A DNA stretch of 64,000 nt from contig NZ_LN794158.1 in the NCBI RefSeq assembly GCF_000953015.1, positions 1,674,001-1,738,000 on the forward strand, written 5' to 3'. Source of the stretch: Candidatus Methylopumilus turicensis (GTDB lineage Bacteria > Pseudomonadota > Gammaproteobacteria > Burkholderiales > Methylophilaceae). Of the stretch, positions 1 to 64,000 are shown piece after piece. The translations under genes and the position numbers were made by a program. Position 1 is the first letter of the stretch; each line of letters begins with the position of its first letter. Below the pieces are notes generated by a model. That model was not told the DNA's origin and did not search any database. It was given only the letters and a program-made list of their open reading frames with translations.

Positions 1-126
1 AACACTCGGGAGATAACTGACTGCACACCAGATCAACAAAGGCAACAGAAATGAGCCTATCCCCAAGAGTGATCGCTTACGTGGCGACAGCTCCTGACGT
101 ACGACAAACCATGAAGATAGACGCAT
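1..126 (-). CDS. ABC transporter permease, N-terminal fragment
   Basis: The first 42 codons of a gene that runs off the start of the window. It begins at an ATG at 126 behind an AAGGAA ribosome site, 36 bases after the stop of the substrate-binding protein gene, on the same strand. The peptide has a basic cytoplasmic start (RQELSPRKRS) and then a hydrophobic stretch (LLGIGSFLLPLLIWCAVSYL) that looks like a first membrane helix. By position and sequence style it is the inner-membrane permease of the same NitT/TauT-type importer. The function rests on context, since only 42 residues are visible. Confidence 0.72.
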   Translation of the reverse strand, partial: MRLSSWFVVRQELSPRKRSLLGIGSFLLPLLIWCAVSYLPSV

Positions 127-162
127 GCTGTTATTCCTTAATACTCAGTGATTGATGCTTAA

Positions 163-1149
163 TTATTTTTCAAGAGATGGATCAATGGCTTTGTTTAAGT
201 CACTTGGTTTTTTATACACCGCGTACTTCACATTAAAGTCATCCGCAATCTTGCTGGAACCATAAAGCGACTTAAACCCATCGGCCTTTACAAATACCTT
301 TTTGCCTTCTTCTAAACTCAATAAATGCGTCCCTTTTAACAAAGGCAAATAAGCTTCTGGCTTAAGACCAACACGCGCCGACATAATCTTCACGGCATCA
401 GGCTGTGTTTTTGGGTCATTGATGTATGTCACAACCCGGCCCCAAACCTTCACCACCTTTTCCCAATCCGCATGACGTGCCGCCAAACTTGCTGGACTGA
501 CTGTCAATACGTCATAAACCAAACCAGGCTCATCTGCAGATGTATAGATTGGCTTAGCTCCCGGGACGCGCTTCATCGCTTCACCCGAGTTAGGTTGCCA
601 TGCACCAATGGCCGCTAAATCGCCTGATGCCAATGCCTGAGGTGTTTCGTTTGTTTTGGTGTTCACAATAGTGACGTCTGACTCTTTCAAGCCGGCTTTT
701 TCTAAGCCGTTTAACAACAATAAATGTTCAACAAAACCCGTTTCCAATCCTATTTTTTTACCTTTCAGATCTTTCAAACTCTTAATGCCTGGTTTAGCAA
801 CAATCATGTCATTACCATTTGAATAATCTGTCACAAGAATCATCACGTTTTTTGCGCCACTTGCACCCGTCACCAATGCATCACCATTTGTCAAAGTCAC
901 CCCATCAATCTTGCCTGCGGTGAAGGCATCCATTGAGGCGGAGTAATCAAACCAATCAAACTTCACATCCACACCCGCCTCTTTAAACCAGCCCTTTTCA
1001 ATGGCTACCTGCCAAGCGACCCAGCCTGGCCAATCGCTATAACCTATCTTCAATGGTGCAGCTTGACCGACGCTCGAAAGCATTAAAGCAAGTGGCAACG
1101 AAATGCCTAAAACGGCTTTTTTAAAGCTATGACAATTAACAGAGAACAT
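163..1149 (-). CDS. NitT/TauT-type ABC transporter substrate-binding protein
   Basis: A 328-residue periplasmic binding protein of the NMT1/SsuA-like fold. A signal peptide covers about residues 1-30 (ending SSVGQA) and the mature chain begins with [12 protein letters not shown], the typical first strand of this family. An AGGAG ribosome site lies before the ATG. The permease gene follows on the same strand. Its sequence resembles the branch found beside urea carboxylase or urea amidolyase genes, so urea or a related amide is the likely ligand, but no such enzyme is visible here. A near-consensus sigma-54 promoter lies upstream and supports a nitrogen-scavenging role. Nitrate, taurine or thiamine-precursor uptake are alternatives within the superfamily. 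Confidence 0.8.
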
Positions 1150-1164
1150 GGCAACGCTCCTAAA

Positions 1165-1200
1165 TTAAGTATTACGAAAGTGAATTTCAGTAATACTTAA
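1165..1200. promoter_or_regulatory. 11-bp perfect inverted repeat at the binding-protein promoter
   Basis: TTAAGTATTAC at 1165-1175 is exactly inverted at 1190-1200, and an inner GAAA/TTTC pair (1176-1179 and 1185-1188) lengthens the symmetry. It overlaps the -12 end of the predicted sigma-54 promoter and spans its predicted start site near 1189. The right arm would therefore be untranscribed, and the repeat is better read as a DNA operator than as an RNA hairpin. The binding protein is unknown. Confidence 0.6.
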
Positions 1201-1216
1201 GCAATGGCTGTGCCAA
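1200..1216 (-). promoter_or_regulatory. Sigma-54 (RpoN) promoter of the ABC transporter
   Basis: On the minus strand the sequence is TTGGCACAGCCATTGCT. It has GG and GC separated by exactly ten bases and agrees closely with the known consensus TGGCAC-N5-TTGCW. The predicted start is near 1189, leaving a leader of about 40 bases before the ATG at 1149. No clear NtrC palindrome is visible between here and ubiK. Confidence 0.75.
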
Positions 1217-1373
1217 CTATTGAAAATAGACTGGTCAGCGGAGTCCTTATTGCCATCAACCAAAAGTAATATAGGCGTAGATTCACAAAAAGATTAATTG
1301 ATAACTTAATGATTTTGTTTATTTTTATAAAAAGCTGATAGAATTTAATTTCTGAATGGAAAGGTACAAAAAA

Positions 1374-1607
1374 ATGAACATGCAATTCGTTGAGGATCTC
1401 TCTTCAAAACTACGCGAAACACTATCCAAATCTCCAGCAGGTGATTTAGAAAAGAATATTCATGCACTACTTCAGAGCGCATTCACCAAATTGGCGCTTG
1501 TCTCGCGCGAAGAATTTGATGTGCAAACGGAAGTGCTTAGAAAAACGCGAGAAAAGCTTGATGCCCTTGAAAAACAATTAAGCGCGCTAGAGCAAGCGCA
1601 GAAGTAA
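1374..1607 (+). CDS. ubiK: Ubiquinone biosynthesis accessory factor UbiK
   Basis: A 77-residue BMFP/YqiC-family protein. In proteobacteria UbiK helps assemble the soluble complex of late ubiquinone biosynthesis and binds lipids and UbiJ. The C-terminal half (EEFDVQTEVLRKTREKLDALEKQLSALE) is a heptad coiled coil used for trimer formation, and the N-terminal part is amphipathic (MQFVEDLSSKLRETL). I chose the ATG at 1374 because GGAAAGG at 1358-1364 is well placed for it. An in-frame ATG at 1356 would add six residues and overlap that site. comM follows after nine bases. Confidence 0.85.
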   Translation: MNMQFVEDLSSKLRETLSKSPAGDLEKNIHALLQSAFTKLALVSREEFDVQTEVLRKTREKLDALEKQLSALEQAQK

Positions 1608-1616
1608 ACTGTTTAG

Positions 1617-3128
1617 ATGAGTTTGGCCGTTTTATATAGCCGCGCGCTCACGGGCATGGATGCACCAGAAGTCGTCGTTGAGGTGCATTTGGCAAATGGC
1701 CTGCCTAGCTTTACGATTGTTGGCTTGCCCGAAGCCGAAGTGAAAGAGAGCAAAGATCGCGTCCGCGCTGCTTTGCAGACCGCACGGTTTGAATTCCCTG
1801 CCCGCCGCATCACGGTTAACCTAGCCCCTGCCGATTTACCGAAAGAAAGTGGGCGCTATGACTTACCCATCGCTTTAGGCATTTTGGCGGCATCCGGACA
1901 AATCCCTTCCGCCAAATTAAACCAATACGAAGTGGCGGGGGAGCTTGCACTCACGGGCGAATTACGACCTATTCGAGGTGCGCTTGCAATGACTGCGGGC
2001 ATGGCTAGTCAAAACAAAAATAGCCGAGCATTTATCTTGCCGAAAGAGAGCGCACTTGAGGCTGGCCTAGTCAAAAATATTGAAATATTGCCTGCAAATT
2101 CATTGCTTGAGGTATGCGCGCACCTGAGTGGGCACACGCAAATCACGCCTTATGAAAACCTAACCAGCCCCACCAAAATAGAATACCAAGACTTTAATGA
2201 AGTGAAAGGCCAAAATTTACCTAAACGGGCATTAGAGATTGCCGCGGCAGGTGGGCACAGCATTCTCATGGCAGGTCCGCCTGGCACGGGAAAATCAATG
2301 CTCGCATCAAGATTCCCCAGTATTTTGCCTAGTATGTCGGAGGCAGAGGCTTTGGAGTCAGCTGCAATCCAATCCCTCAACAATCATTACAAAGCTGAAA
2401 ACTGGGGAAAAAGACCCTTTCGCGCACCCCATCACACAGCCTCTGGTGTCGCCTTGGTTGGCGGCGGTGGGATACCTCGCCCGGGTGAAATTTCTTTAGC
2501 GCATCACGGCGTATTATTTTTGGATGAGCTGCCAGAGTTTGATAGAAAAGTTTTAGAGGTCTTACGCGAGCCATTAGAATCTGGGCACATCACGATTTCA
2601 CGTGCCGCGCGGCAAGCAGATTTTCCTGCGCGATTTCAATTAATTGCTGCCATGAACCCATGCCCATGCGGCTACTTAGGGCATCACAATAATAAATGTC
2701 GTTGTACTCCAGACCAAATTTCACGGTATCGCGGTAAGATTTCTGGCCCTTTGTTGGACCGCATCGACATGCACATCGAAGTGCCTGCCCTTAAAGAAGA
2801 CGAACTGTTAGGGGCGGCCAATGGCGACCTCAGCGAATTAATTCGCCAACGTGTTGACCAAGCACGCAACATTCAACTCGTCCGTCAAGGCAAAGCCAAT
2901 TGCTTGCTAGGCAGCAAAGAAATTGATGCATTTTGCCAAGCTGACGACGCAGGCATTAGCCTCCTAAAACAAGCCATTCATAAACTTAATTTATCTGCAC
3001 GCGCTTATCACCGTATCCTCAAGGTCGCACGAACAATTGCAGACTTGGCTGGGTCAGTGCAAATCAAGCCCGCACATATTGCCGAAGCGGTGCAATATCG
3101 CCGTTATGAGTCTATAAAAAACACGTAA
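1617..3128 (+). CDS. comM: YifB/ComM family Mg chelatase-like AAA+ ATPase
   Basis: A 503-residue protein of full family length. The N-terminal ChlI-like/Lon-protease-like fold (about 20-140) is followed by an AAA+ module with Walker A GPPGTGKS at 220-227 and Walker B-like LFLDELPEF. A cysteine cluster (NPCPCGYLGH...KCRCTP) and a C-terminal helical domain come after. ComM is a hexameric helicase that promotes branch migration during natural transformation. The family is very widespread, also in bacteria not known to be competent, so its role here is inferred. It lies nine bases after ubiK and probably shares its transcript. Confidence 0.92.
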   Translation: MSLAVLYSRALTGMDAPEVVVEVHLANGLPSFTIVGLPEAEVKESKDRVRAALQTARFEFPARRITVNLAPADLPKESGRYDLPIALGILAASGQIPSAKLNQYEVAGELALTGELRPIRGALAMTAGMASQNKNSRAFILPKESALEAGLVKNIEILPANSLLEVCAHLSGHTQITPYENLTSPTKIEYQDFNEVKGQNLPKRALEIAAAGGHSILMAGPPGTGKSMLASRFPSILPSMSEAEALESAAIQSLNNHYKAENWGKRPFRAPHHTASGVALVGGGGIPRPGEISLAHHGVLFLDELPEFDRKVLEVLREPLESGHITISRAARQADFPARFQLIAAMNPCPCGYLGHHNNKCRCTPDQISRYRGKISGPLLDRIDMHIEVPALKEDELLGAANGDLSELIRQRVDQARNIQLVRQGKANCLLGSKEIDAFCQADDAGISLLKQAIHKLNLSARAYHRILKVARTIADLAGSVQIKPAHIAEAVQYRRYESIKNT

Positions 3129-3168
3129 ATCGTCACACTTAACATTTAGCGAATTGCGCTGCCTGCTT

Positions 3169-3174
3169 TATAAT
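3169..3174 (+). promoter_or_regulatory. Possible sigma-70 -10 box before metH
   Basis: A perfect TATAAT lies 47 bases before the metH ATG, in the 93-base gap after comM. The sequence at -35 spacing (TTAGCG) is a poor match, so this is only a candidate. The gap is too short for a cobalamin or SAM riboswitch, and I see no hairpin in it. Confidence 0.3.
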
Positions 3175-3221
3175 AGCGAGCTATACAAGGCAAGCTAAAA
3201 CAAGCATTTGAGACTTTTTAC

Positions 3222-6200
3222 ATGACACTGTTTTCCCCTACCGAACAAATCCTGCGAGATCTATTAGCCAAACGCATTCTCATCTTAGATGGTGCGATGG
3301 GCACGATGATTCAGCAATACAAGCTTAACGAAGCAGACTACCGCGGCGGAGAGAACGGTCGATTCAAAGATTTTAAAGGCCCGGCTGGCGCGGAATTCTG
3401 CAATAAAGGCTCCTCTTGCGGTTGTGGCGCAAACCATAATCCAGCCCCAACAGAAACCACGCGTGAGCTGTTTGTAAAGGGCAACAACGAGCTATTAAGT
3501 CTTACACAACCTCACGTCATTCAAGAGATCCACGAACAATATTTCGCGGCTGGCGCAGACATTGTTGAAACCAATACTTTTGGGGCAACCACTGTGGCGC
3601 AAGACGATTACCACATGGCCCACTTGGCTTACGAAATGAATTTGGCTTCTGCCAAGCTAGCCCTTGCCGCACGAGACAAATACAGCACCCCTGACAAGCC
3701 AAGATTTGTCGCAGGCGCTTTAGGCCCAACACCCAAAACGGCTTCGATTTCCCCAGACGTCAACGATCCCGCTGCACGCAATGTGACTTTTGATCAACTA
3801 GTTGCCGCTTATCTTGAGCAAACACGCGCTTTGGTTGAGGGTGGCGTAGATATTTTGATGGTGGAAACCATCTTTGATACGCTTAACTGTAAAGCCGCAT
3901 TATTTGCGATTGAGACTTTCTTCGAAGAAAGCGGGAAACGTCTACCGCTAATGATTTCCGGGACGGTCACCGATGCTTCTGGTCGTATTTTATCTGGTCA
4001 AACCGTGCCCGCTTTTTGGCACTCGGTTCGCCACGCAAAACCACTGACTATCGGCTTGAATTGTGCGCTTGGCGCCGCCTTGATGCGCCCGTATGCACAA
4101 GAGCTTTCAAAAATCGCTGATACTTTTGTTTGTATTTACCCGAATGCAGGTTTGCCGAATCCAATGTCAGACACAGGGTTTGATGAAAAACCTGCCGACA
4201 CTTCAGCCTTACTAAAAGAGTTTGCTGAAAACGGCTTTATCAATATTGCTGGCGGCTGTTGCGGTACAACACCGCCCCACATCAAAGCGATTGCTGACAC
4301 GCTAAAAACAATTGCACCACGGCAAATTCCAACTGTTGAAAAGACGACTAAACTTTCTGGGCTTGAGCCGTTCTTCATTGACGACAATTCACTCTTTGTA
4401 AACGTCGGTGAGCGAACTAATGTCACTGGCTCAAAAGCTTTTGCTCGCATGATTTTGAACGAGCAGTTTGAAGAAGCACTTCATGTGGCACGCCAACAAG
4501 TTGAAAACGGCGCACAAATCATCGACATCAACATGGATGAAGGCATGTTAGATGCCATCAAGGCCATGTCTCACTTCTTGAACTTGGTCGCGTCAGAACC
4601 TGATATTGCACGTGTGCCGATTATGATCGACTCATCGAAGTGGGACGTCATTGAGGCCGGCCTCAAATGTGTGCAAGGCAAATCGATCGTTAATTCAATC
4701 TCGATGAAAGAGGGCGAGGAAGAGTTCTTACGCCAAGCCAGATTATGCATGCGCTATGGCGCAGCAATTATTGTGATGGCCTTTGATGAAAAAGGCCAAG
4801 CGGACACGTTTGAGCGCAAAATTGAAATTTGCAAACGCGCTTATGACTTACTCGTCGATAAAGTTGGCTTCCCTGCTGAAGACATTATTTTTGACCCAAA
4901 CATTTTTGCGATTGCAACCGGCATCGAAGAACACAACAACTTCGCCGTCGATTTCATCAATGCCACGCGCTGGATTAAAGAAAATCTACCGCATGCCAAA
5001 ATTTCTGGCGGGGTGTCAAACGTAAGCTTTAGCTTCCGTGGTAACGAGCCCGCCCGCGAAGCGATTCATACCGTGTTTCTATATCATGCGATTAAAGCCG
5101 GCATGACGATGGGCATCGTCAATGCGGGCATGATTGGTATCTATGATGACTTGCCAGAAGCCTTGCGTGAGTGCGTAGAAGATGTCGTGCTCAACCGTCG
5201 CCCAGATGCAACAGAACGAATGATTGAAATGGCGGGCACACTGACTGCTGGTGGCAAAAAAGAAGCCGCGACACTTGAGTGGCGTGGTACGCCAGAAAAT
5301 CCTGTCAGCGTTCAAAAACGTTTAGCCCACGCTCTCATTCATGGCATCACTGAATTCATTAATGAAGATACAGAAGAAGCGCGTGTTGAAGCGTTACAAA
5401 ACGGCGGCCGACCCATTCATGTGATTGAAGGCCCACTCATGGATGGCATGAACATCGTGGGAGATTTGTTCGGGCAAGGCAAAATGTTCTTACCCCAAGT
5501 AGTGAAGTCAGCCCGCGTTATGAAACAAGCAGTTGCGCACCTCATTCCTTTCATTGAGGAAGAGAAACTTTTAGAAGAAAAACGCACAGGCGTCGCCGCA
5601 AAACCAAAAGGCAAAATGGTCATTGCAACCGTCAAAGGTGACGTGCATGACATCGGCAAAAACATCGTTTCCGTGGTTTTACAATGCAATAACTTCGAAG
5701 TCGTGAACATGGGCGTAATGGTGCCATGTTCAGAAATCTTAGCCTTAGCTAAAGCTGAAAATGCAGACATCATTGGCTTATCTGGCTTGATTACCCCATC
5801 ACTTGAAGAAATGGCGCATGTTGCCCGCGAAATGCAACGTGATCCTTATTTCCGCGGACTTAAAACACCACTCTTAATTGGTGGCGCAACGACATCACGC
5901 GCCCATACCGCGGTAAAAATCGCACCGCATTATGATGGGCCCGTGGTGTATGTGCCAGATGCCTCTCGTTCCGTTGCCGTCATGCAATCACTCGTATCGC
6001 CAGAACAACGCGACGCTTATATTACAGAACTGAATGCAGACTACGAACGTGCTCGTCATCAACACGCCAACAAAAAAGGCGTGCCGATGTTGTCGATTGA
6101 AGACGCACGTCAAAATAAAACCAAGCTTGCATTCACGGGGAATAATGCGCCCGTCAAACCTAAGTTTATTGGTCGCCGTGTATTAGAAAATATTGATTTA

Positions 6201-7073
6201 GCCACGATTGCCCAATACATCGATTGGGGTCCTTTTTTCCAAACTTGGGATTTAGCAGGGGCTTACCCGGCAATTCTTAAAGATCCTATGGTGGGTGAAA
6301 CTGCGACAAAATTATTTGCCGACGGCCAAGCGCTGCTCAAGAAAATCATTGAAGGCCGATGGCTCACAGCGAATGGCGTACTTTCATTATTGCCAGCCAA
6401 TAGCGTGAATGAGGACGACATCGAAATCTATAAAGATGAAAGCCGCAAAGAAGTTGCATTTACTTATTACGGCATGCGCCAACAAACAGAAAAACCAGTC
6501 ATCGATGGCGTACCTCGCCCGAACCAATGCCTCGCAGACTTCATCGCACCCAAAGAGTCTGGTGTTGAAGATTACATCGGCATGTTTGCAGTGACTGCTG
6601 GCCTCGGTATTGAAAAACATCTTAAACGCTTCGAAGATGCTCATGATGACTTTAATAGCATCATGCTGAAATCATTGGCTGACCGTTTGGCTGAGGCCTT
6701 TTCAGAATATCTACATGAACGTGTCCGCACAGATTTGTGGGGATATGCGGCACAAGAAAAACTGAGTTGCGAAGCTTTGATTAAAGAAGAGTATCAAGGC
6801 ATTAGACCAGCACCCGGCTATCCCGCTTGTCCCGACCATACCGTCAAAGCCGACATGTTTAAAGTGATGCAAGCGACAGAAATTGGCATGTCACTGACCG
6901 ACGCTTACGCAATGAACCCAGCTGCAGCAGTTTCTGGTTATTATTTTGCACACCCTGAAGCCAAGTACTTTAGTGTGGATAAAATTGGTGAAGATCAACT
7001 CACCGAGTTAGCTAAAAGACGTGGCATGAATAAAGAAGAATTGGCACGCTGGCTCGCCCCTAATTTAGGCTAA
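3222..7073 (+). CDS. metH: Cobalamin-dependent methionine synthase
   Basis: Transfers a methyl group from 5-methyl-tetrahydrofolate to homocysteine through methylcobalamin in the cytoplasm. All four modules are present in 1283 residues. The homocysteine domain has zinc-ligand cysteines near 281, 346 and 347 (GGCCGT). The pterin domain begins near 385 ([13 protein letters not shown]). The B12 domain carries DVHDIGKN with the cobalt-ligand His809. The reactivation domain has [12 protein letters not shown] near 1195. It is about 55 residues longer than the E. coli enzyme. Some of that is an N-terminal insertion at about 50-85 with the cysteine motif [10 protein letters not shown], absent from E. 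coli MetH. mpl follows after 19 bases. Confidence 0.97.
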
Positions 7074-7092
7074 AAGTTAGGATAAAGACATA

Positions 7093-8481
7093 ATGCATAT
7101 TCATATTCTCGGTATTTGCGGCACTTTTATGGGTGGCGTTGCGGTATTGGCAAAAGATGCTGGCCATACTGTGACAGGTTGCGATGCCAATGTTTACCCT
7201 CCAATGAGCACGCAGCTTGAAGCGCAAGGGATCAAACTGATTGAAGGTTTTGATCCAAGCCAAACAGATTTGAAGCCTGATGTGTATGTGATCGGCAACG
7301 TCGTGTCACGTGGTAATCCATTAATGGAAGAAATCCTTAACAAAGGATTACCTTATATTTCAGGGCCACAGTGGCTCGCTGAAAATATCTTGCATCCACA
7401 AGGCGAACCTAGCAAATGGGTATTGGCTGTCGCTGGTACGCATGGCAAAACAACGACTTCATCCATGCTCGCATGGATTTTAGAGCACGCAGGCTTAGCG
7501 CCGGGCTTTCTGATTGGCGGTGTTCCACAAAACTTTTCAGTTTCTGCACGTTTGCCACAAAAGCCAAAACAAGATGTTAAAAGCACATCACCTTTTTTCG
7601 TGATTGAAGCTGACGAATACGACACAGCATTTTTTGATAAGCGTTCAAAATTTGTGCATTACGGTCCGCGCACAGCCATCCTGAATAATCTTGAGTTTGA
7701 CCATGCAGATATTTTTGCTGATTTGCATGCCATTGAAACGCAATTTCACCATTTAGTCAGAACTGTTCCGCAACAAGGCCTAGTGGTTGCGAATGGCAAA
7801 GAGGAGAGTTTGGAGCGCGTGATTGACCGTGGCTGTTGGACACGCGTTGAACATTTTGGCTCGGCTGATGGCTGGCAAGGTGGCGAAGCTGACCCGAATG
7901 GAAGCTTTGATGTCATGCTTAACGGGAAAGTGGTTGGCCGTGTTGAATGGGAGTTACTTGGCGAGCACAATCGCATGAATGCATTGGCCGCGCTTGCGGC
8001 GGCTCGTCACGTTGGTGTTTCTGTAGAAGTTGGTATTGAGGCACTAGGCTTGTTCCAAAATGTGAAGCGCCGTATGGAACTTCGGGGGGTCGAACAAGGC
8101 GTAAGCGTATACGACGACTTTGCACACCATCCAACGGCAATTACCACTACCGTGGCTGGCTTACGCGCAAAAGTGGGGAAATCAAGAATTTTAGCAGTAC
8201 TCGAACCACGCTCTAACACCATGAAACTTGGCGTCATGAAACAAGCACTCCCTGCAAGCTTAGTAGAGGCAGATTTAGTGTTTTGTTATGGCGCAAATTT
8301 AGGCTGGGATGCGAGCGAAGCGCTTGCGCCGATGGGCAACAAGGCGAAAGTTTTTGACAACATGGATACGCTAGTTGCAGCAATTGTTTCGGAAGCGAAA
8401 AGTGGCGATCAAATTTTAGTGATGAGTAATGGCGGGTTTGGTGGCATTCATCAAAAGCTTCTCACACTGCTTGCACAGTAG
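7093..8481 (+). CDS. mpl: UDP-MurNAc:L-Ala-gamma-D-Glu-meso-DAP ligase
   Basis: Recycles the murein tripeptide by joining it to UDP-N-acetylmuramate. The 462 residues match the family length. The N-terminal Rossmann motif HILGICGTFMGGVA (2-15), the ATP loop AGTHGKTTTSS (about 115-125) and the late YDDFAHHPTA motif distinguish this Mur-ligase branch. An AGGATAAAG ribosome site precedes the ATG. It is co-directional with metH upstream and a TonB-like gene downstream. Mpl feeds the peptidoglycan pathway that much of this window serves. I see nothing unusual in it. Confidence 0.94.
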   Translation: MHIHILGICGTFMGGVAVLAKDAGHTVTGCDANVYPPMSTQLEAQGIKLIEGFDPSQTDLKPDVYVIGNVVSRGNPLMEEILNKGLPYISGPQWLAENILHPQGEPSKWVLAVAGTHGKTTTSSMLAWILEHAGLAPGFLIGGVPQNFSVSARLPQKPKQDVKSTSPFFVIEADEYDTAFFDKRSKFVHYGPRTAILNNLEFDHADIFADLHAIETQFHHLVRTVPQQGLVVANGKEESLERVIDRGCWTRVEHFGSADGWQGGEADPNGSFDVMLNGKVVGRVEWELLGEHNRMNALAALAAARHVGVSVEVGIEALGLFQNVKRRMELRGVEQGVSVYDDFAHHPTAITTTVAGLRAKVGKSRILAVLEPRSNTMKLGVMKQALPASLVEADLVFCYGANLGWDASEALAPMGNKAKVFDNMDTLVAAIVSEAKSGDQILVMSNGGFGGIHQKLLTLLAQ

Positions 8482-8502
8482 CATTGACCAACACCCTCAC
8501 GT

Positions 8503-9462
8503 ATGTTGTTAGGTAGACTTAAAAAGCTAGACTTCTTTACCCTAGCTTTATTAATCTCAGCCTCTCTTCATCTACTAGTCATCATTTTCGTCAAATTTCA
8601 GCCCCCTGCACTACAATTTTTTAAAAACCAAATATCTGTATTAGATGTAGTCTTGGTGAACAGCAAACATCATAAAAGACCGAAGAAAGCAGACGCGCTA
8701 GCGCAAGCAAATCTAGATGGTGGCGGAAATACATCAGAGAACCGCGCACTAAAATCAGCACTGCCTTGGCAAAAAAACAAACCAAGCGATGCGACAGTTG
8801 AACATCGCTCCAAGGCCCTTGAGAAAAGTTTAGCGCAAGCCGAAGCCGAGGCTAATCGCAAAGCAGAACGACTCGCTGAACTTGATAAACAAGCAAAAGC
8901 ATTAATGAGTCAACTTGAAGCAGCACACGCGATTGAAACGAACCCCACTCAGAAGTCGCGGCCAACCAATCCCCAAACAGGGACGCAAGACTCAGCCATA
9001 AAAGCACTCAATGCCACTGACTTAGTGAATGCAAGTTTGGAAATGGCAAGGCTAGAAGCACAAATTAACAAGCAACAAGATGATTATCAAAAACGTCCCA
9101 AACGTAAATCCATCGGCGCGCGCGCTCAAGAGTATCGCTTTGCTGCATATGTGGAGTCTTGGCGCCAAAAAGTAGAACGTATCGGCAATGTAAATTATCC
9201 AGAGGCCGCCAAAGATCAAAAAATCTATGGGCAATTGCAACTGACCGTTTATATTAAATCCAGTGGCGAAGTCGAGAAGGTAGAAATTAAACGCAGTTCA
9301 GGTTATCCAGTATTAGATAATGCCGCAAAACGTATCGTTGAAATGGGCTCACCTTATGCTGCTTTTCCAGAGGATTTACGCAAGGAAGTTGATGTTTTAG
9401 ACATTACGAGAACTTGGATTTTTACTAAAGAAGATAGCTTGGCAACCAAAGCTTCAGAATAA
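8503..9462 (+). CDS. TonB family energy transducer-like protein
   Basis: A 319-residue envelope protein. One N-terminal membrane helix (about 12-32, FFTLALLISASLHLLVIIFV) is followed by a long charged linker with a predicted coiled coil rich in Ala, Glu and Lys (about 100-150). A C-terminal TonB-like domain has the expected pattern NYPEAAKDQKIYGQLQLTVY and SSGYPVLDNAAKRIV. The linker lacks the proline repeats of classical TonB, and no exbB or exbD is nearby. Its receptor partner is therefore unknown, and it may have a structural envelope role instead. It lies 21 bases after mpl and 18 before the ferredoxin gene. Confidence 0.75.
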   Translation: MLLGRLKKLDFFTLALLISASLHLLVIIFVKFQPPALQFFKNQISVLDVVLVNSKHHKRPKKADALAQANLDGGGNTSENRALKSALPWQKNKPSDATVEHRSKALEKSLAQAEAEANRKAERLAELDKQAKALMSQLEAAHAIETNPTQKSRPTNPQTGTQDSAIKALNATDLVNASLEMARLEAQINKQQDDYQKRPKRKSIGARAQEYRFAAYVESWRQKVERIGNVNYPEAAKDQKIYGQLQLTVYIKSSGEVEKVEIKRSSGYPVLDNAAKRIVEMGSPYAAFPEDLRKEVDVLDITRTWIFTKEDSLATKASE

Positions 9463-9480
9463 AACAGGATAGGAATATAG

Positions 9481-9795
9481 ATGAACACGCATTATCAACA
9501 CCACGTTTTTTTCTGTCTAAACCAACGCGAAGATAGCTCAGCTTGCTGCACAGACCATGGTGCAGAAGCTGCTTTTGACCATATGAAAGCGCAAGTCAAA
9601 AAACTAAATTTGAATGGTCAAGGCAAAACTAGAGTCAACCGAGCCGGTTGCTTGGATAGGTGTGGAGAAGGGCCTTTAATGGTGATTTACCCTGAAGCTA
9701 TTTGGTACACCTTCGTCGATTTGGAAGATATCGACGAGATTATCAGTGAACATTTACAACAAGGTAAATTAGTCGAACGCCTGCAAGTGGTTTAA
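9481..9795 (+). CDS. Thioredoxin-like [2Fe-2S] ferredoxin domain protein
   Basis: A 104-residue single-domain protein with the thioredoxin-like ferredoxin fold. The ligand pattern is visible as FFCLNQRE...SACC in the N-terminal part and NRAGCLDRCGEGP near the middle, ending with the typical ...GPLMVIYPEAIWYTFVDLEDIDEIISEHL. It probably carries a [2Fe-2S] cluster in the cytoplasm. Its redox partner cannot be told from the neighbours. Its stop codon (9793-9795) directly abuts the stop of the convergent HIT gene, with no base between. Confidence 0.85.
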   Translation: MNTHYQHHVFFCLNQREDSSACCTDHGAEAAFDHMKAQVKKLNLNGQGKTRVNRAGCLDRCGEGPLMVIYPEAIWYTFVDLEDIDEIISEHLQQGKLVERLQVV

Positions 9796-10209
9796 TTAGC
9801 GCAAGGCCTCTGCCAATTTCGCTTGAAGCGTCAGCGCCAAATCTTGAATATTGGGCTTTTCAACTTGGCGCACTTCTTTACTCCAAACCGTTTCAGGAAA
9901 ATGTGCATCGGTTTCAAATCGTGGAATGACGTGCCAATGTATGTGCGGGGTTTTATTGCCAAGACTAGCCAAGTTGATTTTTGTTGGCTGTAAAACATCA
10001 CGTAAAACTTGCTCAACCACGAATGTGGTCTGCATCACTTTGATACGTTCGGCTTCAATCAAATCCGTCATCTCTTTAATGTGCTTGTTCAAAATCACAC
10101 GGCAAAACCCAACATAATGTGGATCATCCACTAGAACAACTCGGCACAAATCATCCTGCCAAAGTAGCTCACCGCCCACTGAATGACAAAACACACACGA
10201 ATTGCTCAT
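9796..10209 (-). CDS. HIT family nucleotide-binding hydrolase
   Basis: A 137-residue protein of the histidine-triad superfamily. The catalytic triad HIHWHVIPR is complete near residue 95. Two N-terminal cysteines (SCVFCHS) recall the zinc-site position of related HIT proteins. Members hydrolyse or transfer nucleotidyl groups from AMP-linked substrates, and the real substrate here is unknown. Its ATG overlaps the stop of the upstream oxidoreductase gene by one base (TAATG), which suggests translational coupling. Confidence 0.87.
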   Translation of the reverse strand: MSNSCVFCHSVGGELLWQDDLCRVVLVDDPHYVGFCRVILNKHIKEMTDLIEAERIKVMQTTFVVEQVLRDVLQPTKINLASLGNKTPHIHWHVIPRFETDAHFPETVWSKEVRQVEKPNIQDLALTLQAKLAEALR

Positions 10210-11216
10210 TAAATTTTCACCAATTTTCCTGATGCGGCAGACTCAAGCGTCGCTACAATTGTTGCGCAGTTATTCTTGGCGTCATCAAAGTTTAACAACG
10301 TTGGTTTGTCATTGAGGACGCAATCGCTAAAGTGCTCTATCTCGAGATCGAAATGATTACTCGCTAAATAAACGCCCTCACCCTTGCGGCCATCCTCCGT
10401 CCACCAACTCACAACAGGTAAATCATTCGAGCCTGGCAACTGCCAAACGGTATGACACTTAATACTTCCCTTTGTACCAACGATCGTATATTCAGACTGG
10501 CGACTACACTCAAAACTCGTATCAAAATGACCACGCTTGCCATCACCAAAATCGATGAGACCACTTGTTGAAATATCAGCCCCTGTTTTAGCGTATTTTG
10601 CCGTCGCCATCACACTGATTGGCGCGGTATCAAAGCAATGTCGTAAAGTATGAATCGCGTATGGACCGATGTCCCACATTGCACCACCGCCATTGTTCGC
10701 ATCATTGGCTAATCGATACATACGCGCTTCGCGCATCATGAAGGAATAACTCGCTTTCGCAAACATCACTTCGCCAATCAGGCCTGACCCCACAATCTCT
10801 TTAACCCGCTGATGCTGAGGATGAAAGCGATACATAAACCCTTCCATTACTTTGACATCATGCTTTAGCGCCGCCGCTTCTATCGCCTCAATATCTGCAA
10901 CCTTAATCGCCATGGGCTTTTCGATCAGTACATGCTTGCCAGCCGCAATCGCCTTTAATGCCCATTCGGCATGTTCATGGTTAGCAAGCGGAATATAAAC
11001 GGCTTGAACGTTAGGATCGCCCAGCAGGTCTTCGAGCGCATCGTATGTTTTTACGCCCTGCAACTGCGGCGCATATTTCGCCAGCGTTTCGGCCGCCGCA
11101 CCTGCACGACGACTCGCAATCGCAACAAGTTCTGAATTGCTCGCATGTACGATAGCAGGAAGCAAACGTTCATTTACCCGCGCCGCACCTAAAATTCCCC
11201 AACGTAATTTATTCAT
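10209..11216 (-). CDS. Gfo/Idh/MocA family NAD(P)-dependent oxidoreductase
   Basis: A 335-residue protein with an N-terminal Rossmann fold (KLRWGILGAARVNERLLPAI). The signature EKPMAIKVADIEAIEAAA (near 95) contains the conserved EKP lysine, and a C-terminal alpha/beta substrate domain follows. The family oxidises or reduces sugars, inositols and similar polyols. The substrate here cannot be read from sequence. I prefer the ATG at 11216, which has GGAT in ribosome-site position. A TTG at 11240 would add eight residues. It is probably co-transcribed with the HIT gene it overlaps. Confidence 0.85.
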   Translation of the reverse strand: MNKLRWGILGAARVNERLLPAIVHASNSELVAIASRRAGAAAETLAKYAPQLQGVKTYDALEDLLGDPNVQAVYIPLANHEHAEWALKAIAAGKHVLIEKPMAIKVADIEAIEAAALKHDVKVMEGFMYRFHPQHQRVKEIVGSGLIGEVMFAKASYSFMMREARMYRLANDANNGGGAMWDIGPYAIHTLRHCFDTAPISVMATAKYAKTGADISTSGLIDFGDGKRGHFDTSFECSRQSEYTIVGTKGSIKCHTVWQLPGSNDLPVVSWWTEDGRKGEGVYLASNHFDLEIEHFSDCVLNDKPTLLNFDDAKNNCATIVATLESAASGKLVKI

Positions 11217-11309
11217 TTTAATATCCAAACGTATTTTCAAAAACCATGGTTAAATCAATCATCAATCAATGATTAACACTATAAAATCGTTAGCATCGTT
11301 CTAAGCGCA

Positions 11310-12530
11310 CTAAACTGTCAGCTCAGACAAAGAGCCAGCAGGAAAAAGATTGGGAAAGTAATATCCCGTTGCAATCGTCGGGAAGCCAACGCGAACTTGG
11401 CCCTTAAGAGAATCAGACTTTAAAAAGCCTCTCTTAATCAAATCACCAAGGACATCACGAGCGACACGTTCACCCAAACCAGTAATTCTAGCGGCCTCAC
11501 CCCGAGAAAACTCACCGCGAACAATCGCTTCAACCACTAATCGATAAGCTTCTTTTTTGATTGGCGCTGTGGCTGAGATAATCGAAAAAAAGTTTTCTAC
11601 GCGTTTCACTAACTTATCTAACTCAAACATTTCCGTCATAAATTGCACTTGATCTAAACAGACATCCACATAAAACTCGGCAAACGCCTGCAAAGCAGAC
11701 AGCGACAAATTACCGCGACCATCAAAATCACCTCTACGTAAGCTATCTGCATCCTGAAGCAACGCCTTATACTCATCCACACGCCTAGCCAATCCTCTGG
11801 AAGGAGACCACAACCCAATGCCCTCAATTCCCGCCGCCTTCATCACCAGCACGGCAAACAATCTTGCCGCTCGTCCATTCCCATCTAAAAAAGGATGAAT
11901 CCATAACAAACGATGGTGCGAACAAGCTACCAACGATAATCGCTGAAAAGGCAATTTCCGGTGACGCCAAGCTTCCATATAGGCTGACTGAAAACGCCTC
12001 AGGAATTCAGGCAAAGCAGTGTATTGAGGTGGGTAATGGATACCTACCTGCACTTCTGATGTCCTTAATTGACCAGGCAACACCCGCTCTTGTTTGCCGC
12101 CGTCACTTGACACAGAAACATGCAAATCCTCTGGCAATCTTGAATAGAACTCACGGTGAATTGAGGCAATAAATTCTTGTGAAAAAAGCGCATCATCCGG
12201 CACAGGACAATCTAGCAACAAACGCTCAGCATCAATATGCGCTTTAGCTTCTATCTGCAGTATGCGCTTTTCAGCGGTGCTAGCGTAATCACCTGCCATG
12301 GCGCGCTCAATATCAACTGGCTTGGTGTTATGCCCCTCAATCAAATTAGAGTAATAACAATTCATGCTACTCACTAACAACGACACTTCTTTTGCCGTCG
12401 TTGGATGAATGAGTGCAGAGAGCATGGCTGAGTCACGATCTAATGCATAACACTTTGCAAAAAAATCCTCACCCTCCTCAAAAATGAGGGGCTCCATTTG
12501 GGTTGCATTTTTGGGAAAGATATAGGACAT
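11310..12530 (-). CDS. Fic family AMPylase-like protein with C-terminal winged helix
   Basis: A 406-residue protein. The catalytic motif HPFLDGNGR starts at His212. An N-terminal inhibitory motif SNLIEG at 61-66 matches the [S/T]xxxE[G/N] helix of class II Fic proteins, which blocks ATP until released. The C-terminal third (about 315-390) reads as a winged-helix domain (RGEAARITGLGERVARDVLGDLIKRGFL). Fic enzymes usually attach AMP to target-protein hydroxyls. The target is unknown. No Shine-Dalgarno is visible: one copy of a direct repeat occupies that position. It stands alone between core genes and may be a later insertion, though base composition is not obviously different. Confidence 0.88.
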   Translation of the reverse strand: MSYIFPKNATQMEPLIFEEGEDFFAKCYALDRDSAMLSALIHPTTAKEVSLLVSSMNCYYSNLIEGHNTKPVDIERAMAGDYASTAEKRILQIEAKAHIDAERLLLDCPVPDDALFSQEFIASIHREFYSRLPEDLHVSVSSDGGKQERVLPGQLRTSEVQVGIHYPPQYTALPEFLRRFQSAYMEAWRHRKLPFQRLSLVACSHHRLLWIHPFLDGNGRAARLFAVLVMKAAGIEGIGLWSPSRGLARRVDEYKALLQDADSLRRGDFDGRGNLSLSALQAFAEFYVDVCLDQVQFMTEMFELDKLVKRVENFFSIISATAPIKKEAYRLVVEAIVRGEFSRGEAARITGLGERVARDVLGDLIKRGFLKSDSLKGQVRVGFPTIATGYYFPNLFPAGSLSELTV

Positions 12531-12531
12531 T

Positions 12532-12619
12532 TGCCGATAATTTTGCCGATATAATTACTTATATAATATAGATTTATTTGGAATTAAACAAATATTTATG
12601 CCGATAATTTTGCCAATAT
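12532..12619. repeat. Direct-repeat pair, candidate operator of the Fic gene
   Basis: Two 21-bp copies lie in the same orientation at 12532-12552 and 12599-12619, with one difference. Each contains two TGCCRATA units (first copy GCCGATAATTTTGCC, then GATAT; second copy ends AATAT). Copy one ends one base before the Fic ATG. Between the copies on the minus strand is an AT-rich TATATTATATAAG stretch that could hold a -10 box. The layout fits operators flanking a promoter, perhaps bound by the protein's own winged helix. Confidence 0.6.
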
Positions 12620-12634
12620 ATTTTGAGAAGTAAA

Positions 12635-12732
12635 CATATGTGCAATCGTCACATATGGCGAACGGCGCTTCAGACGACTATCACACTACTTAATCCGCTT
12701 AAGACCTACTGACGATCGAAAGATGATCGTCA
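12635..12732. other. Two hairpins between the Fic gene and lipA
   Basis: CATATGTG (12635-12642) is inverted as CACATATG (12650-12657) with a 7-base loop. TGACGATC (12710-12717) is inverted as GATCGTCA (12725-12732), also with a 7-base loop. The second lies 44-66 bases past the lipA stop and may end that operon's transcript, but neither has a U-tract. I see no gene in 12620-12775. Confidence 0.5.
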
Positions 12733-12775
12733 TTGAATATTTTCATTTACTTATATCTGCTTACAACCGGTTAAA

Positions 12776-13744
12776 TTAAATGCCAGCCTGCGTGTCTGCA
12801 TGGTACGAACTTCTCACCATTGGGCCACAGGCTGCTTTGGTAAAACCCATTGCAAGCGCTTGTTGCTCAAACTCTGCGAAGCGCTCAGGGGTCACAAACC
12901 GCACCACCGGCAAGTGGTGCTGACTAGGCTGTAAATACTGTCCTAAAGTTAGGATCGTGACACCATGGTTTCGTAAATCCTGCATGACTTCTAAAATCTC
13001 TTCGTCCGTTTCGCCTAAGCCCAACATGAGGCCTGATTTAGTGGGCACATTTGGGTGTAACTCACCAAAAACTTTAAGGAGATTGAGTGAGTTTTGATAA
13101 TCGGCACCTGGACGCGCTTCTTTATAAAGGCGCGGCACAGTTTCTAGATTATGGTTCATGACATCGGGCGGAGCGATTTTAAGAATCTCAACTGCCGTTT
13201 CTAAGCGCCCGCGAAAATCTGGGACGAGCACTTCAATTTTAATTTCTGGCGACTGCTCGCGCACTGCTTGAATACAGTCAACAAAGTGCTGTGCACCGCC
13301 ATCCATCAAGTCATCTCTATCTACGCTGGTAATCACCACGTAACGCAAATGCATTTGAGCAATGGTACGAGCTAGGTTGATTGGCTCATTCACATCAGGT
13401 GCTAGTGGTTTGCCATGTGACACATCGCAGAATGGGCAACGGCGGGTGCAAATATCACCCAAAATCATAAAGGTCGCTGTCCCGCCACTAAAGCATTCGC
13501 CAATGTTAGGGCAAGAGGCTTCTTCACACACTGTGTGTAGTTTGTTTTCACGAAGAACTTGTTTGATTTCTTGAAAGCGCGCGCTATCTGGCACTTTCAT
13601 CCGTATCCATTCGGGCTTACGCATCGGTGCTTGCGGCACAATTTTAATTGGAATGCGTGCAGTTTTTTGCTCGCTGGTTTCTTTGACACCCGCAATTTTA
13701 CTTGGGCGTTTTAATTCAGCAGATTTGTTCGCTTGTTCGGTCAT
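12776..13744 (-). CDS. lipA: Lipoyl synthase
   Basis: A radical-SAM enzyme that inserts two sulfurs into protein-bound octanoyl groups to make lipoate on 2-oxoacid dehydrogenases and GcvH. Both iron-sulfur motifs are present in 322 residues: the auxiliary cluster [12 protein letters not shown] and the radical-SAM cluster CTRRCPFC. The C-terminal [11 protein letters not shown] contains the conserved RSSY of this family. The ATG overlaps the lipB stop by four bases (ATGA). It is last in the mre-mrd-dacA-lip block, in the same order as E. coli. Confidence 0.97.
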
Positions 13745-14367
13745 ATTGAAATGGAATAGCCTAATTCTTTAATCAGGTATTTTAGCAGTTTTGTGGCGGC
13801 TTCTGTTTGCGTTAAATCGACCCCTAAGGATTTTAACTGCGTGACTTCTAAGCCTTGATAGCCGCATGGATCGATCGCGTTAAACGGTGACAAATCCATA
13901 TCTACATTGAGAGATAAACCGTGATAACAACATTCTTTTTTTAAACGCAAACCAAGCGATGCAATCTTTTTCTCTTGAACATAAACGCCTGGCGCATCGG
14001 CTTTAGCAGCAGCATCGACATTTGATTCCTTCAGAAGTGCGATCACAGCGTTTTCCATAGCGCTGACTAGCTGGCGGATGTTAATGCCTTTGCGTTTAAG
14101 GTCGATCAAGAAATAAATGATGATTTGGCCGGGCCCATGAAAGGTAATTTTTCCGCCTCTATCCGTATTCACAACGGGAATATCATCGCGGGAAGGCATG
14201 CGAACATTCTTGCGATTTAACCCTAAGGTATAAACCGGGGAGTGTTCGGTGAGCCAGATTTCATCTGGCGTTTCAGCGGCTCTATTTGTGGTGAAATCTT
14301 GCATGGCGCGCCAAGTGTTTTCAAACTCAGTACGCCCTAAATGACGAATAACAATATTTGAACTCAA
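13741..14367 (-). CDS. lipB: Octanoyl-[acyl-carrier-protein] transferase
   Basis: Transfers octanoate from ACP to lipoyl domains, the step before LipA. The 208 residues contain the family motif [13 protein letters not shown] with its catalytic-region Gly-rich loop, the lysine in [12 protein letters not shown], and the catalytic-cysteine segment [16 protein letters not shown] in the form [12 protein letters not shown]. The reading frame offers TTG at 14367 and no ATG near the conserved start, so a TTG start is proposed. It is coupled to lipA by a four-base overlap and lies 15 bases after ybeD. Confidence 0.95.
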
Positions 14368-14382
14368 TGCTTTTGACTCAAA

Positions 14383-14673
14383 TTACACGACGTACTTCAC
14401 TTGCGGATGTTCGGAAAGCGCACGATAAATACTGTCTAGTTGCATTTTAGAAGTGACATAGACATTGCAGCTCAAGCTGATGAAACGGCCGCCACTACTC
14501 GCACGCATGTCTACCTTTGAAGCATCAAAGGAAGGTGCGTGCGCTTGAATGATTTTTACCATGGTCGCGGCAAAATCATCATGCGTCTCACCCATGACCT
14601 TAATTAAAAAGTCACAAGGAAACTCAACGAGCGTCTCTTCCGTTTTATCGATTTCTGGCTTTTGGTTTGCCAT
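14383..14673 (-). CDS. ybeD: DUF493/YbeD family protein
   Basis: A 96-residue protein with the small ferredoxin-like alpha/beta fold of DUF493. Visible landmarks are FPCDFLIKVMGE near 18 and SSGGRFISLSCNVYVTSKMQLDSIYRALSEHPQVKYVV at the end (given as the general region 59-96). The family is linked to lipoate genes by position, here between dacA and lipB exactly as in E. coli. A regulatory ACT-like role has been suggested for the fold, but the molecular function is not established. Confidence 0.88.
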   Translation of the reverse strand: MANQKPEIDKTEETLVEFPCDFLIKVMGETHDDFAATMVKIIQAHAPSFDASKVDMRASSGGRFISLSCNVYVTSKMQLDSIYRALSEHPQVKYVV

Positions 14674-14688
14674 AAAACTGATCCTTTT

Positions 14689-15840
14689 TTATGCAAACAA
14701 CAACATGAAGCTATCCCAAAGTCGGCCGAAAATACCAGCGACTTTCACCTCTTTTGCGGCAAGCAATTTCTGCTCATCAACCACTTTCTCATCGATGACA
14801 AATTGTATCCTGCCGATTTCTTGACCTTTTGCGACTGGCGCAATTAAAGGTTGCTTGCTGATCACTTTCGCTTTAGCTCTGGCGTAATCCCCTTTTGGCA
14901 AGGTCACATAGAGATCTTGAAAGGTTGTCGCAGCAAGCTTGCTCTCAGTACCCTTCCACACTTTTTGTGTCGCAATCGTTGCGCCAGCTTTATAGACTAA
15001 ATGCGCGTCAAAGAACTGATACCCGTAATTCAATAATTTTTGACTTTCTGTCGCACGAGCATTGTCATTGGCAGCACCGAGCACCACAGAAATTAAACGA
15101 TGTTCACCGCGCTTAGCAGAAGAAATTAAACAAAAACCAGCTGATTCAGTATGGCCAGTTTTCATCCCATCCACATTTGGGTCAAGCCACAATAAGCGAT
15201 TGCGATTTGGTTGCGTGATTTTATTGTAGGTATATTCTTTAACGGAATACAGGCGTTTATATTGCTCTGGGAAGTCTTGTATGAGGGCCGTTGCGAGCAA
15301 TGATAGATCGTATGCCGTTGTGTAATGTTGCGCATCTGGCAAACCCGTCGCATTCATAAAATGGGTGTTCTTCATGCCAAGGCGCGCAGCCTCTTGGTTC
15401 ATTTTTGTTGCAAACGCGGCTTCAGTTCCGCCGATACCTTCAGCCAACGCGATTGATGCGTCATTTCCAGACTGAATAATCATGCCATGCAATAGCTCAT
15501 CCACCGTCACTGTCATGGTGGTGTCGACGAACATCTTCGACCCTTCAATACGCCAGGCTTTTTCAGAAATTGGTAGCGTTTGATCGAGTTGCAACTGACC
15601 ATTTTTTAGGGCTTTGAATGAAAGATAGGCCGTCATCAACTTAGTCAGTGAAGCGGGCTCAACACGGCTTTGACTCTGCTGTTCGGCAAGCACACGATTG
15701 CTATTAAAGTCTTTAAGCAAATAGGCTTTGACAGCCAATTCTGGGGCTGGAGCAACTTCTGCATACGCGTTACCAACGAATAAACTTAGGATTAGTACAA
15801 AAAATGAGGTGAAATAAGTCATGGTTTCTTTTGTGGGCAT
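14689..15840 (-). CDS. dacA: D-alanyl-D-alanine carboxypeptidase (PBP5/6 type)
   Basis: Trims the terminal D-Ala from peptidoglycan pentapeptides in the periplasm. All three penicillin-binding motifs are present: SLTKLMTAY (SxxK), SGNDAS (SxN) and KTGHTESAG (KTG). A signal peptide ends near VGNAYA. The C-terminal helix region (IFGRLWDSFMLLF) is the amphipathic membrane anchor of PBP5. I chose the ATG at 15840 (383 residues). A TTG at 15867 would overlap rlpA, and an ATG at 15822 is the other option. It follows rlpA after 13 bases. Confidence 0.93.
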   Translation of the reverse strand: MPTKETMTYFTSFFVLILSLFVGNAYAEVAPAPELAVKAYLLKDFNSNRVLAEQQSQSRVEPASLTKLMTAYLSFKALKNGQLQLDQTLPISEKAWRIEGSKMFVDTTMTVTVDELLHGMIIQSGNDASIALAEGIGGTEAAFATKMNQEAARLGMKNTHFMNATGLPDAQHYTTAYDLSLLATALIQDFPEQYKRLYSVKEYTYNKITQPNRNRLLWLDPNVDGMKTGHTESAGFCLISSAKRGEHRLISVVLGAANDNARATESQKLLNYGYQFFDAHLVYKAGATIATQKVWKGTESKLAATTFQDLYVTLPKGDYARAKAKVISKQPLIAPVAKGQEIGRIQFVIDEKVVDEQKLLAAKEVKVAGIFGRLWDSFMLLFA

Positions 15841-15853
15841 TTCTCTGTTTGAT

Positions 15854-16837
15854 TTAGGGTTGATCAATAATGTAGGTGTTAAGGCCTAGTGCTTTTTTAA
15901 CTTTTTCCGCGGCAAGCTCTGCCATCGCTCTATTAGCGTAAGGACCAATACGGACGCGGTATATGCCTTGATTGTACCAGTTATTGATAGGCATATTTTC
16001 AACTAAGTTATCGCCCGTTATCTTTCTAGCCAACAGCTCAGCGTTTTCAGATGACTTAAACGCCCCTACTTGGACAAAGCTTCCTGGCATAGCGATTGGA
16101 TTGCGCTTCTCTTGGTTAAGGGATTTAGCTGCAGCATCAGAAATGTTCCTAGCCGCTGGCGCATCTGCGCTTTTTAATGGCTCGATTTTAACGCTTGTGC
16201 TGTCATCCACCGCAGCAGTATTAGGTGGCGTCGAAAGCGATGTGTTTTGCACATACTTTCTGGCATCAATGGCTTCAACATCGACGATCCCACTCCCCTT
16301 TCCAGACAGTCCTAACTTATAAGACGCTGCATAAGATAGATCAATCAGTCGATCACTATGAAATGGGCCGCGGTCATTAATGCGCACAATGACCGTTTTT
16401 TGATTTTCTGGATTCGTGACGCGAACATAACTGGGTAAAGGCAAAATAGGATGCGCACCCGTCATGCCATACATATCATAGACCTCCCCTATTGAGGTTT
16501 TTTGACCGTGATATCGCTTTCCATACCAAGAGGCTACACCGCGTTTCTTGTAAGGCTGAAATTCGGTCATCGGCGTATAGTAATTACCTAAAGCACTATA
16601 CGGTTTGTTAGCGCGCACCATCAATGGCTCAATGCGGGGAATTGCATCAGGTGTTGCCTCAAGATTGGCTGGCGGATTTTCGCCTGGGCCATCATCTAAA
16701 TAATAGCCGCCCGACTTTTTAGCTTTACTCACTTCCGTTGGCTTGGTTGGCTCGCTCGTCTTCACCGACGGACTTCCTCCGCAAGCAACGAGTAAAAAGG
16801 TAAGTAAAGCTGGAATGAAAATATGGATCAATTTCAT
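15854..16837 (-). CDS. rlpA: Septal ring lytic transglycosylase RlpA family lipoprotein
   Basis: A 327-residue outer-membrane lipoprotein. The lipobox LVAC (Cys19) ends the signal peptide. A double-psi beta-barrel domain follows (about 95-190, KKRGVASWYGKRYHGQKTSIGE and the catalytic-region RINDRGPFHSDRLIDLS). After a variable linker comes a C-terminal SPOR domain (about 250-325, PGSFVQVGAF...YRVRIGPY) that binds glycan strands stripped of peptide. RlpA cleaves such naked strands at the septum. Its ATG overlaps the rodA stop by four bases. Longer motifs are described rather than quoted in full. Confidence 0.93.
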   Translation of the reverse strand: MKLIHIFIPALLTFLLVACGGSPSVKTSEPTKPTEVSKAKKSGGYYLDDGPGENPPANLEATPDAIPRIEPLMVRANKPYSALGNYYTPMTEFQPYKKRGVASWYGKRYHGQKTSIGEVYDMYGMTGAHPILPLPSYVRVTNPENQKTVIVRINDRGPFHSDRLIDLSYAASYKLGLSGKGSGIVDVEAIDARKYVQNTSLSTPPNTAAVDDSTSVKIEPLKSADAPAARNISDAAAKSLNQEKRNPIAMPGSFVQVGAFKSSENAELLARKITGDNLVENMPINNWYNQGIYRVRIGPYANRAMAELAAEKVKKALGLNTYIIDQP

Positions 16838-17931
16838 GATGTCGACATCAATGTTTTATGCGTATGAATACTCATTAGAATACCAAAGCCCAATAATATC
16901 GTGACCAAAGAAGTGCCGCCATAACTGACAAAAGGCAAGGGCACACCGACGACAGGCAATATTCCGCTTACCATGCCAATATTGACGAACACATAGGTAA
17001 AAAATGTCAGCGTAATACTGCCCGCCAATAAACGCGTAAACGTATTTTGAGCTTGTGACGAAATCACTAATCCACGGCCAATAAGTAGCATGAACAAAAT
17101 CAGTAACAAGACGTTACCCAAAAATCCAAACTCCTCACCAAACACCGCAAAAATAAAGTCCGTCGTGCGTTCTGGTAAGAAATCAAGTTGTGATTGTGTT
17201 CCTTCCATCCAACCTTTACCGGCTAAACCACCTGAGCCTAATGCAATACTAGCCTGAATGGTGTGGTACCCAGCGCCTAATGGGTCTTGATAAGGGTCGA
17301 ACAAAATCTCAATTCTTCTGCGCTGATAGTCGTGTAGCATCGACCAAAAAATAGGGGCCATGACGGCCACTGAAACTGCGCCTCCAGCCAATATTTTCCA
17401 ACTTAATCCAGCTAAGAATAAAACATAAAAGCCAGCCGCAGTGACAATCAAGGCGGTGCCCAAATCAGGTTGTTTCATAATCAAGCCAACAGGCACCACC
17501 AAGAGTAATGCAGCCACACCGTAATCTAACCAGCGTAAACTTTGCTCACGCCTTGAAAAATACCAAGCCAACATCATCGGCGCCGCTATCTTCATCAGTT
17601 CTGAGGGTTGAATCCTACCGATGCCTAAGTTGAGCCAACGTCTTGCGCCATGACTAATTTCACCAAACAACGCCACGCCGACTAGCATTAATAATCCGAG
17701 GATAAAAAGTGGCAATGCAATTCGCTCTAAATAATGAGGCGAAGTATTCGCGGCAAGCCACATGATCGTTAATGCAGCCAGAATGTTGAGCAGCTGAGAA
17801 CCAACGCGATCAAAACTGCCTCCCGATGCACTATATAAAACAAACAGCCCAACAACACAGCTAAAAAGAATACAACCCATTAAAAATGGATCGATATACT
17901 TTTTCAATCGCTCAGCAATTTGACTAATCAT
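16834..17931 (-). CDS. rodA: Rod-shape SEDS glycosyltransferase RodA
   Basis: A polytopic inner-membrane peptidoglycan polymerase of the elongasome, working with PBP2. The 365 residues contain about ten membrane segments, the family motif GARRWLNLGIGRIQPSELMK near the centre and the C-terminal GVPLPFVSYGGTS. I chose the ATG at 17931 because GAGG lies nine bases upstream. An ATG at 17940 or a TTG at 17949 would extend it. The gene overlaps mrdA by eight bases and rlpA by four, so the set is tightly coupled. Confidence 0.93.
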   Translation of the reverse strand: MISQIAERLKKYIDPFLMGCILFSCVVGLFVLYSASGGSFDRVGSQLLNILAALTIMWLAANTSPHYLERIALPLFILGLLMLVGVALFGEISHGARRWLNLGIGRIQPSELMKIAAPMMLAWYFSRREQSLRWLDYGVAALLLVVPVGLIMKQPDLGTALIVTAAGFYVLFLAGLSWKILAGGAVSVAVMAPIFWSMLHDYQRRRIEILFDPYQDPLGAGYHTIQASIALGSGGLAGKGWMEGTQSQLDFLPERTTDFIFAVFGEEFGFLGNVLLLILFMLLIGRGLVISSQAQNTFTRLLAGSITLTFFTYVFVNIGMVSGILPVVGVPLPFVSYGGTSLVTILLGFGILMSIHTHKTLMSTS

Positions 17932-19846
17932 GTGGAGCATCCTCGACAATAGACGCTTCAGGCTTTTTGCTGGCGTCCTGTGGTGGTGTGACGGGCGTTT
18001 TTCCTAGGAGATAATAATCCATGACTTTACGGGCAATAGGGCCCGCTGCTGAACCACCATGACCGCCGTTTTCAACAATCACTGCCACAGCAATTTTTGG
18101 GTCATCAGCAGGGGCGTAAGCAATAAATAAAGCATGGTCGCGATGACGCTCATCCATACTTCCCGCATTATATTTCGCGCCCTGCTTGATACCCACGACC
18201 TGAGCGGTTCCTGTTTTTGCCGCGATACTATAGCTGCTGCCTGCCCCCACGCTCGCGGCAGTCCCACCAGGCTGAGTCACCGCCGTCATGCCCGCTCTTA
18301 CAATTTCAATGTTACCCGTATCAAGCGCGATCTCATCCAACTTTGTGATGGGCATTAAATGCGTTTCTGCCCCATTATGCTTTTGAATGCTGCTCACCAA
18401 ATGCGGCTTCATTGCAATGCCATTATTCGCCAGCGCCGCTGTTGCCTGCGCGAGCTGCATTGGCGTGACCAAGGTATAGCCTTGGCCAATTCCGACAATC
18501 ACCGTTTCACCTGGATACCATTTTTGTTTCCAACGACGCCATTTCCATTCAGGCGTTGGTAACAAACCACCAATCTCACCCGCCAAATCTACACCTGTTT
18601 TTTTCCCAAAGCCGAAGTGACTGACGAAAGAAGTGAGTTTATCAATACCCAGCTCTAACGCGAGTCCATAAAAAAATGTATCGCAAGAAACAGTAATCGC
18701 CTTTTGCATATCCACTTGACCATGGCCACCTGGTTTCCAATCACGATACTGATGCGAGCTACCTGCTAATGTATAAAACCCAGGGTCACCTATACTGAAA
18801 GGCGGCTTGCGCTTCGCTTCTTGTAAGCCGGCCATTGCAACAAAAGGCTTAAATGTTGACCCTGGTGGATAGATACCCCGAATAGGACGGTTGATGAGGG
18901 GACGATCCAAGGATTGATTGAGCGATTTCCAGGTATCCGCATCAATGCCATCCACAAAGAGATTTGGGTCAAAGGTTGGCATACTCACATAAGATAAAAT
19001 TTCACCATTTTTTGGATTAATTGCCACTAATGCGCCACGATGGTTTTCAAACGCTTTTTCGGCGATATCTTGCATCTTAGAGTCGATCGACAACACTAAG
19101 TTATCACCTGGCACTGGTGGTGTGCTTGATAACACCCGAATCGCATGGCCATCAGCATCAATTTCCACTTGCTGAAAACCTGTGGTGCCATGCAATTGAC
19201 GTTCGTAATATTGCTCAATACCACCCTTGCCTATGTGGTCAGAGCCTTTGTAATTAGAGAGGTCTTCAGACTGCTCGAGGACTTTAACATCCGCCGCATT
19301 AATACGCCCAATATAGCCAATCATATGCACACCAAGATTGCCTAGAGGGTAATGCCTAAAAAGTCGTGAGCGAATTTCTACACCAGGAAACTGATAGCGA
19401 TGCGCAGCAAATTTAGCGGCTTCTACTTCGTTTAGATGGGTTCTAATAGGGACACTCTCAAAACTGTGACTTTCTTGACGTAACTTTTTAAAACGCTTTC
19501 GGTCTTCAGCACTCACTTCAATTAACTGGCTAATATGATTAATGGTTGCTTCAACATCGACCGCTTTTGATGGGGTAATTTCCAAGGTGTAAACAAAGAA
19601 ATTATGCGCTAAGGTCACACCATTTCGATCAAGAATCAGGCCCCGATTAGGCACGATTGGAACCAATGAAACACGATTGTTTTCTGCAAGCGTGTGAAAA
19701 TAGTCGTACTTCAAAATCTGCAAATAAGCGAAGCGGCCTAACAAAATAGCAAAGCACAGCAATATCAAGACCATTGCCACGGTCAAGCGCGCGCTGTAAT
19801 GATGTTGCTCTAAAGAATGATTTTTTACTTCGAAACGCAAGCGCAT
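17924..19846 (-). CDS. mrdA: Penicillin-binding protein 2
   Basis: The elongation transpeptidase that cross-links glycan made by RodA. In 640 residues there is a short cytoplasmic start, one membrane helix (about 20-40), a dimerisation/pedestal domain, and the transpeptidase domain. Its motifs are STFK with the nucleophile near Ser330, SCD as the SxN equivalent, and KTGTAQ. I chose the ATG at 19846, five bases after the mreD stop. The longer open frame upstream reads through mreD and is unlikely to be used. Confidence 0.95.
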   Translation of the reverse strand: MRLRFEVKNHSLEQHHYSARLTVAMVLILLCFAILLGRFAYLQILKYDYFHTLAENNRVSLVPIVPNRGLILDRNGVTLAHNFFVYTLEITPSKAVDVEATINHISQLIEVSAEDRKRFKKLRQESHSFESVPIRTHLNEVEAAKFAAHRYQFPGVEIRSRLFRHYPLGNLGVHMIGYIGRINAADVKVLEQSEDLSNYKGSDHIGKGGIEQYYERQLHGTTGFQQVEIDADGHAIRVLSSTPPVPGDNLVLSIDSKMQDIAEKAFENHRGALVAINPKNGEILSYVSMPTFDPNLFVDGIDADTWKSLNQSLDRPLINRPIRGIYPPGSTFKPFVAMAGLQEAKRKPPFSIGDPGFYTLAGSSHQYRDWKPGGHGQVDMQKAITVSCDTFFYGLALELGIDKLTSFVSHFGFGKKTGVDLAGEIGGLLPTPEWKWRRWKQKWYPGETVIVGIGQGYTLVTPMQLAQATAALANNGIAMKPHLVSSIQKHNGAETHLMPITKLDEIALDTGNIEIVRAGMTAVTQPGGTAASVGAGSSYSIAAKTGTAQVVGIKQGAKYNAGSMDERHRDHALFIAYAPADDPKIAVAVIVENGGHGGSAAGPIARKVMDYYLLGKTPVTPPQDASKKPEASIVEDAPHD

Positions 19847-19851
19847 ATTAA

Positions 19852-20331
19852 TTATTGCTGACGCGCCATAATATGCGTTGAAATTTGAGAGTGAAGCACG
19901 GCATACCACAACATAATACCGGTGAAGGACGGCACGAAATAAGTCCAACCAAAATACTCACTGCCCGAGAAAGACTTGAGCAATAGCAAGATGACTTGAT
20001 TGACAAACAACAACAACAATACATAAACCGATTGTTGCAATGTCGTAAATAAGATTAATCGGCGCTGATACATCACCGCCAAAAATGCAGTTAAAGCATA
20101 AGCAAGTGCATTTTGACCAAACAAATCGCCGGTTACCAAATCCATCAAAATGCCTGCCGTCCAAGCAATGCCAATATTACAAATGCTTGGTGCACGCAGC
20201 AGCCAAAATAACAGCACCAGCAATAAAAAATCTGGCTTAATTTGAAGCAAGACCCCGGACAAAGGGAGTAGCTGAAGCAAAAGGGCGGCAACTAAACTAA
20301 AATAAACACGCCTTCGGTTATGGTTTGGCAT
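19852..20331 (-). CDS. mreD: Rod shape-determining protein MreD
   Basis: A 159-residue membrane protein of the elongasome with about five hydrophobic helices and short loops. The family landmark DLVTGDLFGQNALAYAL lies near residue 65. MreD works with MreC and MreB to anchor cell-wall synthesis along the side wall. The ATG lies inside the end of mreC, a 14-base overlap. Confidence 0.92.
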   Translation of the reverse strand: MPNHNRRRVYFSLVAALLLQLLPLSGVLLQIKPDFLLLVLLFWLLRAPSICNIGIAWTAGILMDLVTGDLFGQNALAYALTAFLAVMYQRRLILFTTLQQSVYVLLLLFVNQVILLLLKSFSGSEYFGWTYFVPSFTGIMLWYAVLHSQISTHIMARQQ

Positions 20332-21256
20332 CGCCGCTCCTTGCCGAGGTTTGTTTTTTATCTAACTGCTTTTGTGCATCCAAGGTGAGTGTTTTCTGAA
20401 TATCTTGAGCGATCAAATTCTCAGTATCACTTGAGAGGATTAGCAATTGTCGATGATTTTGGATACCCGCCAATGGCTTGGCAATAATTTGTGCGAATGG
20501 CGAACTTGCATTCGTTTTAACACTATCGACAACGGCAACAGCAAGTCCCGCAGGATAAATACCATCAATCCCTGAAGTCACTAACCTATCGCCTTTTTGG
20601 ATATCGACGTTGGCTGGCAAGTAAGGCAAATTCACGACATTGTCGCGACCATGCCCAAATGAAATAGCGCGCAAAGCGTTACGCTCAACTTGAATAGGGA
20701 TAGAGAGAGATTTATCGGTGAGCAGCGTCACCTCACTTGTGTAGGGAAACACTCTTGTTACTTGACCGACAATTCCGGCGCTATCAACTACCGCTTGACC
20801 AGCAACCACATGATTTTCGCTACCCATATTGACGATGACTTTGTGTGTAAACGGATCTCGTCCGGTGTACATAATTTCAGCCAGATGCGCTGGCTGGCTG
20901 GCTACCTTAGCAGCCTCCATCAACGTGCGTAGTTGGTCATTTTCATTTTTCAAGGATTGAATTGCCTGAACTTGTATCGATTGAAAAATGGCTTGTTTCT
21001 TTAGCACCTCCACTTCATCTTGGAGGGATTGCTTGGAAATAAAGTAGTTGCCAATATTGCGATATAACACAAATGGGCTGTTAGCCAATGTTTGCAAAGG
21101 CTTAAGCGCCACTGTTAACGCATCTCTAACCGGCGTGAGGTAGTTAAATTTTGAATCTGACGCCATCAGCAAAAGTGATAGCGTAGAAAATACAATGACC
21201 CTCACAAACGGGCTGGGGCCATGTATAAAGAAACGTGGGGTTTGTTGTTGATCCAT
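20318..21256 (-). CDS. mreC: Rod shape-determining protein MreC
   Basis: A 312-residue bitopic protein. A short cytoplasmic part and one membrane helix (about 17-36) are followed by a coiled coil (about 75-120) and two beta-barrel domains (QAVVDSAGIVGQV... to about 275). The last 40 residues are polar and charged. MreC bridges the cytoplasmic filament MreB to PBP2 and RodA in the periplasm. It is the first gene after the hairpin that follows mreB, so its transcription may be lower than that of mreB or may have its own start. Confidence 0.94.
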   Translation of the reverse strand: MDQQQTPRFFIHGPSPFVRVIVFSTLSLLLMASDSKFNYLTPVRDALTVALKPLQTLANSPFVLYRNIGNYFISKQSLQDEVEVLKKQAIFQSIQVQAIQSLKNENDQLRTLMEAAKVASQPAHLAEIMYTGRDPFTHKVIVNMGSENHVVAGQAVVDSAGIVGQVTRVFPYTSEVTLLTDKSLSIPIQVERNALRAISFGHGRDNVVNLPYLPANVDIQKGDRLVTSGIDGIYPAGLAVAVVDSVKTNASSPFAQIIAKPLAGIQNHRQLLILSSDTENLIAQDIQKTLTLDAQKQLDKKQTSARSGDAKP

Positions 21257-21351
21257 TAAAATCTATGCAAATAAATCAAAATCATATGACCCAAAAGAGA
21301 CAAATAAAGCCATTAATAAAAGCATTAAGAAAACCGTTGAGTACAATTAAA

Positions 21352-21372
21352 GAGGGCTGCGATGCAGCCCTC
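21352..21372 (-). terminator. Hairpin between mreB and mreC
   Basis: GAGGGCTGC (21352-21360) and GCAGCCCTC (21364-21372) form a perfect 9-bp stem with a 3-base loop, 16 bases past the mreB stop. On the minus strand it is followed by TTTAATT, a weak U-tract. It may end part of the mreB transcripts and leave mreC-lipA less expressed, or it may protect the mRNA 3' end. Confidence 0.7.
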
Positions 21373-21387
21373 AACAATCAAACCTTG

Positions 21388-22452
<1,065 letters not shown>

Positions 22453-22564
22453 CTACTAAAATTTAGCGGAAGTATTGTGACGAAACACGCCGCGGCTGAA
22501 GTTGTGCGTAAAATCAAGTTATAATACCTTATATCTAACAAAAATTTAAGATTTGGACGCAGAA

Positions 22565-22852
22565 ATGTCACTTAACAGTGCAGATATTAAAAGGATTGCG
22601 CACTTGGCGCGTATTGAGGTGAGCGATACAGAAGCAGAGGCCACTTTAACCAAGCTGACAGGCATTCTTGGCCTGATTGAGCAAATGCAAGCGGTCGATA
22701 CCAAAGGCATCGTTCCAATGTCGCATTCACAAGATGTGACCCAGCGTCTTCGTGAAGACGTCGTGACCGAAACCAACCAACGCGAACTGTTCCAATCAAT
22801 CGCGCCAGCGGTTGAGGGTGGTCTATACCTTGTTCCTAAAGTGATCGAATAA
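22565..22852 (+). CDS. gatC: Asp-tRNA(Asn)/Glu-tRNA(Gln) amidotransferase subunit C
   Basis: A 95-residue subunit that wraps around GatA and stabilises the GatCAB complex, which amidates misacylated Glu-tRNA(Gln) and Asp-tRNA(Asn). The family start [17 protein letters not shown] is clear. I use the ATG at 22565 rather than a TTG four codons earlier. gatA follows six bases after the stop. Confidence 0.94.
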
Positions 22853-22858
22853 AAACTC

Positions 22859-24328
22859 ATGATTAACAAAAGCCTAAAACAACTTGGCGCCATGCTCCAA
22901 GGCAAAGAAATTTCTAGCGTCGAATTGACGCAAGAATTTTTAAACCGTATTGACAGACTAAACCCTGAAATCAATGCCTTCATCACGCTAGATAAAGACA
23001 AAACGCTTGCCCAAGCAAAACATGCTGACAGCCTATTAGCGGCTGGAAAAGGCACTGCCTTAACCGGCTTGCCAATCGGCCAAAAAGATATTTTTGTGGC
23101 TAAAGGTTGGCGCACAACATGTGGTTCAAAAATGCTCGAAACATTTATCGGGCCTTATGATGCAGACATCATTGAGCGCTTTGATGGTGTAGGTGCAGTC
23201 AATTTGGGTAAAACCAATATGGACGAATTTGCGATGGGCTCATCCAACGAGACCAGCTACTTCGGCAAAGTACAAAATCCTTGGGATAGAAGTCGCGTTC
23301 CAGGCGGCAGTTCGGGCGGTAGCGCCGCCGCGGTTGCAGCACGTTTATGCGCGGCAGCAACTGGCACTGATACTGGCGGTTCAATTCGTCAACCAGCCTC
23401 ACTCTGTGGCTTATCAGGCTTAAAACCAACTTATGGCTTAGCTTCTCGTTATGGGATGATTGCTTTTGCATCATCATTAGATCAATCCGGTCCAATGGCA
23501 AAATCATGCGAAGACATGGCACTGATGATGAACGTCATTACAGGGTTCGATAAACGTGATTCGACGAGCTTAAATCGTGAAAAAGAAGATTACACGCGCG
23601 ACCTGAATAAGCCACTTGCTGGCTTAAAAGTCGGCTTACCAAAAGAGTATTTCGCAGAAGGCCTGGGCGCCGATGTGGCCAAGGTAGTGAATGAAGCCAT
23701 TGCTGAATACAAAAAGCTAGGCGCCCAAATCATTGACATTAGCCTGCCTAATACCAAGCTTTCTATTCCAGTCTATTACGTACTTGCACCAGCTGAAGCA
23801 TCGAGTAATTTATCTCGCTTTGATGGTGTGCGTTACGGCCATCGCGCTAAAGAATATGGCGACTTAATGGATATGTATTGCAAGAGCCGTGCTGAAGGCT
23901 TTGGCGCAGAAGTTAAACGCCGGATCTTGATTGGCGCGTATGTATTAAGTGCTGGTTACTACGATGCTTACTACATAAAAGCCCAACAAATCCGCCGCCT
24001 CATTGCGCAAGATTTTGAAAATGTATTTAAACAATGCGACATCATCATGGGACCAACTGCGCCATCGACAGCCTTTAAAGCCGGTGAAAAAGCCGACGAT
24101 CCAGTTTCGATGTACTTACAAGATATTTATACCATCGCGGTGAACTTAGCTGGTTTGCCAGGCATGAGCATCCCTGCGGGCTTTGCGCCAAGTGAAGATG
24201 GCAAACGTTTGCCGGTGGGCTTACAAATTATTGGTAATTACTTTGATGAAGCGCGCATGCTCAATGCTGGCCACGCTTATCAACAAGTCACAGATTGGCA
24301 TACACAAATGCCAGAGGGAATTGAATAA
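22859..24328 (+). CDS. gatA: Asp-tRNA(Asn)/Glu-tRNA(Gln) amidotransferase subunit A
   Basis: The glutaminase subunit, releasing ammonia from glutamine for GatB. The 489 residues show the amidase signature: catalytic Lys in LPIGQKDIF, the cis-Ser of the [13 protein letters not shown] stretch near 150, and the nucleophile Ser within [13 protein letters not shown]. Its last base is shared with the ATG of gatB (TAATG), which suggests coupled translation. Family length and all key residues are intact. Confidence 0.97.
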
Positions 24329-25770
24329 TGGAATGGGAAGTCGTGATCGGGCTGGAAACTCACACCCAGCTACAAACCAAAACTAAAATTTTTAGTGGTG
24401 CCTCCACTGCGTTTGGTTCTGAGCCAAACACACAAGCTTGCGTTGTGAGTTTGGCGTTTCCTGGCGTCTTGCCAGTGCTCAATCAAGAAGCAGTGAAATG
24501 CGCGATTAAATTTGGCCTCGCGGTGAATGCTGAAATCGCACCACGCTCTGTGTTTGCACGTAAGAATTACTTCTATCCAGACTTGCCTAAAGGCTATCAA
24601 ATCAGCCAGTACGAGCTACCAGTGGTTGGCAAAGGCAGCATGACGATTCAAGTGGGTAGCGGCGACAAAGCTTATGAAAAAGTCATCAATATTACCCGTG
24701 CGCATTTAGAAGAAGATGCTGGTAAATCTGTGCACGGTGCACAAGAAGGCATGTCTGGCATCGACTTAAACCGTGCTGGCACGCCACTTCTTGAAATTGT
24801 GACTGAACCTGATATGCGTTCAGCTGCTGAAGCGGTGGCCTATGCTAAAAAATTACATGATCTAGTGCAATGGATCGGCATTTGCGATGGCAACATGCAA
24901 GAAGGTAGCTTTCGCTGTGACGTGAACGTTTCTGTGCGTCCTAAGGGCTCAGAAAAACTTGGCACTCGCCGCGAAATTAAAAACTTAAACTCATTCAAGT
25001 TTATGCAACAGGCGATTGAGTACGAGACAAGCTGGCAAATTGAAACGTTAGAAGATGGCGGCACGATTCAACAAGCCACCGTGCTATTTAATCCAGACAC
25101 AGGCGAAACGCGCGCGATGCGTAGCAAAGAAGAAGCGAACGATTATCGCTACTTCCCAGACCCTGATTTGTTACCGCTTGCAATTTCAGAAAGTGATATC
25201 AGCGCAGTCAAAGCTGACATGCCTGAATTACCAGAAGCGATGAAAGCTCGCTTTGAAGCACAATTTGGCTTGGCGCACTATGATGCAAATGCGCTCACTA
25301 GTTCACGTGGCACAGCGGATTATTTCGTTGCGACTGTTGATGCTGGCAGCGATGCAAAACTGGCAGCTAACTGGGTCATGGGTAGTGTTTCAGCCAAGCT
25401 TAATGCTGAAGACAAAGAGATTTCAGCGTCACCAATTTCTCCTAGAGCTTTAGCAAGCCTCATCAAACGCATTCAAGACGGCACAATTTCTAACAATGCC
25501 GCCAAACAAGTGTTTGAAGCAATGTGGACTGGCGAAGGGGATGCAGACAGCATCATCGAAAGCAAAGGCTTAAAACAAGTCTCTGATAGTGGCGCAATTG
25601 AAGCGATTGTGGACGAAGTACTTGCCGCAAATGCTGCCATGGTTGAAGAGTTTAAAGCAGGTAAAGAAAAGGCGTTTAACGCGCTTGTTGGCCAAGCAAT
25701 GAAAGCCTCAAAAGGTAAAGCGAACCCTGCACAAGTGAACGAGATTTTGAAGAAGAAACTAGAAGGCTAA
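24328..25770 (+). CDS. gatB: Asp-tRNA(Asn)/Glu-tRNA(Gln) amidotransferase subunit B
   Basis: The kinase and transamidase subunit that activates tRNA-bound Glu or Asp and accepts ammonia from GatA. The 480 residues begin with [20 protein letters not shown] and include the zinc- and ATP-site segment [20 protein letters not shown]. The C-terminal YqeY-like helical domain (about 330-480) binds tRNA. Possession of gatCAB suggests this organism makes Gln-tRNA and/or Asn-tRNA by the indirect route. Confidence 0.97.
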
Positions 25771-25782
25771 GTCTTTGGTTAT

Positions 25783-25916
25783 GTCGCCCCGCACTTTATG
25801 CGGGCTCCATTTTAGAACTTAACTTGTTGGCCAACTCACTTGATTCTGTCACCCCGCACTTGATGCGGGGTCCATTTTAAGACCTAATTTGGATGCCGCA
25901 TCAAGTGCGGCATGAC
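25783..25916. repeat. REP-like palindromic repeat cluster
   Basis: Three related units sit in the gap between gatB and pyrE. Unit A (25783-25814) and unit B (25848-25879) are direct copies of about 32 bases, each with a CCCCGCA...TGCGGG hairpin followed by TCCATTTTA. Unit C (25891-25916) is the inverse form (GCCGCATCAAGTGCGGC). The pattern is like extragenic palindromic repeats, often mobilised by a REP-associated transposase encoded elsewhere. They may act as terminators for the two convergent genes. Confidence 0.75.
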
Positions 25917-25928
25917 AAAAAATCAGAT

Positions 25929-26588
25929 TCACACGCCATATTCATTTCTATACGCTTGCACCGCTGGTTTGAACTCAGCCAAGTCGGCAGCCCCATCTAA
26001 AAACTGAATTAAATCAGCCAATGTCGCAATTTTAATCACAGGCATACCACTATCTTTTTCCACTTCCTGAACCGCTGAAAGCACACCCAAACCACGCTCT
26101 TGGCGATCAATCGCGATAGCCACACCTGCTGGTTTTGCGCCTGCAGCTTTAATCATCTCAACAGATTCACGAACAGAGGTGCCAGCAGAGATTACGTCAT
26201 CGACAATCAATACCCTGCCTTGTAGTGGCGCACCAACAATCGTACCGCCCTCACCATGATCTTTTGCTTCCTTACGGTTATAAGCATAAGGAAAGTTATG
26301 ACCTTGTCGTGCCAACGCAATCGAAATACTTGCAGCTAAGGTAATGCCTTTATAAGCTGGTCCAAAAAGCATATCAAACTGCACGCCTGATTTCAGAATC
26401 GCTGCCGCATAAAATTCGCCTAATTTCATGAGACTTTCGCCGTCATTAAATAAACCCGCATTAAAAAAATAAGGGCTTAAGCGACCCGCTTTTGTTTTAA
26501 ACTCACCAAAGCGCAGTACCTGTTTTTTAATGGCAAAATCGATAAACTGCGCGGTAAAATCTGTCCGTTGTGTTGGGATAGTCGTCAT
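25929..26588 (-). CDS. pyrE: Orotate phosphoribosyltransferase
   Basis: Joins orotate and PRPP to make orotidine monophosphate in pyrimidine synthesis. The 219 residues contain the PRPP-binding motif [13 protein letters not shown] near 125 and the catalytic-loop lysines in [12 protein letters not shown]. It is convergent with gatB across the repeat cluster and divergent from xthA, 32 bases away. Confidence 0.96.
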
Positions 26589-26620
26589 CTAGAATCTTCT
26601 AAAAACTTTAAGGAAATATC

Positions 26621-27412
26621 TTGCTTAGAATTATATCCGCAAATCTCAACGGCATCCGTTCCGCAGTGAATAAAGGTTTCTTACCTTGGATGCAAAAACA
26701 AAATGCCGACTTCATTTGCCTACAAGAACTCAAAGCGCAAGAAGCTGATATGACGCCAGAAATGCACGCTCCCAATGGATACCAAGGCTATTTTCACTAT
26801 GCCGAGAAAAAAGGCTATAGCGGTGTCGGCATCTACACCAAACACAAACCAGATAATGTCATTATTGGATTAGGCCATGCAGACATTGATGCAGAAGGAC
26901 GCTATATCGAACTGCAGTTTGAAAATTTAGAGGGCAAGAAAGTGAGCATCGTTTCGCTCTATCTCCCATCTGGCTCTAGTGGTGAAGATAGACAACAAGT
27001 CAAATTCAGTGTGATGGATCGCTTCTATCCACACCTTGAGGCACTCAAAGCCAGCGGTCGCGAAGTCGTCGTCTGTGGTGACTGGAACATCGCTCACCAA
27101 GAAGCAGATCTTAAAAACTGGAAAGGCAATAAAAAGAATTCAGGATTTTTACCTGAAGAACGCGCTTGGATGACAGACATATTCAGCAAGCTAGGATGGA
27201 TTGATGCTTATCGAAAAGTGCATCCAGAAACCACCGAGGAATGTTATACATGGTGGAGTAACCGCGGTGCAGCTTGGGATAAAAACGTTGGGTGGCGAAT
27301 TGATTATCAAGTCACGACGCCAGGCATTGGCAATAGTGCCGAGCAATGTCAGATTTATAAAGCCGAGCGCTTTAGCGACCACGCGCCGCTGATTATTGAT
27401 TACATGATTTAA
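26621..27412 (+). CDS. xthA: Exodeoxyribonuclease III
   Basis: An AP endonuclease and 3'-5' exonuclease of base-excision repair. The 263 residues carry the DNase I-like active-site motifs: SANLNGIRSA, the metal ligand Glu in LQELKAQE, GDWNIAHQEADLKNW and the C-terminal SDHAPL. The start is TTG at 26621. An AAGGAA site lies six bases before it, and the family N-terminus LRIISANLNGIR begins directly there, so an ATG is not needed. Confidence 0.95.
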   Translation: MLRIISANLNGIRSAVNKGFLPWMQKQNADFICLQELKAQEADMTPEMHAPNGYQGYFHYAEKKGYSGVGIYTKHKPDNVIIGLGHADIDAEGRYIELQFENLEGKKVSIVSLYLPSGSSGEDRQQVKFSVMDRFYPHLEALKASGREVVVCGDWNIAHQEADLKNWKGNKKNSGFLPEERAWMTDIFSKLGWIDAYRKVHPETTEECYTWWSNRGAAWDKNVGWRIDYQVTTPGIGNSAEQCQIYKAERFSDHAPLIIDYMI

Positions 27413-27433
27413 AGGTTTGTTGGTGATCGACCA

Positions 27434-27465
27434 AAAAGTAAGCCCGCATTAGCGGGCTTACTTTT
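27434..27465. terminator. Bidirectional intrinsic terminator, xthA and ssb
   Basis: A perfect 14-bp stem (27434-27447 with 27452-27465) and a 4-base ATTA loop. The arm is AAAAGTAAGCCCGC. The A-rich and T-rich ends give a U-tract in both directions, so it can stop transcription of the convergent genes on either side. Confidence 0.9.
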
Positions 27466-27485
27466 AACATAAACACTGGTGAACT

Positions 27486-27974
27486 TTAGAAAGGAATGTC
27501 ATCCTCAAACGCATCAAAATCACCACCGCTTGCAGGTTGCTGTGCAGGGGCTGATTGCGCTGGACGAGCGCTTTGTTGTGGACGTGATTGCATGCTTTGA
27601 TCTTCATCCATCGATTCGTATGAGCTACTTGCACCGCCGCCTTCACGACCACCTAACATTTGCATTTGGTCTGCAATAATTTCTGTCGTGAGGCGATCTT
27701 GACCCTCTTTAGTTTGCCATTTTCGTGTTTGTAAACGACCTTCAATATAAACAGGACGACCCTTTTTGAGGTATTCGCCAGCAATCTCTGCAAGCTTGCG
27801 ATAAATGACAATGTTATGCCATTCAGTGCGCTCTTGTTTTTGACCGCTTTTATCTTTCCAGCTATCAGTGGTTGCAATACTAAAGTTACATACTGCTTCG
27901 CCGTTTGGCATGAAGCGCATTTCTGGGTCGCGACCCAAGTTACCCACTAAAATCACTTTATTGACTGATGCCAT
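27486..27974 (-). CDS. ssb: Single-stranded DNA-binding protein
   Basis: A 162-residue SSB that coats single-stranded DNA in replication and repair. The OB-fold domain (1-110, [18 protein letters not shown]) is followed by a disordered Gln/Ala/Pro/Gly-rich linker and the acidic tip DAFEDDIPF, the docking site for repair and replication proteins. It is three bases after the MFS transporter gene and near uvrA, a common neighbourhood. Confidence 0.97.
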
Positions 27975-27977
27975 GTT

Positions 27978-29363
27978 TTACTCTCCTATTAATCGCACTA
28001 CAGCAGCTTCATCCCAACCCTGCTGCATATCCACTTTCAGTATCACCATACCTTCGTCTGCTAATACCACTGTCTCACGAACACCTTGCAAAGCAGCTAG
28101 CTTGGTTGCCAATGTTTTGGCTTGAGCTGCACTGATTTTTTTAAGATGGTACATCTTACTTTTTACGGCTGGCGGCGCTTTCATGCTCAAGCCGAATAGC
28201 AACCATAATGCCATTAAAACACTACAAAAAACAAATACAGATGCAAAGCCATGATAGTGCGATAAGTATCCGCCAACCGTACCCCCGACAAACACCCCCA
28301 ATGATTGTGTGGTGTTGTAAACGCCAATCGCGGTTCCTTTAGAAGCAGCTGGGGCAATCTTAGTGATGATGGACGGCAAGGATGCCTCGAGCACATTAAA
28401 CGCCACAAAATAAGCCCCGAGGGAGAAGACAATGCCCCAGAAATAATCAATTGAAAAAGCAAACGCTAACTGCGCAACAAGCATGGTCGCGATGGCGGCG
28501 ACGAACACTTGTTTGAGTTTGGCTTTTTTCTCACCATAAATAATGGCTGGCACCATTAATACAAAGGAGCTCACCAGCACTGGGAGATAAATCAGCCAAT
28601 GATCATTGGCATCCATGCCGCTGGTTTTTTTAATGGCAAACGGCACCACCACAAACATGGCCATCTGCGCCGCATGAAGCGCAAAAATGCCGAAATTAAG
28701 ACGTAATAATTGGACGTCTTTCAGTACTTCTTTTAGCTTGCCTGTTTTAGCTTGTGCGTCTGAATGGAAGCTACTGATGACAGGATCAGGCACCACAAAT
28801 TTGACCACCAGAATAGCCGCTGCTGCTAAAACGGCTGTCATTAAAAAGATACCCGGAACGCCTATCCATTGATTTAGCACGGGGCCTAAAATAAGAGACA
28901 TGGCAAACGTAATGCCGATCGTTCCACCGATCATCGCCATGGCTTTGGTGCGATGCTCTTCTCGAGTAAGGTCAGCCACCAGCGCAGTCACTGCGGCAGA
29001 GACAGCACCAGCCCCCTGAATGCTGCGACCTAAAATAATCATAGGTAAATCATGCGCGAGAGCGGCCACCAAACTACCAATCACAAATAAAACTAAGCCG
29101 ACATAAATGACGCGCTTGCGACCGAATCGATCTGAAGCCATTCCAAATGGCAATTGGAAAATGGCTTGCGTCAGGCCATAAGCACCCAGGGCGAGGCCAA
29201 TCATCAAATGGTTTTGACCACTAGGGAGCGTTTCGGCATAAATCGCAAAAATCGGCAAAATAAGGAACATGCCGAGCATACGCAAACCATAAATGGACGC
29301 CAAACTTGCACTTCCACGCAACTCAGTGGAATTCATTTTGTCTAGGGATGGTGTGGATGACAT
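27978..29363 (-). CDS. YajR-like MFS transporter with C-terminal YAM-type domain
   Basis: A 461-residue inner-membrane transporter with twelve predicted helices. The MFS motif A is visible as GMASDRFGRKRVIYVG after helix 2. After the last helix is a soluble tail (about 395-461, YHLKKISAAQAKTLATKLAAL to the end) with the ferredoxin-like pattern of the YAM domain known from E. coli YajR. The substrate is unknown. Drug/proton antiport is assumed for the family. It lies between ssb and the divergent uvrA, an order seen in other betaproteobacteria. Confidence 0.85.
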   Translation of the reverse strand: MSSTPSLDKMNSTELRGSASLASIYGLRMLGMFLILPIFAIYAETLPSGQNHLMIGLALGAYGLTQAIFQLPFGMASDRFGRKRVIYVGLVLFVIGSLVAALAHDLPMIILGRSIQGAGAVSAAVTALVADLTREEHRTKAMAMIGGTIGITFAMSLILGPVLNQWIGVPGIFLMTAVLAAAAILVVKFVVPDPVISSFHSDAQAKTGKLKEVLKDVQLLRLNFGIFALHAAQMAMFVVVPFAIKKTSGMDANDHWLIYLPVLVSSFVLMVPAIIYGEKKAKLKQVFVAAIATMLVAQLAFAFSIDYFWGIVFSLGAYFVAFNVLEASLPSIITKIAPAASKGTAIGVYNTTQSLGVFVGGTVGGYLSHYHGFASVFVFCSVLMALWLLFGLSMKAPPAVKSKMYHLKKISAAQAKTLATKLAALQGVRETVVLADEGMVILKVDMQQGWDEAAVVRLIGE

Positions 29364-29526
29364 GAAATTATTTAACTTTATCTTTTAATTTGCGTATATT
29401 AACAGGTTGCCCGCTTTATTTGATGCGGCACTTAAAAAGACTTGTTTTAGAGTTCGTCGTTTTTCTGCATTCACTTCAAACAACTTTTTGTTTTAATAAA
29501 TTATTTTTTAGGCCAACCATAAATTG

Positions 29527-32343
29527 ATGGATTTCATACGTATTCGCGGTGCTCGCACGCACAATCTAAAAAACGTTTCGCTGGATTTACCGCGTAACAA
29601 AATGATTGTCATTACCGGACTTTCTGGCTCAGGCAAATCATCACTCGCTTTTGATACCCTTTACGCTGAAGGCCAACGCCGCTATGTTGAATCTCTCTCT
29701 GCTTATGCTCGCCAATTCTTGGCGCGGATGGATAAGCCCGATGTCGATTTAATCGAAGGGTTATCACCAGCCATTTCTATCGAACAAAAATCGACATCGC
29801 ATAACCCACGATCAACAGTGGGGACCGTGACTGAAATTCATGATTATTTGCGTTTGCTTTACGCGCGCGCTGGCGACCCTGAGTGTCCTGAACATCATAT
29901 TAAACTTGAGGCACAAACTGTCTCGCAAATGGTGGATAGTGTTTTAAGCCTACCTGAAGAAACCAAGTTAATGATTTTGGCGCCAGTAGTGCGTGAACGC
30001 AAAGGCGAACAACTCGACTTATTTGATGAATTAAAAGCACAAGGTTTTGTGCGGGTGCGTGTAGATGGTGAAATTTATGAGCTTGATGCACCACCAACCC
30101 TGACTAAAACAACTAAACACTCGATTGATGTCGTGATTGACCGACTAAAAGTGCGTACCGACATGAAACAGCGCATTGCTGAGTCGTTTGAAACCGCGCT
30201 GCGTTTGGCCGAAGGCAAAGCGATCGCGATGGAAATGGATACTGGGAAAGAACATTTATTCTCAGCCAAGTTCTCTTGTCCTTCTTGTGATTATTCCTTG
30301 GCCGAACTCGAGCCGCGTTTATTCTCATTCAACAATCCAATGGGTGCATGTCCAAAATGTGATGGCCTAGGTCAAATGAGCTTTTTTGATCCCAAACGCG
30401 TCGTGGCATTTCCACATTTGTCACTTGCCGCTGGCGCTATTAAAGGCTGGGATAAGCGTAACCAATTTTACTTTCAGCTGCTTAGTAGCCTTGCAGCGCA
30501 TTACAAATTCGATTTAGAAACGGCTTTTGAAGAGCTGCCCGAAGAAGTTCAACACATATTGTTGCAGGGCAGCGGTAAGGAGGAGATAGCCTTTAAATAC
30601 ATGAATGAGCGCGGTTCATTTTTTGAAAAGCGTCACAGCTTTGAAGGCATTTTAAATAATCTACAACGCCGTTACCACGAAACTGACTCAACGACTGTGC
30701 GAGAAGAGTTAGCGAAATATCTCAACTCACAAACTTGCCCTAGCTGCGCTGGCACGCGTTTACGCACCGAAGCGCGTCATGTAAAAGTAGGCAATAAAAA
30801 TATCCATGAAGTATGCGAAGTGCCACTAAAGCAAGCACTAACATTCTTTGAAACCATTGAGCTGCATGGACAAAAGCTCGCCATTGCCGATAAAATTGTG
30901 AAAGAGATTAGCAACCGTTTGAAGTTTTTAACCAACGTTGGCTTGGAGTATTTATCACTTTCTCGCTCCGCTGAAACGCTATCAGGAGGGGAGGCGCAAC
31001 GTATTCGTTTGGCCTCACAAATTGGTTCTGGCTTAACGGGCGTGATGTATGTGCTGGATGAACCTTCTATTGGTTTACATCAACGTGATAACGATAGACT
31101 ATTAGAAACCTTGATGCGTTTGCGCGACATCGGCAATAGTGTGATTGTTGTTGAACATGATCAAGATGCGATTATGGCGGCCGACTATGTGGTCGATATT
31201 GGCCCAGGTGCTGGTGAACATGGTGGCCAAATTATTGCTGAAGGAACGCCTGCAGAAATTCAAGCGAATCCAAACTCAGTGACAGGCCAATACCTCAGCG
31301 GCAAAAAACAGATTACGTACAACCATCAACGCCATACGCCTGACCCAGCGCGTTGGCTATCACTCTCTCACGCAACTGGTAACAACCTAAAAGACGTATC
31401 ACTTAAGTTGCCAGTGGGCTTGCTCACATGTGTCACGGGTGTTTCAGGTTCAGGTAAATCAACCCTCATTAACGACACGCTTTACCGCGTGGTTGCGCAA
31501 CATTTATACGGCAGCTCAGCAGAACCAGCACCTTTCGATGGCATCGAAGGCTTGGAGTTTTTCGACAAAGTCGTGGACGTAGATCAAAGTCCAATTGGAA
31601 GAACACCGCGCTCAAACCCTGCCACCTACACGGGGCTATTTACACCGATTCGAGATTTGTTTGCGGGCGTTCCTGAAAGTCGCGTTCGCGGTTATGGGCC
31701 AGGTCGCTACTCATTTAATGTCAAAGGTGGACGTTGTGAGGCTTGCCAAGGCGATGGCGTATTAAGGGTAGAAATGCATTTCTTGCCAGATGTGTATGTC
31801 CCCTGTGATGTCTGTAAAGGTCAACGCTACAACCGTGAAACCTTGGAAATTAACTACAAGGGTAAAAACATTCGTGAAGTATTGGAAATGACGGTTGAGC
31901 AAGCACATGAGTTTTTTAATGCGGTTCCTGTGGTGCAACGCAAGCTCAAAACTTTGCTCGATGTTGGTTTAGGTTATATTACCCTTGGCCAATCCGCGAC
32001 AACCCTATCCGGCGGTGAAGCGCAACGGGTAAAACTCGCGCTTGAGCTTTCAAAACGGGATACTGGCCGCACACTCTACATTTTGGATGAACCAACCACT
32101 GGCCTTCACTTTGCGGATATTCAACTCCTGTTAGATGTCATTCATCGTCTTCGTGATGCAGGCAATACCATGGTAATTATTGAGCACAATTTGGATGTGA
32201 TTAAAACGGCGGACTGGCTCATTGACATGGGTCCAGAGGGAGGTGATGGTGGCGGCACTGTGCTCGTTGAAGGCCCGCCTGAAAAGGTCGCGCAGTGTGC
32301 CGAAAGCTATACCGGTAAATACCTTAAAACGATGCTGAAATAA
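29527..32343 (+). CDS. uvrA: Excinuclease ABC subunit A
   Basis: The damage-sensing ATPase of nucleotide-excision repair. The 938 residues include two ABC modules with Walker A loops GLSGSGKSS (about 31-39) and GVSGSGKST (about 640), and signature motifs LSGGEAQR twice. The zinc modules are [14 protein letters not shown]...CPKC, CPSCAG and CEACQGDG...CDVC. I use the ATG at 29527. A TTG lies one codon before it. The stop is one base from the stop of the convergent mtgA. Confidence 0.97.
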
Positions 32344-32344
32344 C

Positions 32345-33037
32345 TTAAGGAATTTCGGCGCTATTCATACGCGCCTCAATAATCCGCGTTTTACGGATCA
32401 ACCCTTTGGCTTGACGATGCTTATCGTAATACCTGGGGTTTGGCACCATCGCTGCTAGCTTTGCAGCTTGGTTAGCACTCAAGTTTTTGGCGCTGGTATG
32501 GTAATAATATTTAGCGGCCGCTTCTGCGCCAAATATGCCGTTACCCCATTCGATGACGTTTAAGTAAATCTCAAAGATACGACGCTTACTCATGGTCGCT
32601 TCTAGCATGACGGTGATCATGGCTTCTTCCGCTTTGCGCCAAGGCGTGCGCTTAGTTGATAAAAACAAATTCTTGGCGAGCTGCTGGCTGATGGTTGAAC
32701 CGCCAGCGACCACTTTGCCTTTTTTAATATTCTTTTCATAAGCTTTTTGGATGCCATCCCAATCAAAGCCTTCGTGATCTACAAATTTAGCATCTTCTGC
32801 CGCAATCAGTGCACGTTTTAAGTTGGGGGAAATTTTTTTATAATCGACCCAGCGATGTTTAAGGACAGCATCTGGGTTGCTTTCTTGCAGGACCTCTAAG
32901 CGATCCTCCATAAAAGCGCTGGTTGATGGATTGTGATTTATCCACCAGCAAATATGGAGAAAAATCCAAAGCTGGTACATCACAATAATGATGCCCAGCC
33001 ATTTCAACACGCGCCAAAAAGTAGGTGAGACACGCAT
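32345..33037 (-). CDS. mtgA: Monofunctional biosynthetic peptidoglycan transglycosylase
   Basis: A 230-residue GT51 enzyme that polymerises lipid II without a transpeptidase domain. One membrane helix (about 11-32) precedes the catalytic domain. Its motifs include ALIAAEDAKFVDHEGFDW with the catalytic Glu, GGSTISQQLAKNLFLS and the later EIYLNVIEWGNGIFGAEAAA stretch. It lies three bases after aroE on the same strand, a pairing common in betaproteobacteria. Confidence 0.95.
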   Translation of the reverse strand: MRVSPTFWRVLKWLGIIIVMYQLWIFLHICWWINHNPSTSAFMEDRLEVLQESNPDAVLKHRWVDYKKISPNLKRALIAAEDAKFVDHEGFDWDGIQKAYEKNIKKGKVVAGGSTISQQLAKNLFLSTKRTPWRKAEEAMITVMLEATMSKRRIFEIYLNVIEWGNGIFGAEAAAKYYYHTSAKNLSANQAAKLAAMVPNPRYYDKHRQAKGLIRKTRIIEARMNSAEIP

Positions 33038-33040
33038 CCG

Positions 33041-33874
33041 CTAAGCTTTAGCCTGTTGTTTGAACATTTCAATGACCGGCGCCGTTGGTGGGCGCACACC
33101 ACGCCATAGAGAAAACGCCTCAGCGGCCTGCTCTATTAGCATACCAAGTCCACCAAACACAGTTGCACCATGGTCAAGTGCAAATGCCATAAATGGTGTG
33201 ATACGACCATACATCATGTCGTAAGCTAAGGCATTGGGCGCAAAAATTCCTGTTGGAAGCGGTAAGTGGCTGTCAGTTAATCCAGCAGAAGTCGCATTGA
33301 TGACAATATCAAATTGCTGACCATGCAGATCATCAAACGCATAGGCATTGATAGAAACAAACAACATCTCGTCGCGCGCTTCTACACGCTTGACCATGTT
33401 AAGCGCCTTGTCCAAAGTACGATTAGTGATAATCAGTAGCGCAGGGTGTTCAGCCAAAATAGGATGCAACACACCTTCTGAGGCTCCGCCAGCGCCAATG
33501 AGCAACACGCGCTTCCCCGCAAATGCAACCCCAATGTTTTGGGTAATATCGCGAACCAAGCCTACACCGTCTGTGTTGTCACCAATGATGCCTTCTGCAT
33601 CAAATATTAACGTATTCACTGCGCCCGCATCTTGCGCACGCTCTGTAAGTCGGTTGGCTATCGCAAATGCCTCGAGCTTAAAAGGGACCGTGACATTCGC
33701 ACCTTTAAAACCATGACTAATTAAATCATGAACTGTTTCGTTAAATGCATCCAAAGGGGCAAGCACACGCTCATATTGAATGTCTTGATGCGTTAATTGC
33801 GCGAATGCATGGTGAATCACAGGCGACTTGCTATGTTCGATCGGATTGCCAATGACGGCGTAAAAATCGGTCAT
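33041..33874 (-). CDS. aroE: Shikimate dehydrogenase (NADP)
   Basis: Reduces 3-dehydroshikimate to shikimate in aromatic amino-acid synthesis. The 277 residues show the substrate motif [16 protein letters not shown] at the start, the catalytic Lys in [11 protein letters not shown], the NADP loop [13 protein letters not shown] and NRTLDKA. It is followed by mtgA and preceded by the rhodanese gene, all on the minus strand. Confidence 0.96.
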
Positions 33875-33889
33875 ATCATTAAATACCGA

Positions 33890-34345
33890 CTAAGCGTTTG
33901 TCCAAGGCAAATCCGCCGCTTTCCAGCCATTGAGTTTACAACGCTGTTTAGTATCTGGCGTTGCTTCGCCTTCAAAGCCCTCTAGCATGTTGTAGACTTC
34001 TGAAAAGCCGAGTTGAGCCGCTAACACAGCGGCATTATGTGAACGGCCACCCGTGCGGCACATAAAAATGGTGAGCGCTTCAGGATCAAGCTGGGTTTTG
34101 ATTTGAGCGGAAAAATCTGGGTTGGCCACCATGCCAGGATAGAACGCCCATTCAATATGGGTTGCCTGAGGAACACGTCCAACCAACTCCAACTCAGCGC
34201 GTGTTCTCACATCAACCAATTTTGCATTTTGCGTCAACTGCAAAATCTTAAATGCCTCACTCGGTGTTAACGCACCAGCATAAGGAAGATTTAAGTCTGC
34301 GGCACGTTGTTTTGCTTTTTCTAAAATAGGTGAAATGGTTTCCAT
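33890..34345 (-). CDS. Rhodanese-like domain protein
   Basis: A 151-residue single-domain protein with an N-terminal helix pair before the rhodanese fold. The active-site loop CRTGGRS carries the catalytic cysteine near 109, and DVRTRAELELVGRVP is the typical start of the fold. It has no signal peptide and probably handles sulfane sulfur in the cytoplasm. The acceptor is unknown. It is divergent from glnA and shares that regulatory region. Confidence 0.88.
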   Translation of the reverse strand: METISPILEKAKQRAADLNLPYAGALTPSEAFKILQLTQNAKLVDVRTRAELELVGRVPQATHIEWAFYPGMVANPDFSAQIKTQLDPEALTIFMCRTGGRSHNAAVLAAQLGFSEVYNMLEGFEGEATPDTKQRCKLNGWKAADLPWTNA

Positions 34346-34412
34346 TTTAATTCCTCTGTCATCTTTACAATTATGCTGAAAGTATAGCGGTATTTAGGGA
34401 CAATCGCACGGG

Positions 34413-34429
34413 CGCACTAATTTGGTGCA
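34413..34429. promoter_or_regulatory. NtrC binding site upstream of glnA
   Basis: CGCACTAATTTGGTGCA is a 17-bp dyad that agrees almost base for base with the NtrC sites of enteric glnA promoters (GCAC-N6-GGTGC). It is centred about 128 bases before the predicted glnA start, a normal enhancer distance. A second dyad, AACGCAC-N11-GTGCGTT at 34441-34465, has non-standard spacing and may be an extra weaker site. Confidence 0.8.
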
Positions 34430-34521
34430 AATTTACATGTAACGCACAAAACTAGGGCGTGCGTTTTTGGTTCTCTTTTCTAACTATATGTGTGAAAATA
34501 ATGAGATATACGAATTTCATA

Positions 34522-34538
34522 TTGGCATATTTTTTGCT
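34522..34538 (+). promoter_or_regulatory. Sigma-54 promoter of glnA
   Basis: TTGGCATATTTTTTGCT has GG (34524-34525) and GC (34536-34537) exactly ten bases apart. The predicted start is about 34549, giving a 45-base leader with a good AGGAG ribosome site before the ATG at 34594. With the upstream NtrC site it forms a complete nitrogen-regulated promoter. Confidence 0.85.
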
Positions 34539-34593
34539 CGTAAAATATGTCTGATTTTTTGTTTAATTATTAAGTGTACTTTAGGAGAACTCA

Positions 34594-36003
34594 ATGGCTA
34601 TCGCCGACGTAATGAAAATGGTGAAGGATAACGACATCAAGTTTGTTGATTTCCGTTTCACCGACACACGTGGTAAAGAACAACACGTTACTGTGCCTGT
34701 TTCAGCATTTAACGAAGAAAAATTCACTGAAGGCCACGCATTTGATGGCTCTTCAATCTCTGGTTGGAAAGGTATTCAAGCATCTGATATGCAGTTGATG
34801 CCTGATCCAGATACAGCGAACATCGATCCATTCATGGACGAGCCAACATTGATTTTAACTTGTGACGTGGTTGACCCTACAGATGGTAAAGGTTACGACC
34901 GTTGCCCACGTAGCTTGGCAAAACGTGCTGAAGCATACTTAAAATCAAGCGGTATCGGCGATACAGCATACTTTGGTCCAGAACCAGAATTCTTCATTTT
35001 TGATTCAATCCAATGGGATGTCAGCATGAGCGGTAGCTCAGTGCGTATCAATTCTGAAGAGGGTGCTTGGGCGTCAGGCGAAAAATTTGAAGGTGGTAAC
35101 ACTGGTCACCGCCCTGGCGTTAAAGGTGGCTATTTCCCAGTGCCTCCAGTCGATTCATTGCAAGACGTACGTTCTGCAATGTGTATCGCACTTGAAGAGA
35201 TGGGCGTGCCTGTTGAAGTGCATCACCACGAAGTGGCTACTGCTGGTCAATGTGAAATCGGTACTAAATTCAGCACATTGACAGAGCGCGCTGACTGGAC
35301 ACAAATTACTAAATACGTAGTGTTGAATACTGCACACGCATACGGTAAAACTGCAACATTTATGCCTAAGCCTTTCGCTGGCGATAACGGTTCAGGTATG
35401 CACGTTCACCAATCAATCTGGAAAGATGGCAAAAACTTGTTCGCTGGTAACGGCTACGCAGGTTTGAGCGATTTCGCGCTTTACTACATCGGCGGCATTA
35501 TCAAGCACGCTAAAGCATTGAACGCGATTACTAACCCAGGTACTAACTCATACAAACGTTTGGTTCCACACTTTGAAGCGCCAGTTAAATTAGCTTACTC
35601 AGCTAAAAACCGCTCTGCTTCAATCCGTATCCCATTCGTTCACTCTGATAAAGCACGTCGTGTTGAGGCTCGTTTCCCAGATCCAATCGCTAACCCATAC
35701 TTGGCATTTAGTGCATTGATGATGGCTGGTCTTGATGGCGTTCAAAACAAGATTCACCCAGGTGAGCCAGCAACTAAAGACTTGTACCATCTTCCACCAG
35801 AAGAAGATGCTTTGATCCCAACAGTGTGTGCTTCATTAGAAGAAGCATTGGCTAACTTGGACAAAGACCGCGAGTTCTTAACGCGTGGCGGTGTGTTCTC
35901 TGATGACTGGATCGATGCTTACATTGCATTGAAAATGGAAGAAGTGAACAAGTTACGTATGACACCACACCCAGCTGAGTTTGGTTTGTACTATAGCTGC
36001 TAA
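34594..36003 (+). CDS. glnA: Type I glutamine synthetase
   Basis: Makes glutamine from glutamate, ammonia and ATP as a dodecamer. It is 469 residues, the GSI-beta length. Visible landmarks are the beta-Grasp motif [24 protein letters not shown], the ATP-site [25 protein letters not shown], and the adenylylation Tyr398 in [10 protein letters not shown], which fits control by GlnE. It is expressed from the NtrC/sigma-54 promoter upstream and ends at a strong terminator. ntrB-ntrC lie about 0.8 kb downstream. Confidence 0.98.
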
Positions 36004-36024
36004 TTAGCTTTAAATTAGCAAGTC

Positions 36025-36052
36025 AAAAAGGCGGGGTCACCCGCCTTTTTTT
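36025..36052 (+). terminator. Intrinsic terminator of glnA
   Basis: GGCGGG (36030-36035) pairs with CCCGCC (36040-36045) across a GTCA loop. An A-run precedes it and eight T follow. It lies 22 bases past the glnA stop. Confidence 0.92.
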
Positions 36053-36070
36053 TCGCACTTTACTTGGGAG

Positions 36071-36145
36071 TTTACTGGCTTCCGGCCTTAGAACAATCAG
36101 CTTTAGCTGATATGTTCAACGGACATAACCTAAACGCTCAGTAAA
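36071..36145. other. Nested hairpin element downstream of glnA
   Basis: TTTACTG (36071-36077) is exactly inverted as CAGTAAA (36139-36145), with two further pairs inside (GC with GC around one bulged T). TTAG (36088-36091) pairs with CTAA (36130-36133). Inside are two adjacent hairpins: ATCAGC-TTTA-GCTGAT (36096-36111) and ATGTTC-AAC-GGACAT (36112-36126). The whole gives a branched fold after the glnA terminator. It could be a small RNA, a mobile-element remnant or a regulatory site for the next gene. I do not recognise the family. Confidence 0.5.
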
Positions 36146-36266
36146 TTGGCCCCTAGTGGGTTAAGCCGCAAAATATGTCACTTTAGATGCGGATTGGCCA
36201 AACTTCATTGATTAGCCCCCGCTTAAAACGTACACTTTTCCTTAAAATATTCTCCACAAAGTCTTT

Positions 36267-36578
36267 ATGAAAACAAATGTGATTGTTGCATTATGTCAAT
36301 CTGCGCTGATGTATACAGGCCATGCATTTGCAGATATCTATAAATGCACGGGCGATGGAGGCGTATCTACTTTTGTCGACGGCAATACCAAAGTGAATTA
36401 CAAAAATTGCCAAATCATCATGCGTGAAAATGGCGCGAAAAGCCCATCAAACAAGCAAGCCACCCCAACGCCAAATGACTTCCCAAAAATTGACAAGCAA
36501 ACGCAAATTCAGCGTGATGATAAACGCAAAGAAATCTTATTGTCCGAGTTGAATGCTGAAAAAAAGCCCTTGAGTTAG
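36267..36578 (+). CDS. DUF4124-like periplasmic protein with -1 frameshift site
   Basis: A 103-residue frame as read directly. A signal peptide ends near GHAFA. It is followed by DIYKCTGDGGVSTFVD, the DUF4124-like motif, with two cysteines that could form a disulfide (Cys27 and Cys48). The frame ends just after a run of seven A at 36559-36565. The zero-frame codons there are GAA AAA AAG, which hold an A AAA AAG slippery heptamer. A -1 shift gives a further coiled-coil tail (KKALELAQNQSVQ and onward) to a stop at 36662-36664. That tail looks like genuine protein, so this is a programmed frameshift, a mutation or a sequencing error. Confidence 0.7.
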   Translation: MKTNVIVALCQSALMYTGHAFADIYKCTGDGGVSTFVDGNTKVNYKNCQIIMRENGAKSPSNKQATPTPNDFPKIDKQTQIQRDDKRKEILLSELNAEKKPLS

Positions 36579-36753
36579 CTCAAAACCAATCCGTGCAAAA
36601 CGATATAAGCATGCACCAAAAAAATATCGAGTTACTGAAAAAAGAAATTGGCGCACTAAAATAGTGCACCCAAGTGATTCAGGTTAGAATGTCGCTTTGC
36701 GTCGTTCATTAATCTCGCAAGCAGGTAACTGATTTATTAATGCTTTCGTCTTG

Positions 36754-36770
36754 TTGGCATATAGGTTGCT
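36754..36770 (+). promoter_or_regulatory. Sigma-54 promoter at the ntrB start
   Basis: TTGGCATATAGGTTGCT has GG (36756-36757) and GC (36768-36769) ten bases apart, and shares TTGGCATAT with the glnA promoter. Taking the C as -12, transcription would begin at about 36781, within two or three bases of the ntrB ATG. A TGCACC half-site at 36665-36670 could be part of an NtrC site, but its partner half is missing. Confidence 0.7.
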
Positions 36771-36782
36771 TATTACAAAACA

Positions 36783-37898
36783 ATGGATCATAAAATACCT
36801 TCTTCTTTTTCAGGACTTGAGCATTTGGCCACTGCCGTCATATTGCTCAACGAGGCGCGTCATGTCGTTTACGCTAACCCCGGTGCTGAAGTATTGTTTG
36901 CTTTTAGCGCCAAACAAATTAGCAATTTGCCAATTTCACAAGTATTTCCTGGCTGCGAAATTCTCCACTCTGCTGTTGAAAATGCCATGGGCACGAACAG
37001 CCCATTTCGCGAACATGAATTTTTAATCACCACCATTCGACAGCACTCACTTGCAGTGACCTGCACCGTAACACCAGTAGAGCACCCGAGTGTTTGCCTG
37101 GTCCTTGAATTTCAACAGATGGATCAGCAGCTCCGTATGGCACGTGAAGAGCGAATGCTGGTGCAACAGCAAGCTAATGCCGAGCTACTTCGTAATTTAG
37201 CGCACGAGATTCGTAATCCGCTTGGGGGCTTACGTGGCGCAGCGCAACTTCTTGAACACGAGTTGCCACATGCGGGCCTCCGCGAATATACGCAAGTCAT
37301 TATCAAAGAAGCTGATCGTCTTCAGCTGCTGATGGATAGATTGCTGGTACCCCATCGCGTACCAAAATATGAGCCGACAAATATTCATGAAGTCTTAGAG
37401 CGCGTCCGAAGTTTATTGCTTGCAGAGTCGCCTTCAGGTTTCTCAAAAGATGCTTTCAAAATTACCGTGCAGCGCGATTACGATACCAGCTTGCCTGAAA
37501 TCATTGGTGACCGAGAAAAGCTGATTCAAGCAGTGCTCAACATTGCCAGAAATGCAGCACAAGCCATGCAAGCGAATGGCCAAAAAGACGGCAAAATCAT
37601 TTTGCGCACACGTGCAGAACGCCAAGTCACGCTTGCTAAAAAACGCTACCGTGTGGCGATTAAATTACAAATCGTCGACAACGGGCCGGGCATCCCTGCC
37701 GACATCCGCGAGCGCATTTTCTTTCCTTTAGTTTCAGGGCGTGAAGGTGGTTCCGGCTTAGGGTTAACACTGGCCCAAACTTTTATTACTCAGCACCACG
37801 GCATGATTGAATGCGAAAGCGTACCAGGTCAAACCTGTTTTACGATTTTGCTACCGATTGAAAGCTCCGTGATGGTGGGCCATGTTATTAAGCAATAA
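36783..37898 (+). CDS. glnL: Nitrogen regulation sensor histidine kinase NtrB
   Basis: Also called NtrB. It phosphorylates NtrC when nitrogen is scarce and dephosphorylates it when PII signals plenty. In 371 residues there is a PAS domain (about 10-110), the dimerisation helix with phospho-acceptor His141 in LAHEIRNPLGG, and an ATPase domain with an N box (NIARNAAQAM), DNGPGIP and GSGLGLTLAQ. It is cytoplasmic, without a membrane helix. No ribosome site is visible before the ATG. ntrC follows after 28 bases. Confidence 0.96.
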   Translation: MDHKIPSSFSGLEHLATAVILLNEARHVVYANPGAEVLFAFSAKQISNLPISQVFPGCEILHSAVENAMGTNSPFREHEFLITTIRQHSLAVTCTVTPVEHPSVCLVLEFQQMDQQLRMAREERMLVQQQANAELLRNLAHEIRNPLGGLRGAAQLLEHELPHAGLREYTQVIIKEADRLQLLMDRLLVPHRVPKYEPTNIHEVLERVRSLLLAESPSGFSKDAFKITVQRDYDTSLPEIIGDREKLIQAVLNIARNAAQAMQANGQKDGKIILRTRAERQVTLAKKRYRVAIKLQIVDNGPGIPADIRERIFFPLVSGREGGSGLGLTLAQTFITQHHGMIECESVPGQTCFTILLPIESSVMVGHVIKQ

Positions 37899-37926
37899 AT
37901 TAAACAAATACGACTGAAGGGTCAGC

Positions 37927-39315
37927 ATGAAACCAATTTGGATTATCGACGACGACAAATCGATTCGCTGGGTGTTTGAAAAAGCATTAGCGCGGACTGA
38001 AATGGAATTCAAAACGTTCTCATCAACGCCCGAGGCTTTAAATGCGTTGAGTCATGAAACACCGCAAGTCATTGTCAGTGACATTCGCATGCCTAATGGT
38101 TCTGGTTTGGATTTTTTACAGGTCATTAAACAACGACTGCCTGATGTACCCGTTATTATCATGACGGCTTACTCAGATTTAGAAAGTGCTGTTGCAGCAT
38201 TTCAAGGCGGGGCCTTTGAATACCTTGCGAAACCATTTGATGTCGATCAAGCAATTGATGTGATCCGTCGTGCTGTTGATGAAAGCCAACATCAAAATAC
38301 AGAAGTAACGGTGGTCGAAGAAACACCAGAAATTATCGGGCAAGCGCCGGCAATGCAAGAAGTGTTTCGTGCCATTGGTCGTTTAAGCCGTTCACATGCC
38401 ACCGTATTAATTAACGGAGAATCAGGCACAGGTAAAGAGTTGGTTGCAAGCGCCTTACATCGCCATAGCCCACGCGCCGACAAACCTTTTATCGCCATTA
38501 ATACTGCCGCCATTCCAAAAGACTTATTAGAGTCAGAATTATTTGGTCATGAACGCGGCGCATTTACAGGCGCACAAGCCACAAGACGCGGACGCTTTGA
38601 GCAAGCAGACGGTGGTACTTTATTTTTGGACGAAATTGGTGACATGCCCTCTGATCTACAAACACGTTTATTGCGCGTGCTTTGTGATGGTCAATTCTAT
38701 CGGGTAGGGGGTCATCAACCCGTTAAAGTGAATGTGCGAATTATTGCCGCCACCCATCAAGATTTAGAGGAACGGGTAAAATTAGGGCTGTTCCGCGAAG
38801 ATTTGTTCCACCGACTAAACGTGATACGACTTCGTTTGCCAGCACTCCGTGAGCGCCCAGAAGACGTGCCATTGCTCGTCAAACACTTTTTACTTCACAG
38901 CGCGACTGAATTGGGCGTTGATCCAAAACAACCTACTGTCGCAGCATTGAAGTACTTAAGCAGCATGAGTTGGAGCGGCAACGTGCGGCAACTAGAAAAT
39001 GTTTGCCACTGGTTGACTGTTATGGCGCCCGGTCAAAATATTGATGTGGCTGATTTGCCACCTGAACTTAAAGAAGATGCTACAAAATTAGCCAGCACGA
39101 ACTCTTGGCAGGAAGGGCTTGCCGCTGAGGTAATAAGCGCCCTTAACCGTGGCGAACAAAATATTCTTGAATCCCGCGCAAATACATTTGAAAAAATTCT
39201 TATCACCAAAGCATTGCAGCACACTGGCGGTCGTCGTATCGAAGCCGCAACATTGCTTGGCATGGGGCGAAATACGTTAACGCGTAAAATTCAAGAGTTG
39301 AATATTGAGGAATAG
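37927..39315 (+). CDS. glnG: Nitrogen regulation response regulator NtrC
   Basis: Also called NtrC, the activator of sigma-54 promoters. The 462 residues hold a receiver domain with phospho-acceptor Asp52 (VIVSDIRMP), then the AAA+ domain with Walker A GESGTGKE, the sigma-54 contact loop GAFTGA and an arginine-finger region. A Fis-type helix-turn-helix at the C-terminus ([23 protein letters not shown]) binds DNA. It is the natural regulator of the three sigma-54 promoters seen in this window. Confidence 0.97.
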
Positions 39316-39326
39316 CAAAGAAACGG

Positions 39327-39358
39327 CTAATGATTTTCATTAGTCATCTTTAATGACT
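39327..39358. other. Two overlapping hairpins between ntrC and pqqA
   Basis: CTAATGA-TTT-TCATTAG (39327-39343) and AGTCAT-CTTTA-ATGACT (39342-39358) are each perfect and share two bases, so they compete slightly. They lie 12-43 bases after the ntrC stop and about 95 before pqqA. Neither has a U-tract. They may protect the ntrC 3' end or shape the pqqA leader. Confidence 0.5.
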
Positions 39359-39451
39359 TAGGGTAGTGCTTAGTTTTACGTTGAGCGTATTATTCATTCA
39401 CCCGCTGATTCATTTAGATGAAGCGACTAAAACAACATTAGGAGAATTACT

Positions 39452-39523
39452 ATGTGGACTAAACCAGCAGCTACAGAAATGCGTTTTGGCTTTGAAGTTA
39501 CTATGTACGTAATGAACAAGTAA
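39452..39523 (+). CDS. pqqA: PQQ precursor peptide PqqA (orphan)
   Basis: A 23-residue peptide. It begins [19 protein letters not shown] and ends VMNK. It has the hallmark Glu15 and Tyr19 in EVTMY, which PqqE and later enzymes cross-link to make pyrroloquinoline quinone. AGGAG at 39440-39444 is an excellent ribosome site, and a strong terminator follows the stop. None of pqqB-pqqE is in the window, so this copy stands alone behind ntrC. PQQ is the cofactor of XoxF/MxaF methanol dehydrogenases, in line with a methylotroph. It is too short for most gene finders. Confidence 0.95.
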
Positions 39524-39537
39524 TTTTTAAAGATTGT

Positions 39538-39566
39538 AAAAAAGGAGCTTAATTGCTCCTTTTTTT
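39538..39566 (+). terminator. Intrinsic terminator of pqqA
   Basis: AAAAAAGGAGC (39538-39548) pairs with GCTCCTTTTTT (39555-39565) over a six-base loop, ending in seven T. The A-run on the left could also serve mltA, which ends convergently at 39591. Confidence 0.9.
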
Positions 39567-39590
39567 ATGCCTGCCACTTTTCAACTTTAC

Positions 39591-40823
39591 TTATTTAGGT
39601 AGCGGAAAATCTTTCGGTAACAATACCCAAATTTTACCTTGTTGCTTCATTGATCCTGCAGATTTACCAGCAGCATCGCCAGCGCCCCAATAAAAATCAG
39701 CACGTACTCCCCCTTTGATTGCGCCACCCGTGTCTTGTGCCATCATTAAGCGATTTAATGATTTATTGGCGATAGGTAAATTGGTCGACAAGAAAATAGG
39801 TGCGCCTAGTGGCACAAATTTAGGATCAATTGCCACTACACGCTCAGCCAATATTGGCGAACCAAGTGCGCCGATCGGACCTGGCAGTCCTGGTGGTAAC
39901 TCACGAAAAAAAACGTAGCTAGGATTAGCATTGAGTAAGTCTCGCAACTTATTGGGATTATTCCGTGACCAGTCTTTAATGCCTTGCATTGAGGCTTTAT
40001 CCGCAGTTAGCTCACCTTTTTCTATCAACAACCGCCCGATAGACTGATAGGACTGACCATTCTGATCTGCGTAACCGACGTGCATTTTTTCACCGTTATC
40101 AAAATGCACCATGCCAGACCCTTGGATTTGTAAAAAGAACAAATCAATTTGGTCATCGACCCAAACAAATTCCTTCCCTTTTAAAGGGGAATTGTCCGCT
40201 TCTATCTCGCCACGGTTGTAATAAGGAATTAACTTAGTCCCCACTACCCGACCACGTACCCGTTTGTTGGCTAGCTCAGGAAAAAGACTAGATAACTCTA
40301 CCGTGATTAAGTCATCTGGACGGGTATATAAAGGAAATCGGTATTTGTCGGTTTTAACACGACTGCCCTTAATGACAGGCGCATAATATCCAGTAATTAA
40401 ACCCGTATTCGTTCCATCTAAGTTTGTAGTGCGGTACACGGCAAAATTGTTTTTAAAATAATCAATGATGCTCTCATGAGAGGGAGTCTCTAATTTATCC
40501 GCCTCATTACAAACGGCTTGCCATGCTGGCTTAGCTTTGAGCGAGGCGCATCCTAATTTCCAAGCTGGCCATGCTTTAGTGACATCATCTTTCGTGATTG
40601 CATCCAACTCCTGCCAATCCGCCGGTTTAAGCAGACCATAATCTGGTACTTTAATAGGTTCCGGTTTCACTTCTGCAGGTTTCAAAGCAGGAGTAGGCTG
40701 AACCGGGCAATCACAGTCAGGCTTCACGGGAGGTGTTGGCTTTACTTGGAACCGATCACAGGCATTGAGCATCATCAAACTGATCAACAAAAATGAAAGA
40801 CGCAAAATCCTTTTGTGTAGCAT
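39591..40823 (-). CDS. mltA: Membrane-bound lytic murein transglycosylase A
   Basis: Cleaves peptidoglycan glycan strands to 1,6-anhydro products at the outer membrane. The 410 residues start with a lipoprotein signal (lipobox LNAC, Cys22) and a Pro/Cys-rich linker (DCDCPVQP). The MltA domain follows with TGYYAPVIKGS, and the C-terminal 3D domain has MAQDTGGAIKGGVRADFYWG with its conserved aspartates. The ATG overlaps the apaG stop by one base (TAATG). Confidence 0.95.
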   Translation of the reverse strand: MLHKRILRLSFLLISLMMLNACDRFQVKPTPPVKPDCDCPVQPTPALKPAEVKPEPIKVPDYGLLKPADWQELDAITKDDVTKAWPAWKLGCASLKAKPAWQAVCNEADKLETPSHESIIDYFKNNFAVYRTTNLDGTNTGLITGYYAPVIKGSRVKTDKYRFPLYTRPDDLITVELSSLFPELANKRVRGRVVGTKLIPYYNRGEIEADNSPLKGKEFVWVDDQIDLFFLQIQGSGMVHFDNGEKMHVGYADQNGQSYQSIGRLLIEKGELTADKASMQGIKDWSRNNPNKLRDLLNANPSYVFFRELPPGLPGPIGALGSPILAERVVAIDPKFVPLGAPIFLSTNLPIANKSLNRLMMAQDTGGAIKGGVRADFYWGAGDAAGKSAGSMKQQGKIWVLLPKDFPLPK

Positions 40824-41206
40824 TAATGTAAAACCCTTGGCATGGACAACGTGAAGGAAGGAATAGGAACATCAAATTGCGTACCGTCAACTGCGGTAAA
40901 TTGATAAGTGCCATGCATAGTACCAACAGTGGTTGTCAGCACCGTACCACTGGCATATTCAAATGTCGCAGATGGCTGTAACAATGGCTGCTCGCCCACC
41001 ACGCCGAACCCACGGACTTCTTGAACCTTTTGCTCAGCATCTGTAATCACCCAATGACGACTAATTAACTGGGCAGCTAATGTGCCTGTATTCGTGATGG
41101 TGATGTGGTAAGAAAACGCATAACGACCCGCTTGAAGATCAGACTGGTCAGGTAAAAACTCTGTTCTTACCGTCACCGAACATTCGTAATGTTTATCAGA
41201 AGTCAT
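40823..41206 (-). CDS. apaG: ApaG family protein
   Basis: A 127-residue protein with a fibronectin-III-like beta-sandwich. Typical motifs are YAFSYHITITNTG, LISRHWVITDA and the GVVGEQPLLQPSATFEYASG stretch. The family is annotated as cobalt/magnesium-efflux related, but the biochemical role is not settled. It sits between thiG and mltA on the minus strand and its stop overlaps the mltA start. Confidence 0.93.
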   Translation of the reverse strand: MTSDKHYECSVTVRTEFLPDQSDLQAGRYAFSYHITITNTGTLAAQLISRHWVITDAEQKVQEVRGFGVVGEQPLLQPSATFEYASGTVLTTTVGTMHGTYQFTAVDGTQFDVPIPSFTLSMPRVLH

Positions 41207-41212
41207 GGCAGC

Positions 41213-41998
41213 CTAGGTAATCAATCCAGAGGTTGGTGAGCTTGGGGTAGCTGAATAAAGTTTTTTCGCCATACGGCCCGCCAAGTAAGCTTCACGGCCT
41301 GCCTCTACAGCCTTTTTCATGGCAGACGCCATTAAAATGGGATCATTTGCACCTGCAATCGCGGTATTCATCAAAATACCTGCACAGCCAAGCTCCATTG
41401 CAATGGCTGCATCAGATGCCGTACCCACGCCAGCATCCACCAACACCGGCACGTTGGCATTTTCGATAATAATCTGAAGATTCCAAGGATTTAAAATTCC
41501 CATGCCTGATCCAATTAATGAAGCAAGCGGCATAACGGCACAACAACCAATTTCTTCTAGCTGCTTGCAAATAATCGGATCGTCAGAGGTATAAACCATC
41601 ACATCAAAACCGTCTTTAACCAACACGTCAGCTGCTTTGATCGTTTCAATCACGTTTGGGTAGAGCGTGTTTGGATCGCCAAGCACCTCAAGTTTGACCA
41701 GCTTGTGACCATCCAACAACTCACGTGCTAAACGTAAAGTGCGCACCGCATCATCCGCTGAATAACAACCAGCGGTATTAGGCAAATAAGTAAATTCTTC
41801 GGGCGGTAAATAATCGAGCAATGAAGGCTCACCTGCATTTTGACCAATATTGGTACGGCGAATTGCCACCGTCACAATTTCAGCACCGCTCGCATCAATC
41901 GCCGCACGCGTTTCAGTAAAGTCTTTATATTTACCTGTCCCCACCAATAAACGTGAGTTGTATGACTTACCTGCAATATTTAATGTGTTCATGCTCAT
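41213..41998 (-). CDS. thiG: Thiazole synthase
   Basis: Forms the thiazole phosphate of thiamine from deoxyxylulose phosphate, dehydroglycine and ThiS thiocarboxylate. The 261 residues include [13 protein letters not shown] with the Schiff-base-region lysine, [12 protein letters not shown] and [20 protein letters not shown], all usual for ThiG. An alternative ATG lies two codons downstream. It follows thiS after 15 bases. I see no thi-box riboswitch upstream of the pair. Confidence 0.96.
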
Positions 41999-42013
41999 TT
42001 GTTTAACCTAACC

Positions 42014-42220
42014 TTAACCGCCACCGACAGCACCCACAATTTCCAATTTATCACCATTTTGCAACGGCACTTCAGCAAAGGTACTTTTGGGAACGATCTC
42101 ACCATTTCGCTCAATCGCGAGACGCTTACCAACCAAACCGAGCTTCTCAACTAAAGCCGCCACCGTGGTGATTTCCGCATCAAAACTTCTAGGGTTACCG
42201 TTAATCGTGATTTGAATCAA
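42014..42220 (-). CDS. thiS: Sulfur carrier protein ThiS
   Basis: A 68-residue ubiquitin-like sulfur carrier that ends in the required Gly-Gly (GAVGGG). The usual family start is MIQITINGNPRSF, and that fits a TTG at 42220. A longer frame from a GTG at 42259 would add 13 residues that do not resemble ThiS, so I prefer the TTG. It is paired with thiG. ThiF-type activation would come from a gene outside the window. Confidence 0.9.
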   Translation of the reverse strand: MIQITINGNPRSFDAEITTVAALVEKLGLVGKRLAIERNGEIVPKSTFAEVPLQNGDKLEIVGAVGGG

Positions 42221-42369
42221 TTGGATACTCGTCAGAAACTGCCCAAAACAATGCGGCACGTGTTTTCAAAATTAATTAGCTATTTTACGTAGTTTGCACA
42301 CCATTTGGCAAACCCAATAAATACGGTGCTCTCGCCACAAAATTGGTAAAATAACGTGCGCTTTCAATT

Positions 42370-42443
42370 GCGGGTGTAGTTCAATGGTAGAACGCTAGCT
42401 TCCCAAGCTCGATACGCGGGTTCGATTCCCGTCACCCGCTCCA
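42370..42443 (+). tRNA. tRNA-Gly (anticodon CCC)
   Basis: A 74-base cloverleaf with encoded CCA. The acceptor is GCGGGTG with CACCCGC, the D arm GTTC/GAAC, the anticodon loop TTCCCAA and the T arm has loop TTCGATT. The anticodon CCC reads GGG. The anticodon stem (CTAGC with GCTCG) has one T-C mismatch at the second pair, which is unusual but may be tolerated. Confidence 0.95.
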
Positions 42444-42546
42444 ATTTTCCTCCATACGGAAATCCTCGTTTCTCAATTTGCCCCTCGGTTTTAAGCTAGA
42501 ATACGGTATTAAGTTTTAACGTGCGTTTCACGCCAATACATACACC

Positions 42547-43374
42547 ATGAAAAATCTCATGCCACCATCAGTAATGACTTTTGCGGCCACAGACCCAAGC
42601 AGCGGGGCGGGTTTGCAAGCAGACATTTTGACGTTTGCAAGCATCGGCTGTCACCCACTTTCTGTGGTGACAGGCATCACCGTTCAAGATACTGTTGGCA
42701 TTGAAAATGTGATGGTTTTTGATGCAGAATGGATCAACGAACAAGCACGCACTATTCTAGAAGACATGCAGGTCATGGCTTTTAAGATTGGCATGATTGG
42801 TAGCGTAGAAAACGTGGCAGTCATCGCGGAGATTATGGCCGATTACCCTGATACTCCATTACTAATCGACCCCGTGCTTTCATCTGGCCGCGGCGACGAG
42901 CTTGCGAACGACGATGTGCAAGCTGCAATGATTGATTTGCTATTTCCACAAGCCACTTTAATTACCCCCAACAGCATCGAAGCACGTCGTTTAGCTTTCT
43001 ACAATGACGACTCAGATGAAGCAGAAAATGCTTCACTAGATGAAAGTGCTCAGCGCTTATTAGATATTGGCTGTGAGTACGTTTTAGTCACTGGCACCCA
43101 TGAGCGCTCGCACGAAGTGGTCAATACGCTTTATGGTGAAACTGGCCTGATTAAATCCTACAACTGGGAGCGTTTACCAGGCAGTTATCATGGCTCTGGC
43201 TGTACGCTCACCTCAGCGATTGCCGCATGTATCGCGCATGGCCTGAGTATGGAAGAAGCGATTCTCGAAGCGCAAGAATACACATGGCAGACACTCAAAG
43301 CAGGCTTCCGTCCTGGCATGGGTCAATACATTCCTGACCGAATGTTTTGGGCACGCGACGACGAGGAAGAATAG
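42547..43374 (+). CDS. thiD: Hydroxymethylpyrimidine (phosphate) kinase
   Basis: Phosphorylates HMP and HMP-P for thiamine synthesis. The 275-residue ribokinase-fold protein has an early GAG loop (DPSSGAGLQAD), KIGMIGS, LLIDPVLSSGRGDEL and the anion-hole GSGCTLTSAIAA with the catalytic-region residues. Its first motif reads FAATDPSSGAG where many ThiD proteins have AGSDPSGGAG. It stops nine bases before thiE and so probably forms an operon with it. Confidence 0.93.
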   Translation: MKNLMPPSVMTFAATDPSSGAGLQADILTFASIGCHPLSVVTGITVQDTVGIENVMVFDAEWINEQARTILEDMQVMAFKIGMIGSVENVAVIAEIMADYPDTPLLIDPVLSSGRGDELANDDVQAAMIDLLFPQATLITPNSIEARRLAFYNDDSDEAENASLDESAQRLLDIGCEYVLVTGTHERSHEVVNTLYGETGLIKSYNWERLPGSYHGSGCTLTSAIAACIAHGLSMEEAILEAQEYTWQTLKAGFRPGMGQYIPDRMFWARDDEEE

Positions 43375-43383
43375 TCAAAACCG

Positions 43384-44010
43384 ATGTTCAATAGCGCCAA
43401 GATTCATGGCCTGTATGCCATTACTCCCGACTCAGAAAATACTGATCAACTTTGTAAGATGGTTGAGGCAAGCATTTTAGGGGGTGCGCGGGTTATTCAA
43501 TACCGCAACAAAATTGCTCAAGATGCCTTACGGATAGAACAAGCAAGCGCTTTATTAACAATTTGCCGCCAACATCAAGTCCCATTCATCATTAACGACC
43601 ACATTGAGCTTTGTTTAGCGCTCGATGCTAATGGTGTTCATATTGGCGGGGACGATGGCGACATTGCAGTTGCAAGATCGCAAATAGGGCCAGATAAAAT
43701 TTTAGGAGTTTCTTGTTACGGCGATTTTAATCGCGCCCAGAAAGCGGCAGAACTTGGTGCTGACTATGTTGCCTTTGGTGCATGTTTTACCTCCAAGACC
43801 AAACCCAATGCACCCCGCGCAGAACTTAATTTGTTTACACGAGCCCAAATTTTACAAGTCTCTTGTGTTGCTATTGGCGGCATTACACTAGAAAATGTTG
43901 GCAGTGTCGTTGCTGCAGGCGCTTCTGCTGTTGCGGTGATTGGTGAATTATTTAATCGAGACATTCAAGAAATCGCGCCTTGCGCACAACAATTTTCATC
44001 ATTTTTTTAA
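43384..44010 (+). CDS. thiE: Thiamine phosphate synthase
   Basis: Joins HMP-PP and thiazole phosphate to thiamine phosphate. The 208-residue TIM barrel shows GLYAITPD at the start, [29 protein letters not shown] and [12 protein letters not shown]. It lies between thiD and hemL. hemL starts 19 bases later. Confidence 0.95.
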
Positions 44011-44029
44011 GCCATTGGGCATATTCATC

Positions 44030-45322
44030 ATGACATCACGTAATCAACAACTTTTTGAAAAATCACAAAAATTTATTCCTGGGGGCGTTAATTCACCCGT
44101 TCGTGCTTTCCGCTCTGTGGGTGGCACCCCAATATTTTTTAAGCGTGGCTTAGGCTCAAAATTGTGGGATGAAGATGGTAAAGAATATACAGATTACATT
44201 GGCTCGTGGGGGCCGATGATTTTAGGACACGCTCATCCAGAAGTGATTAAAACAGTACAAGAAGTCGCCGTGAATAGTCTTTCATTTGGCGCGCCTACGG
44301 CACGTGAATTAGACATGGCTGAAATGGTGAGCAAACTCGTCCCAAGTATGGAACAGCTCCGCCTTGTCAGCTCAGGGACAGAGGCCACAATGAGCGCGAT
44401 TCGCGTTGCGCGTGGTTTTACAGGTCGTAGTAAGATTGTAAAATTTGAAGGCTGCTACCATGGTCACGCAGATGCATTATTGGTGAAAGCTGGCTCTGGA
44501 TTACTTACCTTTGGCACACCAAGTTCGGCTGGCGTTCCCTCCGAGGTTGCTGCACATACGCTGACGCTCAACTACAACGATATACCCGGTCTTGAAACGC
44601 TATTTAAAGAAATTGGCAACGAAATTGCCTGTGTAATTGTCGAACCCATTGCAGGCAATATGAACTTAATTACGCCTAGTAAAGGCTTTTTAGAAGCATT
44701 GCGTGAGCAATGTACCAAGCATGGCGCCGTGTTGATCTTTGATGAAGTGATGACAGGTTTCCGCGTAGCGCTTGGCGGTGCACAGGCGCTCTACAACGTG
44801 AAGCCCGACCTTACTACGCTTGGAAAAGTCATTGGTGGTGGCTTGCCTGTTGGCGCGTTTGGTGGACGTGCAGACATTATGCAATGCTTAGCTCCTGTTG
44901 GCCCTGTATATCAAGCAGGGACATTGTCAGGCAACCCTGTCGCAGTGGCAGCGGGCATGAAAACTTTGGAGCTCATTCAAGCGCCGGGCTTCCATGAAAA
45001 ACTCACGGCAAGTGCAAAACGTTTGGTTGATGGATTAAGTCATGCGGCAAAAGAAGCGGGCATTTTATTTAGTGCGCAATCTGTTGGTGGAATGTTTGGT
45101 CTTTATTTTAGTGAAAAGGTACCCACCAGTTTCGACGAAGTCATGCAGTCTGATAAAGAAGCCTTTAACCGCTTCTTTCATGCCATGTTAGATGCTGGTT
45201 TTTACTTAGCGCCATCAGCCTTTGAGGCTGGATTTATATCTGCCGCGCATAGCGATGCTGATATTGATGCAACCATCGCTGCAGCCAAAAAAGTTTTTAG
45301 CGAGATGAAGGCTAGAAAGTAA
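44030..45322 (+). CDS. hemL: Glutamate-1-semialdehyde 2,1-aminomutase
   Basis: A PLP enzyme that makes 5-aminolevulinate for heme and cobalamin by the C5 pathway. The 430 residues begin [20 protein letters not shown]. The substrate gate [16 protein letters not shown], the Asp in [13 protein letters not shown] and the PLP lysine in [17 protein letters not shown] are clear. I use the ATG at 44030. An open frame upstream of it overlaps thiE and is not family-like. Confidence 0.96.
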
Positions 45323-45404
45323 CGGATTTAATTTTCTGCAAAAGCTAAGGTTTACATGCATATGTAGGTTGAAGCAGAGCGTTAATGTATATAGAATTAC
45401 AAGG

Positions 45405-45417
45405 TTTCACCGTGAAA
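45405..45417. promoter_or_regulatory. 13-bp palindrome upstream of gltB
   Basis: TTTCACCGTGAAA is perfectly symmetric about its central C. It lies in the 284-base gap between hemL and gltB, before the structured leader. It looks like a small repressor or activator operator, with no protein assigned. Confidence 0.4.
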
Positions 45418-45429
45418 TATGTGATTAAG

Positions 45430-45447
45430 TTGCTTCAATTTAAGCAA
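45430..45447. promoter_or_regulatory. Inverted repeat TTGCTT-N6-AAGCAA upstream of gltB
   Basis: A perfect 6-bp inverted repeat with spacer CAATTT. The form would suit a dimeric regulator. LysR-type regulators often control glutamate synthase genes, but no regulator gene is next to it, so this is only a candidate. Confidence 0.4.
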
Positions 45448-45488
45448 ATCAAGATCATATGTTAAGAATATGGATTAATTTACATTTT

Positions 45489-45606
45489 CCCGTGTGCTGA
45501 TTGTGATGAGTCTTTTCTTATCAAAAATCCAGCAACGACGGGGTTAGCGGACACCAAAACCCTCGATTTGGTGTCCGTTTTTATCAGTACTGACGAGGGA
45601 TAGGAA
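45489..45606 (+). promoter_or_regulatory. Structured gltB leader, candidate riboswitch or attenuator
   Basis: Stem P1 joins CCCGT (45489-45493) to ACGGG (45538-45542) and TGCTG (45495-45499) to CAGCA (45530-45534), with a small internal loop. P2 inside it pairs TGATGAG (45504-45510) with CTTATCA (45517-45523). P3 is a perfect 11-bp stem (45548-45558 with 45567-45577) followed by TTTTT. The P3 loop sequence CCCTCG (45560-45565) is exactly complementary to CGAGGG (45594-45599), which holds the gltB ribosome site. The leader could thus control both termination and translation. No known family was recognised. Confidence 0.65.
45548..45582 (+). terminator. Terminator-like hairpin in the gltB leader
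   Basis: CGGACACCAAA and TTTGGTGTCCG form 11 perfect pairs around an 8-base loop and are followed by five T. It ends 24 bases before the gltB ATG. It may be an attenuator of gltBD or the end of a separate small RNA. Confidence 0.75.
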
Positions 45607-48600
45607 ATGGGCAGCGGAATGCCAGAGCAGCAAGGTTTATATAGTCCATCTAACGAACGCGACGCCTGCGGTCTTGGTTTTGTTGCGCACATAAAAGGCA
45701 AAAAGAGCCATCAAATTGTGCAACAAGGTTTGCAAATTCTTGCAAACTTAACCCACCGTGGTGCGACTGGTTACGACCCAAAATTGGGTGACGGCGCCGG
45801 CATTTTGATTCAAATGCCAGATGCGTTTATGCGCAAAGAAGCAACCAAACTTGGCATTACGCTTCCGGCAATTGGCAACTACGCTTGCGGCACCGCATTC
45901 CTACCTCAAACTAAAAATGGCCGCGAAGCTTGTGAATCTATCGTTGCACGCATCATCCACGAAGAAGCGCAAACACTCTTAGGCTGGCGTGATGTACCGC
46001 GTGACAACAGTAACATTGCACAAGCGGCGAAAGACGTTGAACCAGTAATGCGCCAAGTGTTTATTGGTCGGGGTGAAAATGTAGCTGACCAAAATGCGTT
46101 TGAACGTAAACTATTTGTGATTCGTAAACGCATCGAACATGAAGTACGTGCGCTTAAATTAGACGATTCTGCACAATTTTATTTCCCATCATTGTCATCA
46201 AAAACCATCATCTACAAAGGCATGCTGCTTGCCAATGAGGTTGGTGTTTACTACACCGATCTAAATGACCCTGACATGATGTCTGCACTAGCCTTAGTGC
46301 ATCAACGTTTCTCAACCAACACCTTCCCTGCTTGGGACTTAGCACATCCATTCCGCATGATTGCGCACAATGGTGAAATTAACACCGTGCAAGGCAATAT
46401 CAACTGGATGGCTGCTCGTCACGAATCTATGCGCTCTGCATTAATGGGTGAGGACTTAGAAAAGTTATGGCCACTCATTGTGGAAGGTCAATCTGACTCC
46501 GCTGCATTTGATAACGCGCTTGAGTTGTTGGTGGCTGGCGGCTACTCATTGCCACACGCGATGATGATGTTAATTCCTGAAGCATGGTCCAACGAAAGCG
46601 CCAACAAACTGATGGATGCAGATCGTCGCGCTTTCTACGAATATCACGCAGCCTTGATGGAGCCTTGGGATGGCCCAGCAGCGGTTGCCTTCACAGACGG
46701 CACCACCATTGGCGCGACTCTTGACCGTAATGGCTTACGTCCAGCACGCTACCTATTAACAGATGATGACCATGTGATGATGGCCTCTGAAATGGGCGTG
46801 CTGACATTCCCAGAAGAAAAAATCATCAAGAAATGGCGTTTGCAACCAGGCAAAATGCTGCTGATTAACCTTGAAGAAGGCCGCATCATTGACGATGCTG
46901 AAATCAAGAAAAGCCTAGCCGAAGCTAAACCATATAAAGCATGGATTGAAAAAACGCGTTATTCCTTAGCGGACTTACCTAAGGTGGATGCGCAACCAGC
47001 GATGGCTGCCAGCTTAATGGATACGCAGCAAGCGTTTGGTTACACTCAAGAAGATGTGAAGTTCGTCATGCAACCAATGATTGCTAATGGCGAAGAGGCC
47101 TCCGGCTCGATGGGTAACGATAGTGCGTTGTCTGTGTTGTCTAATAAGCCAAAAGTGCTATATCACTACTTTAAGCAATTATTTGCCCAAGTGACCAACC
47201 CACCAATTGACCCAATTCGTGAAGAATTAGTCATGTCACTGGTCACTTTTATTGGACCGAAACCAAACCTACTAGCGATTGATGAGACTAACCCACCAAT
47301 GCGTTTAGAGGCTAGCCAGCCTGTACTCACGTTAGTGGAATTAGAACAACTTCGAGCCATTGATACGCTCACTGAAAACCAATACCGCGCGTTAACGTTG
47401 GATATTACTTATCCAATTTCAGAAGGCACCGCAGGGATGGGCGCCGCCGTTGAAGCAATTTGTGCTGCGGCCAGCAAAGCAGTGCGTGATGGGTACAATT
47501 TATTGATTCTTTCAGACCGCGCAATCAGCAAAGATCGCTTAGCGATCCCTGCATTATTAGCCACATCAGCGACGCATCAGTCATTAGTACGTGCAGGCCT
47601 CAGAACCAGCACTGGCTTAGTGGTTGATACTGGTTCTGCACGTGAGGTTCATCATTTCGCTTTGCTTGGCGGTTACGGTGCTGAGGCTGTTTGCCCTTGG
47701 CTCGCCTTCCAAACCATTGCAGATATGGTCAAAGGTGACTCCTACGAAGCCAATAAAAACTTCATTAAAGCGATCAGCAAAGGGTTGCATAAAGTCATGT
47801 CCAAGATGGGTATTTCAACCTACCAATCTTATTGCGGTGCGCAAATTTTTGAAGCCATTGGCCTGAACACGCCATTTATTGAAAAATACTTCACCGGTAC
47901 AGCGACGCATATCGAAGGCATCGGCTTAGAGGAAGTTTCAACAGAAAGCTTCAAGCTTCACACAGCTGCCTTCGGAGACGATCCTGTTTTGGCAAACGCG
48001 CTAGATGCGGGCGGTGAGTATGCTTACCGCATCCGTGGTGAAGAGCATATGTGGACGCCTGATTCAATTGCGAAACTACAACATGCAACGCGAACTGGTG
48101 AAGCCAGCACCTACAAAGAGTATGCAAAACTGATCAACGACCAAAGCCGTCGTCACATGACCTTACGTAGTTTATTCGAGATTAAATCTGCTGGCGCCCC
48201 TGTGCCACTAGAAGAAGTTGAATCAGCCAAGGAGATCGTTAAACGCTTTGCAACGGGCGCAATGTCTTTAGGTTCGATTTCAACTGAAGCGCATGCCACA
48301 TTGGCGATTGCGATGAACCGTATCGGTGGTAAATCAAACACTGGCGAGGGCGGCGAAGATCCAAAACGCTTCATCCCTGTCGCTAAAGCAAGCTCAATGG
48401 CTGAAGTCATTGGTGCAAGTTTGATTGAGCGAGATATTCCGCTACAAGCTGGCGATTCAATGCGCTCAAAAATTAAGCAAGTTGCTTCTGGCCGTTTTGG
48501 TGTGACTGCTGAATACTTAGCAAACGCTGACCAAATCCAAATCAAGATGGCGCAAGGTGCAAAACCTGGTGAAGGCGGTCAATTACCTGGCCATAAAGTC

Positions 48601-50232
48601 AGTCCTTATATTGCGCAATTACGTTTCTCAGTGCCGGGTGTTGGCTTGATTTCACCGCCTCCACACCATGACATTTACTCGATTGAAGATTTGGCGCAGT
48701 TGATTCACGATTTAAAAAACGCGAATCCAAAAGCCGACATCTCAGTGAAGTTGGTATCAGAAACTGGTATTGGAACTGTCGCAGCCGGCGTTGCTAAAGC
48801 AAAATCAGACCACATCGTAGTGGCTGGTCACGATGGCGGTACTGGCGCATCTCCAATTTCATCGATCAAACATGCGGGTACACCGTGGGAACTTGGTCTG
48901 GCTGAAACACAGCAAACGCTGGTGCTTAACCAATTACGTGGCCGCATCGTGTTGCAAGTTGACGGTCAAATGAAGACGGGTCGCGATGTATTAATTGGCG
49001 CGTTACTAGGTGCAGATGAATTTGGTTTTGCGACAGCCCCACTTGTTGTTGAAGGCTGCATCATGATGCGTAAATGCCATCTCAATACATGCCCAGTTGG
49101 TGTTGCTACGCAAGATCCTGAGCTGCGTAAACGTTTTACTGGTCAGCCTGAGCATGTTGTGAATTACTTCTTCTTCGTTGCTGAAGAGGTGCGTGAGTTA
49201 ATGGCTGAGATGGGCATTCGAAAATTTAACGATCTAATCGGCCGCGCTGATTTGCTCGATATGCAAAAGGGTATCGATCACTGGAAGCTTGCTGGTCTTG
49301 ATTTCAACAAAATATTCCATCAACCCAAAGTGGATCAATCTGTTTCGTTGTTTAATAACGACGTCCAAGACCATGGACTAAAGAATGCACTTGATAATCA
49401 ACTGATTGTACTTGCAAAACCAGCACTAGAAAAAGGTGAGAAAGTCACGATCGACTTGCCGATTACCAATACAAACCGCACTTGCGGCACCATGCTTTCA
49501 AACCAAGTCGCGACGATTTATGGCAATGCTGGCTTACCTGATGACACCATCAGCATCAAGCTACAAGGCACAGCGGGTCAAAGTTTTGCAGCATTCTTAG
49601 CGCATGGCATCAGCATTGAACTCACGGGTGAAGGCAATGACTACGTTGGCAAGGGCTTATGTGGCGGTCGTATCGTCATCAAACCACCTGTCGCGTTCCG
49701 CGGTGTGGCGCATGAAAACGTGATCGCAGGCAATACTGTGATGTTTGGTGCAACCACGGGTGAAAGCTACTTCCGCGGTGTGGCAGGCGAGCGCTTCTGC
49801 GTCCGCAATTCAGGCGCAAGCGCTGTTGTTGAGGGCGTTGGCAACCACGGCTGTGAATACATGACTGGCGGCACAGTAGTGGTGCTTGGTCTCACTGGCT
49901 TGAACTTCGCAGCAGGGATGTCAGGCGGCGTGGCATATGTGTACGACGAAGATGGTATGTTCAATAAACGTTGCAATATGGCCATGGTATCGCTTGAGAA
50001 AGTCGAACCTGCGTCAACATTCGGTACAAATAGTATCAACCACTTGAACCAAGCTGACGAAACAACGCTCCTAGCATTGATCGACAAGCATATTACCTAT
50101 ACTGGCAGTGAACGTGCTAAAGCGCTTCGTGCAGACTGGGAAAATGCGAGAAGCAAATTTATAAAAGTGATGCCAAATGAATACAAACGCGCGCTTAATG
50201 AGCTCGCTGCTGCCAAAAAGGAGGCTGCATAA
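45607..50232 (+). CDS. gltB: Glutamate synthase (NADPH) large subunit
   Basis: Converts glutamine and 2-oxoglutarate to two glutamates with GltD. The 1541 residues start with a propeptide of about 20 residues before the N-terminal nucleophile Cys21 ([13 protein letters not shown]). The class II amidotransferase domain is followed by the central domain, the FMN barrel ([24 protein letters not shown]), the [3Fe-4S] ligands [15 protein letters not shown] and a C-terminal GXGXG-type beta helix. The probable ribosome site is GAGGG at 45595-45599. gltD follows two bases after the stop. Confidence 0.97.
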
Positions 50233-50234
50233 TC

Positions 50235-51662
50235 ATGGGTAAAGTTACCGGCTTTATGGAATTTGAACGCCTTTCAGAGGCTAACCTGCCTGTTACGGAT
50301 CGTGTAAAAAATTACAAAGAATTTGTACTGCATTTAACAGACGAACAAGCAAAGGTCCAGGGTGCACGTTGTATGGACTGCGGTATTCCTTTTTGTACTA
50401 CTGGATGCCCAGTCAACAACATCATTCCAGACTGGAATGATTTGGTGTATCAGCAAGATTGGCGCGCAGCGATTGACGTATTGCACTCAACCAATAACTT
50501 CCCAGAGTTCACTGGCCGCATTTGCCCAGCACCGTGTGAAGCAGCATGTACCCTGAATATTAATGATGATGCCGTTGGCATTAAATCCATTGAGCATGCA
50601 ATCATTGATAAGGCTTGGGAAAACAATTGGGTGGTTCCACAACCACCAGCACATAAAACTGGCAAGAAGATTGCGATTGTGGGTTCAGGCCCTGCAGGCA
50701 TGGCCGCGGCCCAACAACTCGCGCGTGCCGGCCATCATGTGGTGGTATTTGAAAAAGAAACCCGCGTGGGTGGTTTACTCCGCTATGGTATTCCTGACTT
50801 TAAGTTTGAGAAAAGTCATATTGATCGCCGTGTTGAACAAATGGAAGCGGAAGGTGTTGAGTTCCGTGTCAATCATGCTGTTGGCGAAAACGTCAGCGCT
50901 GAAGACTTGAGCAAAGATTTTGATGCGGTGATCTTAGCGGGCGGCGCTGAAAATCCACGTGATTTGCCAGTCCCAGGCCGCGAGCTTGATGGTGTACATT
51001 TTGCGATGGATTTCCTACGACCACAAAATAAAGTAGTCGCTGGTGATACTGTGCCCAACCAAATCATGGCGACCAACAAACATGTGGTAGTGATTGGCGG
51101 TGGCGATACAGGCTCAGATTGCGTGGGCACATCGAATCGTCACGGTGCAGTATCCATTTCACAATTTGAAGTGATGCCGCAACCACCAGAAAAAGAAAAT
51201 AAGAACATGGTATGGCCTAATTGGCCACTTAAACTCCGCACGTCAAGCTCTCACGAAGAAGGTTGTGATCGTGACTGGTCTATCACCACTAAAGAATTAA
51301 TTGGTGAAAATGGCAAAGTGACTGCACTGAAAGGCGCTAAAGTTGAATGGAAAGACGGCAAGATGGTTGAAGTGCCAGGTTCTGAGTTCACGATGAAAGC
51401 TGACTTAGTCTTGCTTGCAATGGGCTTTGTCAGTCCAATGCAAAAAGTACTCGATGCATTTGGCGTTGAAAAAGATGCACGCGGCAATGCAAAGGCAACG
51501 ACTGATGGTGTTGGTTGTTACACAACCTCCAAGGCAAAAGTGTTCGCCGCTGGCGATATGCGTCGTGGTCAGTCACTGGTCGTTTGGGCAATCCGTGAGG
51601 GTCGTCAATGTGCACGCGCTGTGGATGAATTCTTAATGGGCTCTTCAAGTCTACCTCGCTAA
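50235..51662 (+). CDS. gltD: Glutamate synthase small subunit
   Basis: Feeds electrons from NADPH to GltB through FAD and iron-sulfur clusters. The 475 residues have the N-terminal cluster motifs [17 protein letters not shown] and CPAPCEAAC, then an FAD Rossmann motif ([18 protein letters not shown]) and an NADPH motif ([16 protein letters not shown]). The C-terminal [19 protein letters not shown] closes the FAD site. It starts two bases after gltB and ends at a strong terminator. Confidence 0.97.
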
Positions 51663-51676
51663 ATTAGCGTAAAAGA

Positions 51677-51701
51677 AAAGGGTGCTTAGCACCCTTTTTT
51701 C
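51677..51701 (+). terminator. Intrinsic terminator of gltBD
   Basis: AAAAGGGTGC (51677-51686) pairs with GCACCCTTTT (51690-51699) across a TTA loop, and T continues to 51701. It lies 15 bases after the gltD stop and 32 before hemE. Confidence 0.92.
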
Positions 51702-51732
51702 ATCACTGAAGTATTTAGATATAGATAGCAAA

Positions 51733-52800
51733 ATGACGACATTAAAAAACGACACCTTCCTCAAAGCCCTGATGCGCGAACCAACTGACTACACCCCTGT
51801 TTGGATGATGCGCCAAGCAGGGCGCTACTTGCCGGAATATCGTGAAAGTCGTAAAACTGCAGGTAGCTTTTTACAGCTTTGCAAGAACCCTGACTTTGCA
51901 ACAGAGGTGACGATGCAACCACTAGACCGCTATCCGTTGCTCGATGCGTCTATTTTGTTTTCAGACATTCTGACGGTACCCGATGCGATGGGTTTAGGAC
52001 TTTACTTTGAAGAGGGTGAAGGTCCGAAATTCGAGCGTACTTTACAACAAGAGGCTGACATCAAAAAGCTAGAAGTGCCAGACATGGCAAAGCTCCAGTA
52101 CGTGTTCGATGCGGTCAGCCAAATACGTAAGACATTAGATGGCCGCGTGCCACTGATTGGCTTCTCTGGTAGCCCTTGGACGCTCGCCACCTATATGGTT
52201 GAGGGTAAGGGCGGCACAGATTTCTTAACGATTAAGAAGATGGCCTATGCTCGTCCTGATCTATTGCATCACATCTTAGAAACAACCGCGCAAACGGTCA
52301 TTTTGTATCTCAATGCACAGATCGCGGCAGGTGCACAGGCTGTGATGATTTTCGACTCATGGGGCGGCGCACTTTCACACAACGCTTACCAAGAATTCTC
52401 ACTCGGCTACATGCAAAAAATTGTGAATGGTCTGACCAAAACGGCCGAGGGCAAAAAAGTGCCAAGTATTGTGTTCACCAAAGGCGGTGCACTCTGGCTT
52501 GAGGCACAAGCCAATATTGGTGCTGATGCATTAGGCTTAGATTGGACTGTGAGCATAGGAGAAGCACGTCAACGCGTTGGGGATAAGGTCGCACTTCAAG
52601 GCAATATGGACCCAGCGATTTTACTGTCCACGCCCGAGGCGATTGAGAAAGAAGTCGCCACGATTCTAGCAAGCTACGGCAAAGGTCATGGTCACGTGTT
52701 TAATTTGGGTCATGGGATTACACAATGGACACCGCCAGAGAATGCAGCAGCATTTTTATCGGCTGTTCGCGAACACAGCAAACAGTACCACGTAGCTTAG
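51733..52800 (+). CDS. hemE: Uroporphyrinogen decarboxylase
   Basis: Removes four carboxyl groups from uroporphyrinogen III to give coproporphyrinogen III. The 355 residues contain the signature [17 protein letters not shown] with its two substrate arginines, [16 protein letters not shown] with the catalytic Asp, and [18 protein letters not shown] use the ATG at 51733 because the open frame upstream of it reads through the gltD terminator. It is convergent with priA. Confidence 0.96.
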
Positions 52801-52808
52801 ATTAAAAT

Positions 52809-55001
52809 CTAAAACTCCATCGGATCAACGTCCACACTCCAGCGCACTTTCGCCGCCAATTTACTTGCCCTTAATTGCGGCGTTAGAGAAGCGAGTAACT
52901 TCTGCAAGGCGCCGCGCTGAGTAGCTTGCATGAGTATTTGACCACGCTCCATCCCCTTTAGCTTTTCCATTTGTGCACGCATTGGGTCATAGGTCAGCAC
53001 CTGCTGACTCAGGCTGCGCGCAAGCTCAAAGGCGAAGTTTAGAAAAGCTTCCACATCACGATAGTTGCTCGACTCTGCACGCAATAAAGCTAAATAACAG
53101 AAGGGTGGGAACTGTGCCATTTCACGTTCCTGCAAAAGAGTTTGTGCATAAGCAGGATAATCCTGGCTACGCAGCGCATTAAACAAATGATGACTTGGAA
53201 ATGCAGTTTGTATCAGCACTTCACCTACTTTTTCGGCACGCCCAGCGCGACCTGATACTTGCATCAGTTGTGCAAACAAACGCTCAGCGGCTCTAAAATC
53301 AGGACTGAATAATGCGCTGTCGGTATCAATCACGCCGACTAGGGTGAGGTTGGGAAAATCATGCCCTTTCGCCAACATCTGCGTGCCAATTAAAATATCA
53401 ATTTCGTTCGCATGAACAGCATTCAAAATATCATTTAGCGCTTCTTTACGACTGGTGCTGTCGCGATCGACGCGTTGAATTCTAGCACTGGGGAAAAGCT
53501 GCTTAAGGGTCTCTTCCAAACGCTGCGTACCATGCCCAGTTGGATGCAAATCTGCATTGCCACAACTCGGACACTGACGAACCATCTTTTGCTCATGGCC
53601 ACAATGATGACAACGTAAACGGCCTTGTTTGAGGTGAACAACTAAACGACTGCTACAGCGCATGCAAGGCGCAATCCAGTGACAGGCACTGCATAGCAAG
53701 ACCGGCGAGTATCCGCGCCGATTAATAAATAACAGGCTTTGCTCACCGCGATCTAAGCGCTCACGCATGGCATTCACCAGCACCGGGGTGAGTCCATTCT
53801 CACTTTCAAGTTTAGTGGTATCAAGACATCGAATATTGGGTAACGCTGACTGTGCAACGGCTCGGCTATTTAAACTGAGTAAGGTATATTTACCTGTTTG
53901 CGCGTTCTGCCAAGACTCTAGCGCTGGGGTTGCACTCCCCATCACAATCGGCACTTGATTGCGCTGTGCACGCACCATGGCTACATCACGGGCATGGTAG
54001 CGCATGCTGTCTTGCTGTTTATAAGAGCCATCGTGCTCTTCGTCCACTAAAACAACTTTCAAATTGGGAATAGGCGTAAAGACCGCTAAACGCGTTCCGA
54101 TGATAATTCTAGCTTGTCCTGACTGTGCCAAGCGCCAATTCTGTAAGCGCTCGCTCTCGCTAAGATTGCTGTGCAGAGAGACCAGGGGGAAATGTGGCAA
54201 TCTATTTCTGAAGCGCGCTTCTAACTGTGGGGTCAGATTAATCTCTGGGACAAGCACCAGCGCCTGGCTGTCAGGATCGGTCAAAATTTGCTGCAGAATC
54301 TGCATATAAACTTCAGTTTTACCGCTACCCGTAATGCCATGGAGTAGAAACGGCTTAAAGGTATTGGTGCTTTCAATTACCTGATTGACTGCAAAGGTTT
54401 GTTCTTCATTAAGCACGGGGGGCGGAACAGCTTGGTTGCTAGATTTAAAACCTGCTAACACTTGCTCTGCCTGTATCCAGCCCTTATCTCGAAAAGATTC
54501 GATTGCAGGGCGCCAGCTGGCTGAAATATCTTTAAGCGTAGCTTCAGTCAGCGACCCTTGTTGAAGCGCGAGGAAAATTTTTCGTTGCACCACTTGCCGA
54601 CTAGGGATTTCATCAATACTTGCCTGAAGACCCTCAGGGGTCAGTTTATATAGAAACTGTTTTCGTGAAACAGCAGGCTCAATTTGTCTAAGCCTTGTCG
54701 GTAAGCTTGCTAATAAAGCCTGACCAAATGGATATTGATAATAATCTGCACAAAATCTTAATAAGACAAAAGTATCCGCGTCGATTGGCGGCTCACCGTC
54801 AAAGACCTGGACGATGGATTTAAGTTTTTCAATGGCAAACTCACTCGTTTCGCTAATGCCCACCACCACACCCACGACCTTACGCGTACCAAACGGTACG
54901 ACGACGCGCTGGCCGATTTGAACGTCAACACCACCATCGAGATAATCGAACAATCGGTCTAGGGGAACGTCCAGGGCAATTTGAAGGATGTTTTTTTGCA
55001 T
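52809..55001 (-). CDS. priA: Primosomal replication helicase PriA
   Basis: Reloads the replisome at stalled forks. The 730 residues begin with the 3'-DNA-binding domain (KNILQIALDVPLDRLFDY). Walker A GITGSGKTE and the DEEH box in LVDEEHDGSYKQQ mark the helicase. The zinc-binding cysteines (CSACHWIAPCMRC...CHHCGHEQ...CPSCG) interrupt the second lobe. I use the ATG at 55001. A longer frame starting at 55052 adds 17 residues unlike PriA. Confidence 0.96.
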   Translation of the reverse strand: MQKNILQIALDVPLDRLFDYLDGGVDVQIGQRVVVPFGTRKVVGVVVGISETSEFAIEKLKSIVQVFDGEPPIDADTFVLLRFCADYYQYPFGQALLASLPTRLRQIEPAVSRKQFLYKLTPEGLQASIDEIPSRQVVQRKIFLALQQGSLTEATLKDISASWRPAIESFRDKGWIQAEQVLAGFKSSNQAVPPPVLNEEQTFAVNQVIESTNTFKPFLLHGITGSGKTEVYMQILQQILTDPDSQALVLVPEINLTPQLEARFRNRLPHFPLVSLHSNLSESERLQNWRLAQSGQARIIIGTRLAVFTPIPNLKVVLVDEEHDGSYKQQDSMRYHARDVAMVRAQRNQVPIVMGSATPALESWQNAQTGKYTLLSLNSRAVAQSALPNIRCLDTTKLESENGLTPVLVNAMRERLDRGEQSLLFINRRGYSPVLLCSACHWIAPCMRCSSRLVVHLKQGRLRCHHCGHEQKMVRQCPSCGNADLHPTGHGTQRLEETLKQLFPSARIQRVDRDSTSRKEALNDILNAVHANEIDILIGTQMLAKGHDFPNLTLVGVIDTDSALFSPDFRAAERLFAQLMQVSGRAGRAEKVGEVLIQTAFPSHHLFNALRSQDYPAYAQTLLQEREMAQFPPFCYLALLRAESSNYRDVEAFLNFAFELARSLSQQVLTYDPMRAQMEKLKGMERGQILMQATQRGALQKLLASLTPQLRASKLAAKVRWSVDVDPMEF

Positions 55002-55097
55002 TAACACTAAGTAAACACTAGATAAAATGGAATAGGGGATGAGCGCAAGCACTCAATGAGTTAAAATACACCTTTTATACCTCTTAGATATTCTGCC

Positions 55098-56768
55098 TTG
55101 AAAGCACATCTTACCGAATTACTAGCCGAAGCCGCAAAAAGCTTAACGCAAAACGCTGATTTTGATGCGTCTAATTTAGCGATTCAGCTCGAGCGCCCAA
55201 AAAATAAAGACCATGGCGACTTCTCAACGAACTTGGCCATGTTGCTTGCGAAACCACTACGCCAAAATCCACGCGCGATTGCAGAAAGCTTAATTCAAGC
55301 GCTACCAAGTTCTGCTTATGTTGAAAAAGTAGAAATCGCTGGCGCGGGTTTTATTAATTTCTATCTTGGCGCCAACGCAAAACAAGCCATCATTGGCTTA
55401 ATTGCTGCAGAAGGCGAAAAATTTGGTCATAACAATATCGGCCAAGGTCGAAAAGTACAAGTTGAATTTGTTTCAGCAAATCCAACAGGACCGCTGCACG
55501 TAGGCCATGGCCGAGGCGCTGCCGTTGGTGATTGCTTAGCCCGATTGCTTGATGCCAATGGCTGGGCTGTGACACGTGAATTTTACTACAACGATGCAGG
55601 TGTGCAGATTGATAATCTGACGCACTCCGTTCAGCTGCGCTGTCGCGGTATTACGCCAGATGATCCGCTATGGCCAGAAGCTGGCTATCGTGGCGACTAT
55701 ATCGCTGATGTTGCTAAGGCATACTTGAATAAAGAAACCATCGTTGCTGACGACATGAGTGTCACCGCAACTGGCGATGTTGAGGATGCTGAATCTATTC
55801 GCGCATTTTCTGTGGCTTATTTGCGACACGAACAAGATTTAGATTTACGTGCATTCCAAATTAAATTTGATGTGTTTTCACTTGAGTCTGCGCTATACAC
55901 AGACGGCAAAGTCGAAAGCACCGTACAAAACTTAATCGCTAGTGGCCACACCTACGAGCAAGACGATGCGCTTTGGCTACGTACCACTGACTTTGGTGAT
56001 GACAAAGACCGTGTCATGCGCAAAACAGATGGTGGCTATACTTACTTTGTCCCAGATGTAGCCTATCACCTCGACAAATGGAATCGTGGTTTTGATCGTG
56101 TCATTAACGAGCAAGGTGCCGACCATCACAGCACCATCACTCGCGTGCGAGCTGGCTTGCAGGCATTGAATGTTGGCATTCCACAAGGATGGCCTGATTA
56201 CGTGCTGCACCAAATGGTGACGGTGATGCGCGGCGGTGAAGAAGTCAAACTATCAAAACGCGCCGGCAGTTATGTCACGTTACGCGATTTGATTGAAGAG
56301 GTTGGCTGTGATGCAACGCGCTATTTCCTAGCCGCGCGTCGTGCCGACTCACAACTGATTTTTGATATTGATTTAGCGCGCGCACAAACAAACGACAATC
56401 CTGTTTACTACATCCAATACGCACACGCACGCATTTGCAGCGTGTTGGCTCAATGGGCTGGCGATGCTTCAAGCTTACCGACAGTGGACTTAAGTCCGCT
56501 CAATAGCGCGCATGATGCGGCATTGATGCAGCGTCTAAGTGAGTTCCCAGAGGTGGTCGAAAATTCAGCCACTGACTTAGCACCACACACCATTGCGAAT
56601 TATCTGAAAGATCTAGCGAGTGACTTACACAGTTTCTACAATGAGCATAAAATCTTAGTTGAAGACGAAACGACAAAATTAGCGCGCTTAGCTTTAGTGA
56701 GCGCAACGCAACAAGTATTAAGAAATGGCCTGCGATTATTGGGTGTTAGCGCACCCAATAAAATGTAA
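55098..56768 (+). CDS. argS: Arginyl-tRNA synthetase
   Basis: A class I synthetase of 556 residues. The N-terminal Add-1 domain (1-100) binds the tRNA elbow. The catalytic core has the HIGH-type motif [11 protein letters not shown] in [12 protein letters not shown], and KLSKRAG in place of KMSKS. The C-terminal DALR helical domain follows. The family start fits a TTG at 55098 ([15 protein letters not shown]), with no suitable ATG and no strong ribosome site. It is divergent from priA. Confidence 0.96.
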
Positions 56769-56810
56769 GGGTTACTTGGATTTAAACTAACTTATTCACT
56801 GGAAATCAAT

Positions 56811-57386
56811 ATGAGTAAAGACTACAAACCAGCCCCACCTAAAGCTGAGCAAAAGCCAAATCCATTCCTCAATGGATTGATCGTTGGCTTACTCATCGGC
56901 GTTGGGATTGCAGTAGCCTTCACTGTTTATCTTAAAGGCGGGGAAAGTCCTTTTAGTACTAAAAACGGACCCGCAATGATCCCTGAGTCCGGCAACCCAG
57001 TAGAGACTGGAAAGGAAGCCAAAGTGGATGAGGCGCCTCCCAAAGACCGCTTTGAGTACTACAATATTTTGCCCGGCAATGAGGCCAAGGTTACCGAGCA
57101 AGAAATTAAACAGTTGGAAAGTAATGCCCAAGCAAAAGAAACCTACTTTCTTCAAGTGGGCGCATTTAAGACTGAGCAAGAGGCTGATAATGTAAAAGCA
57201 AAATTAGCGCTACTCGGTTTAGAGGCAATTATTCAAACTGCCACTAGCCCAGAAAAGGGCGTTTTGCACCGCGTGCGCGTTGGACCATTTTCAGATCCAT
57301 CACAACTCACTAAAACAAGAGGGGATTTGGTCGAAAACGGCTTTAAGCCAGACCTCATCAAAGTGAACACGACATCCCCGCAGTAA
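56811..57386 (+). CDS. SPOR domain membrane protein (FtsN-like)
   Basis: A 191-residue bitopic inner-membrane protein. A short cytoplasmic end precedes one helix (about 23-43, FLNGLIVGLLIGVGIAVAFTV). A flexible periplasmic linker follows, and then a C-terminal SPOR domain (about 110-185, YFLQVGAFKTEQEADNVKAKL...HRVRVGPF). SPOR domains bind septal glycans stripped of peptide. It may act as FtsN or as a related divisome protein. It lies between argS and dsbA, an order seen in related bacteria. Confidence 0.85.
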   Translation: MSKDYKPAPPKAEQKPNPFLNGLIVGLLIGVGIAVAFTVYLKGGESPFSTKNGPAMIPESGNPVETGKEAKVDEAPPKDRFEYYNILPGNEAKVTEQEIKQLESNAQAKETYFLQVGAFKTEQEADNVKAKLALLGLEAIIQTATSPEKGVLHRVRVGPFSDPSQLTKTRGDLVENGFKPDLIKVNTTSPQ

Positions 57387-57452
57387 AATTAAACTAAATA
57401 CATTTTTTAAGCACTAACACTTAAGCTTTCAATTAAATTAAGGAATACGCAC

Positions 57453-58088
57453 ATGAAAAAACTACTCGCCGCACTCATGTTAATTGCTTCGACAACGGTG
57501 ATGGCAGATGCCCCACAAAATGGGACCGAGTTTACACAAACCGCTCAAATCATTCCTTCAGATAGTCCATCTAAAATCGAAGTTACAGAATTGTTTTGGT
57601 ATGGCTGCCCACATTGCTTTGTGCTCGAGCCTCAGCTTGCTGCGTGGGTCAAAACACTTCCTAAAGACGTTACTTTCAAACGCGTTCCTGGCTTACCACG
57701 TCCTGATTGGGCGCCAATGGCTAAAGCTTTCTATGCCATGGAAGCGCTGGGTTTATCAGATAAGTTACACACCAAACTTTTTGAAGCATTGCATAAACAA
57801 AAAGCATTTTTACCTAATGATGAAAAAGCAACGATTGATTGGATTAAAAAAGAAAGCGGTCTAGACCGTAAAAAAGTTGAAACTGAATTCAACTCCTTTT
57901 CACTCAATACCAAATTAAATCAAGCCGCTCAAGTTTTCCGTGCTTCTGGCGCAACCGGTGTACCTTCTCTCATTATTGATGGTCGATATATCACTTCAGT
58001 CACGATGGCTGGTGGCAATCAAGAAGTACTCAACGTTGCTAACTACATCATCGAAAACGTTAGAAAAGATAAAGCGGCTAAAAAATAA
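57453..58088 (+). CDS. dsbA: Periplasmic thiol:disulfide interchange protein DsbA
   Basis: Introduces disulfides into exported proteins. The signal peptide ends near VMADA. In 211 residues the thioredoxin fold carries the active-site CPHC (Cys52 and Cys55) in FWYGCPHCFVLEP and the cis-proline loop TGVPSLIIDGRY. The helical insertion lies between these. AAGGAA precedes the ATG. Its target could include the two-cysteine protein encoded at 36267, which is inference only. Confidence 0.95.
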   Translation: MKKLLAALMLIASTTVMADAPQNGTEFTQTAQIIPSDSPSKIEVTELFWYGCPHCFVLEPQLAAWVKTLPKDVTFKRVPGLPRPDWAPMAKAFYAMEALGLSDKLHTKLFEALHKQKAFLPNDEKATIDWIKKESGLDRKKVETEFNSFSLNTKLNQAAQVFRASGATGVPSLIIDGRYITSVTMAGGNQEVLNVANYIIENVRKDKAAKK

Positions 58089-58102
58089 GTTCGGACACAG
58101 CC

Positions 58103-58879
58103 GTGTCTCAGCTTAAGATTTTTATTACTGGCGCCTCCAGTGGCATCGGGCAAGCACTTGCCGAACACTATGCCAAAGAAGGCGCCATCCTTGGCTTAGC
58201 AGCACGACGAGCAGACCTCCTCACATCTCTTCAAAATTCATTACCCACAGAAACTTGTATTTACACGCTTGATGTACGAGATGCAGAAGCGTTAGACAAG
58301 GCTGCTCATGATTTTATGGCACGCTTTGGTGTCCCTGATATTGTGATTGCTAATGCTGGGGTCAGTGCGGGAACACTGACCGAAAATAGGGATGACATCC
58401 TGACATTTAAAGGCATTATCGACATTAATCTCTTAGGCATGGTGCATACTTTTCAGCCTTTTATTCATGCGATGAAACAGGCTAAAAAAGGCAGTTTAGT
58501 TGGTATTGCAAGCGTCGCTGGGGTGAGAGGACTGCCCGGTGCAGGTGCATACAGTGCATCCAAAGCCGCTGTCATTACCTACCTAGAAAGCCTGCGAGTT
58601 GAGTTAAGCTTAGATGACATTCATGTCACAACGATTGCACCAGGCTATATTAAAACCCCGATGACAGACATCAACCAATATTCCATGCCATTTTTAATGG
58701 CACCAGAGCGCGCAGCATTGAAATTTGCAAAGGCTATTGCAGGGAAAAAACGCTTCGTCGTAATTCCTTGGCAAATGGGCTGCTTAGCTAGGTTGATGAG
58801 ATTTCTTCCGCCTTGGTTATGGGATTTAATCATGCGTAACGCGCCCCGAAAAGCACATGCTAATTGGGACTGGCTCTGA
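58103..58879 (+). CDS. Short-chain dehydrogenase/reductase
   Basis: A 258-residue classical SDR. The coenzyme loop TGASSGIGQALAE, NAGVSAG, the catalytic Ser in VGIASVAGVRG and YSASK (Tyr and Lys) are all present. The C-terminus (MGCLARLMRFLPPWLWDLIMRNAP) is hydrophobic and may associate with membrane. The start is GTG at 58103 with GGA upstream. The substrate is unknown. It shares one base with the next gene (TGATG). Confidence 0.87.
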   Translation: MSQLKIFITGASSGIGQALAEHYAKEGAILGLAARRADLLTSLQNSLPTETCIYTLDVRDAEALDKAAHDFMARFGVPDIVIANAGVSAGTLTENRDDILTFKGIIDINLLGMVHTFQPFIHAMKQAKKGSLVGIASVAGVRGLPGAGAYSASKAAVITYLESLRVELSLDDIHVTTIAPGYIKTPMTDINQYSMPFLMAPERAALKFAKAIAGKKRFVVIPWQMGCLARLMRFLPPWLWDLIMRNAPRKAHANWDWL

Positions 58880-59523
58880 TGGTTCACTTCTCCATTCATA
58901 CCCTGCAATTTGCAGTAGAAATCATCGCTACTTTCGCATTTGCCCTCTCAGGGTTAATAGCAAGCATGAGAAAAAGAATGGACCTCGTTGGTCTTTGTAT
59001 TGTGAGTGGCGTCTCTGCTTTTGGTGGCGGAACGTTAAGAGACATTCTGCTTGATCGACGCCCATTTTTTTGGGTAAGCCATTCTGCTTGGTTGTGGGTA
59101 CTAATATTGACTTGTATTCTTGCCATGTTTTTTATGCGGGAACGTCATCTCACGTTCACAGAGAAAGCGATTCAAATTCCTGACGCATTAGGTCTTGGCC
59201 TGTTTACTGCACTGGGCACACAAATCGCGTTGGATTTAAATATGCCGGCAATCGTCGCAGCCCTAATGGGCGTGATGACCGCAGTATTTGGGGGAGTGCT
59301 TCGTGATATTTGTTGTAACGAGATTCCCAAAGCATTTAATGACCATCAGCCATATGCACTCCTGGCATTCCTTGACGCTTGGATAGTGATCAGCTTAAGT
59401 GCAATGGGCTTACAAGAGTGGTTTGTTTTAAGCTTGGCAGCGAGTATCACTACCATACTCAGGGGCCTTGCTATCCAGTTCAAATGGCAACTGCCTCACC
59501 ACAGTCATATCAAAAAAAACTAG
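58879..59523 (+). CDS. TRIC/UPF0126 family membrane protein (YicG-like)
   Basis: A 214-residue inner-membrane protein with about seven helices. It has two repeated halves, each with the glycine-rich motif: GVSAFGGGTLRDILL near 35 and GVMTAVFGGVLRDICC near 120. Prokaryotic TRIC proteins form trimeric cation channels, and YicG-like members have been linked to glycine uptake, so the substrate is open. I use the ATG at 58879, which overlaps the SDR stop. Confidence 0.88.
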   Translation: MVHFSIHTLQFAVEIIATFAFALSGLIASMRKRMDLVGLCIVSGVSAFGGGTLRDILLDRRPFFWVSHSAWLWVLILTCILAMFFMRERHLTFTEKAIQIPDALGLGLFTALGTQIALDLNMPAIVAALMGVMTAVFGGVLRDICCNEIPKAFNDHQPYALLAFLDAWIVISLSAMGLQEWFVLSLAASITTILRGLAIQFKWQLPHHSHIKKN

Positions 59524-59532
59524 CGACTTGTT

Positions 59533-61059
59533 TCAAGGGTTTACTTTGCGTTGTTTCCACAATTCTAAGTACTGGTCCGATTGATTCAACAGATCCTCAT
59601 TCATTTCTTCATATTCATTAGCTGGCGGCAATTCCGCTTGTTTGCTAATGGCGGTGTATCCTAATCCTAATTTGCCACCTTCAATTTTAAATCCCACAAA
59701 CTCCAAAATAGTGGGATACATATCAAAATGTAAGACATCTTCACGATTTTTAATAATGGGTTTCGTGGAAATAAATTCGTTAAAAATATGGCGCACCTTT
59801 ACTTTTTCTAGCTTTTCATACACTGGATTTTCCATGGCTAAATGGTCGCCCAAAATCACTACATTAGTGTCCCTAAAGTAATGATTGTGCCGCATAAACT
59901 GAACAAGCTCAGCAACCTGATTTGATGAGCATTCCACAATGCCATTAAAGTCCTTGATACCGTGCGCTTTACAATACTTTGAATAATGGCCATCTGGACC
60001 ATGGGTATCGATTGTTGTAAATGTCAAATTGAAGGGTTTGTTTTGTGCGTGGAGCGCAATCAATTTTGCTTTGACGAGGACGAGTAAATCATCATCATAT
60101 AGCCCCCAGAAATTCATGTCTTTTTTCGTATGACGCCCTTTTAACTCCTCTCGTCCCAAGACTTCGTCATAGTGATGATCTTGAAAAAATTTTCCTTTTC
60201 CCGAAAAGGCGAGGGCGTCACCGCCCATGTAAACATTGTAATAACCAGCGTTATGCAAAATATCCCCCAAACAAACAGCGTTTGGTAAAAACGATTTAAT
60301 GTTTTCGCCCTGATCGTTACCATCATACAAACTCACACTTTTAAGCGGCAATCCGCACTGCGTTGAAGTGATTCCTGCAATTGTCCAACCCGTGCCTGGC
60401 GCCTGTTTGTAGTGACTAAAACTGATTCCATTTAAATGATCTAGACTTGCAAGTAAGTTCTTCCCAAACATTTTCGGATCTTTATAAGTATCTTCCATAC
60501 TTTCAACATAGATAAGCACCAAGTTTTTGGGCCTAATCACGTCAACCTTTACCTTTGCTGGATATACATAATGTGCAGCAAAGTAATCTTTACCAAATTG
60601 GTTGTGTACAAAGGCCGTCACCGAAAATTGCACACAAAAGTAGGTTGCGGATGCAATTAAGACATAGAGCGGCGCTCGATGATTGATGAACCAATAAAAA
60701 ACTTTAACAACATGAATATTGGCGGCGCGTGCTGGACTAGTAAGCCAATGCGTGGATCCATGGGTAAGAAACAACGCGATGGACGACTCAATCAATACCA
60801 GCAGTAAAGATAATCCTGCTGGCAAAGCAATGCACCAAGTTAAGAAACTCTTGATTAAAGCCGTGTCAGTATCAACCAAACCATCCATTCCAAACTGCGC
60901 ATGGTAGAGGACTTGCTCTAATGATGGCTCGCCAAAATTGTCGGCAATCCAATAGGCGATGGCTGTTAAGAAAAAAGCCAACAAATAGGTGAGAAATCGA
61001 AGTAGCGCTCTTACCTGATGACGATGTCGATTATGGATTTGCTGAATGCGCGTTAGCAT
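59533..61059 (-). CDS. Sulfatase-fold envelope transferase (phosphoglycerol transferase-like)
   Basis: A 508-residue inner-membrane protein. About four N-terminal helices (about 20-170) anchor a periplasmic domain of the alkaline-phosphatase/sulfatase superfamily. Visible metal-site motifs are VLIYVESMEDTY, the nucleophile-region TGWTIAGITSTQCG with its threonines, IDTHGPDGH and ILGDHLAM. The overall shape resembles OpgB/LtaS-type phosphoglycerol transferases that decorate periplasmic glucans or lipids. The acceptor is not known. It follows glmS after 21 bases on the same strand. Confidence 0.8.
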   Translation of the reverse strand: MLTRIQQIHNRHRHQVRALLRFLTYLLAFFLTAIAYWIADNFGEPSLEQVLYHAQFGMDGLVDTDTALIKSFLTWCIALPAGLSLLLVLIESSIALFLTHGSTHWLTSPARAANIHVVKVFYWFINHRAPLYVLIASATYFCVQFSVTAFVHNQFGKDYFAAHYVYPAKVKVDVIRPKNLVLIYVESMEDTYKDPKMFGKNLLASLDHLNGISFSHYKQAPGTGWTIAGITSTQCGLPLKSVSLYDGNDQGENIKSFLPNAVCLGDILHNAGYYNVYMGGDALAFSGKGKFFQDHHYDEVLGREELKGRHTKKDMNFWGLYDDDLLVLVKAKLIALHAQNKPFNLTFTTIDTHGPDGHYSKYCKAHGIKDFNGIVECSSNQVAELVQFMRHNHYFRDTNVVILGDHLAMENPVYEKLEKVKVRHIFNEFISTKPIIKNREDVLHFDMYPTILEFVGFKIEGGKLGLGYTAISKQAELPPANEYEEMNEDLLNQSDQYLELWKQRKVNP

Positions 61060-61080
61060 TTAGATAACAATGCCAAAGCG

Positions 61081-62913
61081 TTATTCAACAGTCACTGATT
61101 TTGCTAAGTTGCGAGGCTTGTCTACATCCGTGCCTTTAAGCAAGGCCGCATGATATGCCAGCATTTGCACTGGGATCGTATGTAAAATTGGAGAAAGCAC
61201 ACCCACATGGCGTGGGGTACGAATCACGTGAACCCCCTCACTTTCAGCAAAGTGACTGTCAGCATCCGCAAACACAAACAACTGACCACCACGTGCCGCG
61301 ACTTCTTGCATATTAGACTTCACCTTCTCGAGCAACGCATCATTCGGAGCAATCACAACGATAGGCATGTCGCTATCTACAAGCGCCAATGGGCCATGTT
61401 TTAGCTCTCCGGCAGGGTAAGCCTCGGCATGAATGTAACTAATCTCTTTGAGCTTTAATGCGCCTTCTAGCGCAATCGGATAATGGATACCCCGACCCAA
61501 GAATAACGCATGGTGTTTATTAGCAAACGCTTTTGCCCATTCTCGAATTTGTGGCTCTAAGTTGAGTGCGTGTTGTACGCTCACCGCCAGCTGACGAAGT
61601 GCATTGAGATACTGCTGCTCTTGCGTCTTCTGAAGCAAACCACGTTGCTTTGCAAGCGTCGCGGCTAGCGTGAATAAAGCGACTAATTGTGTTGTAAATG
61701 CTTTGGTTGATGCCACGCCAATTTCAGCACCTGCGCGGGTATAAAAAACGAGGGCTGAAGCACGAGGGATAGCACTCTCTTGCACATTACAAATGGCCAG
61801 TGTTAGATTTTGGCCTAATGACTTAGCGTGCTTTAACGCTTCCATCGTATCTAGTGTTTCACCGGATTGTGAAATGGTCACAATTAACTGATTAGGATTT
61901 GGGACGGACTGGCGATAACGGTATTCACTCGCGATTTCTACACTCGTTGGTAGCTTCGCAATATCTTCAATCCAGTACTTCGCGGTCAGTGCTGCGTAGT
62001 AGCTAGTACCCGCAGCCAAGATCAGAATGCTGTCCACCTGATTAAAAATCTCTTCTGCCCCATCGCCAAAAAGCGCAGAGGAGAACTTGTTGTCATCAAT
62101 TAAGGCTTCAATGGTGTCTGTTAATGCGCGTGGCTGCTCATGGATTTCTTTTTGCATGAAGTGCGAATAAGGACCAAGCTCCATTGATGCTAAAGACACA
62201 TCACTCATGTGCACCTTACGGGTGACGGTCTTACCATCCGCGCCAAATACGGTCACGCCGTCGCGACGAATTTCAGCTACATCGCCATCTTCCAAATACA
62301 TAACTTTGCGCGTGACTGACAACACTGCTGAGACGTCGGAAGCAATGAAGTTTTCACCGTCACCCAAACCAACCAGCAATGGGCAGCCAAATCGCGCTGT
62401 GATCATTGAGTTAGGCTCTTTCACTGAAATGACACTAATCGCAAAAGCACCTGTTAATTCCGCCACCGCCTTTTGAGTGGCAGCAAGCAAACCTAGGCCT
62501 TGGTTGTGATAATAGTGAATAAGATGGGCGATGACCTCTGTATCCGTCTGTGACTCAAACAAATAACCCAATTTTGCGAGACGGTCGCGCTGCTCATCGT
62601 GATTTTCAATAATGCCATTATGCACAACGGCAATTTCACCATTTGATACGTGTGGATGGGCGTTACTTTCTGTAACCCCACCGTGGGTTGCCCAGCGCGT
62701 GTGTCCAATCCCAAGCTCGCCACTGAGCTTCACCTCATTCGCTTTATCAGTCATTGCAGCAACACGTCCAACCGCGCGCACGCGCTCGATAGAAGGTCCA
62801 TTTAGCACCGCAATACCAGCTGAATCGTAGCCGCGATACTCGAGACGACTTAAGCCTTCAATCAGGGTTGAAACAATGTTTCTATTTGCAATAGCGCCGA
62901 CAATGCCACACAT
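61081..62913 (-). CDS. glmS: Glucosamine-6-phosphate synthase
   Basis: Makes glucosamine-6-phosphate from fructose-6-phosphate and glutamine, the first step to UDP-GlcNAc. The 610 residues have the N-terminal nucleophile Cys2 ([12 protein letters not shown]), the glutaminase domain ([23 protein letters not shown]), and two SIS domains ([26 protein letters not shown]). The C-terminus ends [13 protein letters not shown] as expected. It lies 24 bases after glmU and also consumes glutamine from the GlnA route. Confidence 0.97.
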
Positions 62914-62937
62914 ATTTTTCTTTCTGAATAACTCTAA

Positions 62938-64000
62938 TTATTTTTTAACTGGACGTTTCCAGCTGGCAATGCTCTTTTGATCTTTTGCTCTGCAGAAGGT
63001 TAATTGGCCTGCAGGCGCATTCTTTGTTATGGTAGAGCCAGCTGCGATTGTAGCACCTTCACCAATCACGACAGGGGCAACTAACTGGGTGTCAGATCCA
63101 ATAAATACATTGTCTTCTATGACAGTTCTATATTTATTCACACCATCATAATTGCAGGTAATCGTGCCTGCACCAACGTTGACGTTTTTACCGATTGTGG
63201 CATCACCAACATAGCTCAAATGATTTACTTTGGAACCGACACCTACTTGGCTATTTTTAACCTCAACGAAATTACCAATGTGGGCGGCATCTGCTATCTC
63301 AGCACCTGGGCGTAATCGAGCATATGGTCCCAGCTTACAATCAGCCGCCACCTTTGCCTGATCAATGTGAGTGAATGCTGCAATATGCGTGCCCTTACCA
63401 ATGCTGGCATCCTTAATCACGCAGTATGGTCCGATTTTCACTTGATCACCCAAGCTGACGAACCCCTCAAATACACATCCAACGTCAATCTCAACATCTT
63501 TACCGACTGTTAATTCACCACGCACATCGATTCTCAACGGATCTGCTAGTGTTGCGCCTGCTTGCATGAGTGCTGACGCATTTCTCGTTTGATATACGCG
63601 CTCTAAACCAGCCAGATCTTCTTTTGAATTGACACCCTCGACCGAGGACTCATCGTCAGTGATTTCAGCTGCAACATTTAATCCGTCGTTGACTGCCATC
63701 GCGACAATGTCAGTCAAGTAGTATTCGGCCTGAGCGTTTTTATTACTAAGCTTTGATAACCAAGCCTTCAATTGAGTATTACTTACAGCAATGATGCCTG
63801 TGTTCACTTCTGTAATATCTCTTTGCTCTTTTGTTGCATCTCTATGCTCAACGATAGCTAAAATTTGGTTTTGAGCATCTCTTACAATACGTCCATACCC
63901 TGTCGGATTTTGTTTGTTCACAGTCAACAATCCCAGCGTATCCGTTTTATCAAGCAAAGCTAAACAGCTTTTTTGATCAAGTAAGGGGACATCACCCAAC
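62938..64000 (-). CDS. glmU: Bifunctional GlmU, N-terminal end outside the window
   Basis: Acetylates glucosamine-1-phosphate and then joins it to UTP to make UDP-GlcNAc. About 354 codons are visible. The frame is open at the window edge and starts inside the uridylyltransferase domain (GDVPLL, then GYGRIVRD and the EVNTG motif). The C-terminal left-handed beta-helix with hexapeptide repeats is complete (DVEIDVGCVFEG, NHLSYVGDATIGKNVNVGAGTITCNYDG). About 100 N-terminal residues are missing. glmS follows directly, so both UDP-GlcNAc steps share an operon. Confidence 0.96.
   Translation of the reverse strand, partial: LGDVPLLDQKSCLALLDKTDTLGLLTVNKQNPTGYGRIVRDAQNQILAIVEHRDATKEQRDITEVNTGIIAVSNTQLKAWLSKLSNKNAQAEYYLTDIVAMAVNDGLNVAAEITDDESSVEGVNSKEDLAGLERVYQTRNASALMQAGATLADPLRIDVRGELTVGKDVEIDVGCVFEGFVSLGDQVKIGPYCVIKDASIGKGTHIAAFTHIDQAKVAADCKLGPYARLRPGAEIADAAHIGNFVEVKNSQVGVGSKVNHLSYVGDATIGKNVNVGAGTITCNYDGVNKYRTVIEDNVFIGSDTQLVAPVVIGEGATIAAGSTITKNAPAGQLTFCRAKDQKSIASWKRPVKK

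Follow-up and report, generated by a model that had tools for sequence, protein, structure and literature searches.

The gltB leader as a candidate site of translational control

The stretch of DNA analyzed here, 64,000 nucleotides in length and referred to below as the window, contains gltB, the gene for the large subunit of glutamate synthase, and raises the question of whether the RNA leader of this gene folds into a conserved structure that governs its translation. The question matters because glutamate synthase is the point where ammonia enters amino acids. A preliminary description of the window had placed three stems (P1, P2, and P3) in the leader, together with a 6-base match between the P3 loop and the segment near the ribosome site, and all of these elements are present at the positions given below (L1 and L3, loops, and S1 and S2, helices, of the predicted pseudoknot; SD, Shine-Dalgarno).

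45369..45397, + strand: gltB promoter, TTGAAG (45369-45374), 17 nt, TAGAAT (45392-45397), with a predicted start at ∼45403
45403..45410, + strand: 5′ end of the leader RNA, GGTTTCAC, adjacent to the promoter and kept with or without the pseudoknot
45489..45543, + strand: P1/P2 hairpin (hairpin A), with a CCCGT/ACGGG closing stem and a variable inner stem with bulges
45548..45558, + strand: 5′ arm of P3, the 5′ strand of helix S1, CGGACACCAAA
45559..45566, + strand: P3 loop, A-CCCTCG-A, in which 45559 (A) is the 1-nt loop L1 and 45560-45565 (CCCTCG) is the putative 5′ strand of helix S2
45567..45577, + strand: 3′ arm of P3, the 3′ strand of helix S1, TTTGGTGTCCG
45578..45582, + strand: five T following P3, resembling a terminator solely in the window genus and leader L010
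45578..45593, + strand: third pseudoknot loop, L3, 16 nt in the window and variable elsewhere, including the invariant G 45592
45594..45599, + strand: CGAGGG, the putative 3′ strand of S2 and the strongest anti-SD complement in the leader
45607..50232, + strand: gltB, with in-frame ATGs at 45607 and 45619

The next gene after gltB is gltD. Within 45250-45700, TTGAAG-17-TAGAAT is the sole promoter candidate on the + strand, and this layout is kept ahead of many gltB genes in relatives. Therefore, the leader most likely begins near 45403, well upstream of P1, and would hold all of the features listed. A start downstream of 45545 would have spoken against the preliminary description; the only promoter candidate puts it at ∼45403.

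The first transcribed bases of gltB are GGTTTCAC or GGTTCCGC within Methylophilaceae; in other families CCTTTCGC or GCTTTCGC is frequent. When the region from the -10 box through these initial bases (45392-45410) was compared in L010, L022, L031, L043, L064, L102, L106, and L111, it was found to be more widely conserved than the pseudoknot, and it could be an operator or a site of initial-transcription control.

The P3 loop and a downstream segment form a predicted H-type pseudoknot

In the window, P3 is a perfect 11-bp hairpin with a calculated folding energy of -16.6 kcal/mol, followed by TTTTT, and the CCCTCG in its loop (45560-45565) and CGAGGG at 45594-45599 are exact reverse complements. 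The 161-nt segment folded with better energy than all 200 of its dinucleotide shuffles (z = -2.97). A combined score for hairpin and loop complement at least as high as that observed was reached by none of 200 leader shuffles for L001, L010, or L043; for L022 and L029 the counts were 3 and 5 of 200, respectively. A terminator scan did not report P3, probably because an A-T/G-T extension of the stem consumes two T of the run that follows it.

Covariation in P3 was counted in nine leaders representing seven genera. The helix was paired in 96.8% of cells, compared with a mean of 82.8% after shuffling, four of its seven pairs were altered on both sides, and neither the covariation score nor the number of doubly changed cells was reached in any of 500 shuffles. 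Additional compensatory changes were found in L002, a member of the window genus (outer C-G to U-A), and in L043 (A-U to G-C). While S1 thus shows compensatory change, S2 is invariant apart from a wobble: its six pairs are standard in each row that was counted, and its only variation is C-G to U-G (L026, L027, and L034), with no true covariation. The complementarity between the loop (CCYTCG) and CGAGGG is intact in 24/24 leaders, and its return at one position ahead of gltB speaks most strongly against a chance match; both strands are nearly invariant. What supports the putative helix S2 is therefore that two invariant segments, otherwise isolated, match each other perfectly and at specific positions, rather than compensatory change.

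The arrangement of these segments has H-type geometry, with an L1 of 1 nt (A), an S2 of 6 bp, a junction of 0-1 nt, and an L3 of at least 13 nt, in a compact element of ∼55 nt. Most leaders have an S1 of 7 bp or more, and S1 contains mismatches in L058, L157, and L158, the last having the most. The length of L3 ranges from 13 to ∼105 nt across leaders, and among the unpaired bases only A 45559 and G 45592 show no variation between genera. As read from these sequences, the core would be a classic H-type pseudoknot, in which a hairpin loop pairs downstream and the loop lengths are sterically possible. The structured cis leader that had been proposed for gltB, with pairing between a hairpin loop and a downstream segment, is thereby borne out as a predicted structure, which is conserved across genera and in which P3 covaries. 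We also observed that L3 in L026 and L027 (genus g22) is enlarged to ∼105 nt by hairpin-forming sequence.

Distribution of the element

The gltB gene was located in 176 of 187 Methylophilaceae genomes, and a named relative at 97% identity is a Methylophilaceae bacterium. P3, the loop A-CCCTCG, and the partner CGAGGG lie directly before gltB in the 24 leaders examined, which come from 21 genomes (10 of the 24 Methylophilaceae genera) and three named genome records. The recurring core is a hairpin with the loop A-CCYTCG, a spacer, and CGAGGG ∼20 nt ahead of the start codon. Eight leaders were used to build a covariance model, R1, which covers the hairpin together with its 3′ context. It recovered leaders outside its training set (L043, L009, L001, L010, and L024), and it blindly matched two named genomes that are divergent, L157 (E 6e-6) and L158 (E 2e-3), again before gltB. 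When R1 was searched over the whole family, matches with E up to 0.02 were obtained in 21 genomes from 10 of the 24 genera, each directly before gltB, with no genome having a second match at this threshold; no second copy of the element was found in the window's own genome. The element is a same-strand cis leader element located between the promoter and one gene, gltB.

Outside Methylophilaceae, no gltB-linked matches were obtained with R1 in 399 genomes of the order, or with model R2 in 369 genomes of the class plus the 399 of the order, in searches whose filters are strict and may drop weak or divergent relatives (R2 lost G179, which was found by R1). Weak out-of-family matches did not adjoin gltB where checked. 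An equivalent hairpin with an SD-pairing loop was absent from 27 gltB leaders of the order's other families that were read or scored, and no relatives were found in IMG/VR. Three leaders from other families (L106, L116, and L185) have a different short hairpin before gltB, followed by GATGATCGAGGTGAGGAGC ahead of the start, with a T-run after the hairpin in L106 and L185; this is possibly another leader structure.

Within Methylophilaceae, the sampled members of Methylotenera, Methylophilus, and Methylopumilus lack the pseudoknot. The lineages that carry it are scattered over deep branches of the family in a GltB tree with limited branch support, as expected for an old element that has undergone several losses, and the simplest reading is that it was kept from the family ancestor and lost several times. 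This methylotroph family would then provide an evolutionary series, with deep lineages that retain the element and others that lost it. Three leaders of genus g20 (L013, L015, and L016) contain a CCCTCG...GAGGG pair with a poor hairpin ∼100 nt before the gltB start, which is a possible decayed relic of the element.

P1/P2 is a feature of the window genus

Each of the nine members of the window genus retains the P1/P2 hairpin, and its inner stem shows weak covariation among them. The hairpins that other genera carry at this site are unrelated to it, and in L010 the site is nearly empty. P1/P2, which the preliminary description had included in the structured leader, is thus real in the window, but its detailed conservation is confined to the window genus. 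A closing helix, formed by 5′ GUUUC with GGAAAU before ATG 45607, was seen in the folds of most members of this genus and of L010, and is not general.

CGAGGG is an SD-like segment at a fixed distance from the conserved start

The gltB gene begins with two in-frame ATGs, 12 nt apart (45607-45621). The second, ATG 45619, or the codon equivalent to it, is the start on which almost all leaders converge, and it alone is conserved beyond the genus; ATG 45607 is specific to the window genus, its equivalent being ATA in L010 and L043. The segment CGAGGG is the window of highest complementarity to the anti-SD of the 16S tail in 15/15 leaders, and in 14/15 it ends 18-20 nt before the conserved start, despite variation in L3 length and S1 sequence. 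CGAGGG is therefore SD-like, but it lies too far away to be an ordinary SD for the conserved start at 45619. In the window genus, 7 nt separate it from the in-frame ATG 45607, which is normal SD spacing, and it could be the SD of this genus-specific start. The suggestion that the P3 loop pairs with the gltB SD thus holds in that the loop exactly matches the best anti-SD segment of the leader, but the spacing is normal only for ATG 45607.

A model for control of gltB translation

We consider it somewhat probable, at a little better than an even chance, that the leader contains a cis-acting, translational-control H-type pseudoknot that gates the SD-like element. Predicted structure, covariation in S1, conservation, specificity for gltB, and anti-SD complementarity point to a pseudoknot at this position; that the ribosome is masked, that masking acts in the direction described below, and that a signal exists to shift the balance are what we infer from its placement.

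In the leader, spanning ∼45403-45606, P3 would correspond to S1, and the loop CCCUCG would pair with CGAGGG beside the ribosome-binding region to form S2. The single A in loop 1 and the junction of 0-1 nt suggest, from the geometry implied by the sequence, that S1 and S2 may stack coaxially. The loop would act as an anti-SD mimic, competing with the ribosome for CGAGGG(AU), such that formation of the knot would reduce ribosome docking and gltB initiation, and opening of the knot would allow more docking. In the window genus, the upstream in-frame ATG 45607 may use CGAGGG directly as its SD. In other genera ribosomes would dock upstream, at a CGAGGG that ends 18-20 nt ahead of the start codon, and at this distance masking would be indirect. 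S2 may be invariant, while S1 drifts with compensatory changes, because one S2 strand must fit two partners. A point against gating is that many Methylophilaceae, and all other families examined, do without the pseudoknot.

Other explanations for the conserved leader

The dispensability of the element in related genera, and the purely structural character of its conservation as far as seen, would also fit an mRNA-stability or ribosome-recruitment element, that is, a constitutive enhancer that is conserved without being a regulatory switch. However, pairing of the loop with the best anti-SD complement of the leader should depress constitutive initiation instead of raising it, and we regard this explanation as unlikely.

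Marginally less likely is a small-molecule riboswitch, in which the pseudoknot, as a compact aptamer comparable to those of SAM-II or preQ1 switches, would bind a metabolite reporting nitrogen status (for example, glutamine or 2-oxoglutarate) and switch gltB translation. An H-type pseudoknot beside the start region, a single target gene at the ammonia-assimilation node, an invariant S2, and the invariant unpaired bases A 45559 and G 45592 are all compatible with an aptamer, but known aptamers conserve their pocket, while the loops here are otherwise unconserved in sequence and length (13 to ∼105 nt for L3), the phylogenetic range is very narrow, and no second gene uses the element. Glutamine, glutamate, and 2-oxoglutarate had been put forward earlier as purely conjectural ligands; nothing was found that points to them, and few unpaired bases are conserved. 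A new riboswitch class, defined as a minimal H-type pseudoknot that senses nitrogen status and controls gltB through an anti-Shine-Dalgarno mimic loop, is accordingly doubtful to the same degree.

We assign a slightly lower probability again to recognition of the invariant ACCCUCG loop, of CGAGGG, or of both, by a trans-acting protein or small RNA. Both S2 strands are invariant in sequence while S1 varies, which fits a factor that reads the letters themselves, but the perfect complementarity and H-type spacing would then be coincidental or secondary. A CsrA-type site, AGGGA, was rejected as a candidate since it is not conserved, having been lost in L029 and L034, which retain the pseudoknot.

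Transcription attenuation, with P3 and its T-run as an intrinsic terminator that releases a short RNA, and the pseudoknot or P1/P2 setting read-through, is very improbable: although the 11-bp, -16.6 kcal/mol hairpin followed by TTTTTAT is kept in 9/9 members of the window genus and in L010, no T-run follows P3 in L011, L022, L024, L029, L034, L041, L043, L046, L058, or L157, no conserved alternative pairing that could serve as an antiterminator was seen, and the proposed transcript would end before the S2 partner. Since the T-run is restricted to the window genus and L010, termination at P3, as had been suggested for the window, is not a shared function of the element. A leader peptide was also rejected, because no convincing one was present in the three leader frames, and indels between genera argue against coding.

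Relation to known regulatory RNAs

At the Rfam gathering threshold, the window yielded tRNA only, and matches with E up to 5 within 45300-45700 were limited to one chance match, with no glutamine riboswitch family among them. In the literature searched, which mostly did not extend to subscription papers, no account of a leader RNA for gltB in Betaproteobacteria was found. As a compact element that occurs in at least 10 genera and is absent from Rfam, it is a candidate for ligand or factor screening.

The preQ1 and SAM-II riboswitches are small H-type pseudoknots that act as translational switches. The gltB element shares their H-type layout, with a predicted second helix at or beside the ribosome-binding region, but it has no visible conserved ligand pocket, and its third loop is longer and variable. 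The E. coli rpsO pseudoknot is recognized by ribosomal protein S15 and controls the gene that carries it. Like rpsO, the gltB leader has a putative pseudoknot in the translation-initiation region that would control ribosome engagement; unlike it, the gltB element is linked to nitrogen metabolism, and the gltB leader has no Rfam match.

Among regulatory RNAs associated with nitrogen metabolism, the glutamine riboswitch family comprises the glnA and Downstream-peptide motifs, and its genes, like gltB, belong to nitrogen metabolism and include glutamate synthase (PMC2864571); the gltB leader, however, gives no match to the covariance models of this family, even at E up to 5. The gltD (SRC-18-1) motif is a candidate riboswitch that lies upstream of a gene for glutamate synthase; in sequenced organisms it has been seen solely in the Selenomonadales and the Veillonellales, each time ahead of gltD (PMC8632094). 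Both it and the element described here are structured glutamate synthase leaders with predicted cis-regulation through masking of the ribosome site, but the present element precedes gltB in Methylophilaceae, so that the two are set apart by gene and taxa, as judged from the description of the motif. The gltB element is best filed as an uncatalogued translational-control leader pseudoknot.
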